The notes under the pieces: model-generated
What the model was told of the DNA's origin: nothing
The model's input: the letters and a program-made list of their open reading frames with translations, nothing else
Database searches by the model: none
Translations under genes and position numbers: made by a program
In this document: positions 1 through 64,000 of the stretch, in pieces
Layout: the number at the start of each line of letters is the position of its first letter
Position numbering within the stretch: position 1 is the stretch's first letter
Assembly: GCF_005298175.1 (NCBI RefSeq)
Contig: NZ_SZYH01000001.1
Coordinates: forward strand, 2,108,001 to 2,172,000
DNA length: 64,000 nt
Direction of reading: 5' to 3'
DNA from: Marinobacter panjinensis
GTDB taxonomy: Bacteria; Pseudomonadota; Gammaproteobacteria; Pseudomonadales; Oleiphilaceae

Positions 1-1504
1 GGCTGTCGACACCTTTGCTGCGCCAGGCGGTGACCTTTTCCGAGCCCTTGCCAGCGGCATCAATCAGACGCTCCAGCTCTTTCTGATGGGCGATGATCGC
101 GGCGTAGCCGGCGTCGGGGCCGTATTTCGGGTGCTTGAACTCATAGGCGCTGCGCTCGTAGTGGGTGATGGCGGTCGGGTAATCGCCGCCATCAAAGGCC
201 GCCTCGGCGCGCAGGTACACCATCTCCGGAATGCGCGGATCGTTCGGGAAGGTCTGCTCGTATTCGCCGTAGAATTCCGCCGCCTTGAGGAAGCTGCTGC
301 TCTGCTCGGAGGCCTTGGCCACCTTCGCAGCCGCGACCAGTGCGCCTTCCGCCAGCTCGCGCTTCAGACGCTGGCCGGTGGCGTGGTAATGCCGCGCCAA
401 TTCGTCGATGTAGATCTTGAGGTTGGGGATGACCTTGGCTTTGAGATCCGCCGGCTTTCTCTCCCAGAACTGTGAGCGGATGCCGTAGTTACGCACGTAG
501 CTCTCTTTCTCCGGCAGCACCTGCTGGGAGAACTCGCCGTCGACATAGGCGCGGATCATGTCGGCGTGCATTTCCGGGGCGCGCTCGGATTCCGGGTTCT
601 GCATCACGAAGGCCCGGAAGGACGACGCCGAATCCTCGTAGCGCTCCTTCTCAAGGTAATGCTTGCCCAGGCTGGAATACAGAATCCAGGTGTACTTGGC
701 GCTTTGCGGCCGGTTGGCAAACATGCTGTCGATTTTCGAGGCGCCGCCGGCGTAGGCCAGGCCGACACTCATGATGCGCAAAGTGTCATCCACCAGGGAG
801 CGGTTGACGTTATCCAGCTTCTCGACCTTGCCGTCTTCCGGTACCAGCCGGTCCAGAACCTGGGAGAAGGCCATCAGGCTGTTGTCATAATCCGACAGCT
901 TGTACTGGGACCAGCCCAACAGGTAATAGGAGTTGTTCAGGAAGGCCGAATCCCCGCCCAGGGCGATTACCGCCTTGTACGCCTGTTCCGCCTGCTCGTA
1001 CTCCTCATGCCGGAAATGGATATCGCCCTTGCGGAAATAGACCTCGGCGAGTCGCCCGGAGTGCGGATGGTCCTGGATAAACTGCTTCAGTACGGTTCGC
1101 GCGGCCTGGTCCCGACCATCCAGGTCGTAGGCCTTGGCGAGCTGATACATGGCCTCGGCATTGTCGTCGGAATCCGGGTATTTCTTCAGCAGCGCCTGAT
1201 AGGCCGCGATGGCATCGGGGAAATAACCGGTGTCGCCGGGCAGCGCACCGCGCAGCTGGTTGTAGTCACCTTCCAGCATGTAAACGCTGGCAATGCGGCG
1301 CTCAATCTGTTCCTTGAGCTTGCGGTCCTCGATGGTTTTCAGCAGCTCGCGGTATTCCCGGCGAACGTCCTCGTGCATCACCCGCGGCAGGGGAATGTCC
1401 GCCAGCGGCTGATGATTGTCCTGAATCCGGCCGATGGTGAGGCCACCATCAAAGTTGGCGCAGCCACCGATAACCAGGGTCAGCAGCAGAATCCTAGATC
1501 GCAT
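1..1504 (-). CDS. TPR-repeat outer-membrane lipoprotein, C-terminus cut by window edge
   Basis: An open reading frame runs from an ATG at 1504 to the left window edge without a stop, so the C-terminus is missing. The N-terminus is a lipoprotein signal (LLLTLVIGGC, lipidated Cys15). The rest is helical, with repeated TPR-like units (for example around 'DAIAAYQALLKKYPDSDNAEAMYQLAKAY' split over residues 85-115, and 'AEVYFRKGDIHFRHEEYEQA'). The start overlaps the stop of the upstream TPR gene by 11 nt, so the two are translationally coupled. By context it is part of an envelope complex with the two genes upstream and the divergent outer-membrane barrels. The function is unknown. TPR lipoproteins beside TIGR04565-type barrels recall Agl/Glt-like machines, but that is inference. 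Confidence 0.8.
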   Translation of the reverse strand, partial: MRSRILLLTLVIGGCANFDGGLTIGRIQDNHQPLADIPLPRVMHEDVRREYRELLKTIEDRKLKEQIERRIASVYMLEGDYNQLRGALPGDTGYFPDAIAAYQALLKKYPDSDDNAEAMYQLAKAYDLDGRDQAARTVLKQFIQDHPHSGRLAEVYFRKGDIHFRHEEYEQAEQAYKAVIALGGDSAFLNNSYYLLGWSQYKLSDYDNSLMAFSQVLDRLVPEDGKVEKLDNVNRSLVDDTLRIMSVGLAYAGGASKIDSMFANRPQSAKYTWILYSSLGKHYLEKERYEDSASSFRAFVMQNPESERAPEMHADMIRAYVDGEFSQQVLPEKESYVRNYGIRSQFWERKPADLKAKVIPNLKIYIDELARHYHATGQRLKRELAEGALVAAAKVAKASEQSSSFLKAAEFYGEYEQTFPNDPRIPEMVYLRAEAAFDGGDYPTAITHYERSAYEFKHPKYGPDAGYAAIIAHQKELERLIDAAGKGSEKVTAWRSKGVDS

Positions 1505-3266
1505 GATCGCCTCCTTCCGCCTGCTCAGCGGGGGCGGCCGCGGACTCTGGTGCTGGCTGGCCGTCGTCTTCATTGACCTCGAGCTGCTGCAGTGAACGGT
1601 CCAGGATCCGGACCTTCGCCAATTGCGCTTCCACCTGATACTGCTCCAGGCGCTGCTGGTGAATATCCAGTTCGGTGGCCACCAGGGAACGCATGACGTC
1701 TTCCAGGCGGCTGATCAGGCCTTCGGTGCGCACCATCTGGTCATCCACCTGGGCCATCATTCCCACCACGGCCTCGCCAAACCGATCACCCCCGGAGTTC
1801 CCGTGGGCCCCGGTGAGCGCCTTCAGCATGTGTTCACCCCGGGTGATGTCGAAGGCCAGATCCTCAAGCTGCCAGCGCAAACGCTCCTGTGCATCCGGCT
1901 CAAGGCTGTCTATGCGGTTCGCTAGCGCCTGATACTGATGACGGCTCTCGGCCAGCTGCTGTGCCAGCCGGGACAGGCCCTGACGATGGCCGGCACCGTC
2001 GAGGCTTCCGGCGCGGGCGGCGAGAATGACGCCAAAGTCGTCGCGCCTGGCCTGCCAGTTTTCAAGGTTATTGTGAATGGCGTACAGGTCTCTCAGGTCC
2101 TTGAGCACGGACTGAAAGCTGTGATCCGACATCAACTCGACCAGGAACGGCGAGAGATGATTGACCGAAACCGACGGCGCCGCGCCGAACCAGTCGCTGC
2201 CACCCAGAACCTGATCCAGGTTCTGGACAAACAGCTCCATCATGTCCGCCTGGTTCAGCGATTCTCTGGCCGCCTGGAGCCAGCCGAGGGCATCGCGGAA
2301 CTTGTGGTCGGCGTCGATAAACCCCTGAGCGGCACGACCATTCAGACCCATCTGTTCATACACATGAGGCTGCAGCAGGATCGCCTCCTGCACCTCCGGC
2401 AACGCAATGGACCGCCCGGTAAGCGCGTCAAGGGGGCCGAGGGCATCGCGGAAGGCGCCCTTGTTGATAGCCATCCAGCTAGCGCCCAGCAAGCCGCGGT
2501 TTGAATAGGCCCCGGTGCTGCTGATCCGGGAAAGCTGCAGGCCCGCATTGGCCTGATCGTCACCGCGGGCGTAGAGGAAGGACAGCGCCATTCGTGCCCG
2601 GTCGGCCAGGCGCTGAAGCTCCTCGCTGCCGTCATCCAGGTCGATGACCTTTTCCAGCGCCGCGATGGCGCGACCAGTATTTTCCTGGCCATCCAGGGCG
2701 ATGGCCAGGTTGAAATAGAAGTACGGGGCAAACGCGCTGTCGTTGTCGATACTTTCGGCAACCATTTCGCCGGCGGCAAAGTAGCCCAGCTTGACGTTGA
2801 CCAGCGCCGCCAGATAGCGGTATTCGGAATCCACCGCGCCCGGCAACGGCCCCTGGATGTTCCCGAGGTTCCGCGCCGCCACCTCGGCGTCGCCCCTCAG
2901 GTACTGCATTTTGCTGAGATAAAACCAGGCCCGGTTGCGCACTTCCTCGCTCAGGTTGCCCTCGGCAACGCGGCTGAATATTGCCTCGGCCTGGGTGTCC
3001 AGTCCGTAGGACAGACTGATGCCGGCTTTCAGCAGTTCCGGATAGGTGCCGTGGTTCTGGACGCCGCCATGCTCCTCGGCCCAGGCGTACTCCACCAGCG
3101 CTTCAAAGTAATTCTGCTGATAAAACTCGAACAGGATCGCGCCGTACTTGAGATCATGCACCTCGGTCACCGATGGCGCGGCGCCGACCGGCAACCACAG
3201 GGCGCCAAGGGCAAGGCCGGCGAGGGCGTTTCTGAAGCGTTGACGGGCGGTGCGTGCAGTCATCAT
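1494..3266 (-). CDS. Exported TPR-domain protein
   Basis: About 590 aa. An N-terminal Sec signal (hydrophobic ALAGLALGALWLPVGAAP) is followed by a long helical, TPR-like region and a C-terminal coiled coil ending in an acidic, Ala/Glu-rich tail. An in-frame GTG at 3275 overlaps the upstream stop; I prefer the ATG at 3266 (MMTARTARQ) because it places the basic n-region directly before the hydrophobic core. It is sandwiched with overlaps between the coiled-coil protein at 3269-3949 and the TPR lipoprotein at 1504, so all three form one operon. TPR proteins usually scaffold protein complexes, and the signal peptide places this one in the periplasm. No enzyme motif is visible and I cannot give a specific function. 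Confidence 0.78.
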   Translation of the reverse strand: MMTARTARQRFRNALAGLALGALWLPVGAAPSVTEVHDLKYGAILFEFYQQNYFEALVEYAWAEEHGGVQNHGTYPELLKAGISLSYGLDTQAEAIFSRVAEGNLSEEVRNRAWFYLSKMQYLRGDAEVAARNLGNIQGPLPGAVDSEYRYLAALVNVKLGYFAAGEMVAESIDNDSAFAPYFYFNLAIALDGQENTGRAIAALEKVIDLDDGSEELQRLADRARMALSFLYARGDDQANAGLQLSRISSTGAYSNRGLLGASWMAINKGAFRDALGPLDALTGRSIALPEVQEAILLQPHVYEQMGLNGRAAQGFIDADHKFRDALGWLQAARESLNQADMMELFVQNLDQVLGGSDWFGAAPSVSVNHLSPFLVELMSDHSFQSVLKDLRDLYAIHNNLENWQARRDDFGVILAARAGSLDGAGHRQGLSRLAQQLAESRHQYQALANRIDSLEPDAQERLRWQLEDLAFDITRGEHMLKALTGAHGNSGGDRFGEAVVGMMAQVDDQMVRTEGLISRLEDVMRSLVATELDIHQQRLEQYQVEAQLAKVRILDRSLQQLEVNEDDGQPAPESAAAPAEQAEGGDHAI

Positions 3267-3268
3267 GG

Positions 3269-3949
3269 CTACCACTCCCGCACGGTAAATTCGGGCTGCT
3301 GCCGCGCCTCGGAATCGGCAATGCTCAGTTCGACATACTTGGGCCCCTGCGCTTTGGTGAAACGCAGGCTGCTACCGCGTTTGTATTCGCGGCCATTGGG
3401 GCCCTGCCCGATAAAGAACGCCGAGAGGTTGTGTTCACCGGCACTGACGTTACCCAGATGCAGGCGATGCATGCCGCCCTTGGCCAGTGCCATGCGTTCT
3501 TCTTCGCTGTACAGGTAGGAGGCAATGGTTTCGTTATCCAGCCGCAACTCGACCCCTTCCAGACGGAAGAATTCGCCCACGTTCAGCGACAGGAACACCT
3601 GGAATCGAGTGTTGGCGGGAAACAACAGATCTTCCTCAAGCACCCGCAGATCCTTGTTCAGCACGACCACCGACTGCTTCAGGTTCTGGATATCGCGGGA
3701 TAGCTCATTGACGGCGCGCTGCGCCCGCTCCCGGCTCTGGCGTACCGACATCGGGGTTTCGATGATCTGGTCCAGCGCTGCTGCCGGTGCAGCCGACTCA
3801 GCACGGCTGTTGCCCTCGGCCGCGGCTTCGCTGGCGACCGCGTCACTGCCACAGACCGCCAGGCCCAGTGCCAAAAGCACGGCCCATGCCCAGCCGGTGT
3901 TGGTAATTGCTGGCCTGCCAACAGACCCGGGTTTTTGAAAAGTCACCAT
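3269..3949 (-). CDS. Exported coiled-coil / beta-domain protein of unknown function
   Basis: 226 aa. It has a hydrophobic export segment at about residues 20-40 (AWAVLLALGLAVCGSDAVAS), a low-complexity Ala/Glu linker, a coiled coil at about 68-105 (RERAQRAVNELSRDIQNLK) and a predicted beta-rich C-terminal half. It is the first gene of a minus-strand operon with the two TPR genes, and its stop overlaps the next start region. No catalytic motif is seen. Context suggests a periplasmic partner of the TPR proteins. I do not recognise the family with certainty. The start at 3949 is the only ATG giving the complete signal peptide. Confidence 0.7.
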   Translation of the reverse strand: MVTFQKPGSVGRPAITNTGWAWAVLLALGLAVCGSDAVASEAAAEGNSRAESAAPAAALDQIIETPMSVRQSRERAQRAVNELSRDIQNLKQSVVVLNKDLRVLEEDLLFPANTRFQVFLSLNVGEFFRLEGVELRLDNETIASYLYSEEERMALAKGGMHRLHLGNVSAGEHNLSAFFIGQGPNGREYKRGSSLRFTKAQGPKYVELSIADSEARQQPEFTVREW

Positions 3950-4334
3950 CCTGCTCCTGTGCCAGATCGCTGGTTGGGCGCTGACGTATCATCGTGAACA
4001 ATCAGGGGACTGACTTTTGAGGTTGAGGTGAACCGACTCTGTCCGGGAAGCTCTTTTTGGTGGCTCTTGGTTAACCGGACGGTCCGTTTCTTTGGATCTG
4101 CGTCATTCGTCAAATTCTGTTAAATACGCTAGCACAGGTTTTCCGTGCGAAACGTAATTATTTTCCTTTCGATTACGTTTATGTGAATCCCTTCTCGAAA
4201 CGACGCACGGACTATTGCTGAACGCCGGAACGCTCGTCAGAGTTCCAACTCAGGTTAATTTTTTTACTGTTAAAACAGTTATTTACATTAGTTCACATGA
4301 TTTAACAAATCCGCTAAGCATCGGCATCGAACTT
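3950..4334. promoter_or_regulatory. Divergent promoter region with two inverted repeats
   Basis: This 385-nt gap between divergent operons is AT-rich compared with its surroundings and holds no convincing gene. Two inverted repeats are visible: AAACGTAAT (4150-4158) with ATTACGTTT (4172-4180), and ACTGTT-AA-AACAGT (4266-4279), which lies about 55 nt before the barrel gene start. Either could be an operator. No regulator is encoded next to it, so this is a suggestion only. Confidence 0.4.
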
Positions 4335-5138
4335 ATGAACGCGATCACAGACACCATCACCAACATGCTGTTTCCGTGCCCCGGAAATCTCTACCGGAAG
4401 ATTCTCCTGTCACTACTGATGCTGACCCTACCGATCGCAGACGCCGGCGCGCAGACAGCCTTCACCGAAGACAGCACCGTTCTTGAAGTGGTGGATCCGT
4501 TTATTGAACTGCACACGGCACCCGGTCGGGGCTACCCGGTGTTCCACGTCATCGAGAAAGGGGAGAAAGTCGAGCTGCTGAAGCGCAAGACCAATTGGTA
4601 CAAGGTGCGCTCTGCATCCGGCGAAGAGGGGTGGACCAAAGCCGCACAGCTGGGCCGCACCCTGCTGCCCACCGGGATTCCGGCAGACCTTCCAGAGGTC
4701 AGCCACGGCGAATACCTGGCTTCCAGCTGGAGGGTCGGTTTTACCACCGGCCGTTTTGAGCAGTCCACCAGCTTTAGTCTTGCGCTTGGTTATCGCCCGC
4801 TCACCTGGTTGGGCGCGGAACTGGAAGCGGGCAAGATCTACAACCAGTCAGTGACCAGTGACTACTACAGTGCCAACCTGATTTTCGAGCCCTTCCATCG
4901 CTGGGACCTCACACCCTATGCCCTGGCCGGGGTTTCCCGCTTTTCATTCGATGCCCGTCAAAAAGTTTTGTTGAGCGACCTCGGTGAAGCCGACGCAGTG
5001 AATTTCGGGGGCGGCCTCAGCTATTACATCGGTCGCAACTTTCTCGTTCGTGCCGAGTACCGCGTGTACTCGGTTTCCTCCAATTCCGACAGCACAGGTT
5101 TAAGTGAATGGAAAATCGGTCTGAACACCTTCTTCTGA
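4335..5138 (+). CDS. SH3-domain outer-membrane beta-barrel protein
   Basis: About 267 aa from the ATG at 4335; the longer frame back to 4215 adds an AT-rich, non-signal-like extension that I reject, and an ATG at 4365 is also possible. A signal peptide (ILLSLLMLTLPIADAGAQ) is followed by an SH3b-like domain at about residues 45-110 (LHTAPGRGYPVF...GEEGWTKAAQL) and then an OmpA-like antiparallel barrel with alternating hydrophobic strands, ending in aromatic LNTFF, a typical C-terminal BAM signal. It overlaps the next barrel gene by 31 nt. It probably anchors an envelope complex to peptidoglycan or the outer membrane together with the divergent TPR proteins; that role is inferred. Confidence 0.75.
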   Translation: MNAITDTITNMLFPCPGNLYRKILLSLLMLTLPIADAGAQTAFTEDSTVLEVVDPFIELHTAPGRGYPVFHVIEKGEKVELLKRKTNWYKVRSASGEEGWTKAAQLGRTLLPTGIPADLPEVSHGEYLASSWRVGFTTGRFEQSTSFSLALGYRPLTWLGAELEAGKIYNQSVTSDYYSANLIFEPFHRWDLTPYALAGVSRFSFDARQKVLLSDLGEADAVNFGGGLSYYIGRNFLVRAEYRVYSVSSNSDSTGLSEWKIGLNTFF

Positions 5139-5809
5139 CGTCAGGCTTCTCTGACTACGGGACCGGCAAGGCACTGCTACTGGCGTGCTCGCTGGCTATT
5201 CCACAATGGGCGATGGCGCAGGACAGCGGAGACAGCGACAAACCGGCACCGGTCCAGGTCATTGCGCCCGAGGTGAAACCCCGCAGTATCCAGGAGGCGG
5301 ACATCGACGCGGAGTTCTTCGAGGTGGGCGTATTTGCCGGCATCATGAGCATCGACAACTTCAGCAGTGAACCCCTGCTGGGCGTCAGCGCCGCCTTCCA
5401 TGCCACCGAGGACTTTTTTCTGCAGTTCAATTACGGGTTCACCGAGGCAGGACTGACGTCGTTCGAGGAGCTCAGTGGTAATAACGTCAGACTACTGAAC
5501 GATTCCGACCGGGACTTCAGCTACTACGACTTCCTGGTGGGCTACAACATCTTTCCGGGGGAAGTCTTCTTCAGCGACTCGCTGACCTTCAACTCAGCCT
5601 TTTATCTGGTGGGCGGCGTCGGGAACACCGAATTCGGGGGCGAGAGCAATTTTACGACGACCCTGGGCACCGGCTTCCGGGTGGTCTTGCTGGACTGGCT
5701 AACGGTGCACGTGGATTTCCGCGACCACATGTTCACCAGTGACCTGATTCGTGAGTCCCAACTGACCCACAACATTGAATTGTCCTCCGGGTTTACGCTG
5801 TTCTTCTGA
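5108..5809 (+). CDS. Outer-membrane beta-barrel domain protein (OMP_myx-type)
   Basis: 233 aa. A signal-like segment (ALLLACSLAIPQWAMAQ, cleavage after AMA) is followed by a Pro/Gln linker, the motif 'DIDAEFFEVGVFAGIMSIDNF' (split at residues 66-86) and then about eight amphipathic strands ending in GFTLFF. The E-x-G-x-F-x-G start followed by a barrel matches my memory of the family seen in tandem in myxobacteria and marine gammaproteobacteria. It begins inside the 3' end of the SH3-barrel gene, so the pair is coupled. The residues before the hydrophobic stretch are unusually long for a signal peptide; an alternative start further in cannot be excluded. Confidence 0.72.
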   Translation: MENRSEHLLLTSGFSDYGTGKALLLACSLAIPQWAMAQDSGDSDKPAPVQVIAPEVKPRSIQEADIDAEFFEVGVFAGIMSIDNFSSEPLLGVSAAFHATEDFFLQFNYGFTEAGLTSFEELSGNNVRLLNDSDRDFSYYDFLVGYNIFPGEVFFSDSLTFNSAFYLVGGVGNTEFGGESNFTTTLGTGFRVVLLDWLTVHVDFRDHMFTSDLIRESQLTHNIELSSGFTLFF

Positions 5810-5823
5810 ACGCGTAAACCCGG
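5787..5823. terminator. Inverted repeat at the 3' end of the barrel gene
   Basis: A 12-bp perfect inverted repeat (CCGGGTTTACGC / GCGTAAACCCGG) with a 13-nt loop spans the barrel-gene stop codon, in the convergent gap before the tetraheme cytochrome gene. It lacks a T-tract on either strand, so it is a weak terminator candidate or an mRNA-end stabiliser. Confidence 0.4.
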
Positions 5824-5868
5824 GCCAAGCAGTAGCAGGAACACACTACCGAAAAGGTGTATGGACAC

Positions 5869-6480
5869 CTACTCTGCTGTTACTTCAGGAAGCTTATGGA
5901 CTATGCCCTGGTGGCAGTCGATGCAGGTTTTATCGGTAGCCTCGCGATATTCGCTGGAGTGCCTGCGCTTGGCATAACGGTCCTGCATACTCAGTGCCAT
6001 GGCGTCGTAGCTATGGCAGCTGCGGCAGGTGGCCGAGTTGCTTGCCCGCATTTTTGCCCATACCGACTCCGCCATTTCCCTGCGGTGGGCCTCGAACTTT
6101 TCAGGCGAGTCAATCTTCCCGGTAATCCATGAGGGGATTTCATTAAACGTCGCTTCTGTCTTGCGAACGACCTTGCCCCACCAGTCCTTTGGCACGTGAC
6201 AGTCTGAGCATACCGCCCGAACACCACTCTGATTGGAAAAATGGGCGCTTTGCTCATATTCCGGATAAACAAACGCGCCCATTTCGTGGCATGAAGTACA
6301 GAATTCCAGAGTGTTTGTTTCCTCCATGGCGTAATTGACGCTGCCGAGCGAAATGGCGCCTGTAACCAGCATTACAAAGCCACCCGCAGGAATCCACAGC
6401 AGGTATTTTGTTTTCGGCGACTGCCAAAAACGTTGCCACCAGCCCTTCTGTTCCGGATCCGAATTTTTTCCCGCTGCCAT
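5869..6480 (-). CDS. NapC/NirT/CymA-type tetraheme quinol dehydrogenase
   Basis: 203 aa. One N-terminal membrane anchor lies at about residues 25-48, followed by a periplasmic domain with four CXXCH heme sites (CTSCH, CSDCH, CRSCH, CIDCH). This length, single helix and four hemes are typical of the NapC/NirT family, which oxidises membrane quinol and passes electrons to periplasmic cytochromes. An AAGGAG Shine-Dalgarno site precedes the ATG at 6480. It follows the diheme cytochrome gene by 59 nt on the same strand and faces the mtr-type genes, so the likely role is the CymA-like entry point of the extracellular electron route. A role with a different periplasmic reductase is possible. Confidence 0.9.
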   Translation of the reverse strand: MAAGKNSDPEQKGWWQRFWQSPKTKYLLWIPAGGFVMLVTGAISLGSVNYAMEETNTLEFCTSCHEMGAFVYPEYEQSAHFSNQSGVRAVCSDCHVPKDWWGKVVRKTEATFNEIPSWITGKIDSPEKFEAHRREMAESVWAKMRASNSATCRSCHSYDAMALSMQDRYAKRRHSSEYREATDKTCIDCHQGIVHKLPEVTAE

Positions 6481-6539
6481 GGCCCCGCTCCTTCATAATG
6501 GTAGGCTGTCGACGTGACCCGGCATGGATCACCGTCGGC

Positions 6540-7157
6540 CTATTTCTTACCTTCTCTGGCGTAGTGCTCAGCCAAGGCCTGGATATCTTTTTCGCTTAGG
6601 GCTTCCATTGCAGGCTGCATTTTCTCTGGCTGCCAGCGATCACCGTTCTTGTAATCCTGCATGGTGCGGACCAGGTAGGCCTTCCACTGACCGGCCAGGA
6701 TACCCGCATCATCCAGCGCCAGGCTGCCGCTGTCGGAATGGCATTTTTCGCAACGTTGTTCGTGGATCTGTGCACCCATGCCAGCAAGCTCTTCATCAAC
6801 TTTCTGGTCGGCACTCTTGAAGGGTTGTTCGGCAAAGTAAGCGGCAAGTTCGGTAATCTCCTTCTCACTTAGCGCTTTCGCCAGGTCGCAGTGATCCTCG
6901 GCAATACCGTCATGCTCCTCCTCGCCGAACTCTTCCTTTGCACAGGGGCGGGCTCCCTCTTTGAATATAAGCATCTGATTTTCCAAAAAGAAGGCGGAAG
7001 CGCCCGCGATGATGGGAATGTCTTCGTCTTCGCTGATACCGTCTTTGTTATGACAGCTTGCGCAGTCTTCGGCTGCTGGCGGGGCCTTGGCAAAAACACC
7101 AGCACTCATTGCGAGAGCGGCCAGGGCCGCAAGGATAAGAGAAGTAATAGAACGCAT
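6540..7157 (-). CDS. Periplasmic diheme c4-like cytochrome
   Basis: 205 aa. A Sec signal (residues 1-23, ending GVFA) is followed by two cytochrome c domains with CASCH (Cys32) and CEKCH (Cys136), and Met residues suitable as distal ligands (for example M-QPAM near the C-terminus). Two tandem class I domains are the c4 architecture. The start at 7157 has an AAGGAG site. It is first in an operon with the tetraheme quinol dehydrogenase and divergent from the decaheme genes, so it probably shuttles electrons between the inner-membrane donor and the MtrA-like protein. Cytochrome c4 proteins also serve terminal oxidases, but context favours the former. Confidence 0.87.
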   Translation of the reverse strand: MRSITSLILAALAALAMSAGVFAKAPPAAEDCASCHNKDGISEDEDIPIIAGASAFFLENQMLIFKEGARPCAKEEFGEEEHDGIAEDHCDLAKALSEKEITELAAYFAEQPFKSADQKVDEELAGMGAQIHEQRCEKCHSDSGSLALDDAGILAGQWKAYLVRTMQDYKNGDRWQPEKMQPAMEALSEKDIQALAEHYAREGKK

Positions 7158-7301
7158 GGCGACGAACTCCTTTGGGTGGATTCTTCCTGACTGCGTGCCT
7201 GAAACCGACTACACCGGATTGGTGAACGGATCATCCTTACCTTCGCGTGCTTGCCCGCCCCGACTAATACAATTACTAGCATCTTAAGTATTGGAGCGCC
7301 T

Positions 7302-7315
7302 TTGACTCAGGTCAA
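7302..7315. promoter_or_regulatory. FNR/ANR-like binding site
   Basis: TTGAC-TCAG-GTCAA is a near-perfect FNR/ANR-type dyad (consensus TTGAT-N4-ATCAA, with the fifth position changed symmetrically). It sits about 140 nt from each divergent cytochrome start (7157 on minus, 7456 on plus). It suggests oxygen-limited control of the whole electron-transfer locus. A DNR- or CRP-family protein could also bind it. Confidence 0.6.
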
Positions 7316-7455
7316 ATAATAGCCAGATCTCCAGAGGGTACAGTGCAGTTGCCCAGGCGATGAACTATTTTTAATCTTGCGGACCCGATGAAAGATCAGG
7401 GAACCCTGTGGCCACCACGAGGCCCGGTGGCATTTCAGACAAGGAGGCAATGAGC

Positions 7456-9768
7456 ATGGCCAAGGTAACAAGAATCCATAAACCTTGTGTGCCAATCAAC
7501 CCATCGTTTCGCACCATCGCACAAACGGGCGGATTGATCTGGGGTTTCATCTTTGTTCTTGTCCTGGCCGGTTGTGAGGGCGACACAGGAGATCGCGGCC
7601 CAGCAGGGCCTCCCGGCCCCTCCGGGTCTCCCGGATCCTATAACCAGGTTCCCGCAGAACTCCAGATTCGCATAACCGATGTCACCGTCAATAGCGCCCC
7701 GGTGGTCAAGTTTGAGGCCACAGACCAGTTCGGATTTCCGTTCGACCAGTTAACCCAGGGGCAGCCGTCTTTTACCATTGCCAAGCTGGTGCCGGGTACG
7801 GCCGGGGACAGCGACCACTGGCAAAGCTACCTGAACCAAATAGAACCGGCGGGTGTGGGCCCGGGAACCGAGTCCGCTGTCCAGGCCAGAACGGAAAATG
7901 ACGGCACCCTGGTCAACAATGGTGACGGCACCTATGAATATACCTTTGCCACTGACCTGGATTCCGTTACCGACCCTGTCACCGTCCCTTTTGAACCGGA
8001 TCTGACCCACCGGGTGGGACTGGAAATCCGGGGAAGCTTTCTCGGTGAATCTTTGCCATTAACCAACGCCGTTTTCACCTTTCAGCCCTCCAGCGGGCTG
8101 ACTGATAACATACCCACACGGAAAATTGTCGCCCAGGCGTCCTGTGATTCCTGCCACGGGGAGTTACGCATGCACGGTAATGGCCGCCAGGACGTGGATT
8201 ACTGTGTCACCTGCCATAATCCCGGCAGCACAGACGCCAACAGTGGTAACAGCCTGGATTTCCGCGTGCTGACCCACAAACTCCACATGGGTGAGCAACT
8301 GCCCAGCGTTGAAAGCGGCGGTGAATATGTCATTTACGGGTTCCGGGATTCCAGGCACGACTTTTCCGATGTCGCTTTCCCCCAAAGCCTGCAGACCTGC
8401 GTCAAATGCCATGACCCTGCCGATGCCGCAACGCCGGACGCCAGCAATATTGTCATGCGCCCGAGTATTGAGTCCTGTGGTTCCTGCCATGACGACGTCG
8501 ATTTCAGCGCGGGCATGGCGGGCGGCCACCCCGGTGGAGTTGTCACGGACAATAGCGAATGTTCGGTCTGCCACGCAGAGAACAAGATTGCCGGATCGGT
8601 ACTGGAATCCCATGCCATTCCGGCCAAGGTTGCCGCCAGCCGGTTCAGCTATAACATCCTGGAAGTGAACCGCACGCTTCCGGGTGAATTTCCAAGCATC
8701 AAGTTTTCGGTGACAGATCCGACCAACAACGATGAACCTTATGATCTGGAGAGTGATCCGGAATTCACCGCCGGCGGCGGCGCCAGCCGACTGGCTGTGA
8801 TTCTGGCCTGGGATACCAGTGACTACACCAACGACGGAAGCGGAAGTGCGCCCGGCAAGGTCGTTTCAATCAATGCTCTCAACGACCCTACCGCCAACGG
8901 CGATGGTACATTCACGGTCGTCTCGCAAGTCGCCATTCCACTAGACGTAGAGGGTTCAGGAGCCGTCGGCATTGAGGGCCACCCGGCCGCCGACCCCGAT
9001 GATGACGGCACCTATGACGTAGCCGTCAAGGTGACCGGAGCCGTGGACTATTTCCCCATTACGGACACCGAGGCCCAGCCTCGCCGCGAAGTTGTTGAGC
9101 TGGCCAGCTGCCAGAACTGTCATGGCGAAAATGACGGGCTCTCGCTCCATGGCTCCAACCGGACCGATAATGTCCAGCTGTGTGTCATGTGCCATAACCC
9201 TCGCGCCACCGACCTTGCGCAGCGCCCCGCGGACCCGGATGGTACTGACGACGAGACCAACCTGAATGCAGTGGATGGTGCTGAAGAGTCGCCCATTGAC
9301 TTCAAGCGGATGATCCACGCAATTCACGGTGCTGACAAACGCTCCGGGGACCTGCTTATCTACGGTTTCCAAAATACACCCCACGATTTCAGCGAAGTAC
9401 GTTACCCCCGCGACGCCGGCGACTGCGTGGCGTGCCACGCCGATGGCACCTTCGAGTTACCGCTGCCCGATGGAGTGCTGGGAACAACCATCGATACTCA
9501 GGCAACGGTTGCCACCGCCAACCCGTTTGGAACCAGTGATTTCATCACACTTGCCGCCGCTCTGGATCAGGGCGATGACGAGGTTATAACGGCGACAGCC
9601 TCGGTCTGCTCTGCCTGTCATGACGACGGGGCTACCCAGATCCACATGGAGCAGAATGGCGGCGGCTTTGGCGTTCCGGCAGGCACCGCCAATCAGGAAA
9701 GCTGTGCCGTTTGCCATGGTCCTGGCAGCATTGCCGACGTTCGCAAGGCTCACAATCTTGACGACTGA
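7456..9768 (+). CDS. mtrC: OmcA/MtrC-family decaheme outer-membrane cytochrome
   Basis: 770 aa from the ATG at 7456, chosen because AAGGAGG at 7441-7447 is 8 nt upstream; ATG 7450 is too close and GTG 7408 has no site. A lipobox (LVLAGC, Cys40) is followed by a short collagen-like Gly-X-Y stretch (GDRGPAGPPGPSGSPGS). Ten CXXCH motifs follow in two groups of five (CDSC, CVTC, CVKC, CGSC, CSVC; then CQNC, CVMC, CVAC, CSAC, CAVC), separated by a beta-rich domain. That is the MtrC/OmcA plan: two pentaheme modules and two barrel-like domains on the cell surface. It transfers electrons to extracellular acceptors. It is followed directly by MtrA- and MtrB-like genes. The symbol reflects family and context, not proven orthology. 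Confidence 0.9.
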   Translation: MAKVTRIHKPCVPINPSFRTIAQTGGLIWGFIFVLVLAGCEGDTGDRGPAGPPGPSGSPGSYNQVPAELQIRITDVTVNSAPVVKFEATDQFGFPFDQLTQGQPSFTIAKLVPGTAGDSDHWQSYLNQIEPAGVGPGTESAVQARTENDGTLVNNGDGTYEYTFATDLDSVTDPVTVPFEPDLTHRVGLEIRGSFLGESLPLTNAVFTFQPSSGLTDNIPTRKIVAQASCDSCHGELRMHGNGRQDVDYCVTCHNPGSTDANSGNSLDFRVLTHKLHMGEQLPSVESGGEYVIYGFRDSRHDFSDVAFPQSLQTCVKCHDPADAATPDASNIVMRPSIESCGSCHDDVDFSAGMAGGHPGGVVTDNSECSVCHAENKIAGSVLESHAIPAKVAASRFSYNILEVNRTLPGEFPSIKFSVTDPTNNDEPYDLESDPEFTAGGGASRLAVILAWDTSDYTNDGSGSAPGKVVSINALNDPTANGDGTFTVVSQVAIPLDVEGSGAVGIEGHPAADPDDDGTYDVAVKVTGAVDYFPITDTEAQPRREVVELASCQNCHGENDGLSLHGSNRTDNVQLCVMCHNPRATDLAQRPADPDGTDDETNLNAVDGAEESPIDFKRMIHAIHGADKRSGDLLIYGFQNTPHDFSEVRYPRDAGDCVACHADGTFELPLPDGVLGTTIDTQATVATANPFGTSDFITLAAALDQGDDEVITATASVCSACHDDGATQIHMEQNGGGFGVPAGTANQESCAVCHGPGSIADVRKAHNLDD

Positions 9769-9804
9769 CCAATGCACTGAAAAGACCCCAGACAGGAGCC
9801 AAAC

Positions 9805-10779
9805 GTGACCAGGACCGGCGACAGGAAACAGAACAACCGCCCGCATTGGATACTCGCTGGCGCGATTATGTTATTCAGTTTGTTTTCTGCCGGCATTGAG
9901 GTGATGGCGCAGGACGAAACGGATTCGTCCCTGGAATATACCGCGGAAGGCGCTGACACCTGCCTGGCCTGCCATGATGAAAACGGCGAAGTTCCGGTGA
10001 TGGATATTTTCAAGACGCCCCATGCGGTGCCCGGGGATGCAAGGACGCCATTTGCACAGCACCAGTGTGAATCCTGCCATGGGCCTGGAGCTGAGCACGG
10101 GAAGAGGCTCCGCTTTAATCAGGAGCGCCCGCCCATTCCTGCCTTCGGCGACAATGCGCTCTGGTCGAAACAGAAACAGAACGGTATCTGTCTCGACTGC
10201 CACCAGCGAGATCAGCGCATGCACTGGGATGGCGGAACCCATGAGCGACAGGACGTAGCTTGCGCGGACTGTCACCAGGTGCATGTCAGCGAAGATCCTG
10301 TCACCGTCGCCCGGCGTGAAGCGGAAATCTGCTCCGACTGCCACAGAAACGTGCAGGTTCAGGCCCACCAGATGTCGTCCCATCCGATGCGTTTCGGCGA
10401 CATGGCGTGCTCGGACTGCCATCAGCCCCACGGCTCTCTCAATACCGCCATGCTGAAAGAACCCACCCTGAATGACAGTTGCTACAGCTGTCATGCTGAC
10501 AAGCGCGGGCCCTTTCTGTGGGAGCATGCCCCGGTTGCCGATGACTGCACAAACTGCCATAGCCCCCATGGTTCCAACCACCCTGCACTCCTGAAGCAAC
10601 GGCCTCCGCTGCTGTGTCAGAGCTGCCACTCCCGGGCAGGTCACCCCAGCATTGCCCGCACCTCCGACGACTTGCCCGGTGGGCGAGCCTCGGCGTTCCT
10701 GCTGGGTGGAAGCTGTTTGAACTGCCATTCAAAGGTGCATGGCTCTAACCATCCTTCGGGAGCCAACCTGAGCCGTTGA
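9805..10779 (+). CDS. mtrA: MtrA/DmsE-family periplasmic decaheme cytochrome
   Basis: 324 aa with a GTG start at 9805 and a CAGGAG site just upstream. A signal peptide (LAGAIMLFSLFSAGIEVMAQ) is followed by ten CXXCH motifs spread evenly (CLAC, CESC, CLDC, CADC, CSDC, CSDC, CYSC, CTNC, CQSC, CLNC). This is the MtrA/DmsE/PioA heme count and length. In this family the protein sits inside the MtrB barrel and wires the periplasm to the surface cytochrome. It lies 36 nt after the mtrC-type gene and 30 nt before the mtrB-type gene, in one operon. Confidence 0.92.
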   Translation: MTRTGDRKQNNRPHWILAGAIMLFSLFSAGIEVMAQDETDSSLEYTAEGADTCLACHDENGEVPVMDIFKTPHAVPGDARTPFAQHQCESCHGPGAEHGKRLRFNQERPPIPAFGDNALWSKQKQNGICLDCHQRDQRMHWDGGTHERQDVACADCHQVHVSEDPVTVARREAEICSDCHRNVQVQAHQMSSHPMRFGDMACSDCHQPHGSLNTAMLKEPTLNDSCYSCHADKRGPFLWEHAPVADDCTNCHSPHGSNHPALLKQRPPLLCQSCHSRAGHPSIARTSDDLPGGRASAFLLGGSCLNCHSKVHGSNHPSGANLSR

Positions 10780-10809
10780 CGCAGCGGCGGGATACAGGAG
10801 GACAAAACC

Positions 10810-12894
10810 ATGCTGACGCTCAAATCACACTGGATCCTGCCTCTTGGCGTTGCACTGATCGTCAGCCCTGCCGGTGTCATGGCGGAAACCGATACTAAAA
10901 CTGCAGAATGCGAGGCCTGTGCCTTTGATTGGGAGCCAAGAGGGTATGTGGAGGCGGGTATTCTCTGGCTGGAGGACGATGAGCCTGAATTTACGAACTA
11001 TCGGGGATTTGATCGGGACGGTTTTTTCCTCAACGGTGCCATTGATGTTGTCGATCGCGATGAGGATGGCACCTACTGGTCTCTTCAGGGCCAGAATCTG
11101 GGGCTTGGATCGCGAAATGCTGCAGTCCGGGGTGGCAGGCAGGGAACCGTGGATTACTTCCTTGACTATCAGGAGCTGAATCACGACGTGTACGACCCTG
11201 TGAAAACCGTGTTTTCCGGAGCCGGCACTGAACGCCTGGAGCTCCCCGGCGACTGGGCCCGGGGGGATACGACAAAAGACCTGAGTGGCCTCGACGTCGC
11301 TTTGCGGGACATTGATATTGAGCTGGAGCGAAAGACTCTTGCAACCGGCCTGCAGTTTTTCCAGGGAGAGCACTGGGACTACAACTTCGAGTACACAGCA
11401 GATGAGCGCGATGGCACCCGGCTGATGGGCGGGAGCTTCCTGTTGCGATCAGCCATTTTGCCAGAGCCGGTGGATGATATTACCCACCGGTTCGACCTCT
11501 CGGTCGGTTACCTGGCAAAACTCTGGCAACTGCGTCTGGCCTATCACGGCTCATTTTTTGATAACGATAACCAGTCCCTGACCTGGGACAATCCCTTTAT
11601 TGTGCCCGGTGACGCCCCCAGGGGCAGATCAGCGGCAGCGCCGGATAACAGCTTCAACCGACTGATGCTTTCCGGAGCATTCCGCCCCACGCGCTGGCTC
11701 AGTGGGTCGGGGCACATTGCGGTGGGTCGTCTTGAACAGGATGACTCTTTCGTTCCCGCGACAATCAATCCGAACATAGGCCCGGTCGGGCTCCCACGCC
11801 AGGATCTGGATGCGAAAGTGAATACACTGAATGCTCGCCTGCGCCTGACCGGAAACGCTACCCGCCGGCTGACACTTAGAGCAGAAGGCTTCTTTGATGA
11901 ACGGGACAACGACACCCCAGTGGACAGCTACCGCCAGGTAGACACCGATCTTTTCGTGGCTGAACTCCGAGAGAATCGCCCTTACAGTTTTGAAAAAAAC
12001 GGCGGTGAGCTCAGTGCGGATTATCAGCTGACCAACAACACGGACGTGAGTACAGGATATGGCATAGAACGCTCCGAGTTTACTTACCAGGAGGTGGATG
12101 CCACAGACACGGATCTGTACTTTGGCGAGCTTCGGACACGGCCCGGGGAGCGAGTCGAGCTCCGGCTACGCCTGGGGTGGGAAGATCGGGATGTTGATGG
12201 CAGCTACGAGCCATTGGCGGTGGCACCGCCGGAAAATCCGCTGTTACGGAAATTCAATCTTGCTGACCGTGATCGGCATGAAATCAGACTGTCCGGCAAC
12301 TACTACGCCAGCGAGCAGCTCAGCTTTGGCCTGAACTCCGTATACGCCGACGATGATTACCATAACTCCTCGATTGGCCTGACCAAGGCAGTGGACAGAA
12401 TGGTCACGCTGGACGCTTCCTGGTCTCCCGGCCAAAGCCTCAACGCCTATGTCTATTTTACTCGCCAGAACATCGTGTCAGACATAGCCGGAAGCGAAAG
12501 CTTTGGCCGGCCCGACTGGTTTGCAGAGCATGATGACACCATCAACACCTACGGAGTTGGTGTACAGGCCAGGGAACTGATTCCCCACCTCGAACTGGGC
12601 GTGGACCTGGCTTATACACGGTCAAGAGGAAATATATCGATCGACTCGAGAACATCCGATCAGAAGTTCCCTCAACTTCAGGCTGATCGGATCAGCACCC
12701 GGATTTATGGCGAGTATTCCGTTTCCGACAGATGGAGTTATCGCCTGGATTACTGGCTTGAACATTACGAACAACAAGACTTTTTCATCGATGGTGTAGC
12801 TCCGGACACAACAGACAACGTTTTGACTTCCGGTCGCCAAAGCCCGGACTACATCATCCATGCAGCCGGGATATCCGCAAGATACCGTTTCTGA
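10810..12894 (+). CDS. mtrB: MtrB/PioB-family outer-membrane barrel
   Basis: 694 aa, ATG at 10810 with an AGGAGG site. After the signal peptide (ending VMA) comes a CXXC motif (Cys34, Cys37), a feature of MtrB-type proteins, then many amphipathic strands and a C-terminal aromatic ARYRF end. MtrB forms the sheath around MtrA and supports the surface cytochrome. Its place directly after the two decaheme genes completes the porin-cytochrome conduit. Acidic, Asp-rich loops are common in the family. Nothing looks truncated. Confidence 0.92.
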
Positions 12895-12939
12895 ACCCAG
12901 CCATGCAGAGTCAGTCCTGGGTTGCGCGGACTGCAGGAC

Positions 12940-13414
12940 GCCGCCGTAGCCAAACTCCGCCAACACAATCTTGCCGTTCTCCACTGTCAGTGGGCAAGAG
13001 CCATAACCAAGATAGGCAGCGCGCATCGGCTCATTGCGCAGGCTGGCGATGAGGTTTTCGGCCACTACAGGCGCCTGCTTGCGAACGGCCGCGGCGGTTT
13101 TGGCGGGGCCGTTAACGGCAACCAGGGTGCTCTGGTAATTCACGTCGATGCCGTATTTCTCTATGTAGGCTTCCAACGCCGGCACATTTGATCGGCATGG
13201 GCTTGGAGGTGACTTCCGGCCGGAAAACGCCGCCAACGACCATGGTCCAGCCGGGCTGATAGTGGTGGGTGCTGGCAGGTTCAATGATGGCTATGCCAAT
13301 ATCGCGATCACGCTTGTGGATGCTGGCCGCTACGGAAATACCGGCAGCCCCGCCGCCTACGATCACGACGGTATGTGTTACCTCGCCCTTGGGGATTGTT
13401 GTGTTGCTGATCAT
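12940..13414 (-). pseudogene. Decayed sulfide:quinone oxidoreductase (SQR) fragments
   Basis: Three pieces of an SQR/FccB-like flavoprotein lie in order but out of frame. The first is the N-terminal FAD-binding part from ATG 13414 ([30 protein letters not shown]), ending near 'SKPMPI'. The second is a middle piece ([15 protein letters not shown]...VNGPAKTA) in another frame. The third is a C-terminal part ([18 protein letters not shown]...[18 protein letters not shown]) fused directly to the middle piece. Intact SQR is about 420 aa; here a large central block and the C-terminus are missing and the first junction is frameshifted. The second junction falls at a 'KTA' repeat, consistent with deletion between short homologies. 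It is almost certainly non-functional and was probably linked to sulfide oxidation. Confidence 0.82.
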
Positions 13415-13636
13415 GCCTGGAACCTCTTGTCTTTATTTGGAGCCTGTGGCGCTTGAGATTAATCAAAGACTACCAACTATAGGTTCTATCGTTAGATTCT
13501 TTAGTAATATCACCAAACCTTAAAATCTCAACTTTTTATCAGAGAAGACATATGAGCTCGAAGGTTGTCACTCCACCCAAATGCTAAGGGGACTGAGCTA
13601 CCATGTTGTAAAGACTTCGAGGGACGGGAGCACAAG

Positions 13637-14236
13637 ATGGAGAAGACCCGCAACGACGCCACCAACCTGCAACAACTGCTGGGCCAGATCCGCGAGTCAG
13701 CGGGCAGTTCCGGGCAGGTGTCGGTAAACGACATCCTCAGTGGTGTGGGCGAGCGTTCCTTCGGGCCGGTGTTGTTGCTGGCGGGGCTGATAACACTGGC
13801 GCCGTTGATTGGCGATATTCCCGGTGTGCCAACGATTCTGGGGTTGATTGTTCTGCTTACGCTGGGCCAGCTGCTGTTCCAAAGGCATTCCATCTGGTTG
13901 CCATCGTGGATTTCCCAGCGCTCGGTTCCCCGCGACAAACTGCTGAAGGGGCTGGACTGGCTGCAAAAGCCGGCGCGGTTTCTGGACAGGTGGACGGGGC
14001 CGCGGCTGGTGTTCCTGGTGGATGGCCCCGGGCTTTATGTTATGGCCACTCTCTGCATGTTGGTTGCCATGGCAATGCCGGCAATGGAGGTAGTGCCCTT
14101 CAGTGCCAATGGCGCCGGAGCGGCGCTGATGGCGTTCGGGCTGGCGATTGTCGCGCGGGACGGGCTGCTGGCTGTTGTGGCAACCTCGCTTACGTTGCTG
14201 ACCGGCTGGTTCGTGATTACCGGCCTGTTGGGCTAG
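13637..14236 (+). CDS. exoD: ExoD-family membrane protein
   Basis: 199 aa from the ATG at 13637, which has GGGAG 7 nt upstream; the frame opens earlier at 13565 without a good site. A soluble N-terminus (NLQQLLGQIRES...VSVNDILSGVGERSFGPVLLLAGL) precedes four or so hydrophobic helices, including 'TLAPLIGDIPGVPTILG', which is characteristic of ExoD. The family was named from rhizobial exopolysaccharide mutants and its biochemical role is not settled. The gene is convergent with, and overlaps by 4 nt, the lipoprotein gene on the other strand. The 222-nt gap before it (13415-13636) shows no gene. Confidence 0.82.
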   Translation: MEKTRNDATNLQQLLGQIRESAGSSGQVSVNDILSGVGERSFGPVLLLAGLITLAPLIGDIPGVPTILGLIVLLTLGQLLFQRHSIWLPSWISQRSVPRDKLLKGLDWLQKPARFLDRWTGPRLVFLVDGPGLYVMATLCMLVAMAMPAMEVVPFSANGAGAALMAFGLAIVARDGLLAVVATSLTLLTGWFVITGLLG

Positions 14237-15105
14237 CGCCCACTGCTTTCAAGATCGTCGAAAAACGCTTGAGTGCGCGCGCTGATTTCGTCCAGTTTGG
14301 CCTCCCATGTTTGCTGGTAGCTTTTGAAGGACTCGTCGCTTAACCGCGAAAACCGGGCTCCCGCCTCCGCCAGCGCACGGGAGCTGTCAGCGAAGGCGTC
14401 GAAATCCGGCTCATCCAGCCTGTCACGGCTCTGGTTCAGGTCGGCAGCGGTTTGCTGCAAGGCACTGCGATCCCGGGCGGGGGCCTGTTGATGGTCTTCC
14501 AGTGCCTCTTCGATGGATTTCTCCAGTTCTTCCATAAACTCCTGCAAGGCACGACCGTAGTCTTCCATAACTTTCTCGGCCCGGCGGCTGGCCTCGTCGG
14601 AATAGGCCTCAAATTCACGGGCCATGGCGTCCATCCGGAGGGCCAGGTCATCCGAGGACTGACTGAAAGTAGCCGACAAACGCTCTCCCAGCCTGTTGAT
14701 CTCACCCATCAGGCCGTCCAGCGGCGATGGGTTCATGATGGCCTTGCCGGTGCGATCATAATCCACCAGCCAGTCACCATTCAGATTCACAAGATAGGTA
14801 ATCACTTCCCGGCGCTCGCCGGAGGCACCGTCTGCGGAGGGTAAGCGGGTAACTATGGTGGCTTCGCGCTCATCGATAATGACCCGGCCGAAATCGGGCA
14901 CGGTTTCAAACCAGTCGCGGGCAAACCCGTCGAAGGCAGAAGGATCGGCAAGCGTCGACAACTCGGCGACGGCACCCGCGTCGTCTTCGGCCATGGCCTG
15001 CCAGAACTCCGCGGCCACTTCCTGCGGCGTTTCCGGTTTACTGCACCCGGCAGCAACAGCCAGCACCAGCGACAACAATGCCACCTTGAACCACGTGTAA
15101 ATCAT
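14233..15105 (-). CDS. Lipoprotein with NTF2-like N-domain and helical C-domain
   Basis: 290 aa. The lipobox is AVAAGC (Cys21). Residues 25-125 look like a DUF4878/NTF2-like fold (PQEVAAEFWQAMAEDDAGAV...YLVNLNGDWLVDYDRT), and the remainder is a long coiled coil rich in Glu, Arg and Gln. The NTF2-like part usually forms a small cone-shaped domain without catalysis. No operon partner is visible on the same strand: the ThDP enzyme gene ends 50 nt upstream but belongs to a different unit. Function unknown. Confidence 0.75.
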   Translation of the reverse strand: MIYTWFKVALLSLVLAVAAGCSKPETPQEVAAEFWQAMAEDDAGAVAELSTLADPSAFDGFARDWFETVPDFGRVIIDEREATIVTRLPSADGASGERREVITYLVNLNGDWLVDYDRTGKAIMNPSPLDGLMGEINRLGERLSATFSQSSDDLALRMDAMAREFEAYSDEASRRAEKVMEDYGRALQEFMEELEKSIEEALEDHQQAPARDRSALQQTAADLNQSRDRLDEPDFDAFADSSRALAEAGARFSRLSDESFKSYQQTWEAKLDEISARTQAFFDDLESSGR

Positions 15106-15155
15106 TCAATCACCCTCAAACTGATGCCAATTCACACCGAATGATACTACACGGG

Positions 15156-16826
15156 CTACAGGTTGCAGGTCAGTTTTACCAATTCTTCATCAAACACCCG
15201 GCGATTTTCGCTGTAGTCCACTGGCACGTCAATCAGATGCACACCGCCTGCGGTCAGCGCCTGCTTCAGGGTGGGTTGCAGGTCTTCCGTCTTGCTGATG
15301 TGGTGGCCGGTGGCGCCGTAGGCGTCGGCATACTTCACAAAGTCCGGATTGTTGTAATCAAGCCCGAAGTTCGTGAAGCCTTCCTGGGCCTGTTTCCACT
15401 TGATCATACCGTAGGCGTTGTCGTTGATAATCAGGATGACCAGGTTGAGTTTCAGCCGCACGGCGGTTTCCAGCTCCTGGCTGTTCATCATGAAGCCGCC
15501 GTCACCACACACCGCCATCACCTTCAGGTGCGGATACAGCATGGCCGCCATCATTGCACTGGGCAGGCCGGCGCCCATGGAGGCGAGGGCGTTGTCCAGC
15601 AGCACGGTGTTGTTGTCATAGGCCGGGTAGTTGCGGGCGAACCAGAGTTTGTACATGCCGTTGTCCAGCGCAATGATGCCGTCTTCCGGCATCACCTGGC
15701 GTACATCGTGCACGATGCGCTGGGGGATGACGGGGAAGCGGCCGTCATCGATTTTCTCGGCCAGATGGCTGTCTACCGAGGCCTTCACTTCCATAAACTG
15801 GCTGAAATCGTGGGACGAGCACTCGCCACAGCGTTCCGCCAGGTATTCCACGCTGTTGGCGATGTCCCCCACCACTTCGTGCTGCGGAAAATACACCGGG
15901 TCCACGTCTGCGGCGCTGAAATTCACGTGGATGACCTGCTTGCCGCCCGGCTTCATGAAGAACGGCGGCTTCTCGACCACATCGTGCCCCACGTTGATCA
16001 CCAGGTCGGCATGGTCGATGGCGCAGTGCACGAAGTCGCCGGCCGAGAGTGCAGCGTTGCCCAGATAGCGGGGATGACGCTCGTCCACCACGCCCTTGCC
16101 CATCTGGGTGGTAAAGAACGGAATACCGGTTACATTCACCAGATGGATCAGCGCCTGGGACACCCGCTTGCGGTTGGCACCAGCGCCGATCATGATCAGT
16201 GGATGTCTGGCCTTGCGGATCATCTCGCAGGCGGTATCGAGGCTTTTTGTGCTCGCGGTAGGGCGGCGGGCATCACTGGGCTGGAAGATATGGGTATCGG
16301 CCTCGGCCATTTCCGAAGCGATGTCCTCCGGCAACTCCAGGTGAACCGCACCGGGACGCTCTTCCGAGGCCAGACGAAAGGCCTCCCGCACCTTGGCGGG
16401 GATGGTGTTGGCATTGCTGATCTGGCGGGTATATTTGGTAAGCGGGCGCATCAGGTCCACCACGTCGAGAATCTGGAACAGACCCTGCTTGGAAGACTTG
16501 ATGGGTTTTTGCCCGGAAATCATCATCATCGGCATACCGCCAAGCTGGGCGTAGGCAGCGGCGGTTACCAGGTTGGTGGCACCAGGACCGAGGGTGGACA
16601 GGCAAACACCCACCCTGCCGGTGAGTCGTCCGTAGGTGGCAGCCATGAAGCCTGCCGCCTGCTCATGACGGTTGAGAATCAGCTCGATACCGGACTCACG
16701 CAGAGCTTCCAGAAGATCCAGGTTTTCCTCACCCGGTACCGCAAAGATATAGCGAACCCCTTCATTCTCAAGGGCATGGACGAACAGTTCAGCACCGTTC
16801 CGACGATCATTGGCCTGTGCGCTCAT
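15156..16826 (-). CDS. ThDP-dependent acetolactate synthase large-subunit-like enzyme
   Basis: 556 aa. It has the three-domain ThDP enzyme plan: the Pyr domain with catalytic Glu in RHEQAAGF, a central nucleotide-type domain, and the PP domain with GDGGFMMN...NDNAYG binding Mg-ThDP. The sequence is closest to acetolactate synthase large subunits, including 'STLGPGATNLVTA'. No small regulatory subunit (ilvN) is adjacent, which argues against a biosynthetic ilv role. An AGGAGAG site precedes ATG 16826. It is the last gene of a three-gene operon with the papain-like protein and the ATP-grasp enzyme, so the substrate could be something other than pyruvate. AlsS-like catabolic synthase is the main alternative. 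Confidence 0.82.
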   Translation of the reverse strand: MSAQANDRRNGAELFVHALENEGVRYIFAVPGEENLDLLEALRESGIELILNRHEQAAGFMAATYGRLTGRVGVCLSTLGPGATNLVTAAAYAQLGGMPMMMISGQKPIKSSKQGLFQILDVVDLMRPLTKYTRQISNANTIPAKVREAFRLASEERPGAVHLELPEDIASEMAEADTHIFQPSDARRPTASTKSLDTACEMIRKARHPLIMIGAGANRKRVSQALIHLVNVTGIPFFTTQMGKGVVDERHPRYLGNAALSAGDFVHCAIDHADLVINVGHDVVEKPPFFMKPGGKQVIHVNFSAADVDPVYFPQHEVVGDIANSVEYLAERCGECSSHDFSQFMEVKASVDSHLAEKIDDGRFPVIPQRIVHDVRQVMPEDGIIALDNGMYKLWFARNYPAYDNNTVLLDNALASMGAGLPSAMMAAMLYPHLKVMAVCGDGGFMMNSQELETAVRLKLNLVILIINDNAYGMIKWKQAQEGFTNFGLDYNNPDFVKYADAYGATGHHISKTEDLQPTLKQALTAGGVHLIDVPVDYSENRRVFDEELVKLTCNL

Positions 16827-16858
16827 CCTCTCTCCTGTTCTGGCTTGATTGGCGGTGT

Positions 16859-18883
16859 CTATGCGTCCCGCGGTGGTTCTGCCTGAAACCCTTCAGCAGG
16901 CAACCTGTCACGCCCCCAACTCTGGTGAACGCGATCAATCACCCGCGCAAGTTCTTCCTCGCCTACTGCTGCAGGTTCGCCACGCTCCAGCGGGTCGTAA
17001 TGGAAGATGTACAGGCGGGACGCAAACTGTTCGAAAGGCAGTGACGCCTCACCGAAGCGCTCGCCCTTGGTGGCCGTGCTCACCTGCACATCGCCACCCC
17101 AGTGCTGACCGCTGTCATTGTTGGGGTTGTAAAAATACACCCGCATCACACCTTCCGGATCCAGGTTTGCCCGCAGGATGGTGATGGCATGCCAACCGAT
17201 GAAGCGTGCAGCACTGTCGGTGACCGCCACGCCCGCAGGTTGCGGGTGCACCAGCGGCTGATTGCCATTGTAATCCGGGTGGTAGCTGGCATAGAAATGC
17301 CTAAGAAAGCCGTCCAGATCCTTCAGCTTACCGGTCGCGACGTCGACGTTGATACTGAAGCCGCGCCCGGCAGACCAGCCGTGAAACTCCGGGTTCACCC
17401 ACCGGTGGGGGTCACCCTCCCGACCGATGCATAAACGGCCCATTTCGGCGTAAATGCGGTCCAGATGAGGCACCACCACCAGTGAGACCGGATCGAGATC
17501 CAGGGTCACCGCGGAGGCAACGCCTCCCTGGCTGTCCGCAGATGATACCGGCGTGCCCTCAAAATGCATGATGATTTCATTATCCCGGGCCGCCCAGGTG
17601 ACCATCTGCAACAGATAATCCGGATCATTATAGGCCCACATGGACAGCGCCCGGGCGGACTGGCAGGTGGGGTTATTCCCCTGCCCGACGCCCAGGGGCT
17701 GACCCAGCATGTTCAGAACGCCCTGTATCAGCCAGGCTTTTGGCTGGGGCTGATAGCCGTAGGCCAGCTCGAGACGGTGCCGGGCTTCCGGGCATAAGGA
17801 CAGCGTTGTCTGCCGCCAGAGTGCCGGCTCGACCGGGGGCTGGTAAAGGATGCCCCGTTCCAGCATCAGTGAAAGGCCATAGAGCCCCTGCGCGGTTTCC
17901 GGGAAGACGCCCTCGCGAATCAGGGTCAGCACCAGATTGCGATAATGCAGGAGGCAGTCCCGCCCGGTCATGGAGAGCCCCAGCGATTCAGCAATCAGCG
18001 AATCCTGGTTCTCCAGGATGAACCGCATGAAGGTGGCGTGGTAAGGCGAAACCAGCCCGGTATCGTGCATGGAGCGGGCGAAGCCGGTCGCCTCGCCCTG
18101 CAGGGCGCTGGAATCCATGTGGCTCAGGCGCTCTTCGTACGTCGCAATGCCGGGATCTTCGCGACAGGCCTGTGTCGGACCGTAAAGACTCGAAATCAGA
18201 CGTTCCGCGCCCTGCCCGGCACTGCCCATATCCACATTCGGATCAGCGCGGCAAACGGCAATCTGGGTGATCATCTGGCGAACATTGTTCACCTGGATAG
18301 GTCGCTGCTGCAGGATGCGCCAGATTTCATCAATCAGGCGATCAATCACATGCTCGTAACCGATTCTGGTGGCGACATGCTGCACGACGGAGCGACTGAT
18401 CTGCGCCAGCTTGCCCTGTTCACGCTCAGCCTCGCCGCCTTCTCCAAACAGAAGCTGCAGGTTAATGGCGAGCACCTGGGTCAGGTAATGGTGCGCCTGT
18501 TCCGCCGACATGGACTCATGCAAGTAGTCACCCATGGCCACTGCAAGCAGACGCAGCTCGCTCATTGCCTCCACGAGAACTGTGTCAGTCTGGGGGCTCT
18601 GGAGGGAATAGGTAGTAAGCTGGGGCTGCAGAAGGGCCGGCTCCGCCCAATCTGTCCCCAGAAAAACGCCGGCCTTTTCAAGCCGCTCTGCGCGGTCCTG
18701 AATGGCCTGGCAACCATCCGGCTGTAACAGCACCCGGCGAACAATGTCGAATAACGGGGGCAACTTGCCGGCCTTGGCGAAGCTACGGCTCTCATCGAGA
18801 GCCGTGATCGCATCGTCCAGTCGTTGCACCAGTTTATCGAAGTTAACGACGGGCGCCGGGCTTCCGGCATCGGAATTGCGCAA
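16859..18883 (-). CDS. Large uncharacterised protein with papain-like catalytic pattern
   Basis: 674 aa. A TTG start at 18883 is supported by GAGGA 6 nt upstream; the only earlier in-frame possibility is a poor ATT. The N-terminal 350 residues are helical and match nothing I know. The C-terminal half holds Gln401, Cys407 (GQGNNPTCQSAR), His565 (GWHAITIL) and Asn586 (YFYNPNND), the order and the Gln-x5-Cys spacing of papain-like cysteine peptidases and transglutaminases. There is no signal peptide. It lies 53 nt after the ATP-grasp gene and 32 nt before the ThDP enzyme gene. A peptidase, transpeptidase or amide-transfer role is a hypothesis from these residues only. Confidence 0.6.
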   Translation of the reverse strand: MRNSDAGSPAPVVNFDKLVQRLDDAITALDESRSFAKAGKLPPLFDIVRRVLLQPDGCQAIQDRAERLEKAGVFLGTDWAEPALLQPQLTTYSLQSPQTDTVLVEAMSELRLLAVAMGDYLHESMSAEQAHHYLTQVLAINLQLLFGEGGEAEREQGKLAQISRSVVQHVATRIGYEHVIDRLIDEIWRILQQRPIQVNNVRQMITQIAVCRADPNVDMGSAGQGAERLISSLYGPTQACREDPGIATYEERLSHMDSSALQGEATGFARSMHDTGLVSPYHATFMRFILENQDSLIAESLGLSMTGRDCLLHYRNLVLTLIREGVFPETAQGLYGLSLMLERGILYQPPVEPALWRQTTLSLCPEARHRLELAYGYQPQPKAWLIQGVLNMLGQPLGVGQGNNPTCQSARALSMWAYNDPDYLLQMVTWAARDNEIIMHFEGTPVSSADSQGGVASAVTLDLDPVSLVVVPHLDRIYAEMGRLCIGREGDPHRWVNPEFHGWSAGRGFSINVDVATGKLKDLDGFLRHFYASYHPDYNGNQPLVHPQPAGVAVTDSAARFIGWHAITILRANLDPEGVMRVYFYNPNNDSGQHWGGDVQVSTATKGERFGEASLPFEQFASRLYIFHYDPLERGEPAAVGEEELARVIDRVHQSWGRDRLPAEGFQAEPPRDA

Positions 18884-18936
18884 ACTGTTTTCCTCAGGGT
18901 CTGAACCAGACCCATTATCGTTAATTCCTTACGGAA

Positions 18937-20169
18937 TTATACATAGAAATCCAGTTCTTCCTGATGTTTCAGCAAATCTCTCATCACATAGGGGTCTTCG
19001 CCGAAGAAGTAGATCAGGCCCCAGTGCGTGCCGAAGGCGGTACGCTTGGTGACGGTTTCCTCCATGGGTGGGGTCAGTTCGTGAGACTCGAAATACTCGT
19101 GGTTCTCGGTCTCCTCCGGCATTTCCAGCTTGCTGACCACCCGGCGACGGGGATAAACACCGAAGCAGCCGGCATAGCCCTTGGCATCCACCACTTCTTT
19201 CGGAAAGAAGGCTTTGACCTCTTCTTCCGTGGTTTTCGGGTCGAAGGTCATGATCAATGCCTGATAGGCGTTGAAGCCATAGGCGCGCTCAAGCAGCTCG
19301 AAGACCTTGAAGCCCGGCGGCCGATAAGCCACTTCACCGAAGTACATGGTGCTGTCACTGGTCACAAAGTACTCGGGGTGGATAAAGCCGAATTCGATGT
19401 CGAAGGTCTTGATCAGCTTTTCAATTTCTCGGGTAATCTGCTCCCGGTAATGCTCCAGGTCTGGCGTGGCCGGCACGAAGACGGAGTAACCCAGGGTGAC
19501 GTATTCCGAAATGTTCAGGAATGCGATCTTGCCGTTATGGACCCAGGCCTCAACGGCGAATTCCCAACCGTCCAGGTGGGATTCCATCAACACCGGAAAC
19601 TCTTCCTCGGGGATGGTATCCACTTCGTCCGGGGTACGGATAACCCGGTGACCAAGACAGCCGGCCTTGTCGAAGGCCTTCAGGTGGATCGGGTCGTTGG
19701 GGTCACCATCCAGCTTCAGCAGCGTCTGGTTTACACGCTTGAGGAAACGGATAACGTCATCCTTGTCGTGAGCTTCTTCAAAGATGCCCACACGAATACC
19801 GCCCAACTGGGCGCGGCGCTTCATCAATGCCTTGTCCCGCAGCAACAGGGACTGGCCAAACAGTTTGGGCTGGTCCATCAATACCGAGTTGATGGCACCG
19901 GCCCACTCCACCGTTTCCTCGAACAGCGGGATCGCCACGTTCACGCCCATCTCTTTGAGGGTCTGGGCAATTTCAACAGAACGGTCGTTCAGGCGCTCGA
20001 AGTTCCAGGGAACATAAGGAATATCGTGTTCTTTGCAGTAGGCCTCGGCCCAATCAGGAGCCACTACGACATAACGGCGGTCAAACTTGTCCGCGGCCTC
20101 AATTGCGTTCAGGCTCCAGCCCAGGAGTGCAACATAACCTTTATTCGGATCGAACTTCTGCTCGCTCAT
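18937..20169 (-). CDS. ATP-grasp domain ligase
   Basis: 410 aa from ATG 20169, which has AGGAGA upstream; the longer frame to 20226 lacks a site. The layout is that of an ATP-grasp carboxylate-amine ligase: a Rossmann-like N-domain (YVALLGWSLNAIEAADKF), then the ATP-grasp fold with 'FPVLMESHLDGWEFAVEAWV' (split at about 205-225) and a metal-binding 'FGFIHPEYFV...YFGEVAYRPPG' region. Enzymes of this family join a carboxylate to an amine or thiol through an acyl-phosphate. It heads the operon with the papain-like protein and the ThDP enzyme. The substrate is unknown. Confidence 0.78.
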   Translation of the reverse strand: MSEQKFDPNKGYVALLGWSLNAIEAADKFDRRYVVVAPDWAEAYCKEHDIPYVPWNFERLNDRSVEIAQTLKEMGVNVAIPLFEETVEWAGAINSVLMDQPKLFGQSLLLRDKALMKRRAQLGGIRVGIFEEAHDKDDVIRFLKRVNQTLLKLDGDPNDPIHLKAFDKAGCLGHRVIRTPDEVDTIPEEEFPVLMESHLDGWEFAVEAWVHNGKIAFLNISEYVTLGYSVFVPATPDLEHYREQITREIEKLIKTFDIEFGFIHPEYFVTSDSTMYFGEVAYRPPGFKVFELLERAYGFNAYQALIMTFDPKTTEEEVKAFFPKEVVDAKGYAGCFGVYPRRRVVSKLEMPEETENHEYFESHELTPPMEETVTKRTAFGTHWGLIYFFGEDPYVMRDLLKHQEELDFYV

Positions 20170-20322
20170 AGGCGTTCTCCTATCGGGTGTGTATTTATAA
20201 CCTAACGATTTAGTTACAAATCGCAACCGGATCGGATACCTGAAACCAAATAAGCGCTGACAAAACGGGCGGTTAAGCCAGTGTTGCCAGCGCTTCTGTA
20301 GCTCTTAGATCAATTCGTAATA

Positions 20323-21804
20323 TCACCCCAATTTCAGGGTTGAGAGGGTTCGCTCCCGCACTTTGTTGAGCAATTGTTCATCATCGACCAGCGATTGGCC
20401 ATAAGAAGGCACCATCACTTTCATGCGTTCCTGCCACTCCGCTGTCTTGATGCGTTCCGGGAAACAGCGTTCGATCACATCGATCATGGCATGAACTGCC
20501 GTCGATGCCCCCGGAGAGGCACCCAGCAGGGCTGCAAGCGTGCCGTCCTTCGCCGCTACAATCTCGGTACCGAACTCCAGTTTGCCGCCGCCATCCGCGG
20601 ACTTCTTGATGATCTGGACCCGCTGACCGGCATCCTGAAGACGCCAGTCTTCTTCCTGTGCATCCGGAAAGTAGTTGCGCAAAGATTCCACGCGGTCACT
20701 GTGTGACTGGAAGACTTCACCAATCAGGTAGCGCGTCAGGTCCATATTGGTGCGGCTGACAGACAGCATGGGCCGAAGGTTGGTTGGACTGACCGAGCCG
20801 AACAGGTCAAACACCGAGCCTTTCTTGAGAAAACGTGTGGTAAAACCGGCGAAGGGGCCAAACAGCAGGGCCGGCTCACCGTTGATGATGCGGGTATCCA
20901 AATGCGGTACAGACATTGGAGGAGCGCCAATTGGCGCCTTGCCATACACCTTGGAATGGTGTTGCTCGACAATTTCCGGCTTCTGGCAAACCAGCCACTG
21001 ACCACTGACCGGGAAGCCGCCATAGCCTTTCGATTCGTCGATGTCGGACTTCTGCAGCATCGGCAGCGCTCCGCCGCCGGCACCCAGGAAGACGAATCCG
21101 GCCTCAAGCTTGGTCTGCTCGCCGGTTTTCTGGTTCTTGACCCTCACCTTCCAGCGGCCGTTATCGCGCTTGGCAAGGTAGTGAACCGGGCTACTGAGCA
21201 TCAGCTCGAAGTTCGGCGTGGATTCCAGGAACTTCACCATACTGCGGGTCAGTGAGCCGAAGTCCACATCCGAACCATGCTTGATCCGTGTGGCAGCCAC
21301 ACGTTGCATCGGGTCCCGGTTGTTCACCACCAGCGGCATCCACTCTTCCAGATCCAGCGGGGATTCCGTGTATTCCATTTCGCGGAACAGGTGGTGGGCG
21401 CTGAGTTTTTCGTAACGACGCTTGAGGAATTTCACCCCGTCTTCGCCCCAGACAAAACTCTGGTGTGGTGTGCGGTTGATGAAGGATTTGGGCTCCGGCA
21501 ATATGCCCTGCTCGACCATATGTGACCAGAATTGCAGCGAGACTTCGAACGAAGCGTTGATCTGCAGTGCGCGGTCGATCGTGACGTCGCCGTCTTCGGT
21601 TTCCGGAGTGTAATTGAGTTCACAATAACCGGCATGCCCGGTACCCGCGTTGTTCCATCCGTCGGTGCTTTCATGGGCCACGTGATCGAGACGCTCCACC
21701 ATGACGATGTCCAGGGAAGGATCAAGCTGCCTGAGCATCATGCCGAGGGTAGCGCTCATGACGCCCCCGCCGACCAGCACTACATCTGCCTGTCTAACGG
21801 CCAT
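20323..21804 (-). CDS. mqo: Malate:quinone oxidoreductase
   Basis: 493 aa. FAD-binding GxGxxG-type start (VLVGGGVMSATLG), then ESTDGWNNAGTGHAGYCELNYT, a hallmark of Mqo, and full family length with no gaps. It oxidises malate to oxaloacetate at the membrane and reduces quinone, replacing or supplementing NAD-malate dehydrogenase in the TCA cycle. ATG at 21804. It is a single gene: the ATP-grasp gene begins 153 nt downstream, across a gap carrying an imperfect inverted repeat (AAGCGCTG/CAGCGCTT, 20251-20295) that might terminate it. Divergent from the exchanger gene. Confidence 0.95.
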   Translation of the reverse strand: MAVRQADVVLVGGGVMSATLGMMLRQLDPSLDIVMVERLDHVAHESTDGWNNAGTGHAGYCELNYTPETEDGDVTIDRALQINASFEVSLQFWSHMVEQGILPEPKSFINRTPHQSFVWGEDGVKFLKRRYEKLSAHHLFREMEYTESPLDLEEWMPLVVNNRDPMQRVAATRIKHGSDVDFGSLTRSMVKFLESTPNFELMLSSPVHYLAKRDNGRWKVRVKNQKTGEQTKLEAGFVFLGAGGGALPMLQKSDIDESKGYGGFPVSGQWLVCQKPEIVEQHHSKVYGKAPIGAPPMSVPHLDTRIINGEPALLFGPFAGFTTRFLKKGSVFDLFGSVSPTNLRPMLSVSRTNMDLTRYLIGEVFQSHSDRVESLRNYFPDAQEEDWRLQDAGQRVQIIKKSADGGGKLEFGTEIVAAKDGTLAALLGASPGASTAVHAMIDVIERCFPERIKTAEWQERMKVMVPSYGQSLVDDEQLLNKVRERTLSTLKLG

Positions 21805-22043
21805 TGGTAATCACCCTAGCTGGTTTAAAGCCTGTAGCCCGTCCACGATCAGCAGAGGGGCCTTTGAAGTTGTGGCGCGATTATCCCGTTTTTCGAGCGG
21901 ATAATAAATTGCGATTATCAATCGAGGGCCAAACGTATAAAATGCGCCCGCCAGGCGCCCCTTGCATTCTCGCGCCTGAGGTTAACGATATCACCGCCAC
22001 TTTAGTCTCATACCGGGCGGGAAACTTCTTCAGGGTACCTTTT

Positions 22044-23015
22044 ATGCTAATGGCAATTGCAGCAATCATCGCAGGCCTGGTTCTTCTGGTCTGGAGTGCT
22101 GACCGTTTTATCGAGGGCGCAGCAGCCACGGCCAAGCACCTGGGCATGCCATCATTGCTCATAGGCATGGTGATTATCGGATTCGGCACCTCTGCACCGG
22201 AACTGGCGGTGTCTGCCATGGCAGCACTGGACGGCAACCCCGGGCTGGCACTGGGCAATGCCTATGGTTCGAACATCACCAATATTGCCGTGATCGTCGG
22301 GCTTACTGCGGTGATCGCCCCGATCGCGGTGCATTCCCAGGTGGTCCGCAAAGAGTTGCCATTACTGCTGGTTCTGACAGCCATTGCCGGCTACCAGCTC
22401 ATTGATGGCGAACTGACACGGCTTGATGGCTGGGTCCTTCTGGCGGTGTTTGCAGTTGTCATGGGTTGGTCGATTTACCAGGGAATTCAGGGCAAAGACG
22501 ACTCATTGATAAGCGAGACCGAGTCAGAGCTGGTTGCCCATCCGATGCCGCTGAAGATCGCGGTCACCTGGCTGGTTGTTGGCCTGGTTCTGCTACTGGT
22601 CAGTTCTCGCATGCTGGTCTGGGGAGCGGTATTCATAGCCCAGAGCCTCGGCGTCAGCGACCTGATTATCGGACTGACCATTGTCGCTATAGGCACCTCA
22701 CTGCCGGAACTGGCATCTGCCCTGGCCGCAGTCAAGAAAAACGAGCACGACCTGATACTGGGCAATATTGTGGGCTCGGGTATTTTCAATACGCTGGCGG
22801 TGGTCGGACTGGCTGCGACCATCGAGCCGCTGGCTGTGGATATGGAAGTGCTCTACCGCGACTGGACATTGATGGCAGCCCTGACCATAGGCCTTCTGGT
22901 AATGAGCTTTGGCTTTGCCGGCAAGCCCCGGATCATCACCCGGCCCGAAGGCCTGCTACTTCTGATGGTGTACGTCGGCTACGCCGGCTATCTGGTGTCT
23001 ACGGTTATTCGCTGA
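22044..23015 (+). CDS. Calcium/sodium antiporter (YrbG/CaxA family)
   Basis: 323 aa from ATG 22044 (or 22050); the frame extends upstream to 21804 but that part is not membrane-like. About ten transmembrane helices in two inverted halves, each with the alpha-repeat signature: 'GFGTSAPELAVSAMAALDGNPGLALGNAYGSNITN' spanning residues 49-83 in the first half, and 'AIGTSLPELASALAAVKKNEHDLILGNIVGSGIFN' in the second. Both Gly-Thr-Ser-x-Pro-Glu and Gly-Asn-x-x-Gly-Ser motifs are intact, so Ca2+/Na+ exchange across the inner membrane is expected. It is divergent from mqo. Confidence 0.9.
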   Translation: MLMAIAAIIAGLVLLVWSADRFIEGAAATAKHLGMPSLLIGMVIIGFGTSAPELAVSAMAALDGNPGLALGNAYGSNITNIAVIVGLTAVIAPIAVHSQVVRKELPLLLVLTAIAGYQLIDGELTRLDGWVLLAVFAVVMGWSIYQGIQGKDDSLISETESELVAHPMPLKIAVTWLVVGLVLLLVSSRMLVWGAVFIAQSLGVSDLIIGLTIVAIGTSLPELASALAAVKKNEHDLILGNIVGSGIFNTLAVVGLAATIEPLAVDMEVLYRDWTLMAALTIGLLVMSFGFAGKPRIITRPEGLLLLMVYVGYAGYLVSTVIR

Positions 23016-23057
23016 CTGATGGCAAGCCAGAGTTAAATCCGGCCTGCCACCGGGACG

Positions 23058-23486
23058 CTAGTCCTGATTTTCCCGAAACACCATCGCCACCGAGTTCAGG
23101 CAGTAACGCTGCCCGGTGGGCGGTGGGCCATCGGGAAACACGTGCCCCAGATGACTGTCGCAACGCGGGCAGCGGATTTCCGTGCGGGTCATGCCCATGC
23201 TGCTGTCTTCAAGGTAACGTATGTGATCGGTGTCGAAGGGCTGGAAGAAGCTGGGCCAGCCGGTGCCCGAATCAAACTTGGAATCCGAGCTGAACAGGGG
23301 CAGCTCGCAAAGCCGGCAGTAATAAACGCCCGGGTTCTTGTTATCCAGCAATGTGCCACAAAAGGGCCTTTCTGTGCCGTGGTCCAGCAACACCCGGCGC
23401 TCTTCTTCGGACAGGCCCGCAGCCTTCTCATTAACCTGCTCCGGTGTCAGCGGAGTCAGGTCGTAACCTGCAGCAGAAACGCTCAT
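23058..23486 (-). CDS. msrB: Peptide-methionine (R)-S-oxide reductase
   Basis: 142 aa from ATG 23486, preceded by GAGGAGG; the earlier start at 23504 would overlap msrA further. Zinc site CxxC pairs (CRLC and CPRC), the core GTGWPSFF and the catalytic Cys in RYCLNSVAM near the C-terminus identify MsrB. It repairs R-methionine sulfoxide in oxidised proteins using thioredoxin. It follows msrA by 10 nt, so both epimers are handled by one transcript. No signal peptide, so cytoplasmic. Confidence 0.95.
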
Positions 23487-23496
23487 AGCAGCCTCC

Positions 23497-24144
23497 TCAG
23501 GCAATATCGTTGCCGGTATAACCGGCTTTCAGCCGATCACCGAATGTGTCCACAAGCTTTTCCATCTTTGGTGCTGCAACAGCCATGATGTATGGCTGAT
23601 AGGGATTTCGGGCCGCAAAGTTCTGGTGGTATTCCTCTGCAGGATAGAATGCTTCCAGTGGCTCCAGGCTGGTTACTACCGGATCATCGTAGATGCCAGC
23701 GGCATTCAGCTGACGGATGTAATCCTCAGCCACCCGTTTCTGATCCTCGGTTTCGTAGAAAATCGCGGAACGGTACTGGGTGCCGCGGTCATTACCCTGC
23801 CGATTGAGCTGAGTGGGATCGTGAGCCACAGACAAAAATACTTTGAGGATCTCCCCAAAGCTGACGGTTTTCGGGTCGTATCGCACATCAACCACTTCAG
23901 CGTGCCCGGTCTGGCCGCTGCATACTGCTTCGTAGTTCGCGGTATCCGCACTGCCGCCAGCATAGCCAGACTCGACGCCGGAAACACCATTTACCGCCAG
24001 GAAAACCGCCTCCACGCACCAGAAACAGCCCCCGCCAAGCACTACCCGTTGCTCGCTGGAATCCCCGGCGGGCAAATCGTGTTCCGGGTCCGGGAAGCGG
24101 CTTTTCGGTACATTCAGGCCCGGAATATTGCAGGATGTCGACAT
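23497..24144 (-). CDS. msrA: Peptide-methionine (S)-S-oxide reductase
   Basis: 215 aa. The active-site [12 protein letters not shown] places the catalytic Cys at residue 40; GYAGG, the catalytic Glu region and '[18 protein letters not shown]' are intact. The C-terminal resolving cysteines of E. coli MsrA are not obvious, so recycling may use a different cysteine. About 30 extra residues precede the catalytic core and show no signal peptide. First gene of the msrA-msrB operon. Confidence 0.95.
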
Positions 24145-24239
24145 ATCAGCTTGTGCCTCTGAGTCATTACCGTTTATGCACTTACGTTCAGTCCAAGTGT
24201 GGCCTTACTGACCCGGTTTAGCCACCCCTGCAGTGCCGA

Positions 24240-25433
24240 TCAGAAAAACAGCAACCCTGCCAGGGCACTTCCGGGTGCCAGAATCCACACCGGTACCCTC
24301 CATATAGCCAGGCTTACCCAGGCAAGCAATACAAAGGCGACTGCACCAGAACTGTCTACGGCAGAAGTCCAGACCGGATCATAAAGGGCCGCCAGCAACA
24401 ATCCGACAACACCTGCATTCACGCCTGCGAGCGCTGCCCGGGCAAGCTCATGGCTGCGAATGTATGACCAAAGGGGAAGACCGGCAAATACCAGCAGGGT
24501 TCCTGGCAGAAAGACAGCAAAAACCGCCACCGCCGCACCGGCCCAGCCATTCTGGATACCCCCGAGAAAGGCGGAGAAAGAGAACAGCGGCCCCGGCATC
24601 GCCTGGGCAACCCCGTAACCGGCCAGGAAGGTGTCGGCCGGCATAGAACCGGATGCCACAAAGCCTTCCTGCAACCAGGGCAACACCACGTGTCCGCCAC
24701 CGAATACCAGGGCGCCGGCACGATACAGTTCTGCCCAGATCCAGCCCAGGGAGCCCGACGCCAGGGGCAAGAACGCCAGCACTAACAGCACCACAAACAC
24801 CGCGAAGAAAACCATTGGCCGGCGGGTTTGCACGGGTATGGTCAACGTTTCCGCAGACTGCGGCTGTGGCAGCTTCAGCGCTGCGCCCACAGCACCGGCG
24901 ACAAGCAGGGCCAGAATCTGCATCCAGGTTGCACCAACGGTCAGCAACCCGATCGCCACCAGCACAGCAATGGTTAACCGCGGGCTATCCGGGCACAGGT
25001 TGCGGCCCATCTGCCACACTGCCTGGGCGACAACCGCCACTACAAACAGTTTGAGGCCGGTAATCCAGCCCCCTTCGCCGGCATCCGGCCACAGACCAAG
25101 GCCGAGAGCAAACAGCGTCATCAGCAATGCCGATGGCAGCGTGAAGCCAAACCAGGCTGCGGCTGCGCCACTGTATCCTCGCTTCAGGAACCCAAGCGCC
25201 AGCCCTACCTGGCTGGATGCAGGGCCGGGCAATAACTGGCACAGTGCAACAACCTCACCATAGGCGGAATCCGACAACCACCGCCGGCGTTTTACGAATT
25301 CCTGGTGAAAGAACCCCAGGTGGGCGGTGGGGCCGCCGAACGATGTCAGGCCAAGCCGCAGAAACAGCAGGAATATGTGCCAGGCAGGTAACGCCCCGGC
25401 ATGGGCATCCTTTGAGCGGGCATCTCTGAACAT
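24240..25433 (-). CDS. chrA: Chromate efflux transporter
   Basis: 397 aa from ATG 25433 (MFRDARSKD), which gives the usual length; the frame extends 82 codons further upstream but that stretch is unlike the family. Two homologous CHR domains are present, the first with 'GLTSFGGPTAHLGFFHQEFV' and LLPGPASSQ, the second with 'LVFGGGHVVLPWLQEGFV' and AMPGPLFSFSAFLG. About ten hydrophobic helices. ChrA exports chromate, and some members transport sulfate analogues. No ChrB regulator is adjacent. It is divergent from the phosphoesterase gene. Confidence 0.9.
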   Translation of the reverse strand: MFRDARSKDAHAGALPAWHIFLLFLRLGLTSFGGPTAHLGFFHQEFVKRRRWLSDSAYGEVVALCQLLPGPASSQVGLALGFLKRGYSGAAAAWFGFTLPSALLMTLFALGLGLWPDAGEGGWITGLKLFVVAVVAQAVWQMGRNLCPDSPRLTIAVLVAIGLLTVGATWMQILALLVAGAVGAALKLPQPQSAETLTIPVQTRRPMVFFAVFVVLLVLAFLPLASGSLGWIWAELYRAGALVFGGGHVVLPWLQEGFVASGSMPADTFLAGYGVAQAMPGPLFSFSAFLGGIQNGWAGAAVAVFAVFLPGTLLVFAGLPLWSYIRSHELARAALAGVNAGVVGLLLAALYDPVWTSAVDSSGAVAFVLLAWVSLAIWRVPVWILAPGSALAGLLFF

Positions 25434-25578
25434 GGAACTCTCTGTCTGTGACAACGTTAGGTAAGAAGGATGAACATTATGACTTCCCTGTTGCATCACT
25501 CCCAGACCCAACCATAATGAAGGGGCGTGTTGACCGGATCGTGACAGGAAACGTTCACAACAACCAACAGGATCAGCA

Positions 25579-26553
25579 ATGACTGCCCGGGCCCATACAC
25601 CAAAAAATGAGGATGAACTGCTGGAGTATCGTTTGAGCCTCCGGCTTGGCCCGGTCCATGCTCGACAACGCCTTGGCATTGAACAGGAAGCAGAGTCAAA
25701 GGTGTTCGGGCCGGACCGGCATTCGTTTCACCTCGAGAATATCACCTCCGCCCCCCGATTTATCAGCACCTGCCTGAAACTGGCGGGGCTGTTCCGGCGG
25801 GGACAGGCCAACAGCCGCCGCCTGGACACGGTCCATAACAGCTTCCACATCAATGGTCTTCCGGACGCTTTTGAAGGTTACCGTATCCTGCAACTGACCG
25901 ACCTCCATGTGGATATGGACGAAGCCAACCTGCAGGCGGTTATCAACCGGATCCAGCCACTCGAATACGACCTTTGCGTACTGACCGGCGACTACCGGCG
26001 GCTGACCTGGGGGCCGATTGAAGATGCCATGGCGGGCATGGCAAAGCTACGGGACGCCATTCGGGGCAAGGCGTATGCTGTTTTGGGCAATCACGACAGT
26101 GTGCGCATGGTGCCCGGCCTGGAAGACATGGGGTATCACCTGTTGATGAACGAGCACGCCATACTGCAGCGAGGTGATGAGAAACTTTACCTGGCAGGCG
26201 TGGATGATGCCCATTTTTACAAGGTCCACAATCTTCACAAGGCCGGTGACGAAATTCCGGCAGGCGGCATCAGCCTGTTGCTCAGCCACACCCCTGAAAT
26301 CTGGCGGGAAGCCGCCCATGCCGGCTACGACGTTTTTCTCTGTGGCCATACCCATGGTGGGCAGATCTGCCTGCCGGGCGGGTTTCCGGTCACCCTGGAT
26401 GCCGATTGCCCACGGGAACTGGGTCGAGGGTACTGGCGCCGCAACGGCATGCAGGGGTATACCTCTCCGGGAACCGGCACCTCGGTGGTCAATGTGCGCC
26501 TGAACTGTCCGCCCGAGGTGACGTTGCATACGCTGACCAGCGGGCCGGGCTAG
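25579..26553 (+). CDS. Calcineurin-like metallophosphoesterase (YkuE/YaeI type)
   Basis: 324 aa. Metal-site motifs appear in order: TDLHVD (about 109), TGDYR (about 134), GNHDS (about 168), LLSHTPE (about 236) and GHTHGGQICLPG (about 258). The GHTHGGQ ending resembles the YkuE/YaeI (UDP-2,3-diacylglucosamine or lipid phosphoesterase-like) group. Unlike many members it has no N-terminal membrane helix; about 85 polar residues precede the domain. The second metal motif reads GDY rather than GDF/GDL. Convergent with the CarS-like gene, 10 nt apart. The substrate is unknown. Confidence 0.85.
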   Translation: MTARAHTPKNEDELLEYRLSLRLGPVHARQRLGIEQEAESKVFGPDRHSFHLENITSAPRFISTCLKLAGLFRRGQANSRRLDTVHNSFHINGLPDAFEGYRILQLTDLHVDMDEANLQAVINRIQPLEYDLCVLTGDYRRLTWGPIEDAMAGMAKLRDAIRGKAYAVLGNHDSVRMVPGLEDMGYHLLMNEHAILQRGDEKLYLAGVDDAHFYKVHNLHKAGDEIPAGGISLLLSHTPEIWREAAHAGYDVFLCGHTHGGQICLPGGFPVTLDADCPRELGRGYWRRNGMQGYTSPGTGTSVVNVRLNCPPEVTLHTLTSGPG

Positions 26554-26563
26554 CCTGACGTGG

Positions 26564-27046
26564 TCAGTGGGGCTGGTGACGTATGCCCAGCCGGAACAGC
26601 AGTGGTGACAGCACAATATTGGAGACGGTGAAAAGCGCCACAACACCCGCCACCACAAGCCCGTTCAGTTCCAGCCAATACCACGCCAGGATCATCGGCA
26701 ACAATGCTTCGGGTATCTGGTCCAGCCCCAAAGCCCGGGCACTGGAGTCCAGGCCGGCACGGCGCTTGATGAAGCTGCTGATCATGTCCCCGATCAGCCC
26801 CAGCAATCCGAACACCAGGCCAAACAGCAACCCCATACCAATTATCAGCGCAAACAGGCCACAGGCGAGCATGCCCGACACCACACCTCGCCAGGTTTTA
26901 CTGTTCCCCAGCAGCGGTCGCCCATCCCGCCACAGCCTGCCGCCATCAACGGGGGCGGACCAGCGCCGGCCGAACACCCGGGCGGCAACCACTGGCACCC
27001 CATTTGCCAGCACCAGCATCACGAAGAGCTCGAGAGATATCAGCAA
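26564..27046 (-). CDS. CDP-archaeol synthase (CarS/DUF46) family membrane protein
   Basis: 160 aa. TTG start at 27046 with GGAGG 9 nt upstream; starting at ATG 27019 would cut into the first helix. Four to five transmembrane helices carry the CdsA-like motifs GNSKTWRG and 'GDMISSFIKRRAGLDSS' followed by LDQIPEALLP. In archaea this family activates archaeol with CTP; bacterial copies are common and their lipid substrate is not established. It lies 44 nt upstream of the fumC stop on the same strand, so it is downstream in neither a clear operon nor isolation. Confidence 0.78.
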   Translation of the reverse strand: MLISLELFVMLVLANGVPVVAARVFGRRWSAPVDGGRLWRDGRPLLGNSKTWRGVVSGMLACGLFALIIGMGLLFGLVFGLLGLIGDMISSFIKRRAGLDSSARALGLDQIPEALLPMILAWYWLELNGLVVAGVVALFTVSNIVLSPLLFRLGIRHQPH

Positions 27047-27090
27047 CCGGCCCAGCCTCCGTCAGATGTCGCCCAGTGAACGTCTCGTTT

Positions 27091-28467
27091 TCAGGACACG
27101 CCGCCTTTGGTCAGTTTCAGGGGATCCATCAATTCCTCCAGTCTGTCCCGGTCAAGACCGCTGCGCTCTTCCGCAACGTCAATCACCGGTCTTCCGCTCT
27201 GGTAGGCTTCCTTGGCAATATCAGAAGCCAGGCTGTAACCGATCTCGGGATTCAGCGCCGTAACCAGCACCGGGTTCTTGCCCACCGCTGCGTTCAGGTG
27301 ATCGGAATTCACGGTGAAATCGCGAATAGCCTTATCGCCGAGTATGGTGGACGCGTTACTCAGTAGTTCGATCATGTCCAGCAGGTTGGCGCCTACCAGT
27401 GGCAACATCACGTTCAGCTGGAAGTTGCCTGACTGGCCGGCAATGGCAATGCTGCTGTCCAGGCCCATGACCTGTGCACCCACCATGGCCACCGACTCCG
27501 GTATCACCGGGTTCACCTTGCCCGGCATGATGCTGCTGCCTGGCTGTAATGCCGGCAGACTGATTTCTGCCAGACCATGAATGGGACCACTGTTCATCCA
27601 GCGCAGGTCATTGGCGATTTTGGTGAGCACAATGGCCAGGCCCCGGAGCTGTGACGACAGCGCTACCGGCGCATCAATGGCACTTTGCCCGACGAACTTG
27701 TGCTCCAGCGAGTGGAAATGGTAGCCGGTATTGGATTTCAGAAATTTGACGAACTGTTCCGGGAACTCATGCAGGGCATTCACGCCGGTACCCACCGCGG
27801 TCCCGCCCTGGGGGACCTGAAGCAAATCGTCGGTGGCAGAGGCCAGCCGCTTCTCGGCGGCCAGCAATTGCTCCCGCCAGGTTCGCAACTCCTGGCCCAG
27901 AGTGACAGGCATGGCATCCATCAGATGGGTACGGCCGGTTTTGACCTGATCTGAAAACAACGCCTCGCGCTCGTAAATAACGCCGCAAAGGTGCGTTAGT
28001 GCCGGAATCAGCCGTTCGTGAATCTCGGTGACGGCACTGACATGAATCGCCGTTGGAATCACATCGTTGGAACTCTGGCTCATGTTGACGTGGTCGTTGG
28101 GATGAATCTCGACACCTTCCTGTGCAGCCAGGGCAGCGATCACCTCGTTCACATTCATGTTGGTGCTGGTACCAGAGCCGGTCTGGTAGCGGTCAACGGG
28201 AAACTGGTCGGCGCATTCACCCTCCAATATTCGATTTCCTGCCGCAACGATGGCGTCACGCACCTCGTTGTCCAGCAGCCCAAGGCTGGCATTGGCATCG
28301 GCGGCCGCCTGTTTTACACGAACGACCGCAGCGATAAAGGCGGGCGGCATGGGCTGACCACTGACCGGGAAATTCTCCACGGCTCGCTGGGTCTGGGCTC
28401 CCCAGAGAGCATTCTCGGGCACATGGACGTTTCCCAGACTGTCCTTTTCCGTCCTGAAATTGGTCAT
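27091..28467 (-). CDS. fumC: Class II fumarate hydratase
   Basis: 458 aa. The superfamily signature GSSIMPGKVNP with the catalytic loop is intact, as are 'TGSGTSTNMNVNEVIA' and KTGRTHLMDAMP. It interconverts fumarate and malate in the TCA cycle and needs no iron, unlike FumA. ATG at 28467. A small unknown gene sits 27 nt upstream on the same strand and may be cotranscribed. Confidence 0.95.
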   Translation of the reverse strand: MTNFRTEKDSLGNVHVPENALWGAQTQRAVENFPVSGQPMPPAFIAAVVRVKQAAADANASLGLLDNEVRDAIVAAGNRILEGECADQFPVDRYQTGSGTSTNMNVNEVIAALAAQEGVEIHPNDHVNMSQSSNDVIPTAIHVSAVTEIHERLIPALTHLCGVIYEREALFSDQVKTGRTHLMDAMPVTLGQELRTWREQLLAAEKRLASATDDLLQVPQGGTAVGTGVNALHEFPEQFVKFLKSNTGYHFHSLEHKFVGQSAIDAPVALSSQLRGLAIVLTKIANDLRWMNSGPIHGLAEISLPALQPGSSIMPGKVNPVIPESVAMVGAQVMGLDSSIAIAGQSGNFQLNVMLPLVGANLLDMIELLSNASTILGDKAIRDFTVNSDHLNAAVGKNPVLVTALNPEIGYSLASDIAKEAYQSGRPVIDVAEERSGLDRDRLEELMDPLKLTKGGVS

Positions 28468-28494
28468 GACACTCTCCTTATCAGCCAGCTTCGA

Positions 28495-28779
28495 TCATTC
28501 GTTAAGTGGGGACTTCAGCCTGACATGGTCGCAAATGCCGGTAACCTGATCAAAATTCAGAATCAGGGTGTGGACCGTGTTGGTGTAGGTATCGTGCAGA
28601 TGAAACTTGAACCGGTGCTGCTTTTCCCCCTGCAGGTAGCCATCGTATTCACGCACGAGTTCTCGCACGTCGCCCCCCTCATCTCTGGACCAGGTGGCAT
28701 TGAATGGCCCCAGTATGGCGCCACCAGAGAGGCAGACAGTTACTTCGTGGTTGGTAAGGGCATTTTCGGGAACGGCCAT
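28495..28779 (-). CDS. Small protein of unknown function
   Basis: 94 aa, no signal peptide or membrane segment; beta-rich with several His residues in the second half (HRFKFHLHDTYTNTVHTLIL). A good AGGAGAG site precedes ATG 28779. It lies between ercS and fumC on the same strand, 27 nt before the fumC start, so it may be translated from the fumC transcript. I do not recognise the family. Confidence 0.6.
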   Translation of the reverse strand: MAVPENALTNHEVTVCLSGGAILGPFNATWSRDEGGDVRELVREYDGYLQGEKQHRFKFHLHDTYTNTVHTLILNFDQVTGICDHVRLKSPLNE

Positions 28780-28827
28780 AGCGTCTCTCCTGACAAAACA
28801 ATCGTTGACAGAATAGAGTGTAGACCG

Positions 28828-30582
28828 TCATTCCCGATCAGGGTTCAGGGATGTCGCAAGGCTGGTTACCAGGGCTCTCAGGCGGCTGGGTTTTACCGGC
28901 TTGTTGAGAATGGGCAGGTACTGGGTACTGATCAGCCGGCGCGTATCATCGCTGCGGTCGGCGGTAATGACCGCAGCGGGTATATCGCGACCGAAGTGAC
29001 GACGCACCGCATAGATCGCTTCGCATCCGGTCCGATTGTCATCCAGGTGGAAGTCCGCAAGAATGATGTCGGCGCCCTGGCAGTGGTCGATGGCTGCGGC
29101 CGAGCTTCCTGCGGTCACCACCCGGCAACCCCATCGTTCCAGCAATGCCCGCATGCTTTCCTGCACCGGTTCTTCATTATCAATGACCAGAACGCGAAGC
29201 CCCTCAAAGGACGAGATGACGGGTACCGGCATCTCCTTGTTCCGGTTACCACCGGCAGGCGCATCCATGACGGCGCTCAGGGGTAGCAGGATGCTGAAGC
29301 AAGAGCCCTTGCCATAGCTGGAATCCACCCGGATTTCGCAACCCAGCACCCTCGCCATCCGGTCAACAATCGCCAGCCCCAGACCAACGCCCTGACGCTC
29401 GCCCCCTTTAGGCAATATCTGGTGAAACTCCCTGAAAATATCCTCGAGCTTGCCCTTTTCAATACCGACACCGGTATCCCACACGCCGATTTCCAGGTTG
29501 GGGCCACGCTTGCGGGCCGCGAACAGAATCCCGCCCTCGGTGGTGTAGCGAAAAGCATTGCTCAGCAGGTTTCTGAGTATCCGTGTCAGCATTCGCGGAT
29601 CGGTGCGGACACTGCCTGCAACCGGCCGTACACGAAAATTCAGTTCCGCGTTTTCGGCCAATGGCTCAAATTCCTCGGCCAGTCCACGCATCAGCTCACC
29701 AATATCGGTACGGATATAGTCCGGCTGCATGGCTTTCTGATCCAACTTGGAGATATCCAGCAGATCCGCCAGCAGGTCTTCTGCGCTTTCCAGCGAGCGC
29801 TGTACGCGGTGCACAAGGCGGTTTTCGTCCGCCGGCAGGTTGCTGTCCATCAGGGCGGACACTAACAGCCGGGCCGCGTTGAGGGGCTGGAGCAGGTCAT
29901 GGCTGGCAGCCGCCAGATATTTGTCCTTGCTTTCATTGGCTTCCCGCGCAGCGTCTACCGCCACAACCAGCTCCTGCTCTACTTTTTCCCGCTGCTCAAT
30001 CTGGTAGCGCAATACCACGTTGGCATTCTGCAGCTCGTCGGTGCGTTCCTCTACCCGGCGTTCCAGATCGACATTGAGCTGGCGCAGCTTTTCCCGCGCC
30101 TGGTGGCGTTCGGTGATATCTGCAACAAACGCTTCCACCACTTCCGGGCCAAGGTCCGGCCGCCGCAAAAGTGTGATCGCAACCTGCACGGGCGTATTGT
30201 CTGCGCGCCTCAGCCGGGTTTCCCGGGCACTGAGGCTGCCGTGGTCCAGCAGCTCCTGGCGAATAGCGTCAAATTCGCCGGAACTGCAGAACAATTGCTC
30301 TCGCAGGCGAATAACCCGGGTGATCAGGTCTTCCACACTGTCATAGCCGCACATACGCGCCATCGCAGGGTTGGCGGCCACAAAGCCGCCCCTGAGATTG
30401 GCCTGGAAGATACCGTGAAGTGCATTTTCAAACAGCCACTTGTAGCGGTTACGCTCCTTTTCCAGTTCCTCTATTCGCGCCTGCAACGCCGGGTAATAGT
30501 TCTTGCGTACCGACTGGCTGCCAAGGCCAAGCAGGTCACCGATATCATAATCGGCGTCGCTGGAATCAGAGGGCTTCTTCAT
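28828..30582 (-). CDS. ercS: Hybrid histidine kinase ErcS (PAS-HisKA-HATPase-REC)
   Basis: 584 aa from the ATG at 30582, which lies inside the ercA 3' end; the frame extends to 30651. Order: short coiled coil, PAS domain (about 45-165), coiled coil, H-box 'KYLAAASHDLLQPLNAARLL', HATPase with N- and G-boxes (DTGVGIEKGKLEDIF, GVGLGLAIVDRMA), then a receiver domain with Asp in ADFHLD. No membrane helix, so it is a cytosolic sensor. In Pseudomonas aeruginosa ErcS follows ErcA in the ethanol-oxidation regulatory cascade, and the same gene order appears here (17-nt overlap). The signal sensed is not known. Confidence 0.85.
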   Translation of the reverse strand: MKKPSDSSDADYDIGDLLGLGSQSVRKNYYPALQARIEELEKERNRYKWLFENALHGIFQANLRGGFVAANPAMARMCGYDSVEDLITRVIRLREQLFCSSGEFDAIRQELLDHGSLSARETRLRRADNTPVQVAITLLRRPDLGPEVVEAFVADITERHQAREKLRQLNVDLERRVEERTDELQNANVVLRYQIEQREKVEQELVVAVDAAREANESKDKYLAAASHDLLQPLNAARLLVSALMDSNLPADENRLVHRVQRSLESAEDLLADLLDISKLDQKAMQPDYIRTDIGELMRGLAEEFEPLAENAELNFRVRPVAGSVRTDPRMLTRILRNLLSNAFRYTTEGGILFAARKRGPNLEIGVWDTGVGIEKGKLEDIFREFHQILPKGGERQGVGLGLAIVDRMARVLGCEIRVDSSYGKGSCFSILLPLSAVMDAPAGGNRNKEMPVPVISSFEGLRVLVIDNEEPVQESMRALLERWGCRVVTAGSSAAAIDHCQGADIILADFHLDDNRTGCEAIYAVRRHFGRDIPAAVITADRSDDTRRLISTQYLPILNKPVKPSRLRALVTSLATSLNPDRE

Positions 30583-31729
30583 AAACCACTTCGACATCCC
30601 GGCGGGAAGACTTGCGGGGATTGGTGAGAATGCACGGGTCCTGCAGTGCAAATCCGGACAGATAGGGAATATCAGAAGTGGTCACGCCCAGTTTGGCAAG
30701 CTTCGCTTCCAGCCCCACCGCACGTTTGAGGGCGATAATCCGCTCCATCAGGCGCTGTTTGATCACCGGTTTCGACATACCGCGGGTATCAATATCCATG
30801 GCCTCGGCCACCCGCCTGAAGCGGTCCTCAGCGGAGGTGTAATTGTAGGCCACCACGTGTTCCAACAGTAACGCGTTACAAAGGCCGTGGGGCAAATCGA
30901 GGAAGCCCCCCAGGCTGTGTGACATCGCGTGTACAGCTCCCAGAATGGCATTGGAAAACGCCAGCCCGGCCTGCATGGACGCCAGCATGATCTGCTCCCG
31001 CAGATGTACGTCAGTGATGTTGCGCACCAGCGGCTCCAGATTACGGTTGATCAGCCGGATTGCTTCCAGTGCGTTGGTGTCGGTGAGCGGGCCGCTGCCA
31101 GTGGAGACGAAAGCCTCGATGGCATGCACCAGGGCATCGACACCGGTACAGGCGGTCAGGTAGGCATCCATCGTTTCCGTTACTTCAGGATCGATCAGCG
31201 CCACATCCGGCACCACTGCCTTGCTGATGATGGAAAACTTGAAGCGCCGGTTGGGGTCGGAAATGATCGCAAACTGGGACACATCGGCGGAGGTACCGGC
31301 CGTGGTGGGAATCAAAATCATCGGTGGCGACGGCGAGGTGATGGTATCGACACCCTCGAACTCGAGGATGCTCCGGCCATGGGCGCTGACTATGCCGATG
31401 CCCTTGGCGCAATCCATGGGGCTGCCACCGCCAATGGCGACGATCACATCACATTCGCTGGAGCGGTACAGCTCCGCGCCGGCCATGACTTCATCCACTT
31501 TGGGGTTGGGCGACACGCCGGTAAACACGGTGACGCGAATGCCCGCCGCCACCAGAATATCCACGATTTCCGCAACCCAGCCGGCTTTTTCCACACCCGC
31601 GTCCGACACCAGGAACACATGGCGGGCGCCGAAATTGCTCGCAAAGTTGGCCACGGCCTTGCGGGAGCCGGCACCAAAGACGATCTCGGGGGAAACAAAC
31701 TTGCGCAGAGCGGAAATGTCGTAGCTCAT
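30566..31729 (-). CDS. ercA: Iron-containing alcohol dehydrogenase ErcA
   Basis: 387 aa from ATG 31729, preceded by AGAGAAC; a longer frame to 31912 is rejected. Group III iron-ADH features: NAD-binding GGGSPMDCAKG, TTAGTSADVSQFA, and the metal-ligand region Asp/His (CTGVDALVHAIEAF, AVHAMSHSLGG, LPHGLCNALLLEHVV). In P. aeruginosa ErcA is needed for induction of PQQ-dependent ethanol oxidation and may act as a sensor rather than a catabolic enzyme. It follows pqqH by 58 nt and overlaps ercS. Confidence 0.9.
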   Translation of the reverse strand: MSYDISALRKFVSPEIVFGAGSRKAVANFASNFGARHVFLVSDAGVEKAGWVAEIVDILVAAGIRVTVFTGVSPNPKVDEVMAGAELYRSSECDVIVAIGGGSPMDCAKGIGIVSAHGRSILEFEGVDTITSPSPPMILIPTTAGTSADVSQFAIISDPNRRFKFSIISKAVVPDVALIDPEVTETMDAYLTACTGVDALVHAIEAFVSTGSGPLTDTNALEAIRLINRNLEPLVRNITDVHLREQIMLASMQAGLAFSNAILGAVHAMSHSLGGFLDLPHGLCNALLLEHVVAYNYTSAEDRFRRVAEAMDIDTRGMSKPVIKQRLMERIIALKRAVGLEAKLAKLGVTTSDIPYLSGFALQDPCILTNPRKSSRRDVEVVYEEAL

Positions 31730-31787
31730 GGGCGTTCTCTTCAGCGATGCTGTTATTGTTATATTAAGTCCAAGTTTACCTGAACTG

Positions 31788-33632
31788 CTATCCGCCATCA
31801 TCGCACTTTTGGCTACACCGCCGATAGAATGCCAGCAGGTTCTCCAGCAACGCAATCTGGTTGCGGCGCTGCCGGAAGCCGTGCCCTTCGTCTTCAAACC
31901 ACCAGAGTTCAACCGCCTGCCCGCTCTGCTCCAGCACTTTTACCATTGCCCTGGTCTGCTCCGGCACCACCACCCGATCCTGCCCGCCCTGGAAAAAAAT
32001 CATTGGCCGGCGGATGCGATGGGCCTGAAGTACCGGTGTGCGCGCCTGCCAGCGCCCGGGAAAATCGTCCGGTGGTCCCAGCAACCAGTCCAGGTAGCCC
32101 GACTCGAAGCGGTGTGTCACCTCTCGCAGATGAGCGGGGTCACTGACCCCGAACAGGCTGGCACCGGCCCGGAAGCGCTGACTGCGAGTCATGGCCATCA
32201 AGACGGTATATCCCCCGGAGCTACGGCCCTGGATGAACAGCCGGGTAGCATCCCCCCTGCCCCTGGCCACCAGATAATCTGCCACCCGCTCCATATCCTC
32301 CACGTCTGCCTGGCCCCAGCAGCCGGCCAATGCCAGACGAAAATCACGGCCGAACCCCGCGCTGCCGCGGTAATTGACCTCGGCCACCGCGAATCCATGA
32401 TGGCACCAGAACTGGACCTGAGGGTTGAATACCGGCCATGCAGTCGATGTGGGGCCGCCATGGGCAATCAGGATCAATGGTGGAGGCGTGTTCTCCGACC
32501 TGCCCTCGACCGGCGGATACAGGAATCCACTGACCTCTTCGCGCACATTCGCCGAGGGGGGAACCCGAAAGGTTTCCGGGGTGACAATTGGCGTATCAGG
32601 GAACGGAGTTTCTCCCCCGGCAAGGGTGCGGGCATGGCCGGTCTCAGGATTCACTGCCAATACTGAATCGAGCCGTGAAGCCGACCGGGCAATGCAATAA
32701 AGTTCGTCGTTGAAGGCCATCAGGTGGCGAAAGTCGGTGTAGTCCGCGGCAACCCTGACGGGTGGGGACTCGGCAGACCGCGTCAGCCATAGCTCCCCGC
32801 TTCCGCAAACGTAGCGCACCCGGGCCCAGCCTCCCTGCCCCAGCGGCCAGTGGTGACGCTCACCCAACTGCCAGGGGGCGCTGGCTTGATCCGCAGCTGT
32901 CGCGTCGAGCCGCGTCCACCTGGGCTGTCCTGTTGTGATTGACACCTGCCAGGGCTGCCACCAGCCTTCGTGATCCGACAGCACGTGCAGCTCCTCGCCA
33001 TCGAACACAGGCTGCTGGACGCTGCCGCCTGTGGGCGTTGGCAGGCAACGAGCCCCGACCAGTGCTCCATCGACATCCACATCCGCAGCCCACAGAACAG
33101 AACTCACCCACGGCATGTCCGGCAGCGACCAGCATACCCAGGCAATGCGCGTACCACTGGCGGACAACGCCGGTGCGCTGTAAAAATCCTCGCTCTCATG
33201 CAGACGCAGAACGTTGTTGTCGCCCTGTATTGCCACCAGTTGCTGGCACCCCGTACTTTCTCTTACCGCCAGAACACGGTGATGGCCGTCATCCCACACC
33301 AGTCCACCGAAGCTGGCATCCCGGTCCCGGGTCAAGGCGTAGGAGGCCCCTGTGCGCGGGTCAATTCGGTGGATCTGCTGCCCTGACGCCGCCACCGCAA
33401 ACAGGGCGTCCGGCCCGGCACATAGCGCACCGCCACCGTAACCATTAACCTCGCTGCGAATACCGAACTCCGGGCCCGTTACCGGGTGAGAGGCACCTCC
33501 GCTTACCTTTCTGAGCAGGTTGTTGCCGGTGGCCGGATCGAACTCCAGCCAGAAAATACCCGCCCGGGAGGCAGTCAGCGCTCCCCGCTGGATAAAAGCG
33601 GCAGAGGCCTGCTCTGGAGAAAGCGGCGACAA
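31788..33632 (-). CDS. pqqH: S9-family prolyl oligopeptidase-like peptidase PqqH
   Basis: 614 aa. N-terminal beta-propeller and C-terminal alpha/beta-hydrolase domain with GRSSGGYTVLMAM (nucleophile Ser in GxSxGG), then the Asp/His end (QGGQDRVVVPEQT; DEGHGF). A TTG at 33632 is the only in-frame start after a stop inside the pqqE end, and its Shine-Dalgarno site is poor; coupling to pqqE, 20 nt upstream, may help. A peptidase of this type sits after pqqE in P. aeruginosa (PA1990) and has been proposed to process PqqA. No signal peptide. Confidence 0.85.
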   Translation of the reverse strand: MSPLSPEQASAAFIQRGALTASRAGIFWLEFDPATGNNLLRKVSGGASHPVTGPEFGIRSEVNGYGGGALCAGPDALFAVAASGQQIHRIDPRTGASYALTRDRDASFGGLVWDDGHHRVLAVRESTGCQQLVAIQGDNNVLRLHESEDFYSAPALSASGTRIAWVCWSLPDMPWVSSVLWAADVDVDGALVGARCLPTPTGGSVQQPVFDGEELHVLSDHEGWWQPWQVSITTGQPRWTRLDATAADQASAPWQLGERHHWPLGQGGWARVRYVCGSGELWLTRSAESPPVRVAADYTDFRHLMAFNDELYCIARSASRLDSVLAVNPETGHARTLAGGETPFPDTPIVTPETFRVPPSANVREEVSGFLYPPVEGRSENTPPPLILIAHGGPTSTAWPVFNPQVQFWCHHGFAVAEVNYRGSAGFGRDFRLALAGCWGQADVEDMERVADYLVARGRGDATRLFIQGRSSGGYTVLMAMTRSQRFRAGASLFGVSDPAHLREVTHRFESGYLDWLLGPPDDFPGRWQARTPVLQAHRIRRPMIFFQGGQDRVVVPEQTRAMVKVLEQSGQAVELWWFEDEGHGFRQRRNQIALLENLLAFYRRCSQKCDDGG

Positions 33633-33651
33633 GATCGTTTTGTCTGGCGTA

Positions 33652-34806
33652 TCAGCCCCGGAAGAACAACCGGGAGTTGTCGGCGTTGCGATAGGTCAGC
33701 TCCTCCAGCCCGGCGGTGGCGTGATCCGCCGCCTTGCGGGCGGCGAGGATGCGGTCGTGGTGGGGCGACTTGCTGCATACCGGGTCGGCGTTGTCGGCAT
33801 TGCCGGTCAGCAGGTAGGCCTGGCAGCGGCAGCCGCCGAAGTCCTTGTCTTTTTCATCGCAGGAGCGGCAGGGCTCCGGCATCCAGCTGTCGCCCCGGTA
33901 ATGATTGAAACCCGGGCTGTCGTACCAGATGGAGTGTAGCGAGGATTCGCGGATATTGGGAAATTCGATGGGCAGCAGGCGGGCACTGTGGCACGGCAGC
34001 GCAGTGCCATCCGGGGCCACTGTCAGGAACAGGCTGCCCCAGCCGTTCATGCAGGCTTTTGGCCGTTCCTCGTAGTAATCCGGTGTGACGAAGATCAGTT
34101 TCATGGCCGAGCCGCTGGCCGCCAGGCGCTTGCGGTAACTATTCACTTCGGCCTCGGCCTTCTCCAGTTGCGCCCTGGAAGGCATCAGCCCTTCGCGATT
34201 CTCGAAGGCCCAGCCGTAGTACTGGCAAGTGGCCAGTTCCACATAGTCTGCACCCAGACGCTCACAGAGGCTGATGATATCGTCCATCTGGTGGATATTG
34301 TGGCGATGGATGACGAAGTTGAGCACCATGGGGTAGCCCGCCTCCTTTACCGCACGGGCCATCGCCAGTTTCTGATCAAAGGCCTTGCGGGAGCCGGCAA
34401 CGGCGTTGTTCAGCTCCGGGTCCGAGGCCTGGAAACTCACCTGGATATGGTCCAGCCCGGCGTCCCGGAAGGCGTTCACCTTGGCTTCTGTGAGCCCCAG
34501 GCCGGAAGTGATCAGGTTGGTGTAGTAACCCAGCTGGCGCGCCTCGGCAATCAGCTCAGGCAGATCCTGTCGCACCAGCGGCTCGCCGCCGGAGAAGCCC
34601 AGTTGCGCCGCTCCCATCTCGCGACCCTGACGCAGCACCCTTACCCACTCTTCGGTGGTCAGTTCCTGCTCGGTCTGGGCGAAGTCCAGAGGGTTCGAGC
34701 AGTAGGGACACTGCAAGGGGCAGCGGTAGGTCAGCTCCGCCAGCAACCATAATGGCGGGCCGATACCAGGGCGATCACCGGCGGGCATGACGTGATGGCC
34801 TGTCAT
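33652..34806 (-). CDS. pqqE: PqqA peptide cyclase (radical SAM)
   Basis: 384 aa. The radical SAM cluster is Cys29, Cys33, Cys36 in [14 protein letters not shown]-type C-terminal domain carries further Cys residues for auxiliary clusters ([39 protein letters not shown]). PqqE joins the Glu and Tyr side chains of PqqA, the first carbon-carbon bond of PQQ, with PqqD presenting the peptide. It overlaps pqqD by 4 nt (ATGA). Confidence 0.96.
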
Positions 34807-35078
34807 GAGAACAGTATCCAGTGCTGCTGTTCGGCATCCTTGAGGAAGCCGCTGACATCCTCCTCCAGGGAACCCGCATCCGGAAACTGCTGTTGCAGGA
34901 GTTTCACGATGTCGGAGACAGTGCGCTGGCCATCCACCTCTTTCAGCACTGCACCGGCGCTGTCATTCAGCCGCACCATTCCCTCCGGATACAGCAACAC
35001 GTGAGCATTCTGGGCCGGCTCCCACTGGAAGCGAAAACCCGGGCGCAGTCTTGGTATCTGTTTCATGGCCACCGCCAT
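34803..35078 (-). CDS. pqqD: PqqA-binding chaperone PqqD
   Basis: 91 aa from ATG 35078, which shares its A with the pqqC stop (TGATG). Ordinary PqqD size, winged-helix fold, with '[20 protein letters not shown]' and a Leu-rich helix. PqqD binds PqqA and delivers it to PqqE. The frame reaches back to 35174 but that region is the end of pqqC. Confidence 0.92.
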
Positions 35079-35833
35079 CACAGCCCCCGGTGCCACACAG
35101 GCTGGTCGGTGACGGTATGATACGGTGGCGTCTGGTGCTGATAAGCCATAGTCAGGGCATCCAACATCGACCATAAGATATCCAGTTTGAATTGCAGAAT
35201 TTCCAGGGCACGGGCCTGCTGTGCCGCAGTGGTGAAATGTTCCAGCGTAATGCTGAGGCCGTGCTCCACATCCCTCCGGGCCTCGGAAAGCCGCTTGCGG
35301 AAATAGACATAGCCATCAGTCCTGATCCATGGATAGTGCTGCGGCCAGCTGTCCAGGCGGGACTGGTGAATCTCCGGTGCGAACAGTTCGGTCAGTGAGG
35401 AACAGGCCGCTTCCTGCCAGGTAGCCCGGTGGGCAAAGTTCAGATAGGCATCCACTGCAAAGCGGACTCCCGGCAGCACATGACTCTGGTCAATCACTTC
35501 CTCACGGGTCAGCCCCACCGCTTCCGCCAGCCTGAGCCAGGCTTCGATTCCGCCCTCGTCGTCATTGTGGCCATCGTGATCCAGTACCCGCTGCAGCCAT
35601 AACCGGCGTACGGACGCATCCGGGCAGTTCGCCATAATGGCGGCGTCTTTACGGGGAATGTTGATCTGATAATAGAAACGATTGGCCACCCAGCCGCGGA
35701 TCTGCTCCGGCGTGCAGGCGCCGCTGTACATGGCTTTATGGTAGGGGTGGTGAATGTGGTAATACTGGCCTTTGGCCCGCAGGGCCTGCTCGAAATCCTT
35801 GCGGTTCATGACCGGGGTCGCGATTGCGTTCAT
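35078..35833 (-). CDS. pqqC: Pyrroloquinoline-quinone synthase PqqC
   Basis: 251 aa. Heme-oxygenase-like helical bundle with [15 protein letters not shown], '[20 protein letters not shown]' and an HDGH active-site segment ([12 protein letters not shown]). PqqC carries out the last oxidation and ring closure of PQQ with oxygen. It overlaps pqqB by 4 nt and pqqD by 1 nt. Confidence 0.96.
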
Positions 35834-36759
35834 GAGGGCACCACCATGTCCAGATGCATTCCGTCAAAAGACACTTCAATACCATGCTTTGCCAGCACGG
35901 TCCGCTCGGGGGAATCTTCGTTCAGAATGGGGTTGGTGTTGTTAATATGGATAAGAATCTTGCGCTGTGCCGGCATGCTATCGAGTAATTCAATCATGCC
36001 ACCGGGGCCACTCTGGGCCAGGTGCCCCATTTCCTGGCCAGTGCGGGTGCCCACTTCGCAACGCAACATTTCATCGTCACGCCAGACGGTGCCATCCACC
36101 AGCAGGGTGTCGGCCCTGCGCATCCATTCCAGGATCTGCTCATCCGGCTGCCCCAGCCCCGGCGCGTACATCACGGTTTCGCCGCTGCGAGTGTCTTCAA
36201 TGAACAGGCCGATGTTGTCGCCAGGGTGCGGGTTGTTCCTACGCGGGGAATACGGTGGCGCATTGCTGAGTAACGGGATAGCGGTCAGGCGCAGGGACTG
36301 GGCGCAGGGTATGGTAAAGGACTTCTGATCGGTGCAGGGCACCTCATGCCACCGCGGGCCGCCGTTCCAGTGTTCCAGCATGCGAAACAGTGGAAAGCCG
36401 CTGCTGAGATCTTCATGGACCTGGGCGGTGCACCACACATCCAGTGGCAGCCCTTCCCGTAGCATAAGCAGGCCAGTGGTATGGTCCACCTGGCTGTCTA
36501 TCAGCAGCACTGCACCAATGCCGGTATCACGCAGTGCGCGGGCCGGCTGCATGGCGTCAAACGAAGCCAGCTGCGCACGAATATCCGGCGAGGCGTTGCA
36601 TAGAATCCAGTTCACACCGTCTTCGCTGATGGCAATGGACGACTGGGTGCGGGCCGTAGCGTTCAGGGTGCCTTTACGGAAACCGTCACAATTGGCGCAG
36701 TTGCAGTTCCACTGGGGAAAACCACCTCCGGCTGCGGAACCAAGGATACGAATCTGCAT
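35830..36759 (-). CDS. pqqB: PQQ biosynthesis protein PqqB
   Basis: 309 aa from ATG 36759 ([19 protein letters not shown]), with GGAG at the right spacing; six extra codons upstream to 36777 are rejected. Metallo-beta-lactamase fold with CNCANC near the N-terminus and '[17 protein letters not shown]'. PqqB hydroxylates tyrosine in the maturing peptide according to biochemical work on the family. It lies 53 nt after pqqA. Confidence 0.95.
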
Positions 36760-36812
36760 GGCGGGAACTCCAGACACGAAATGGCCAGCACACAGTGGCT
36801 GGCCATCGGTTC

Positions 36813-36884
36813 TCAGCGGTTGGCGAAGTACATGGTGACTTCGAAGCCGATCCGCAGGTCTTCATAGGCTGGTTTGGTCCACAT
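36813..36884 (-). CDS. pqqA: PQQ precursor peptide PqqA
   Basis: A 23-residue peptide ([23 protein letters not shown]) starting at 36884 after GAGGA and ending in TGA at 36813-36815. Glu15 and Tyr19, in the E-V-T-M-Y segment, are the residues that become PQQ. It is too short for ordinary gene finders, but the sequence and its place before pqqB make it certain. As usual it probably receives more transcript than the rest of the operon. Confidence 0.97.
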
Positions 36885-36983
36885 GATGCTTTCCTCTTGT
36901 GATGATTGTTGTGGCATTCAGGATCCGTTAGCCGGCTTTCCGGTAACTCACTCTCAATCCTACCCGGTCTCCGAAGGGGCAAA

Positions 36984-37008
36984 TATGGTACTTTGGCACT
37001 GATTTTTG
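36984..37008 (-). promoter_or_regulatory. Putative alcohol-regulon operator upstream of pqqA
   Basis: On the coding strand the core reads TGCCAAAGTACCAT, about 104 nt before the pqqA start, preceded by CCAAAAATCAG. It matches the sites before the NitT/TauT operon (ACCAAAGTACTAT preceded by CCAAAAAACAG) and, less closely, those before exaA, exaB and exaC. The binding protein is probably AgmR, but this is not shown. Confidence 0.5.
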
Positions 37009-37067
37009 GCCGGTACGGGCGCAGAACGTCATCCTTTCGGACCATCCCCGGAAACAGGAGGACAACA

Positions 37068-37091
37068 ACAAAAAAGGCCCTGGGAAGGGCC
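37068..37091 (-). terminator. Rho-independent terminator for exaC
   Basis: On the minus strand a GGCCCT/AGGGCC stem with a 4-nt loop is followed by TTTTTTGTTG. It lies about 130 nt after the exaC stop and separates exaC from the pqqA promoter. The rest of the 36885-37218 gap holds the pqqA promoter and nothing else I recognise. Confidence 0.8.
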
Positions 37092-37218
37092 AAGGAAATG
37101 GCAGGAAAACCCACGTGCCCCAGCCAGTCACCGGAGCAGAAAATGCACATCCTTGTGCGGACTCGCCACCGGGCCTGTGTGGATGGGCCCGGGCACAACA
37201 GTCATTGCTTTACCAGGC

Positions 37219-38739
37219 TCAGAAGAAGCCCAGTGGATTGATGTCATAGCTGACCAGCAGGTTCTTGGTCTGCTGGTAATGGTCCAGCGCCATCTTGTGG
37301 TTCTCGCGGCCAACACCGGACTTCTTGTAACCACCGAAAGCGGCGTGAGCAGGGTACTGATGGTAGCAGTTAGTCCACACGCGGCCCGCCTGGATGCCAC
37401 GGCCCATGCGGTAGGCACGGTTGATGTCGCGGGTCCACAGGCCGGCACCCAGACCAAACTCGGTGTCGTTGGCAATGGCCAGGGCTTCTTCCTCGTCCTT
37501 GAAGGTGGTCACACCCACCACCGGGCCGAAGATTTCTTCCTGGAACACCCGCATGTTGTTCTTACCCTTGAACAGGGTTGGCTGAATATAGAAGCCGTTG
37601 TTGAACTCACCTTCCATTTCCTCACGACCACCACCGGTCAGCACTTCCGCGCCTTCCTGCTTGCCGATTTCGAGGTAGGACATGATCTTGTCGAACTGCT
37701 CCTTGCTGGCCTGCGCGCCCACCTGCACGTCGGTATCCAGCGGGTTGCCACGCTTGATCGATTTGGTGCGTTCGATAACCTTGGCCATGAATTCGTCGTA
37801 CATGTCTTCCTGCACCAGGGCGCGAGACGGACAGGTACAGACTTCACCCTGGTTGAAGAACGCTAACACCAGGCCTTCCACGCACTTGTCAATGAATTCC
37901 GGCTCAGCCTGCATTACGTCGGAGAAGTAGATGTTGGGGGACTTGCCACCCAGTTCCACGGTAGACGGAATGATGTTCTCGGCCGCGCACTTGAGGATAT
38001 GGGCACCCACCGGGGTAGAGCCGGTAAACGCGATCTTGGCAATACGCTTGCTGGTAGCGAGCGCCTGACCGGCCTCGATGCCGTATCCGTTGACGATGTT
38101 GATCACCCCCGGAGGCAGCAGGTCGCCAATCAGGTCCATCAGGATCAGGATACTGGCCGGGGTCTGCTCGGCCGGCTTCATCACGGTGCAGTTTCCGGCC
38201 GCCAGGCAGGGCGCCAGTTTCCACACCGCCATCAGCAGCGGGAAGTTCCAGGGGATGATCTGGCCCACAACACCCAGAGGCTCGTGGTAGTGATAAGCCA
38301 CGGTGTTGTTATCAATGGCGCTGGAAGTGTCTTCCTGGGCGCGGATACAACCGGCGAAATAACGGAAGTGGTCCACCGCCAGCGGCAGGTCGGCGTTGAT
38401 GGTTTCACGCACCGCCTTGCCGTTGTCCCAGGTTTCAGCAACGGCCAGCATCTCGATGTTCTGCTCAATGCGGTCGGCAATTTTCAGCAGAATGTTGGAA
38501 CGTTCAGTGGTAGAAGTCTTGCCCCAGGCCGGTGCGGCCTTGTGAGCGGCGTCCAGAGCCAGTTCGATATCTTCGGCTGTGGAACGGGGAATCTCACAGA
38601 TCAGATCACCGGTTACCGGGGTGATGTTTTCAAAGTACTGACCCTTGGCGGGAGCGACCCACTCACCACCAATAAAATTTTCGTAACGGGGTTTGAAGGA
38701 GACGACGGAGCCTTCCTTTCCTGGTTGTGCGTAGATCAT
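37219..38739 (-). CDS. exaC: NAD-dependent aldehyde dehydrogenase ExaC
   Basis: 506 aa from ATG 38739 ([19 protein letters not shown]), the exact length usual for ExaC; the frame extends to 39117 but that part is non-coding. ALDH features: the catalytic Glu in VELGGKSPN, the nucleophile Cys in [13 protein letters not shown], and GSTPVGAHI for cofactor binding. It oxidises acetaldehyde and related aldehydes made by ExaA. A conserved motif lies about 111 nt upstream and a terminator downstream, so it is transcribed alone. Confidence 0.95.
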
Positions 38740-38849
38740 GGTCTCAACCTCTTGTTGTGTTTGTCGAAGGGCAACGCGGCCTTTCGCGTTTACCCAATTA
38801 ATGTAGACCCCAACGACGGATAGGTGAATGATTCGATGGAGGTGAAAAA

Positions 38850-38867
38850 CTCGTTCCTTAGTAGTAG
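38850..38867 (-). promoter_or_regulatory. Putative alcohol-regulon operator upstream of exaC
   Basis: On the coding strand CTACTACTAAGGAACGAG, about 111 nt before exaC. It differs from the exaB site (CTACTACCAAGGAACTAG) at two of 18 positions and from the exaA site (TTACTACCAAGTGATGAG) at five. Confidence 0.55.
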
Positions 38868-38938
38868 ATGGCATCAAAGCCGCGCCAGTACTGGTCAAAC
38901 CTGCCTGAATAAATATTGCACCGTGAAATCCCTCACTG

Positions 38939-38957
38939 GCGCACAAAAACAGTGCGC
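38939..38957 (+). promoter_or_regulatory. NtrC-like enhancer site
   Basis: GCGCAC-AAAAACA-GTGCGC is a 19-nt dyad with the NtrC core spacing GCAC-N7-GTGC. It lies about 70-90 nt upstream of a sigma-54 promoter at 39028. It suggests nitrogen-limitation control of the guanidine operon. Confidence 0.5.
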
Positions 38958-39027
38958 ATGCCCTGACAGGAAGCAAGCACACTTCGCCGTCAAAATAAAA
39001 AGCCAACAAAAGCAGACGGTTAATAGT

Positions 39028-39043
39028 TGGCATAGTCTCTGCA
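39028..39043 (+). promoter_or_regulatory. Sigma-54 promoter of the guanidine degradation operon
   Basis: TGGCAT-AGTCTC-TGCA has GG and GC at the obligatory -24/-12 spacing. Transcription from here would begin near 39053, about 60 nt before the riboswitch. Confidence 0.65.
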
Positions 39044-39114
39044 ATACCCGTATGACGCAGCGAGAAGTCGGTTACCGAAACCAGCATCAAAGCGCGACAA
39101 TCTGACAAATAGTT

Positions 39115-39231
39115 CAACTAGGGTTCCGGCCTGTTCCTCGTAGTGATGCAAAAGCGAGACAAAACAGGTGACTGGTCCGAGAGTTGACGACCTTTTCCAA
39201 GGTTACACGGCGGGACAAAAGCCCGGGAGGA
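39115..39231 (+). ncRNA. Guanidine-I (ykkC) riboswitch
   Basis: Conserved blocks of the aptamer appear in order: CTAGGGTTCCG (39118-39128), CTGGTCCGAGAG (39172-39183), and TACACGGCGGGACAAAAGCC then CGGGAG (39204-39229). The stem-loop between the first two blocks varies, as expected. It senses guanidine and turns on genes for its removal. The gap to the first gene (39232-39288) has no clear terminator hairpin, so control may be translational. The second copy at 49179 shows the same blocks. Confidence 0.93.
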
Positions 39232-39288
39232 TCGTTCAGTGACTGACGTCTCTCGTTTCTTTGAACCCCGCACCAGAAGGAAAAGGCG

Positions 39289-40023
39289 ATGCTCGACTCT
39301 CTCAATAGCGCAGCCCCCCTCTACGACGATCTGATTCCCGGCGGATCCCACTGGTCTTTCATCATGCGTCGCGGCCATGTTCTGCGCCTGATTGACGAAA
39401 CCGGCGGGGCCAATGTCGGCATGCTGATGTACAACCCCGAGAACCCACTCGAGCGGTACAACATGCCGGACACCCTGAAAAATCAGCACACCTTCCTGCT
39501 GACCAGGGGCCACGTATTGCTTTCGGACATGGGCCGGGTGTTTGCCTCGGTCATCCGCGACGACCTGGGCTGGCATGATACGGTCAGCGGCACCTGCAAC
39601 GCCGAACTGGTCGAAAAGCGCTGGGGCAAAAAGACCTATCAGGAAGCCCACAACCACTATCACCGCAACGGCTCTACCAGCTTCCTCAACGAGCTGGCCA
39701 AGTACGGCCTGGGCAAGAAAGACCTGACCGCCAACCTGAACTGGTTCAGCAAGGTGCAAACCGACGACGACGGCAACATGGCCTTCGACGCCAACCACTC
39801 GCACGCCGGCGCCACCGTAGACCTGCGTTTCGAGATGGACACCATCGTGGTGCTGCACACCTGCCCGCATCCGATGAATCCGGCCAGCGAGTACCCCAGC
39901 CATCCCGTGCGTTACCAGCTGTTCAAGTCGGCCCCAGTGAACGATGCCGACCCTTGTAAGCTCTCGTCACCGGAGGCCACCCGCGCCTTCGCCAACACTG
40001 CCCTTTATCACCTGTTTCAGTAA
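39289..40023 (+). CDS. cgdA: Carboxyguanidine deiminase subunit (UAAP1 family)
   Basis: 244 aa, ATG 39289 with AGAAGG 8 nt upstream. It has the family pattern 'IPGGSHWSFIMRRGHVLRL', NPENPLERYNMPDTLKNQHT, and a Cys/His-rich putative metal site (SGTCNAEL, HTCPHPMNP). The family was named urea amidolyase-associated protein 1; biochemical work in Pseudomonas showed that the UAAP pair forms carboxyguanidine deiminase, releasing ammonia to give allophanate. It is first in the riboswitch operon and 12 nt before the partner subunit. Which of the two is called A or B is not certain here. Confidence 0.88.
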   Translation: MLDSLNSAAPLYDDLIPGGSHWSFIMRRGHVLRLIDETGGANVGMLMYNPENPLERYNMPDTLKNQHTFLLTRGHVLLSDMGRVFASVIRDDLGWHDTVSGTCNAELVEKRWGKKTYQEAHNHYHRNGSTSFLNELAKYGLGKKDLTANLNWFSKVQTDDDGNMAFDANHSHAGATVDLRFEMDTIVVLHTCPHPMNPASEYPSHPVRYQLFKSAPVNDADPCKLSSPEATRAFANTALYHLFQ

Positions 40024-40035
40024 CGGAGGCCGGAC

Positions 40036-40674
40036 ATGATCAAGCAAAGCGCATTGAAACCCGACAACGCCGCCTTCCGCGAAACCGTACCGGCAGGCGA
40101 GTATTTCCTGAAAGTCGTTAAGGCCGGCCAGACCGTCCGCATCCTGGACCTGGAAGGCAACCAGGCCGCAGACACCCTTTTCTACAACGCCCACAACCCC
40201 TCCGAGCGTTACAGCGCCGCAGACACCATCCGCGAGCAAGGCAACGTTTACCTGACCGCCGGTTCCAGGCTGATGTCCTCGGAAAACAACGTAATGCTGG
40301 AGATCACCGCCGATACCTGTGGCCGTCACGACACCCTGGGTGGCGCCTGCGCGGCGGAGAGCAACACCACCCGTTATGCACTGGAAAAAAAGTGCATGCA
40401 CGCCTGCCGCGACAGTTGGCTGGTAGCGGTTACCGAGCATGAAGAGCTGGGCATGACCAAGCGGGACATCACCCACAACATCAACTTCTTCATGAACGTG
40501 CCGGTGACCGCGGACGGCGGCCTGACCTTCGCCGATGGCATTTCCGACGCCGGCAAATATGTGGAGCTGGAAGCGAAGATGGACGTGCTGGTAATGATCT
40601 CCAACTGCCCGCAGCTGAACAACCCCTGCAACGGCTGGAACCCCACACCGATCGAGGTGCTGGTATGGAGCTGA
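40036..40674 (+). CDS. cgdB: Carboxyguanidine deiminase subunit (UAAP2 family)
   Basis: 212 aa. '[20 protein letters not shown]', then [20 protein letters not shown] and [13 protein letters not shown], with conserved Cys and His residues typical of UAAP2. It pairs with the preceding protein. A good GGAGG site precedes ATG 40036, and the stop lies inside the carboxylase start, a 10-nt overlap. The fold is shared with the upstream subunit, so the two arose by duplication. Confidence 0.9.
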
Positions 40675-43600
40675 CCGGCGCCCTCAATAACCCCGACAAA
40701 GTCCTGATTGCCAATCGCGGCGCCATTGCCTGCCGGGTGATTCGCACCCTGCGGGAAATGGGGATCACTTCGGTGGTGGTCTACGCCGAGGCGGATGCCG
40801 ACTCCCTGCATGTGCGACAGGCAGACGAAGCTTACTCGCTGGGTGAAGGCTCGGCCGCAGCCACCTATCTGGACCAGGACAAGCTTTTCGAGATCGTCCG
40901 CAAGAGCAGCGCGGGCGCCATCCATCCGGGCTATGGATTTCTCAGCGAAAACGCGGATTTTGCCCGTCGTTGTGATGCCGAGGGCGTGGTGTTCCTCGGC
41001 CCTACGCCCGAACAGATGGAGCAATTCGGCCTCAAGCACACCGCCCGGGCTCTGGCCGAGGAAGCTGGCGTACCACTGCTGCCCGGCACCGGCCTGCTGA
41101 CGGGTCTGGACGAAGCGATACAGGCGGCTGAGGCAATCGGCTATCCGGTGATGCTGAAAAGCACTGCCGGCGGTGGTGGCATTGGCATGTCCCGCTGTTA
41201 CAGCGCCGAGGAGCTGGGCAAGACTTTCGAGTCGGTACAGCGCCTGAGCCAGAACAACTTCAGCAACAGCGGCGTGTTCCTGGAAAAATTCGTGGAGCAC
41301 GCGCGCCATATTGAAGTGCAGCTGTTCGGAGACGGAAAAGGCCAGGTGGCTGCCCTGGGCGAGCGGGACTGCTCCGCCCAGCGCCGGAACCAGAAGGTGA
41401 TCGAGGAAGCGCCTGCGCCCGGTCTGACCGACGACGTCCGCACCCGCATGCATGCCACCGCCCGCCAGCTGGGCGAAAGCATTGCCTACCGCAGTGCCGG
41501 CACCGTGGAGTTTATCTACGACCCGGACACCACCGAGTTCTACTTCCTGGAAGTGAACACCCGCTTACAGGTAGAGCACGGTGTCACCGAACAGGTTTAC
41601 GGTGTGGACCTGGTGCGCTGGATGGTGGAACTCGGGGCCGGCACCCTGCCCGATCTGAAAGGGCTGAGTGGCAACCTTACTGCTTCCGGACATGCCATTC
41701 AGGCGCGCATCTATGCCGAGGATCCCAACAAGGATTTCCAGCCCGGTGCAGGTTTGCTGACAAACGTAACCTGGCCAGATGATGAAGGCCTGCGGATTGA
41801 CACCTGGATACAGCCGGGCACCGAAGTCTCGCCCCTGTTCGACCCCATGATGGCCAAGGTCATTGTGCATGAGCAGGACCGCGAGGCAGCCCGCAAGCGG
41901 TTGATGCTAGCCCTGGATGACAGTCGGCTGTATGGCATTGAAACCAACCTGAAGTACGTTCGCCAGGTGCTGGATGACCCGCGTTTTGTGGAAGGCCGCC
42001 TGTTCACTCGCACCCTCAATGAATTCGACTACCAGCCAGCCACCGTGGACGTGCTCAGTGGCGGCACAATGACGACTATCCAGGATTACCCCGGACGGAT
42101 CGGCTACTGGGAAATCGGTGTACCGCCATCCGGCCCTTTCGACAGCTACTCGTTCCGGCTCGGTAACCGACTGCTGGGCAACCCGGAAAAAGCACCGGGC
42201 CTGGAAATCACCCTCAAGGGGCCGGTGCTCAGCTTTAACCGGGCCACCCAGATTGTGCTTGCAGGCGCACCACTGGACGCCACCCTGAACGATGAGCCGG
42301 TGGGTTTCTGGCAGGTGATCGACGTGCCCGCCGGCGCCACCCTGAAACTCGGAGCCACCACCGGCGATGGTGCACGGGCCTATGTGCTATTCCGTGGCGG
42401 CCTGGATTGCCCGGAATACCTCACCTCCTGCAGTACGTTTACCCTGGGACAGTTTGGCGGTCACTGTGGCCGGGCCCTGCGGGCCGGGGATGTGCTGGCT
42501 TTGAGCGACGCCACGCCCGTTGCTGCCACTACCCTGCCCAACGAGCTGAAACCGACCATCGGCAAGACCTGGAAGCTCCATGTGACCTATGGCCCCCACG
42601 GGGCGCCGGACTATTTCACCGGCCAGGACATCGACACCTTTTTCAGCAGCGACTGGGAAATCCACTACAACTCCAGCCGCACCGGCGTTCGCCTGATCGG
42701 CCCGAAACCGGAATGGGCCCGCAGCGACGGCGGCGAAGCCGGTATGCATCCCTCCAACATTCACGATAACGCCTACGCCGTGGGCACCGTGGATTTCACC
42801 GGCGACATGCCGGTGATCCTCGGCCCCGATGGCCCCAGCCTGGGTGGCTTCGTCTGCCCGGTCACCGTGATCAGCGCCGATCTGTGGAAACTGGGCCAGC
42901 TCAAGGCCGGCGACAAGGTGCGGTTTGTGCCGGTCAGCCAGGACCAGGCCGTTGCCCTAAGGGAAGCGCTGGACGAGTCCGTTGCAACGCTGACGCCTGC
43001 CACCGCACGTATCACGCCTATCAAACCGGAAACCCCGATTCTGGATTCGCTGAGTACCAGCGACCATGAAACCGGTGTGGTGTACCGGGCCGCCGGCGAC
43101 AACTACGTGCTGGTGGAATACGGCCCCATGGAGCTGGATATTCGACTGCGCTTCCGCGCCCACGCCCTGATGCTGTGGCTGCGTGAACAAAACCACGACG
43201 CCATTCTGGAACTCACACCGGGCATCCGCTCCCTGCAGGTGCATTACGACAGCCAGACACTGAATCAGCGCACGCTGCTTGACCTGCTGATCAGTGCCGA
43301 AAAGGCACTGGAAAAGCAGCCGGAATGGGACGTGCCGGCGCGCATCGTGCACCTGCCCCTGTCCTGGGACGACGAAGCCTGCCAGACCGCAATCGCCAAA
43401 TACATGCAGTCGGTGCGCAAGGACGCCCCCTGGTGCCCGAGCAACCTGGAGTTCATCCGCCGCATTAATGGCCTGAACAGCATCGACGACGTGAAAAAAA
43501 CCGTCTTCGATGCGAGCTATCTGGTGATGGGCCTGGGTGATGTCTATCTGGGCGCACCGGTTGCCACCCCTCTGGACCCCCGCCACCGGCTGGTCACCAC

Positions 43601-44300
43601 CAAGTACAACCCGGCCCGCACCTGGACCGCGGAAAACTCCGTGGGCATTGGCGGCGCCTATCTGTGCATCTACGGCATGGAAGGCCCGGGCGGCTACCAG
43701 TTTGTCGGTCGCACCCTGCAGATGTGGAACCGTTACCGCACCACAGACTTCTTCGAGCCCGGCAAGCCCTGGCTGCTGCGGTTTTTCGACCAGGTACGTT
43801 TCTACGAGGTCAGCGCCGAAGAGCTGCAGCAGATTCGTCGGGACTTCCCGAACGGTGACTACCCGATCAAGGTCGAGGAAACCCGCTTCAACCTGAAGGA
43901 CTACGAGCGGTTTCTTTCGGAAAACAACGACGAGATCCAGACCTTCACTGATAAACGAAAGCAGGCATTCGATGAGGAACTGCAGCGCTGGATCGAATCC
44001 GGCCAGATCAATTTCAGTTCCGAAGCGCCCATCGAGGACACCGGCGAGGACGACATCGCCAACCTGCCCGCCGGCCAGCATGCAGTGGAAAGCCACGTGG
44101 CTGGCAACCTTTGGGAATGCCTGGTCAAGCCCGGCGACACCATAGAAGCCCAGCGCCCGGTGGCCGTTGTCGAATCCATGAAGATGGAGATTGAGCTACT
44201 GAGCCCGATTGCCGGCCGCGTGGTCGACGTGCGCCGAGAGGCCGGCCAGGCGGTCTCACCGGGAACGCCAGTGGTAATCGTGGAAGAAATTACCGAGTAA
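40665..44300 (+). CDS. Guanidine carboxylase (annotated elsewhere as urea carboxylase)
   Basis: 1211 aa, biotin-dependent. Order: biotin carboxylase with ATP-grasp (about 10-450; [24 protein letters not shown]), two KipI/KipA-like carboxyltransferase domains (about 465-1120; '[20 protein letters not shown]', '[19 protein letters not shown]'), and a C-terminal biotinyl domain with [10 protein letters not shown] (Lys1173). No amidase domain is fused, so allophanate must be cleaved by a separate enzyme. Riboswitch control and the deiminase genes indicate guanidine as the real substrate rather than urea; family members of this context have been shown to prefer guanidine. The choice rests on context, since I have not compared the substrate-site residue. 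Confidence 0.9.
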
Positions 44301-44364
44301 TGCCAACAACGTTGAAATAAAAGACCAGATCTACCAAAACGGGCAACGCCCGAGGAGAGACACC

Positions 44365-45432
44365 ATGAAAACATCTGACCTGAACAAACGTCTGGCGGCC
44401 GGCCTGCTGACCGCGTCCCTGTCCATGGGCGCACTCGCCGAGGAAAAAGATTCCTTCAGCATCGCCTGGACCATCTACGCCGGCTGGGTGCCCTGGCAGT
44501 ACGCTGAGGACTACGGAATCATGGAAAAGTGGGCGGACAAGTACGATATCGAGGTGGACATCGTGCAGGTCAACGACTACATCGAATCCATCAACCAGTT
44601 CACCGCCGGCCAGTTTGACGGCGTGGTGGCGACCAGCATGGACGGACTGTCGATTCCGGCAGCATCGGGCATAGATACCACAGCGCTGATCGTAGGTGAC
44701 TACTCCAATGCCAACGATGGCCTTGTCTCCAAGGACGCCACGTCCATTGAAGAACTGGAAGGCGAAACCGTGCACCTGGTGGAGCTGTCCGTTTCCCATT
44801 ATCTGCTGGTCCGCGCCCTGAACACTGTTGGGCTGGAAGAGCGCGACATCAGTGTGGTGAACATTTCCGATGCTGATCTGGTATCCGCATTCCAGACCGA
44901 CGACGTTCGCCACGTCGCAACCTGGAACCCGCTGTTGACGGAAGTAACCAACTACCCTGGCGCGACGCCGCTGTTTGATTCCAGCCAGATTCCGGGCCAC
45001 ATCAAGGATCTGACACTGGTGAACACCGAGACACTGGAAGACAATCCGAAACTGGGCAAGGCGTTGGTCGGTGCCTGGTACGAGACCATGAGTATCCTGG
45101 CGTCCGATTCCGAGGAGGGTCAGGAAGCTCGGGCGTTCCTCGGTGAGATTTCAGGTACCGATCAGGTCGGTTACGAGGCGCAGTTGGAGGGCATGAAGAT
45201 GTTCTGGAAGCCGGAGGATTCGGTGGAGTTTATCCGCAGCGAGGAAGCCCGGGAGGCGATGGACAGTGTTCGTCAGTTCTCGTTCGACAAGGGCCTGCTG
45301 GGCCAGGGTGCCATGAGCCCGGACTTCGTTGGCATCGAGTTCCCGGACGGCTCCATCATGGGCGACTCGAGCAATGTGAAGCTGCGGTTTAACGACAGCT
45401 TCATGCAGATGGCCGCTGACGGCGAAATCTGA
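44365..45432 (+). CDS. ABC substrate-binding protein for guanidine (NitT/TauT-like)
   Basis: 355 aa. Signal peptide (LLTASLSMGALA), then a type II periplasmic-binding fold starting FSIAWTIYAGWVPWQYAEDYG. The family is the one found beside urea/guanidine carboxylases. It ends the first riboswitch operon, 64 nt after the carboxylase gene, while its permease and ATPase partners are 4 kb away behind a second riboswitch. It probably binds guanidinium in the periplasm. Confidence 0.85.
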   Translation: MKTSDLNKRLAAGLLTASLSMGALAEEKDSFSIAWTIYAGWVPWQYAEDYGIMEKWADKYDIEVDIVQVNDYIESINQFTAGQFDGVVATSMDGLSIPAASGIDTTALIVGDYSNANDGLVSKDATSIEELEGETVHLVELSVSHYLLVRALNTVGLEERDISVVNISDADLVSAFQTDDVRHVATWNPLLTEVTNYPGATPLFDSSQIPGHIKDLTLVNTETLEDNPKLGKALVGAWYETMSILASDSEEGQEARAFLGEISGTDQVGYEAQLEGMKMFWKPEDSVEFIRSEEAREAMDSVRQFSFDKGLLGQGAMSPDFVGIEFPDGSIMGDSSNVKLRFNDSFMQMAADGEI

Positions 45433-45462
45433 TGATCTCGTTGCTTGCCTCATAAGTTACCG

Positions 45463-45490
45463 AAGGGCACGATGACTCGTGCCCTTTTTT
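45463..45490 (+). terminator. Rho-independent terminator of the guanidine operon
   Basis: A 10-bp perfect stem AAGGGCACGA/TCGTGCCCTT with a 4-nt loop, followed by a run of T. It closes the first riboswitch operon 30 nt after the binding-protein gene. Confidence 0.93.
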
Positions 45491-45506
45491 GTTGGCTTTG
45501 GAGCAT

Positions 45507-45619
45507 GGTTGGGGGCGGATGGTCTCTCCAAAACACGCTCCTTCGGCACATCCATGTGACGCTTGGACTCGGCCATCCATGGCTCCGTACAGCTTTGGAG
45601 AGACCACCCGCCCCCAACC
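45507..45619. repeat. Long-hairpin intergenic repeat, copy A
   Basis: Arms 45507-45532 and 45594-45619 are inverted, 26 nt, with one mismatch that becomes G-U in RNA. The 61-nt centre carries ACACGCT...ATCCATGTGACGCTTGG and a CCATCCATGG palindrome. The centre aligns with copy C at 46309 (reverse orientation) and with the left half of copy B at 58413. Confidence 0.75.
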
Positions 45620-45654
45620 CCGAACGCAAGTGCAAACCGGAGAGAAATCTACCA

Positions 45655-46266
45655 ATGCGTCGAACCAAGGAAGATGCTGAGAAGACCCGCCAGACAGTTC
45701 TGGAAGCTGCGTTAACACTGTTCAGTCGGGATGGTTATTCCCTCACTACGCTGAGCCGTATTGCCAAAGAAGCTGGTTGCAGCCGTGGGCCGATTTACTG
45801 GCATTTTCAGAACAAGGATGACCTTTACGAAGCGGTGCTCGCCTATTCCCAGGAACCGCTGGAAGCGTTGGTGGCTGAATGCGCAGGTATGTGGGAGACG
45901 CCGATTGAGGCGATGGACCGGTTTATCAAGCAATGGCTGGAGCTACTGGCCAATAACAGACAATACCGGCAGTCCTTCGAGATTCTGTTGAACAAGACCG
46001 AACTGACCGATGCCATGAGCCGCACGCTGAAGCGGGAGCGGGCGCTGACGAAGTCGATTATCGGGCTGTTCCGGGATTTGGTGGGGCAGGCGGTTGAGCA
46101 AGGTTTGATCACAACGGAAGAAGACCCCAAAGACCTGGGCTTGCTAAGTTACACCTATTTGATGGGCATTACCCAGACGTGGCTGTTTGCGCCAAAACTG
46201 TTTTCACTTAAACGGGAAACGCCGTTTTTTCAGCGGCAATTTTGGGCATTGCTCGGGAAGAAGTAG
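45655..46266 (+). CDS. TetR/AcrR-family repressor
   Basis: 203 aa from ATG 45655, with GGAGAG upstream; the longer frame from 45445 runs through a terminator and a repeat and is rejected. N-terminal TetR helix-turn-helix ('TTLSRIAKEAGCSRGPIYWHF', split by the fold at residues 35-55), then an all-helical ligand domain similar to AcrR/TtgR. There is no efflux operon next to it; the neighbours are the guanidine operon upstream and type III glutamine synthetase convergent. Targets are unknown. Confidence 0.88.
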   Translation: MRRTKEDAEKTRQTVLEAALTLFSRDGYSLTTLSRIAKEAGCSRGPIYWHFQNKDDLYEAVLAYSQEPLEALVAECAGMWETPIEAMDRFIKQWLELLANNRQYRQSFEILLNKTELTDAMSRTLKRERALTKSIIGLFRDLVGQAVEQGLITTEEDPKDLGLLSYTYLMGITQTWLFAPKLFSLKRETPFFQRQFWALLGKK

Positions 46267-46308
46267 CGAAAGAAAGCGCCATTCGTGGTTGCAGGCAACT
46301 GCATGGTA

Positions 46309-46420
46309 GCGCTGGCGGGTGGGAGCCCTTTCAGGGGATGTCGAAAACAGGGATGTTTTCGTCAAGCGTACAGGGACGTATTTACAGCGTGGCCCTGAAA
46401 GGGCTCCCACCCGCCAGCGC
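46309..46420. repeat. Long-hairpin intergenic repeat, copy C
   Basis: Perfect 28-bp inverted arms (46309-46336 and 46393-46420) enclose a 56-nt centre with its own 7-bp hairpin (CGAAAAC/GTTTTCG). It lies between the convergent tetR and glutamine synthetase genes and could terminate both. Its reverse complement aligns with copy A in the centre. Confidence 0.8.
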
Positions 46421-46437
46421 GGTCAGAGTAAAACCGA

Positions 46438-47796
46438 TCAGAACATCTTCAGATACCGCTCCACCTCCCATTCAGACACGTGGTTCTGGTAGCTCTCCCA
46501 TTCTCCTTTCTTGTACTCCACAAAGCTTTTGAACATTGCCTCGCCGAACACCTCTTTGGCCAGCGGATCTGCCTCGAAAGCCTCCACCGCCTCACCCAGG
46601 TTACGGGGCAGGTATTCGATGCCACGCTCGGCGATTTCCGCGTCGCTGTAGTTGTACATGTTTTCGTGGTGGGGAGCGCCCACATCGAGGCCCTCACGGA
46701 TGCCTTCCAGGCCGGCGGCCAAAATCAGGGCGCTGCCGAGGTAGGGGTTACAGGCGATATCGGCGGCGCGGCACTCAATGCGGCCGCCCATGCCGGGGAT
46801 GCGGATCATATTGGTGCGGTTGTTGGAGCCGTAGCACATGAACACCGGTGCCCAGGTGGAACCGGACATGCTGCCCTGGCGAACCAGACGCTTATAGCTG
46901 TTTACCGTGGGAGCGATGACGGCGCTGATGGCGGCACCGTGTTTCAACACACCGGCGGTGAAGTGATAGGCAATCTTGCTGATGCCGCAGTCATGCAGGT
47001 CATCGCCGTCAGGCTCGAACAGGTTCTTGCCGGTTTTGATGTCCGCCAAAGACATATTGTAGTGGGCGCCGCTGCCGGTTCGGTCACCAAATGGCTTCGG
47101 CATGAAGCTGGCAAACGCGCCGTGCTTGCGGGCGATTTCGTTAGCCATCATGCGGAAGAATACCAGGCGGTCGGCCATGGTCAGGCCGTCGGCGTATTTG
47201 AAGTCGGTTTCGAACTGGCCGTTGGCGTCTTCGTGGTCGAACGAGTACACATCCCATCCCAGTTCGTTCATGGCATCCACCAGCTCGTCCAAGACGGGCA
47301 GGTTGTCCATCAGGGTGCGTGGGTCGTAGCAGGGTTTGCCGAGGGTATCGCGGTCACTCAGGGGTGCGAAACCGCCATCCTCGGTGTCGCGGAATATGAA
47401 AAACTCGGTCTCGATGCCCAGGTTGAAGCGATAACCCTTGCTGGCAGCCGCATCCAGCTGGCGCCGGAGAATGTTGCGGGAGCAGGCCTCAAAAGGCGCA
47501 CCATTCAGGTACAGGTTGCCGGGAAACCACGCCAGCTGGCGGTTCCAGGGGCAGATGGCCACGCCATCAGCATCCGGTATCGCCGCCACTTCGTCATCGG
47601 AGATATCCTGAGGCACGCCGTCCAGGGCGGCCCCGGTGTATAGCTCGGAGCCTTCCATCATCTGGCCAAGGTGAGCAACGGGCACAAACTTACCCTTACT
47701 GATGCCATGAATATCCACGTAACTGGCGATGGCGTATTTGACGCCGGCATCCGCGAGCTTCTGTTTCAAGGCCTGGTTGTTGGTCAGGTCTGTCAT
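46438..47796 (-). CDS. glnT: Type III glutamine synthetase-like enzyme
   Basis: 452 aa from ATG 47796, preceded by GAGGGG; the frame extends far upstream to 48132. Glutamine synthetase fold, with ETEFFIF for metal binding, 'GSGAHYNMSLADIKTGKNLF' (GAH loop), and 'NRTNMIRIPGMGGRIECRAAD' split over the glutamate site. Residue pattern and length fit the GlnT/type III branch seen in rhizobia and marine bacteria rather than the housekeeping GlnA. It could assimilate ammonia released by guanidine breakdown, or glutamylate an amine. There is no adenylylation-site context to judge regulation. Confidence 0.85.
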   Translation of the reverse strand: MTDLTNNQALKQKLADAGVKYAIASYVDIHGISKGKFVPVAHLGQMMEGSELYTGAALDGVPQDISDDEVAAIPDADGVAICPWNRQLAWFPGNLYLNGAPFEACSRNILRRQLDAAASKGYRFNLGIETEFFIFRDTEDGGFAPLSDRDTLGKPCYDPRTLMDNLPVLDELVDAMNELGWDVYSFDHEDANGQFETDFKYADGLTMADRLVFFRMMANEIARKHGAFASFMPKPFGDRTGSGAHYNMSLADIKTGKNLFEPDGDDLHDCGISKIAYHFTAGVLKHGAAISAVIAPTVNSYKRLVRQGSMSGSTWAPVFMCYGSNNRTNMIRIPGMGGRIECRAADIACNPYLGSALILAAGLEGIREGLDVGAPHHENMYNYSDAEIAERGIEYLPRNLGEAVEAFEADPLAKEVFGEAMFKSFVEYKKGEWESYQNHVSEWEVERYLKMF

Positions 47797-47955
47797 TGCG
47801 TTTCCCCTCATTAACCCGGCGAAGCGGGTAATCAATGTGTGTTCTGGCACGTTTCTTTCTAGAGCTTTGCCATTCAACTTACATGCCAGCGTGTATATAT
47901 AATTAACAAAAGGTCGATTCAGGACCTGGAAACCGCACGGAAAGAGAGGCCAGAA

Positions 47956-48987
47956 ATGACGGTAAAGCAGTGGCTTAAAGATGATTTTGAAGCGGGCGAC
48001 CTGCCCCTTTCCAGCGGTGAAACCCTGAACTCTGCCCGCCTGCACTACCACCAGATCGGGGAGCTGAATGCACCAAAAGACAACCTGATCCTGCTGCCCA
48101 CGTACTATGGTGGTGCAGCGACGGGCAACCATCCCTGGGTTGGCGGCGCCAGCCCGCTGGACCCTGACAGGTACTGCATCGTCATCCCGTCCCTGCTGGG
48201 GGCCGGGGAATCCTCGTCCCCATCAAACACCCGGGGGCAACAGGCCGGCCCCGGCTTTCCCGCGGTCACTCTTTACGACAATGTGATGCTGCAGAAACGC
48301 CTGGTGGACGACGTGTTCGGTGGTGCCAGCATTGCCCTGGCGATGGGCTGGTCCATGGGCGGTATGCAGGCACTGCAATGGGGCTGTCTGTTTCCGGAAC
48401 AGGTTCATGCGGTGCTGGCCACCTGCTGCACGGCGCGCTGCTATCCCCATAACCGGGTGTTTCTGGAAGGCGTTAAAGCCGCCCTGACCTGTGATCAGGC
48501 TTTTCAGGATGGCCACTATCGGAGTCCACCAGAAAGGGGGCTCCGTTCGTTTGGCCGGGTGTATGCCGGCTGGGCCTATTCCCAGGCGTTCTTCCGTCAT
48601 GAGCTCTGGCGCGAGCTCGGATTCGGTTCTGTCGAGGCGCTATTGCGATTCTGGGAGGAAGATCACCTGGCACAGGACGCCAACAACCTGCTGGCCGTGC
48701 TGGACACCTGGCAGCGGGGCGATATCAGCGACAACCCGGTGTTTCAGGGCAACTACACGGCAGCGCTTGCCACACTCACCGTACAAACCCGGGTAATGCC
48801 CAGCACCACAGATCTCTACTTTACCGCCGAGGATGCCCAGCATGACGCCCGACAAATGCCGGGAGCCTCGCTTGAAGTCCTGCCATCAGAGTGGGGGCAT
48901 ATTGCCGGTGGTGCGGGGCGAGAGCGCCAGAGCCATCAAAAAATTCTTGCCGCAGCTCATTCGCTGCTGTCGAAGAGAGATCCATGA
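47956..48987 (+). CDS. MetX-like alpha/beta hydrolase
   Basis: 343 aa, ATG 47956. Nucleophile elbow GWSMGGMQALQWG, an acid Asp in the TTDLYFTAEDAQ region, and the closing His in EWGHIAGGAG. The layout resembles homoserine acetyltransferase (MetX), with a helical lid between. No met genes adjoin. It sits between glutamine synthetase (divergent) and the second guanidine riboswitch, and its substrate is unknown. It could be an amidase or esterase serving the same nitrogen locus, which is conjecture. Confidence 0.75.
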   Translation: MTVKQWLKDDFEAGDLPLSSGETLNSARLHYHQIGELNAPKDNLILLPTYYGGAATGNHPWVGGASPLDPDRYCIVIPSLLGAGESSSPSNTRGQQAGPGFPAVTLYDNVMLQKRLVDDVFGGASIALAMGWSMGGMQALQWGCLFPEQVHAVLATCCTARCYPHNRVFLEGVKAALTCDQAFQDGHYRSPPERGLRSFGRVYAGWAYSQAFFRHELWRELGFGSVEALLRFWEEDHLAQDANNLLAVLDTWQRGDISDNPVFQGNYTAALATLTVQTRVMPSTTDLYFTAEDAQHDARQMPGASLEVLPSEWGHIAGGAGRERQSHQKILAAAHSLLSKRDP

Positions 48988-49008
48988 CAGTGCACCCGAA
49001 ACGGCCAC

Positions 49009-49023
49009 GCACCGCTATAGCGC
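49009..49023 (+). promoter_or_regulatory. Weak NtrC-like site
   Basis: GCAC-CGCTATA-GCGC keeps the GCAC-N7-G-GC spacing with one mismatch. It lies 55 nt upstream of the sigma-54 promoter at 49078. Low certainty. Confidence 0.3.
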
Positions 49024-49077
49024 ACATTTTTGCCGGTAATCGGCCTGAAAGCGCTGGTTATTCCCGTTTTACGAAGC

Positions 49078-49093
49078 TGGCACGCCACCTGCA
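49078..49093 (+). promoter_or_regulatory. Sigma-54 promoter of the guanidine transporter operon
   Basis: TGGCACG-CCAC-CTGCA matches the -24/-12 consensus at every invariant position. Transcription would start near 49104, about 75 nt before the second riboswitch. Confidence 0.75.
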
Positions 49094-49178
49094 CTACTCT
49101 GGACAGACGGTTTAATACCAGGATCCGTTCACAACAACACCGCGAGGCATGCGGCGAAGACAACGAACACAATGGGTG

Positions 49179-49282
49179 ACTAGGGTTCCGGTCCGGGCAG
49201 ATGACCATCATCAGCCCGGATGGCTGGTCCAAGAGTTACCGACCTCTGGGAGGTTACACGGCGGGACAAAAGCCCGGGAGAC
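49179..49282 (+). ncRNA. Guanidine-I (ykkC) riboswitch, second copy
   Basis: CTAGGGTTCCG at 49180-49190, CTGGTCCAAGAG at 49223-49234, and TACACGGCGGGACAAAAGCC then CGGGAG at 49256-49281. One base differs from copy 1 in the second block. The segment to the permease gene (49283-49348) shows no T-tract terminator. It would place import under the same guanidine signal as degradation. Confidence 0.93.
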
Positions 49283-49348
49283 TGAATCGCAAGGGATGCT
49301 GTTGCCCGCGATGAACGTGCCGTGTTGTGTGACCAGAGGAGATAACCT

Positions 49349-50164
49349 ATGCGAATGATCAACCGACACCCAGGGCGTGTTTCAGCCACTTTGCTTGGCC
49401 TGCTTCCCTTCCTGTTGATCATGTTGATCTACAGCCTTGCCTCCCAGGAGCGCCTGGCTGAGAATCCCAACGACAAACTGCTGCCCGGTCTGCAACAGAT
49501 GACCGCCGCAGTGGACCGCATGGCCTTTCAGGAAGACCGGCGCAGCGGTGACTACCTGATGTGGCAGGACACCACCGCCAGCCTGCAACGCCTTGGAATC
49601 GGGGTTACCATTGCCGCTTCTCTGGCATTGGTGGTGGGCGTTCTTAATGGCGCACTGCCGCTGGTAAGAGCAAACCTCGCACCACTGGTGTCAGCGCTTT
49701 CCATGGTCCCGCCCCTGGCGATACTGCCTATCCTGTTTATCGTATTCGGCCTTGGAGAACTCTCCAAGGTCATGCTGATCGTTATCGGCACAGCACCCAT
49801 CATGATGCGGGATGTGGCACAGCGGGTGCGGGAACTTCCCGGCGAGCAACTGATCAAGATCCAGACCCTCGGTGCCAACTCCTGGCAGGTCATTACACGC
49901 ATGGTGTTGCCCCAGGTTCTGCCACGTCTGATCGACTCCGTGCGTCTGGGTCTGGGCCCGGCATGGTTGTTCCTGATTGCCGCAGAAGCCATCGCCTCCA
50001 CCGAAGGCCTGGGCTATCGCATCTTTCTGGTTCGCCGATATCTCGCCATGGACGTAATTCTGCCCTATGTCATCTGGATCACCATTCTTGCCATTGTCAT
50101 CGATCAGTGTCTGCGACTTGCCAACCGCAGGCTGTTCCCGTGGTACAACGCAGGAGGTCACTGA
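49349..50164 (+). CDS. ABC transporter permease for guanidine (NitT/TauT-like)
   Basis: 271 aa. ATG 49349 has a strong GAGGAG site. Six or so transmembrane helices and the cytoplasmic EAA loop ('REVLPGEQLIKIQTLGANSW'-like segment at about 165-185). It is the membrane part of the importer whose binding protein is at 44365. Its stop shares one base with the ATPase start. Confidence 0.88.
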   Translation: MRMINRHPGRVSATLLGLLPFLLIMLIYSLASQERLAENPNDKLLPGLQQMTAAVDRMAFQEDRRSGDYLMWQDTTASLQRLGIGVTIAASLALVVGVLNGALPLVRANLAPLVSALSMVPPLAILPILFIVFGLGELSKVMLIVIGTAPIMMRDVAQRVRELPGEQLIKIQTLGANSWQVITRMVLPQVLPRLIDSVRLGLGPAWLFLIAAEAIASTEGLGYRIFLVRRYLAMDVILPYVIWITILAIVIDQCLRLANRRLFPWYNAGGH

Positions 50165-50949
50165 TGAGCTTTATTACGGTTAATAATCTCTGGAAAGAGT
50201 ATGGCGATCTGGTGGTACTGGAAAACCTGAACCTGAGCGTGAAACAGGGCGAATTCTGTACGCTCGTTGGCGCTTCAGGTTGCGGTAAATCCACCTTCCT
50301 GAAAATGCTGCTGGGCCAGGAAACCCCGAGCCGCGGCGAGTTGTTGCTGGAAGGCGAGGCCTTTCCGGGAGAACCGGACCGAAACCGGGGGATCGTGTTC
50401 CAGCGCTACTCGGTGTTCCCGCACCTGACCGTACGCCAGAATGTTCTGATGAGCCTGGAACTCAAGCAGAAGCCCTGGCTCGGCAAACTGTTTGGCAGCG
50501 CCCGTCGCGCAGCCCTGGAGAAGGTGGACGCGATGCTGACATCGGTTGGTCTGGAAGCCTCGGCCGACAAATGGCCCCATGAGCTCTCAGGCGGCATGCA
50601 ACAGCGCCTGGCCATCGCCCAGTCCCTGATCATGCGTCCGCGTGTACTGTTGCTGGACGAGCCTTTCGGTGCCCTGGACCCGGGTATTCGCAAGGATATG
50701 CACGATCTGCTGCTGAAGCTGTGGCAGGAAACGGGAACCACCATTTTCATGGTCACCCATGACCTGAAAGAAGGCTTCTATCTGGGAACCCGGTTACTGG
50801 TCTTTGACAAGGTTCGTCACGACCCGCACGACCCCGAAGCATTCGGTGCGACCATTACCTATGACCTGCCCATCGGCCAGGTCAACAGCAAACTGTTCGA
50901 AGACATCAACGACTCGGTTGCCCAGACAGCCCGCCATCAGGCAGCCTGA
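50164..50949 (+). CDS. ABC transporter ATP-binding protein for guanidine uptake
   Basis: 261 aa from ATG 50164. Walker A GASGCGKST, signature LSGGMQQRLAIAQ, Walker B VLLLDEPFGALD and the His-loop VTHD are all present. NitT/TauT-type ATPase. It ends the second riboswitch operon; a hairpin 22 nt downstream faces mainly the opposite strand. Confidence 0.9.
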   Translation: MSFITVNNLWKEYGDLVVLENLNLSVKQGEFCTLVGASGCGKSTFLKMLLGQETPSRGELLLEGEAFPGEPDRNRGIVFQRYSVFPHLTVRQNVLMSLELKQKPWLGKLFGSARRAALEKVDAMLTSVGLEASADKWPHELSGGMQQRLAIAQSLIMRPRVLLLDEPFGALDPGIRKDMHDLLLKLWQETGTTIFMVTHDLKEGFYLGTRLLVFDKVRHDPHDPEAFGATITYDLPIGQVNSKLFEDINDSVAQTARHQAA

Positions 50950-50971
50950 GTGGACCCGGCATCGTGCCAAC

Positions 50972-51000
50972 AAAAAAGGGGCTGCCCGAAGGCAGCCCCT
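50972..51000 (-). terminator. Rho-independent terminator of exaA
   Basis: On the minus strand a 10-bp stem AGGGGCTGCC/GGCAGCCCCT with a TTCG-type loop is followed by TTTTTTG. It lies 34 nt after the exaA stop and may also stop the plus-strand guanidine transporter operon. Confidence 0.9.
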
Positions 51001-51033
51001 GAAAAACCCAGATAGCATCGGCGTTGCGCCAGA

Positions 51034-52809
51034 TCAGTTAGCGGCAACCCGGTCACTCGGCAACTTGAAGGTCCAGACTGTGCCGCCCTGGTTGAAGTCC
51101 TTGACCACCCTGGCCACTTCGCCACCCCAGAGCGGAACCGCACCGCCCCAGCCAGTGGAAATGGATACATACTGGTCGCCGTCCATTTCCCAGGTTACGG
51201 GTGTGCCGACAACACCGGTACCGGTATTGAACTTGTAGAGCTCTTCACCCGTCTTGGCGTCGAACGCCTTCAGGTAGCCTTCCGGCGTGCCGGTAAAGAC
51301 CAGGTTGCCTGCGGTGGCCAGTACGCCACCCCAGAGCGGGGCCGGGTTGTTATAGCGCCAGACTTCCTCACCGGTTTTCGGGTCTACGGCACGCAGGACA
51401 CCGATGAATTCATCGTTTGCGGGCTTGATGGTGAAGCCGGCACCCAGATAGGCAGCACCTTTCTTGTAGGAAACCGGCTCGTTCCAGATATCCATCGACC
51501 ATTCATTGGATGGTACGTAGAACAGGCCGGTGTCCTGGCTGTAGGCCATGGGCATCCAGTTCTTGCCGCCCAGGAACGCCGGGAAGGCAACGACCGTTTC
51601 ACCTTTCTCACCATCGGCGTTAGCCGGGTTGCCCGGACGACCGTTCTCGGTATTGTAGATCGGGCTGCCATCTTCATTCAGGCCTTTGGCCCAGGTGATC
51701 TTGTCCACAAACGGGAAGCCACGGATAAAGTCACCGTTCTCACGGTTCAGGACATAGAAGAAGCCGTTACGGTCCGCTGTGGCAGCTGCCTTGACGGTTT
51801 TGCCGTTTTCTTCGTAATCAAAGGAAATCAGCTCGTTCACACCGTCGTAATCCCAGCCATCATTGGGCGTGGTCTGGAAGTGCCACTTGATGCTGCCATC
51901 GTCGGGATCAATGGCGACGCGTGAGGATGAAAACAGGTTGTCACCCGGGCGAAGGTGAGAGTTCCACGGGGCCGGGTTACCGGTGCCGAAGAACAGCGAG
52001 TCGGTATCCGGGTCATAGGTGCCACCCAGCCAGGTTGCCGCGCCACCGGTCTTCCACATGTCGCCAGGCCAGGTCTTGCCGGCTTCGCCACCGGAGATAC
52101 CGTTTTCAATCTCCTTGCCGTCTTTATAGACATAACCCATGTGACCTTCCACGGTCGGACGCATCCACAGCAGGTCACCCGTGTTCGGGTCGCGGGCCTC
52201 AACCTTGCCGACAATGCCGAATTCGCCACCGGAAACACCGGTAATCAGCTTGCCTTTGACAATCAGCGGGGCTGCCGTCATTGAGTAACCGGCCTGATAA
52301 TCCGCAACTTTCTTGATCCAGACTACCTTGCCGGTGTCCTTGTTCAGGGCCACGAGCTTGGCGTCCAGGGTGCCGAAAATAAACAGGTCGTCGTAAAGAG
52401 CACCACCCCGGTTGACCACATCACAACAGGGCATGATGCCATCCGGAAGACGGGCATCGTATTGCCAGATTTCTTCGCCGGTACGCGCATCAATCGCATA
52501 AGCCCGTGAATAGGACGCCGTCACATACATGACGCCATCCTTGATCAATGGCTGGGACTCCTGGCCCCGCTGCTTCTCGCCACCAAATGAGAATGCCCAA
52601 GCCGGCTGCAGGTACCGGACGTTATCTGTGTTCAGAGCATCCATCGGGCTGAAACGCTGGCCCTGAACGCCCATACCGTAGCTTACGATATCATCGACAG
52701 TGTTATGGTCATTCAGGATATCTTCATCGGTGACCGCATGGGCCCCCAGTGATACAGCCAGCGCCAGGGCACTGGCGGCAAACTGTTTACCGAACGGATT
52801 CGATCTCAT
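51034..52809 (-). CDS. exaA: PQQ-dependent alcohol dehydrogenase ExaA
   Basis: 591 aa from ATG 52809, with GGAGAG upstream. Signal peptide ([13 protein letters not shown]), then an eight-bladed W-motif propeller. The adjacent-cysteine disulfide is Cys128-Cys129, and the metal and PQQ site has Glu196, Asn278 and the catalytic Asp320. Asp322, two residues on (WDYDG), is at the position that coordinates lanthanides in XoxF/PedH. Periplasmic oxidation of ethanol and other alcohols, electrons to cytochrome c550. An MxaJ-like gene and exaB follow upstream on the same strand. Whether the metal is calcium or a lanthanide is open. Confidence 0.94.
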
Positions 52810-52931
52810 GGTTGCGCTCTCCAAAGTCTCTTGTTGTCAGTGTGTGCAGCGAACCGGGAATTCTTCCCGCCTCTAAACTCCATTCTTGGCCTCACCCGCA
52901 ATCGCAACAATTAATCGCCCGAACAGGTTTT

Positions 52932-52949
52932 CTCATCACTTGGTAGTAA
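52932..52949 (-). promoter_or_regulatory. Putative alcohol-regulon operator upstream of exaA
   Basis: On the coding strand TTACTACCAAGTGATGAG, about 123 nt before exaA. It is the most divergent member of the motif set seen before exaB and exaC. Confidence 0.5.
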
Positions 52950-52958
52950 GACCCCCAC

Positions 52959-52981
52959 AAAAAAGCCCGCACACGGCGGGC
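52959..52981 (-). terminator. Rho-independent terminator of the MxaJ-like gene
   Basis: On the minus strand the stem GCCCGC/GCGGGC is followed by TTTTTTGTGG. It lies 20 nt after the gene ending at 53001 and separates it from the exaA promoter. Confidence 0.8.
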
Positions 52982-53000
52982 CAGAACAGCGGGCATTGCC

Positions 53001-53933
53001 TTATTCCCCATTTTTATCGGGGCCGAGAATCTCGTCGTAATAGCCCGGGCGGCTGTAAGAGAGTCCGTGGTTGGCGTAGAGCTCTGCCATTTCTCCGGAT
53101 CTGACCATGCCATCAACAATCGCTGCGATGGCGTATCCGAGGGCCCGATGTGTGTGGCGAACCGCCAGGCCCAAGTCCCACACCTGCTTGGTCATCCCGG
53201 GGAAGCCGTTCCCGGCTTTGGTAAAACCATTGCCGGTATGGGCCGCCAGTTGGTGCTCTATTTCCGCCCGCATACCCATCACGCCGGCAACCTCTTCCTG
53301 CTCCATAGCCTGGAATGCCTCTCCGACGTTCCCGTAATGATGCACCTGATTCCTCAGCCGCCCACCAAAGGCGGACGTCAGATAGGTGGCAGGAAGCGTG
53401 TCGATCTCCACACCGATCGGGTGATACTGAAACACCGCAACCGTTTCAACGCCGTCCAGTCGGCTCTTGTCAAAGGCAATCTGCCAGCGCTCCTGCTGGT
53501 AGGGGCCGAAGAAAACCACCTGCTCGTTGATCATTTCACCGGTGGAGTCCCTCATGTACTTGAAGGTGCTGTCGTAAGGCACCCGCATCATGATGTCCGC
53601 TATGCGGGTTTTCGCCAGATAGTGCCCTTTCCAGATATGGTTGCGCAGGTCGTCACCCAGGCTTTCATCCGGGATAATCCAGTAGGGACGAAATTCCACG
53701 CCCAGCCCCTCTGCAATGCGGCGGCCCAGGTCCGCGTCCACACCACGAACCTCGCCATTCACTTCGTAGGAATAAGGCGGAAAATCCTTGTACATGCCAA
53801 CATTCAGATAGCCGGAATCCTGAACAATATCCAGCGTTCGGTCCGGAATCAGGCTGCGGGATTGCTGAGCCTGTACCTGGCTGATGCCCACAAGCAGCAG
53901 TACCAGCATCAAGGCGTAAAATGCTGACTTCAT
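53001..53933 (-). CDS. MxaJ/XoxJ-like periplasmic binding protein
   Basis: 310 aa. Signal peptide (LMLVLLLVGISQVQAQ), then a family 3 solute-binding fold (LDIVQDSGYLNVGMYKDFPPYSY...ADLGRRIAEGLGVEF). There is no ABC permease beside it. Similar proteins next to quinoprotein dehydrogenases (MxaJ/XoxJ) are thought to help metal or PQQ insertion or maturation. It lies between exaB and exaA with its own terminator. The role is inferred from place and fold. Confidence 0.8.
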   Translation of the reverse strand: MKSAFYALMLVLLLVGISQVQAQQSRSLIPDRTLDIVQDSGYLNVGMYKDFPPYSYEVNGEVRGVDADLGRRIAEGLGVEFRPYWIIPDESLGDDLRNHIWKGHYLAKTRIADIMMRVPYDSTFKYMRDSTGEMINEQVVFFGPYQQERWQIAFDKSRLDGVETVAVFQYHPIGVEIDTLPATYLTSAFGGRLRNQVHHYGNVGEAFQAMEQEEVAGVMGMRAEIEHQLAAHTGNGFTKAGNGFPGMTKQVWDLGLAVRHTHRALGYAIAAIVDGMVRSGEMAELYANHGLSYSRPGYYDEILGPDKNGE

Positions 53934-53983
53934 AAAATCATCTCCCGGAAATTCCAGCCATTAAAAAGCACCCTGCACCCTTA

Positions 53984-54412
53984 TTACTGGGGTGGCGGGA
54001 CTGACTCAACGTACGTCTTGATGGCCCAGATAGCGGTTTGATCAAGATTATCCTTGAACGACGGCATGCCTCGCCCTGTGCCGTTCATGACACGTCCGAT
54101 AAAATACTCATCGTCCCACTCCGAAAGCTCTCTCAGGTCGGGCGTCAGACCCCCGGACATGGCTTCAATGCCATGACAAACCGCGCAGTTGCCTGCGTAA
54201 CCACTTTTGCCCACCTTGACGGCCTCAGCATGCTTGTCACCGTGTTCATTACCTTCGCGAAACGGGTTTTCCGTCAGGGCTTCCTTCCCCAGATCGGGCA
54301 GGCTTCCGGTATCCACTTCCTGGGGCGTGACATCCCCGTGAGACATGGCGAAACCTGCTGTCGCCAGTAAACCGGCGGCAACCATGGCCTTTAGTGAAAA
54401 AGAAACTGACAT
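53984..54412 (-). CDS. exaB: Cytochrome c550 (ExaB/PedF)
   Basis: 142 aa. Signal peptide (AAGLLATAGFAMS), heme site CAVCH, and distal Met in GRGMPSF, a typical small class I cytochrome. It accepts electrons from ExaA; PedF is the name in P. putida. A conserved motif lies about 124 nt upstream, and the MxaJ-like gene follows after 50 nt. ATG 54412 with GAGG upstream. Confidence 0.92.
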   Translation of the reverse strand: MSVSFSLKAMVAAGLLATAGFAMSHGDVTPQEVDTGSLPDLGKEALTENPFREGNEHGDKHAEAVKVGKSGYAGNCAVCHGIEAMSGGLTPDLRELSEWDDEYFIGRVMNGTGRGMPSFKDNLDQTAIWAIKTYVESVPPPQ

Positions 54413-54535
54413 GTTGTTATACCTCTGTTTTGAATCCCCGTGCGCTGGCTGTTTGTTGTGAATGCAATGCCAGCTACCTCATCCAAGTCTAGGAACACGC
54501 CATAGTGATCAGAATGCCACTTTGGCGTCTTCGTT

Positions 54536-54553
54536 CTAGTTCCTTGGTAGTAG
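54536..54553 (-). promoter_or_regulatory. Putative alcohol-regulon operator upstream of exaB
   Basis: On the coding strand CTACTACCAAGGAACTAG, about 124 nt before exaB. A second related element in the same orientation (GGTACTAAAGAACTAT) lies at 54589-54604, between exaB and the divergent binding-protein gene. Confidence 0.6.
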
Positions 54554-54588
54554 GTTGAGGAGGGATTACCGCAGGTGGGGCCCCAAGA

Positions 54589-54604
54589 ATAGTTCTTTAG
54601 TACC
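54589..54604 (-). promoter_or_regulatory. Second putative operator in the exaB divergent region
   Basis: GGTACTAAAGAACTAT on the minus strand, 13 of 16 identical to the site at 61024-61039. It lies about 94 nt before the plus-strand binding-protein gene at 54698. Confidence 0.5.
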
Positions 54605-54697
54605 GCCAGTTTCCTACTTTCTGAATATTTCGACGGCTACCTCCCTTCTCTAAGCTGGTTGCAAGAACAAAAAATGCACACAGAGAAGGCCGCAACC

Positions 54698-55867
54698 ATG
54701 ATTTCAAAAGGCAGGCTATTGGTTACGTCAGTGCTCTGTAGCTGGCTACTGGCTCCGGCTGCAGCGATAGCTATTGAGGTCAGAATTGGCTACATCCAAT
54801 GGGTGCCTGACCAGGGCCCGGTCCTTTCCAATGTCACTCCGGAACCGGAAGACGCCGGCCTGCGCGGGGCCGAGCTGGGGATTGCCGACAATAATGCCAC
54901 CGGCAAGTTTCTGGACCAGAGGTATGCTGTTGAGTCCGTCATCGCCAGCGATGAAGAGGGAGCCCTGGCCGCCCTTGATGGCATGCTGAAGAACGGCATT
55001 GATCTGCTGGTGGCCCGCGTTCCCGCAGACACACTGCAGGCAATGGCCAGAAAGGCTGACGGTAAAGCGTTACTGTTCAACGCCGGTGCCTCGGACGATA
55101 GCCTGCGGATCAGTGAATGCCAGCCCAACCTCCTGCATACCATTCCCTCCTACGCCATGCTGACCGATGCCCTTGCCCAGTGGCTGAACATGCGGCGCTG
55201 GAAAGAAGTGTTCCTGATTACCGGCCCAACCGAACAAGACAAAGCCTGGGCAGATGCCTTCCGCCGCGCCAGCAAACGGTTCGGCCTGGACATCATTGCT
55301 GACAAACCCTGGACCTTCGATTCGGACCTGCGCCGCACCGCTTCCAAAGAATTGCCCACCTTCACCCAGGCGAGTGATTACGATGCCGTGGTAGTCGCAG
55401 ACGTGCGTGGTGATTTCGGGGAATACGTGCCGTTCAACACCTGGCTCCCGCGACCGGTGGTTGGCACCCAGGGCATGGGGCCGGAAGCCTGGCACCGTGT
55501 GGTTGAGGCATGGGGTGCGGCACAGCTGCAGAACCGCTTCCGGGAACTGGCCGGGCGCGAAATGAACAGCGAAGACTATGCCGCCTGGGCCGCCATACGC
55601 TCCATCGGCACCACCGTTACCGGGCTCGGTAAGGCAGGCCACTCGAACATTCGCGAGTATCTGTTTTCCGATGATTTCCAGCTCGCCGCCTTCAAAGGCC
55701 GCAAGCTGACTTATCGCCCCTGGAACGGGCAACTCCGCCAGCCAATCCCCCTGGTTCATCCGCAAGGGCTGGTTGCGACGCCACCACTTGAAGGCTTCCT
55801 GCATCCCGACTCCGAACTGGACACCCTGGGCTACGACAAGCCGGAGAGTGACTGCAGGATCCATTGA
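54698..55867 (+). CDS. PQQ-catabolism-associated ABC binding protein
   Basis: 389 aa. Start at ATG 54698 is preferred because AGAAGG lies 8 nt upstream; ATG 54674 has no site. Signal peptide (VLCSWLLAPAAAIA), then a branched-chain-amino-acid-type binding fold (VRIGYIQWVPDQGP... ). The family is found only beside quinoprotein alcohol dehydrogenase loci together with the three genes that follow. The ligand is not known. It opens an operon with the propeller protein, ATPase and PedC-type permease. Confidence 0.85.
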   Translation: MISKGRLLVTSVLCSWLLAPAAAIAIEVRIGYIQWVPDQGPVLSNVTPEPEDAGLRGAELGIADNNATGKFLDQRYAVESVIASDEEGALAALDGMLKNGIDLLVARVPADTLQAMARKADGKALLFNAGASDDSLRISECQPNLLHTIPSYAMLTDALAQWLNMRRWKEVFLITGPTEQDKAWADAFRRASKRFGLDIIADKPWTFDSDLRRTASKELPTFTQASDYDAVVVADVRGDFGEYVPFNTWLPRPVVGTQGMGPEAWHRVVEAWGAAQLQNRFRELAGREMNSEDYAAWAAIRSIGTTVTGLGKAGHSNIREYLFSDDFQLAAFKGRKLTYRPWNGQLRQPIPLVHPQGLVATPPLEGFLHPDSELDTLGYDKPESDCRIH

Positions 55868-55898
55868 CTTCACTGAAGAACAACAAGGAACACCGACC

Positions 55899-56873
55899 AT
55901 GAAAAATGCTTTCAAGATCGCAGCCCTGGCAGCCGCCATTGGCCTCTCCGGTCCGGCGCTGGCGAGCCTGGCGTACATATCGAACGAGAAGGACAACACC
56001 CTCTCCGTCATTGATACGGAAACCAATGAAGTGGTGGACACCATTGAGGTAGGTGCCCGGCCGAGGGGTATCCTGCTGTCCAAGGACTACACCAAGCTCT
56101 ATATCTGCGCCAGTGACGACGACACCGTCCAGGTACTGGACCTGGCCACCCGCAAGATCGTCGACACCCTGCCCTCCGGCGAGGACCCTGAGCAGTTTGC
56201 CCTGCACCCCAACAACCGCCACCTGTACATCGCCAATGAAGACGATGCCATCGTCACGGTGGTGGATGTGGAAACCAAGGACGTTCTGGCCCAGATCGAT
56301 GTTGGCGTGGAACCGGAAGGCATGGCGGTCAGCCCGGACGGCAAGTGGGCGGTGAATACCAGTGAAACCTCCAGCATGCTGCACTGGATCAACACCGAAA
56401 CCTTCGAAATCGATAAGAACACCGTGGTGGGCCAGCGCCCGCGTCACGTCGAGTTCACCAAAGACAGCAAGATTGCCTGGGCCTCGGCAGAGATCGGCGG
56501 CACCGTGCACATCTTCAACGTGGACAACATAGAGGAAATCAAGCAAATCGATTTCCAGATCAAGGGTGTGCCCCAGGATCGGGTTCAGCCGGTGGGCATC
56601 GAGCTCACCTCGGATGGCAAGTACGCCTTCGTGGCGCTCGGCCCCTCCAACCACGTAGCTGTGGTGGATGCCCAGACCTATGAAGTGCTGGATTACCTGC
56701 TGGTAGGCGCCCGTGTCTGGCAGCTGGACCTGGACAAGGACGAGAAGTTTCTCTACACCACCAACGGCGTTTCCAGCGACGTGTCGGTCATCGATGTGGA
56801 AGAGCTGAAGGTGATCAAGTCCATCAAGGTGGGCCGCTTCCCATGGGGCGTGGTCATCGATCCCACTTCATGA
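55899..56873 (+). CDS. PQQ-associated YVTN beta-propeller protein
   Basis: 324 aa from ATG 55899, with AAGGAA upstream; the frame from 55773 overlaps the preceding gene. Signal peptide (AALAAAIGLSGPALA), then seven YVTN-type repeats of about 42 residues (LAYISNEKDNTLSVIDTET, LYICASDDDTVQVLDLAT, LYIANEDDAIVTVVDVET and so on). A periplasmic scaffold in the alcohol-oxidation ABC operon; the exact role is unknown. Its stop overlaps the ATPase start by 3 nt. Confidence 0.88.
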   Translation: MKNAFKIAALAAAIGLSGPALASLAYISNEKDNTLSVIDTETNEVVDTIEVGARPRGILLSKDYTKLYICASDDDTVQVLDLATRKIVDTLPSGEDPEQFALHPNNRHLYIANEDDAIVTVVDVETKDVLAQIDVGVEPEGMAVSPDGKWAVNTSETSSMLHWINTETFEIDKNTVVGQRPRHVEFTKDSKIAWASAEIGGTVHIFNVDNIEEIKQIDFQIKGVPQDRVQPVGIELTSDGKYAFVALGPSNHVAVVDAQTYEVLDYLLVGARVWQLDLDKDEKFLYTTNGVSSDVSVIDVEELKVIKSIKVGRFPWGVVIDPTS

Positions 56874-57592
56874 CCATTGAAGCCCGTAACCTCAGCTTTC
56901 GCTACGGCGACAAACCGGTGCTCAAGGAGGTCAGCTTTAAGCTGACCTCTGGCGGTTTTCATGCCCTGCTGGGGCCCAACGGCGCCGGCAAGTCTACGCT
57001 GTTCGGCCTGCTGACCCGGCTTCTTGCGCTGCAACAGGGCGATATTCTGATGGCCGGGCAATCCCTGAAAAATCAACCGGCCGAGGCCATGCGCAAAATT
57101 GGCGTGGTATTCCAGCAGAATGCCCTGGATCTGGATCTGACCGTGCGTCAGAACCTGCTCTATCACGCCGCGCTTCATGGTCTCTCTCGCAAAGAGGCTC
57201 GCCTCCGGGGCGATCGCGAGCTGACCCGTTTCCAACTGCTTGAACGGGCGAATGAACCGGTGCGAAAACTCAACGGCGGCCACCGCCGGCGGGTGGAGAT
57301 CGCCCGTGCCCTGCTCCATGAACCTTCGGTGTTGTTGCTGGATGAACCCACGGTGGGACTGGATGTTGCCAGCCGCCGGGGGCTGAACGATCACGTACGC
57401 GTGCTCTGTGACTCCGATGGCCTGACCGTGCTATGGGCCACGCACCTGATCGAGGAGGTTCGCCCGGAAGACCGGGTGCTGATCCTCCATGAAGGCAAAC
57501 TGCTGGCCGACGGCGCGGGGCATGACATCTGCGAAGCCGAAGGCACCCGCGACCTGGCGGAAACCTTCCACACCCTCACAGGAGCCGGTTGA
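56870..57592 (+). CDS. PQQ-associated ABC transporter ATP-binding protein
   Basis: 240 aa from ATG 56870. Walker A GPNGAGKST, signature LNGGHRRRVEIARAL (Gly-Gly-His in place of Gly-Gly-Gln), Walker B VLLLDEPTVGLD. It belongs to the exporter-type ATPases that pair with ABC-2 permeases. The variant signature is shared by this subfamily as far as I recall. It is 1 nt from the permease gene. Confidence 0.88.
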   Translation: MTIEARNLSFRYGDKPVLKEVSFKLTSGGFHALLGPNGAGKSTLFGLLTRLLALQQGDILMAGQSLKNQPAEAMRKIGVVFQQNALDLDLTVRQNLLYHAALHGLSRKEARLRGDRELTRFQLLERANEPVRKLNGGHRRRVEIARALLHEPSVLLLDEPTVGLDVASRRGLNDHVRVLCDSDGLTVLWATHLIEEVRPEDRVLILHEGKLLADGAGHDICEAEGTRDLAETFHTLTGAG

Positions 57593-57593
57593 T

Positions 57594-58400
57594 ATGAAAG
57601 CTGCGCATTACTGGCACTGTTTCGCTGGCATCCAGACCCGGGAATGGCTGCGTTTCTGGCAGCAGCGAACCCGTTTTGCCAGCGCCCTGGTGCGGCCGCT
57701 GTTGTGGCTGGTGGTGTTCGCCGCCGGTTTCCGGGCGGTGCTGGGCATTTCCATCATTCCGCCCTACCAGACCTACATCACCTACGAGACCTACATCGCC
57801 CCCGGGCTGTGCGGCATGATCATTCTGTTCAACAGCATGCAAGGGGCGCTTTCGATGGTGTATGACCGGGAACTGGGCAGTATGCGGGTGCTATTAATGA
57901 GTCCGCTGCCGCGACCGTTCCTGCTGGTAACCAAGCTGCTGGCCATGGGCGTGGTGTCGGTGGGACAGGTGTATGTATTCCTGCTGCTGGCCTTGCTGGT
58001 GGATGTGGAGCCGCCGCTGTGGGGCTACCTGGCGGTTTTGCCTGCCCTTATCCTGACCAGCCTGATGCTCGGCGCCCTTGGGCTGCTGATAGCAACCTGG
58101 ATCAAGCAACTGGAGAACTTCGCCGGAGTGATGAACTTTGTCATTTTCCCCATGTTCTTCATGTCATCCGCCCTGTATCCCCTGTGGCGAATGAACGAAG
58201 CCAGCCCCTGGCTCTACTGGATCTGCCAGTTCAATCCCTTCACCCACGCGGTAGAGGCCATCCGGTTTTCTCTCTATCTGGAATGGAACCCGATGGCCTT
58301 CGGGATAACCGCAAGTGTGACCGTTGTTTTTGCATTGCTCGCGACGACCGGATTCCGCCCTCAGCGCACCAAGATCCTTGGTACCTCCAAGCCTGCTTGA
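57594..58400 (+). CDS. pedC: PedC-type ABC-2 permease
   Basis: 268 aa from ATG 57594, with AGGAG upstream. About six helices and the ABC-2 pattern 'YDRELGSMRVLLMSPLPRPF' in the first cytoplasmic loop. It completes a transporter with the ATPase, and possibly with the binding protein and propeller. PedC-like proteins occur in phenylethanol/ethanol PQQ loci of Pseudomonas. Direction of transport and substrate are unknown. Confidence 0.85.
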   Translation: MKAAHYWHCFAGIQTREWLRFWQQRTRFASALVRPLLWLVVFAAGFRAVLGISIIPPYQTYITYETYIAPGLCGMIILFNSMQGALSMVYDRELGSMRVLLMSPLPRPFLLVTKLLAMGVVSVGQVYVFLLLALLVDVEPPLWGYLAVLPALILTSLMLGALGLLIATWIKQLENFAGVMNFVIFPMFFMSSALYPLWRMNEASPWLYWICQFNPFTHAVEAIRFSLYLEWNPMAFGITASVTVVFALLATTGFRPQRTKILGTSKPA

Positions 58401-58412
58401 TTGGGTGGTAGT

Positions 58413-58479
58413 GGGTTGTGGGGGAGAGGCTTCCAAAACACGCCTCAAGACGTCCTGTTCGGCTTGGGCTCCGTGCCAG
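58413..58479. repeat. Long-hairpin intergenic repeat, copy B (half copy)
   Basis: The left arm and start of the centre of copy A recur here (GGTTGTGGGGGAGAGGCTTCC then AAAACACGC...GACGTCCTGTTCGGCTTGGG), but the inverted right arm is absent and a different palindrome follows at 58494. It looks like a partly eroded copy. Confidence 0.6.
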
Positions 58480-58493
58480 CCTGTTCTCCGTAG

Positions 58494-58519
58494 GTCGGAT
58501 TAGCGAAGCGTAATCCGAC
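58494..58519. repeat. REP-like palindrome GTCGGATTA/TAATCCGAC
   Basis: A 9-bp inverted repeat with a GCGAAGCG loop. The same stem, two bases longer, occurs at 61954-61985. Such TCGGATTA-type palindromes recur widely in gammaproteobacterial intergenic DNA. Here it lies between convergent genes. Confidence 0.7.
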
Positions 58520-58525
58520 ACCCCC

Positions 58526-59197
58526 TCAGGAATCCGCAAGATCCAGCCGACGAAGCTTCCCCAACAACCCATCGATAAGTCCAGGCTCACCAACCCTGTC
58601 ATCCCACTGCAACCGAGCCGGCTTCCCATCCAGATACCACAACCGATTGGCCAATATCTCCGCATCCCCCCCATCATGGGTCACGCAAATCATCGCCATC
58701 CCCGGATTGCCATCCAGAATCCCCGCAATCAGCGTCTTCAGCTCACCCGCCATCACCGGATCCAGTGACGCAAAAGGCTCGTCCAGCAACAGCAGGTCAG
58801 GTTTCACCGCCAGGCAACGGGCCAACGCCGCCCGCCGGGCCATACCCAGAGACAACTGGTCCGGCAGATAGTGGCCATAGCCCTTCAGCCCCACACTGGC
58901 CAGGTGCGCTTGCGCTTCCTCATGGTTCGCTCCCGCCAACCGTAGATTGGCATTCAGAGTCCGCCAGGGCAGCAACCGATGTTCCTGAAACAGGTAACCC
59001 ACCCGGAGTTTTTCACGACCAATAATGGCTTCCGCCGGAATGGTTTTATCCAGCCCGGCGATGGCGTTTAACAGGGTCGTTTTGCCAATCCCCGACGGCC
59101 CCAACAGGCAGATGCGGTCACCCCGCTCTATCGTGGCAAACACTTCCCCCAGCACCGGCTGGCCAAAACTGCGGCCGGCGATCTGCAGTTCAAGCAT
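58526..59197 (-). CDS. ABC transporter ATP-binding protein (SsuB/TauB-like)
   Basis: 223 aa from ATG 59197; the frame to 59281 overlaps the permease. Walker A GPSGIGKTT, Walker B LLLLDEPFASLD and His-loop VTHD are present, but the signature reads LSLGMARRAALARC instead of LSGGQ. It overlaps the permease by 8 nt. Part of a three-gene importer that lies beside agmR and appears under the same upstream motif as pqqA. Confidence 0.85.
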   Translation of the reverse strand: MLELQIAGRSFGQPVLGEVFATIERGDRICLLGPSGIGKTTLLNAIAGLDKTIPAEAIIGREKLRVGYLFQEHRLLPWRTLNANLRLAGANHEEAQAHLASVGLKGYGHYLPDQLSLGMARRAALARCLAVKPDLLLLDEPFASLDPVMAGELKTLIAGILDGNPGMAMICVTHDGGDAEILANRLWYLDGKPARLQWDDRVGEPGLIDGLLGKLRRLDLADS

Positions 59198-59966
59198 GGG
59201 CGGCCTCCGGCTGACGCCAGCGGCTGGAGCGGCGCTCGAGGGGCTGCAGGATGGCCAGTTCGATGAGCTGGACCACGGCAATAAATGCCAGGCTGTAGGC
59301 GAGGATGGCGGCTACATCGAATACCTGGAAGGCCATGTGTAGCTGGAAACCGATGCCATCCGAGCGGCCCAGTAGTTCCACCACCAGAACAATTTTCCAG
59401 ATCAGTGCCAGCCCACCGCGGGTAGCGGCCATGAGATAGGGAAACAGTTGCGGCACCCAGACCTCGCGAAACCGCTGCCAGCGAGTAAAGTCGTAGACGG
59501 TGGCCATTTCTTCGAGGCGGTAATCCAGGCTTCGCGCCCCTTCGCGGACAGTCACCGCAACATTGGGCACCTTATTGATGACCACCGCCATCACCGCGGC
59601 CACCTCCACCAGGCCGAACCAGACGTACATCAGAATGATGGTGACCAGCGCCGGCAGATTGAGCAGCAGTACCAGCAGGGGGTCAAACAGAGCGTTGGTG
59701 GTTTTTGACCTGCCCATGACCACACCAATTGCAGTACCGACGAACATGGCTAGGGTAAAGGCCACGATAACGCGCCCCAGTGTGGCACTCAGATGGTGCC
59801 AGAGTTCGCCGGAGGCAGCCTCCAGCATCAGGGTATCGAGAACGTTCAGGGGTGTGGGTAACAAGGGTGACTGGAGCAACCAGGCAGCCACCCCCCAAAG
59901 CAGGACGAACGCGGGCAATACCACCCAATAGCTCCAGGCCGGGGGGCGACCGGAGCGATTGCTCAC
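59190..59966 (-). CDS. ABC transporter permease (NitT/TauT-like)
   Basis: 258 aa. Six helices and a BPD-type EAA loop. ATG 59966 overlaps the stop of the binding-protein gene by 4 nt. Middle gene of the importer operon. Similar operons accompany PQQ-alcohol loci in Pseudomonas, but the cargo is unknown. Confidence 0.85.
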   Translation of the reverse strand: MSNRSGRPPAWSYWVVLPAFVLLWGVAAWLLQSPLLPTPLNVLDTLMLEAASGELWHHLSATLGRVIVAFTLAMFVGTAIGVVMGRSKTTNALFDPLLVLLLNLPALVTIILMYVWFGLVEVAAVMAVVINKVPNVAVTVREGARSLDYRLEEMATVYDFTRWQRFREVWVPQLFPYLMAATRGGLALIWKIVLVVELLGRSDGIGFQLHMAFQVFDVAAILAYSLAFIAVVQLIELAILQPLERRSSRWRQPEAAHA

Positions 59967-60916
59967 GGCTGCCTCCGGTAGAAAAGTCCTGCCGGCATCA
60001 GGTTGTCAGCTTCGGCCCCGGTCAGTACCAGCAATCGATGCAAATCAGCAATCCGCTGATCCGTTTGTGGAGCGGGTTTCCCTGCGATAAATCCTTCCTT
60101 CAGCACCTGAAACACCCCCTCTTCGGGATTACCCATCAGAGGCCGCAGCCGCTGCCAGTGAGATTCGTCGTCCGCCAGTTCCATCTTCGCCTGGCTCAAG
60201 GAGGCGGCAAAACGATCAATCAGCGCGCCATGGCCCTCAGCCCAATCAGCCGGAAACACATATCCCAGAACCGGCAGCTTGCGGTCCAGATCCATCGCGG
60301 TCAGCAAGTCTGCCATGCCGAACGCGGAGCGCCAGCCGCCCTCACCCCGCAGGCGGGCCGCAAAATGCCAGTAGGTGACGATCACATCCACCTGGCCCCG
60401 CTTCAATGCCTGGCTCAGCAGGGGTGGTGCCGCGAACTGGACGCTGGCGGACTTATCCAGGTTGACCCCTTGCTGCCCGGCAACCTTCAGGAGCAGTATC
60501 CAGCCCTTGCTGTCTGGCCCGCCAGCGACGCCGATCCGTTTGCCGACAAGATCCGGGACAGCGCGAATACCGGAGCCCTCTGCCACCACAATTTCCCCAA
60601 TCCTGGAAGAGAACGGCACATACAGGTAGGGGGTGTCTGCCTGAAACCGGGACTGTGCCCACAGGAGATCGGCCACCGCGCCATTCACGGAGCCACTGGT
60701 CACTGCCAGGCGGGAGGCTGGAAGATTGGCCACCAGTTTCAGTTCAAGCCGATAGCCGTTCTGTCGGTCCAGGCCCTGGTGCAGGATATGGTCCAGCTCC
60801 CAGTGGGCGGTGCCGAACTGCAGCACGCTGACGGAAAGCGCGGGTAACGGTGTGGCAGCTTCGTCCCCGGCGTGGGCGAGTCCCGCCAACAAAAATACGA
60901 GAAGCAGAGCCCGCAT
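59963..60916 (-). CDS. ABC substrate-binding protein (NitT/TauT-like)
   Basis: 317 aa from ATG 60916, which opens directly with a signal peptide (MRALLLVFLLAGLAHA). ATG 60988 is also in frame but its GGAAGG is immediately adjacent and would add 24 odd residues; the choice is uncertain. Type II periplasmic fold (ALSVSVLQFGTAHWELDHIL). It opens the operon with the permease and ATPase. A conserved motif sits about 108 nt upstream of 60916. Confidence 0.8.
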   Translation of the reverse strand: MRALLLVFLLAGLAHAGDEAATPLPALSVSVLQFGTAHWELDHILHQGLDRQNGYRLELKLVANLPASRLAVTSGSVNGAVADLLWAQSRFQADTPYLYVPFSSRIGEIVVAEGSGIRAVPDLVGKRIGVAGGPDSKGWILLLKVAGQQGVNLDKSASVQFAAPPLLSQALKRGQVDVIVTYWHFAARLRGEGGWRSAFGMADLLTAMDLDRKLPVLGYVFPADWAEGHGALIDRFAASLSQAKMELADDESHWQRLRPLMGNPEEGVFQVLKEGFIAGKPAPQTDQRIADLHRLLVLTGAEADNLMPAGLFYRRQP

Positions 60917-61023
60917 CGTCAGCCGGATGGACCGGGCACTGGCTGCAAATGGGTCGGGAGCATGCTTTGTTATTGGTTGTAGGTTCATCCTTCCACGATA
61001 CGAAGCCCGCCGCCGCGCAAGAA

Positions 61024-61039
61024 TAGTACTTTGGTGCCT
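61024..61039 (-). promoter_or_regulatory. Putative alcohol-regulon operator upstream of the NitT/TauT operon and agmR
   Basis: On the minus strand GGCACCAAAGTACTAT, preceded by CCAAAAAACA. It resembles the pqqA site in both parts. It lies in the divergent gap between the importer operon and agmR, so it could serve either. Confidence 0.5.
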
Positions 61040-61157
61040 GTTTTTTGGTGCGATGGTCGCATTCAACCTGAGGCGCAGATAGCGTGTAATGAAACCATCA
61101 CAATAATAATCAGAGGATCACCTCCGATTCCGGAGATTCTCTGCACAGGAGGCCGCT

Positions 61158-61931
61158 ATGCTTGATGAGCTCGATGCCGCACTCTCTTCCGAAAAGCGCT
61201 ATCATGCGTCGGAAACAGCCCCACATAATGACAACAAACAGGTGGAACCACCCATGGAGCCGGCTTACAAGATTCTGATCGCCGACGACCACCCGCTTTT
61301 CCGTGAAGCCATCAGCAGCGTGATTTCATCAGGATTCGGCGGCAGCGAGATTATTGAAACCGCAGACCTTGATAGCGCCCTGGAGATAACCCGCGAAAAC
61401 GATGACCTAGACCTGATTCTGCTGGACCTGAACATGCCCGGCATGCACGGCCTGAACGGGCTCATTTCCCTGCGTAATGAAGCGCCCACCATTCCGGTGG
61501 TTATTGTGTCGGCGGAGGAAGACAAACAAGTTGTGCTCCAGGCCATCACCTACGGCGCCTGCGGTTTCATTACCAAATCCTCTCCCCGAGCCCAGATGAC
61601 AGAGGCCATCCAGCAGATCCTCAATGGCAACGTCTACCTGCCCTCGGACATCATCCGTACTGGTAAGGAAAGCAACAGCCGCCGCAGCCGCCATGAGGAC
61701 AATCCGATTTCACCGGAACTGCTGAACTCCCTCACCCGCCGGCAGCTGCTCGTGCTGGAGCGTATGTCCAAGGGGGAGTCCAACAAGCAGATTGCCTATA
61801 ACCTGAATATTGCGGAGACGACGGTGAAGGCTCATGTGTCTGCGATTTTGCGTAAGCTTGGAGTTCATAACCGGGTGCAGGCGATTCTTTCGGCCAGTGA
61901 TGTGGATTTCAGTCAGTATTTGAAGCGGTAG
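61158..61931 (+). CDS. agmR: LuxR-type response regulator AgmR/ErbR
   Basis: 257 aa. ATG 61158 is chosen for its AGGAGG site; a second ATG at 61254 (MEPAYK) begins where Pseudomonas homologues begin, so the 32-residue N-extension may be untranslated. Receiver domain with IADDHPLF, phospho-acceptor Asp in [11 protein letters not shown] and Lys in FITKSSP, then a LuxR/NarL HTH ([22 protein letters not shown]...[10 protein letters not shown]). AgmR/ErbR activates PQQ-dependent alcohol oxidation genes in Pseudomonas. It is followed by a convergent hybrid kinase, its likely partner. Confidence 0.88.
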
Positions 61932-61953
61932 GGTTTGCTTTACGCGAGTTGGT

Positions 61954-61985
61954 TTGTCGGATTACGGCTTCGCCTAATCCGACAA
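61954..61985. repeat. REP-like palindrome between agmR and the hybrid kinase gene
   Basis: An 11-bp perfect inverted repeat TTGTCGGATTA/TAATCCGACAA with a GGC-TTC-GCC inner stem, in the 68-nt gap between two convergent genes. Same family as 58494-58519. It may act as a bidirectional terminator. Confidence 0.7.
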
Positions 61986-61999
61986 GATCCCGAACACCC

Positions 62000-64000
62000 T
62001 CACCCCCTCAAAAGGTGATTCAACGCACTCCGCAACTTCAACGGCTTCACCGGTTTGTTCATCAACACATACCCCAGCTCACGAATGTGCTGTTTCAATT
62101 CATTGGTATAGTTGGCGGTAATCATCACCACCGGCGCGGGGCAATGCCGGCGCCCGTTGATGTTGGCCACCACGTCCACGCCGTTTTCGTCGTTGTCCAG
62201 ATGGTAATCCGCCAGAATCAGATCTACCTGACTTGAAGCCGGGTCCAGTTGGCGTTCCAGGTCTTCCAGGGAAACGGCAGAAATAACCTGGCAGTCCCAA
62301 CCCTCCAGCAGGGTCTGCATGCCCTGGCAAATGGCGTGGTCGTTATCAATCACCCAGATTCTGGCGCCACCCAGGCCGCTGTCGTGTGAAACCGCCGGGG
62401 TTTCACCCTGCACTCGCCTCTTCGGCTGCAGCCGCCCGACAGGAACCTTTACGCTGAACACCGAACCCTTGCCCTCAATGGACGACACCGTCACCTCGTG
62501 GCCAAGCATTCGCGAAATCTTGTCGACTATCGCCAGTCCCAGACCAAGCCCCTTGTCCGGCTGCGAGCCGGCCGGGCGGATACGTTTGAACTCCTGGAAA
62601 ATCTCGGTCAGCTTGTCCTGGGGAATGCCCGGGCCGGTATCCCAAACCTGCAACAGCACATGATCCCTACGCCGGCGGCAGCCCAGCAGGATCCGGCCTG
62701 CTCCGGTGTAACGGATGGCATTCGTCAGGAAGTTGCGGAGAATACGCGCCAGCAGCTGCGAGTCTGACTCCACAATGGCCGATGAGGGCACGAAGTCCAG
62801 GGTCAGCCCTTCTGCCAGAGCCATCTGGCGAAACTCCCGGGCAATGTTGTTGAGCAGGTCCCGCAGGTCAAAGGCCATTATGTCCGGTTTGATCACGCCG
62901 GCATCCAGCTTGGAGATATCCACCAGGGTGCCCAGCAGGTTCTCCACGTCGTCGAGGGAGGTACTGACCGACCGCACCAGCCCTTCCGCCTTGGGGCCAA
63001 AGGAGTGCTCCAGCAAGGCACTGGTAAACAGGCGGGCGGCGTTCAGAGGTTGCAGCAGGTCGTGACTGACCGCTGCCAGGAACTTGGTCTTGGACAGGTT
63101 GGCGCGTTCGGCGTCCATCTTGGCATCCCGCAGCCGGGCCTCCACCGCCGCCCGCTCATCGATTTCCTGTCGCAACTGGCTGTTGAGTCCGGTCAACGCT
63201 GCGGTACGCTCTTTGACCCGCCGCTCCAGATCATCGTAGGCCTGTTCCAGGGCCAGGGCGGTTTTGCGGCGGTCGGTGATGTCCCGGATCAGTACAAAGA
63301 ACCCCGTCACCTGCCCTTCGGTGTCTACGTTGGGCACGTAGGCGCGGAGCATGTAGCGGGTGTCTCCGGTGTCGTTGGTTTCCTCGAATTCAAAGTTGAC
63401 GCTGTTGCCTTTCAGCACTCTCTGGACATGGGGCATAAGACGCCAGTAAAGCTCCGCCTGGTGAACATCCTGCAGATGCTTGCCCAGCGGTGATTCGCCA
63501 TCACGACCGTACCAGGCTTCGTAGACCTTGTTGCAGAACTGCACCGTCATATCGGCACCGACGTAGGCAATCAGGGCAGGCACATGGTCCGTGACCACGC
63601 GTATCCAGCGCTCGCTCTCTTCCAGCGCCTTGATCCGGCGGGCCATTTCGCTGTTCTTGACGTCCGTGATGTCGGAGTAGAGGACAACCAGCCCGCCTTC
63701 ACGGGTGGGCCTCTCCGTCATCTGCACCCAGCGACCATTGGACAGCAGGAACACTGATCCTTCAGAAGAGGCATTCGCATGCTCCTCTACGACCAGCCCG
63801 GAACTGACCGCACGCTCCTTCACTTCAGCGATGGAGGTGCCGGCTGGTGGCACGTCAAGACCAGAGTGTTTCCAGTAACTGCGGAACCGGGTATTGCACT
63901 GGATCAGGCGATGCCGGCGATCGAAGAGCACAAAACCGTCAGCGATGCTTTCGATAGCGTCTACCAGGCGCTGACGGGTGGTTTCAGCTTCTTCACGGGC
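62000..64000 (-). CDS. Hybrid histidine kinase (PAS-HisKA-HATPase-REC), N-terminus beyond window
   Basis: At least 667 aa; the frame is still open at 64000, so the start is outside. It contains at least two PAS domains (one beginning LVDAIESIADGFVLFD at the edge), a coiled coil, H-box 'FLAAVSHDLLQPLNAARLF', HATPase with DTGPGIPQDKL and GLGLGLAIVDKIS, and a receiver with Asp in ADYHLDND. It is closely similar in its kinase core to ErcS at 28828. In P. aeruginosa ErcS' lies near agmR, and the placement here agrees. Confidence 0.88.
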   Translation of the reverse strand, partial: AREEAETTRQRLVDAIESIADGFVLFDRRHRLIQCNTRFRSYWKHSGLDVPPAGTSIAEVKERAVSSGLVVEEHANASSEGSVFLLSNGRWVQMTERPTREGGLVVLYSDITDVKNSEMARRIKALEESERWIRVVTDHVPALIAYVGADMTVQFCNKVYEAWYGRDGESPLGKHLQDVHQAELYWRLMPHVQRVLKGNSVNFEFEETNDTGDTRYMLRAYVPNVDTEGQVTGFFVLIRDITDRRKTALALEQAYDDLERRVKERTAALTGLNSQLRQEIDERAAVEARLRDAKMDAERANLSKTKFLAAVSHDLLQPLNAARLFTSALLEHSFGPKAEGLVRSVSTSLDDVENLLGTLVDISKLDAGVIKPDIMAFDLRDLLNNIAREFRQMALAEGLTLDFVPSSAIVESDSQLLARILRNFLTNAIRYTGAGRILLGCRRRRDHVLLQVWDTGPGIPQDKLTEIFQEFKRIRPAGSQPDKGLGLGLAIVDKISRMLGHEVTVSSIEGKGSVFSVKVPVGRLQPKRRVQGETPAVSHDSGLGGARIWVIDNDHAICQGMQTLLEGWDCQVISAVSLEDLERQLDPASSQVDLILADYHLDNDENGVDVVANINGRRHCPAPVVMITANYTNELKQHIRELGYVLMNKPVKPLKLRSALNHLLRG

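What the first reader, a model, noticed from the sequence alone, without database searches (positions are those of the whole stretch)
39028..50949. Guanidine locus controlled twice over: sigma-54 promoters feeding two guanidine-I riboswitches
Two copies of the ykkC guanidine-I aptamer sit before the degradation operon and, 10 kb away, before the permease/ATPase genes. Each is 65-75 nt downstream of a -24/-12 promoter (39028, 49078), and an NtrC-like dyad (38939-38957) lies upstream of the first. This would make guanidine use need both nitrogen shortage and the ligand, an AND gate that I have not seen described.
Basis: partly seen in the sequence, partly recalled or inferred. Interest (0 to 1): 0.72.

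Follow-up and report, generated by a model that had tools for sequence, protein, structure and literature searches.

The report
Nitrogen-gated promoters driving two guanidine riboswitches
In this marine bacterium both sets of genes for using guanidine sit behind a switch that probably opens only when the cell is short of nitrogen, followed by an RNA sensor that probably opens only when guanidine is present, and the same pairing recurs in many related bacteria.

Summary
Both aptamers are guanidine-I riboswitches (80.3 and 84.0 bits, cut-off 63). The two -24/-12 sites are where stated: a strict sigma-54 pattern occurs 14 times in the 4.42-Mb genome, and two of the 14 are these. A second NtrC-like dyad, before operon B (49008-49024), was missed. 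In the family, 107 of 116 aptamers scored together have a sigma-54 motif of at least 11 bits (2-3% of controls), and 42 of 47 operon-A sites have their best NtrC-type dyad 80-86 nt upstream. Outside it, 62 of 68 gamma/beta aptamers have the motif. In a more distant group (probably alphaproteobacteria) 8 of 17 do, always abutting the aptamer; four of the nine without lack a full-score rpoN. The carboxylase carries the guanidine-type Asp; the genome's Asn-type urea carboxylase locus has a candidate sigma-54 promoter but no aptamer core. NtrC-dependence of homologous Burkholderia genes and sigma-54 prediction for this gene family are published; no paper I saw joins them to the riboswitch. The logic resembles nas operons (Ntr plus leader antitermination), with RNA as the sensor.

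The parts
38940..38956 (.). NtrC-type dyad A, CGCAC-N7-GTGCG, centre 80 nt upstream of the -24 element
   Evidence: best dyad at 80-86 nt in 42 of 47 operon-A relatives scored
39028..39043 (+). sigma-54 promoter A (-24/-12); predicted start near 39054
   Evidence: 15.7 bits
39107..39231 (+). guanidine-I riboswitch aptamer A
   Evidence: RF00442, 80.3 bits
39224..39262 (+). candidate intrinsic terminator of switch A (13-pair stem starting in the aptamer's conserved 3' end, then TTTCTTT)
   Evidence: consensus of 44 distinct leaders; coordinates; not picked up by the simple terminator scan
39289..40023 (+). DUF1989 protein, UAAP1 (carboxyguanidine deiminase subunit, recalled from literature)
40036..40674 (+). 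DUF1989 protein, UAAP2 (carboxyguanidine deiminase subunit, recalled from literature)
40665..44300 (+). guanidine carboxylase (urea carboxylase family), Asp710 at the substrate-defining position
44365..45432 (+). ABC transporter substrate-binding protein (TIGR03427)
45462..45487 (+). intrinsic terminator at the end of operon A
49008..49024 (.). NtrC-type dyad B, CGCACC-N5-AGCGCA, centre 62 nt upstream of the -24 element
49078..49093 (+). sigma-54 promoter B (-24/-12); predicted start near 49104
   Evidence: 17.5 bits
49169..49282 (+). guanidine-I riboswitch aptamer B
   Evidence: RF00442, 84.0 bits
49319..49341 (+). leader segment complementary to aptamer core and P2 (GCCGTGT with ACACGGC; CCAGAGG, which overlaps the Shine-Dalgarno, with CCTCTGG)
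   Evidence: candidate translational platform
49349..50164 (+). ABC transporter permease
50164..50949 (+). ABC transporter ATPase (start overlaps the permease stop)

Best explanation
Two guanidine-assimilation units (A: carboxyguanidine deiminase pair, guanidine carboxylase, binding protein; B: permease and ATPase, taken to be of the same importer) are each read from a sigma-54 promoter. NtrC~P, bound at a dyad about 60-80 bp upstream of the -24 element, activates it under nitrogen shortage. The RNA begins about 50-65 nt before a guanidine-I aptamer. Guanidine binding then lets the message be expressed: in A probably by preventing an intrinsic terminator whose 5' arm begins in the aptamer's 3' end; in B probably by releasing a leader segment that covers the Shine-Dalgarno. 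The two gates are in series on one transcript, so expression needs nitrogen shortage and guanidine together. Shown: aptamers, promoter and dyad sequences, their conservation and spacing, gene content. Inferred: promoter use, NtrC identity, switching mechanism, AND behaviour.
For: Aptamer scores. 2 of only 14 strict sigma-54 matches in the genome are here. 107 of 116 family aptamers have a sigma-54 motif of at least 11 bits, 91 of 116 at least 14 bits, against 2.1% and 0.1% of 3,898 background windows. Operon-A spacing is 61-64 nt in 46 of 51 sites scoring at least 10.9. Dyads of at least 10/12 in 52 of 107 promoters (1.8% in controls) and perfect GCAC-N7-GTGC core in 57 of 107 (0.5% in controls); best dyad at 80-86 nt in 42 of 47 A sites and at 62-65 nt in 26 of 35 typed B sites. 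Of 14 dyad-core places in the genome, the four with a sigma-54 site of at least 11 bits precede glnA, ntrB, glnK and operon A. ntrC and rpoN are present. Outside the family 62 of 68 gamma/beta aptamers have the motif; in 8 of 17 aptamers of a more distant group it lies 9-12 nt before the aptamer, so that transcription would start about at its first base. The motif is absent in all four f223 genomes, where no rpoN match reached the cut-off. No sigma-70-like site in the region. Asp710. The Asn-type urea carboxylase locus has no aptamer core. In B. cenocepacia, BCAS0272 falls 6.0-fold and BCAS0269 and BCAS0271 have no reads in an ntrC mutant under nitrogen limitation; a Caballeronia operon with the same kinds of genes has guanidine-I in front.
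Against: No expression data. NtrC dyads are weaker outside the family (20 of 62 at 10/12 or better) and not evident in the 8 distant-group sites. G472 has two aptamers with sigma-54-like motifs but no rpoN found (draft, 96% complete). G607 and G554 have rpoN but no motif. Dyad B of the window is imperfect and is not among the genome's 14 dyad-core places. Folding energies go against Shine-Dalgarno masking by the aptamer in operon A. The sigma-70 scan uses a crude consensus.
Confidence: 0.82

Rival explanations
1. Sigma-54 promoters are real but the activator is another enhancer-binding protein, for example one that senses a different signal; the riboswitch gate stands.
For: The genome has at least 11 further strong NtrC-family matches beyond NtrC itself. 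Dyads are less clear outside the family and not evident in the distant group.
Against: Dyads fit the NtrC palindrome recalled from E. coli, are shared in this genome with glnA, ntrB and glnK, and keep their position in most family members. No enhancer-binding protein was seen among the proteins annotated between 37219 and 53933 (not every frame was scanned). NtrC-dependence is published for the Burkholderia homologues.
Confidence: 0.12
2. A sigma-70 promoter not matching the consensus gives basal transcription, so the riboswitch alone controls the genes in most conditions and sigma-54 only boosts them (additive, not AND).
For: Consensus scans miss many promoters. Some relatives lack the -24/-12 motif yet keep the aptamer, so other promoters can serve.
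Against: No sigma-70-like site in 38700-51100. The sigma-54 motif keeps its spacing, and in the distant group it would start the RNA at the aptamer itself.
Confidence: 0.15
3. The -24/-12 and dyad sequences are chance matches in a region conserved by descent.
For: Most of the 116 sites come from one genus, so they are not independent.
Against: The motif recurs before guanidine-I in 62 of 68 aptamers from 49 gamma/beta genomes outside the family, at differing spacings, which descent of flanking DNA hardly explains. Dyad inner bases vary while the arms stay.
Confidence: 0.02

Closest known systems
Klebsiella nasF and Paracoccus nas operons (Ntr control plus NasR/NasT leader antitermination)
   Same: General nitrogen control through the Ntr system, then substrate-specific release of a leader terminator: nitrogen shortage AND substrate (passages of PMC3369931 and PMC5424462; that nasF itself has a sigma-54 promoter is recalled).
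   Different: There the substrate is sensed by proteins; here the leader RNA itself is predicted to sense it.
Guanidine-I riboswitch-controlled guanidine assimilation operons of Raoultella, Erwinia and Klebsiella
   Same: Same aptamer class, enzymes, importer and nitrogen-source role (passages of PMC12186494).
   Different: In that review's text 'sigma' does not occur, and 'promoter' and 'Ntr' occur only in the reference list. Here import genes are split from the enzymes into a second unit with its own aptamer and promoter.
NtrC regulon of Burkholderia cenocepacia H111
   Same: Urea carboxylase BCAS0272 falls 6.0-fold, and BCAS0269 (binding protein) and BCAS0271 have no reads, in an ntrC mutant under nitrogen limitation (passages of PMC5491218).
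   Different: The words guanidine and riboswitch do not occur in that paper's text. Whether that operon carries the aptamer was not tested here.
Sigma-54 regulon survey, COG3665
   Same: 102 COG3665 genes in alpha, beta and gamma classes predicted sigma-54 dependent, 59% annotated urea carboxylase (passages of PMC12316311).
   Different: Discussed under 'poorly characterized'; the word guanidine does not occur, riboswitch only in a reference title.

Membership tests
Guanidine-I riboswitch (RF00442) | covariance model score above the curated cut-off | tested here: met
   80.3 and 84.0 bits against 63
Guanidine-I riboswitch (RF00442) | expression platform that guanidine can switch on | tested here: inconclusive
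   A: conserved terminator-like stem starting in the aptamer 3' end. B: leader complementarity to aptamer P2 and core. Folding energies mixed
Guanidine-I riboswitch (RF00442) | binds guanidine | not testable with these tools
   -
Sigma-54 promoter | GG and GC 10 bp apart within TGGCAYR-N4-YTGCW | tested here: met
   both sites
Sigma-54 promoter | rpoN in the genome | tested here: met
Sigma-54 promoter | transcription start about 12 nt past the GC, lost in an rpoN mutant | not testable with these tools
NtrC regulon | GCAC-N7-GTGC dyad upstream of the promoter | tested here: met
   A 8/8 core; B only 7/8. Same dyad before glnA, ntrB, glnK
NtrC regulon | binding by NtrC and response to nitrogen shortage | not testable with these tools
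   -
Guanidine carboxylase | Asp where urea carboxylases have Asn | tested here: met
   Asp710 against K. lactis Asn1330. 75 loci (some overlapping) with the Asp form all hold an aptamer core; the one Asn locus does not. Rule from PMC12186494; that this is the residue meant is recalled
Ntr plus protein antiterminator operons (nas type) | ANTAR-domain antiterminator gene beside the operon | tested here: not met
   no such protein among those annotated between 37219 and 53933; filed as 'works like', not as a member

The most novel reading that the evidence does not exclude
Serial gating by sigma-54/NtrC and a guanidine-I riboswitch is the general rule for guanidine assimilation in Proteobacteria that have sigma-54. 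Promoter type separates the two uses of the same aptamer: assimilation operons carry the -24/-12 promoter, in alphaproteobacteria fused so that the RNA starts at the aptamer's first base, while exporter genes behind the same aptamer do not. The second half rests on only two exporter-like cases, both with aptamers below the Rfam cut-off, so I lowered its odds when checking.
Probability: 0.55. Interest if true: 0.68.

Novelty: new variant of a known kind. Interest (0 to 1): 0.66.

Why it matters
It would be a clear and widespread case of a riboswitch placed in series with an enhancer-dependent promoter, giving a two-input AND gate without a dedicated protein sensor. It supports guanidine as a real nitrogen source rather than only a toxin, since the genes for its use would be switched on only when nitrogen is short. 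It makes the nitrogen-versus-detoxification question testable by promoter type, and it would explain why 'urea carboxylase' genes appear in sigma-54 and NtrC regulons.

Tried and rejected
Chance matches: rejected by genome-wide rarity, background windows and recurrence outside the family. One Shine-Dalgarno-masking mechanism for all leaders: mean exposure of the Shine-Dalgarno with the aptamer against without was 0.56 against 0.31 in A (against the idea), 0.43 against 0.49 in B (lower in 30 of 43) and 0.13 against 0.29 in the binding-protein-first leaders of the family (lower in 16 of 18; for the idea). P2-to-leader complementarity is specific to operon type in A and B (8.04 A-A and 6.65 B-B against 3.83 and 4.44 for A-B crosses) but not in the binding-protein-first leaders (4.83, against 4.2-5.2 in crosses with them); a consensus fold of the latter gave only P3. 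Hidden third aptamer in 38500-51500: none up to E 1. One search had nine reverse-strand loci unflipped; redone. Searches located aptamers partly with a text pattern and lost some; one search used coordinates for all 85 matches outside the family, three of them below the Rfam cut-off (G796, G718 and one of G610). The named set is the best 80 of 568 and biased to near relatives; the text pattern found aptamers in 41 of the 80 loci (48 of 50 aptamers print 11.0 bits or more; L216 has one at 9.3, L240 one at 7.3). Of the 39 without, I gave 13 to Rfam: 7 had guanidine-I, 6 had none; 26 were not checked. Those 7 plus three annotated plasmid loci gave 9 of 10 at 11 bits or more (L251 8.3). Papers searched for terms without result on this question: PMC5748707, PMC7801951, PMC4842269, PMC12508155, PMC11410670. 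Papers in the other listings were judged by title and start of abstract only.
Full report
What is there. The window lies in a genome of 4,423,279 bases. Rfam finds two guanidine-I aptamers, 39107-39231 (80.3 bits) and 49169-49282 (84.0 bits), cut-off 63, and no others in the genome. Aptamer A precedes two DUF1989 proteins (UAAP1, UAAP2), a 1,211-residue urea-carboxylase-family enzyme and a substrate-binding protein, closed by an intrinsic terminator at 45462-45487. Between the units lie a TetR-type regulator (45655-46266), a type III glutamine synthetase on the minus strand (46438-47802) and a MetX-like hydrolase (47956-48987). Aptamer B precedes a permease and an ATPase, which would complete the importer.

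Guanidine, not urea. The carboxylase aligns to Kluyveromyces lactis urea carboxylase with Asp710 opposite Asn1330. A 2025 review states that guanidine carboxylases have Asp and urea carboxylases Asn (PMC12186494, passages); that this is the residue meant is recalled. Among the loci fetched by then the Asp form was found in 75 (some overlap), all with an aptamer core in the locus; the only Asn form is a second carboxylase of this same genome, whose locus has no aptamer core. That locus (C1 about 1,773,600) also encodes the allophanate hydrolase missing from operon A and has a sigma-54-like site of 12.6 bits before the allophanate hydrolase. So the genome offers its own contrast: urea genes with a candidate nitrogen-type promoter only, guanidine genes with promoter plus sensor.

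Promoters. The -24/-12 sites are TGGCATAGTCTCTGCA (39028-39043) and TGGCACGCCACCTGCA (49078-49093). A strict consensus pattern occurs 14 times in the genome, both strands (reversed control 7), and two of the 14 are these. Five of the other twelve lie before genes I could recognise from the protein start (a flagellar rod gene, a pilin, a TRAP-type binding protein, a NitT-like binding protein, a cyanase); the rest I left unassigned, and several lie inside reading frames. In none of the twelve does either of the two best dyads have an 8/8 NtrC core. I scored the 250 bases upstream of aptamers with a sigma-54 weight matrix whose weights are recalled, not fitted. In the family, 70 of 163 genomes have 117 guanidine-I matches; I scored 116 together and the 117th (G155) separately (11.4 bits). 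107 of the 116 reach 11 bits and 91 reach 14; Markov controls reach these in 2.6% and 0.6%, and 3,898 background windows in 2.1% and 0.1%. Of the nine below 11, four print as 11.0 and five are lower: G005, G057 (C22), G157, G073, G078; the last two have degenerate copies at the usual place. Operon-A spacing is 61-64 nt in 46 of 51 sites at 10.9 bits or more; 43 of 45 operon-B sites (35 typed, 10 with an unreadable first frame) lie at 71-104 nt. Most of these genomes are of one genus, so the counts are not independent events.

Beyond the family. From a class search (29 of 369 genomes with guanidine-I, our own included) and a phylum search (42 of 398, three of the family included) I scored every listed match outside the family: 68 aptamers in 49 gamma/beta genomes, 62 at 11 bits or more; and 17 aptamers in 15 more distant genomes, 8 at 11 bits or more. 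In those 8 the motif ends 9-12 nt before the aptamer model begins, so transcription would start about at the aptamer's first base. I call this group alphaproteobacteria because named loci with the same geometry are Rhizobium, Pararhizobium, Roseibium, Pelagibius, Thalassospira and Bauldia; the genomes themselves are unnamed. Of the 9 without motif, 4 are the f223 genomes, in which no rpoN match reached the cut-off (G718, G748: none; G848: a fragment; G895: two matches, the better just below the cut-off). Three precede other genes (G610 twice, G796), two of which read as an exporter-like membrane protein by my eye only, and those two aptamers are below the Rfam cut-off, as is that of G718. Two (G607, G554) have rpoN and no motif, which speaks against a strict rule. 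G472 has motifs but no rpoN found, also against, though the genome is a draft. In all, 59 of 64 genomes tested had rpoN over the cut-off.

Activator. NtrC is present (767 bits), as is RpoN. Dyads of the form TGCACC-N5-GGTGCA upstream of family promoters: 52 of 107 match 10 or more of 12 positions (1.8% of Markov controls), 57 of 107 have a perfect GCAC-N7-GTGC core (0.5%) (the 9 sites below 11 bits were dropped before this count). The best dyad is centred 80-86 nt before the promoter in 42 of 47 operon-A sites, and 62-65 nt in 26 of 35 typed and 7 of 10 untyped operon-B sites; in the 15 binding-protein-first sites it is scattered from 74 to 166 nt. Window dyads: 38940-38956 and 49008-49024. 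In this genome YGCAC-N7-GTGCR occurs at 14 places (reversed control 11, so most are chance); the four followed by a sigma-54 site of at least 11 bits are glnA, ntrB, glnK and operon A (the first three named by me from their protein starts). Dyad B is not among the 14 because its core is 7 of 8. Outside the family the dyad signal is weaker (20 of 62 at 10 or more) and it is not evident in the distant group.

Readout. In operon A the consensus of 44 distinct leaders has a 13-pair stem, starting in the aptamer's conserved 3' end and followed by a T-rich run (39224-39262 here); this is the usual transcription-ON design of guanidine-I (PMC12186494). Ten of the 13 pairs do not vary and so give no covariation support; two vary while mostly staying paired (G-C, G-T and A-T at the seventh) and one has a single mismatch. 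In operon B the leader carries GCCGTGT, complementary to the aptamer core ACACGGC, and CCAGAGG over the Shine-Dalgarno, complementary to P2, with no T-run seen; a translational switch is likely. In the thermodynamic test B behaved weakly as expected (exposure 0.43 with the aptamer, 0.49 without; lower in 30 of 43), the binding-protein-first leaders clearly so (0.13 against 0.29; 16 of 18), and A did not (0.56 against 0.31).

What is in print. Searches joining guanidine and riboswitch to sigma54, NtrC or NtcA held 3, 0 and 5 papers, none of which looked to be on this by title and abstract start; four others gave leads but no paper joining the two; accepted any two terms (1,816 and 1,204 papers, 20 and 12 listed) and tell little. 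Two papers hold halves of it. In B. cenocepacia H111, BCAS0272 (urea carboxylase) falls 6.0-fold and BCAS0269 and BCAS0271 have no reads in the ntrC mutant under nitrogen limitation (PMC5491218, passages). A sigma-54 survey lists 102 COG3665 genes (PMC12316311, passages; that COG3665 is DUF1989 is recalled). A Caballeronia plasmid has the same kinds of genes with guanidine-I in front, plus guanidine-II before the carboxylase, and a sigma-54 motif of 14.0 bits. The library holds only open-licence papers, so absence there is weak; a likely relevant paper (doi 10.1111/mmi.14702, recalled) is not held. The AND logic is not new in itself: nas operons join Ntr control to leader antitermination by NasR or NasT (PMC3369931, PMC5424462, passages).

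Verdict. Observation confirmed; interpretation well supported by sequence and comparative evidence, unproven at the bench. I rate it a new variant of a known kind: the nas-type logic with an RNA sensor, apparently widespread in guanidine assimilation.

Noticed in passing
window 45507-45532 / 45594-45619 and 46309-46336 / 46393-46420: Two long inverted repeats (26 nt at 96%; 28 nt perfect, 56 nt between arms) on either side of the TetR-type gene; a 17-base core of the first pair occurs nowhere else in the genome.
   Followed up: partly
L293:13194-13240, L294:11047-11093, L295:9698-9747: Guanidine-II aptamers inside the operon in Caballeronia, Pantoea vagans and Rhizobium johnstonii, in addition to guanidine-I in front.
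   Followed up: partly
L297/L304 (own genome, C1 about 1,773,600): Allophanate hydrolase and an Asn-type urea carboxylase beside an UrtA-like gene (named by eye), with a sigma-54-like site and NtrC-like half sites but no aptamer core.
   Followed up: partly
genomes G472, G217, G198, G831 (loci L130, L133, L138, L205): Divergent pairs of guanidine-I aptamers within a few hundred bases, each with its own sigma-54-like motif of 12 bits or more.
   Followed up: no
genome G610 (loci L186, L198, L199): Three guanidine-I matches in one genome (one below cut-off); only L186 has the sigma-54 motif, the locus in which a binding-protein gene was read.
   Followed up: partly
window 46438-47802 (-): Type III glutamine synthetase between the two guanidine units, a further nitrogen gene in the cluster.
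   Followed up: no
L219, L221, L222, L223, L232, L288: Binding-protein homologues 56-71% identical in Stutzerimonas and other gammaproteobacteria without a guanidine-I match in the fetched DNA; their substrate may differ.
   Followed up: no
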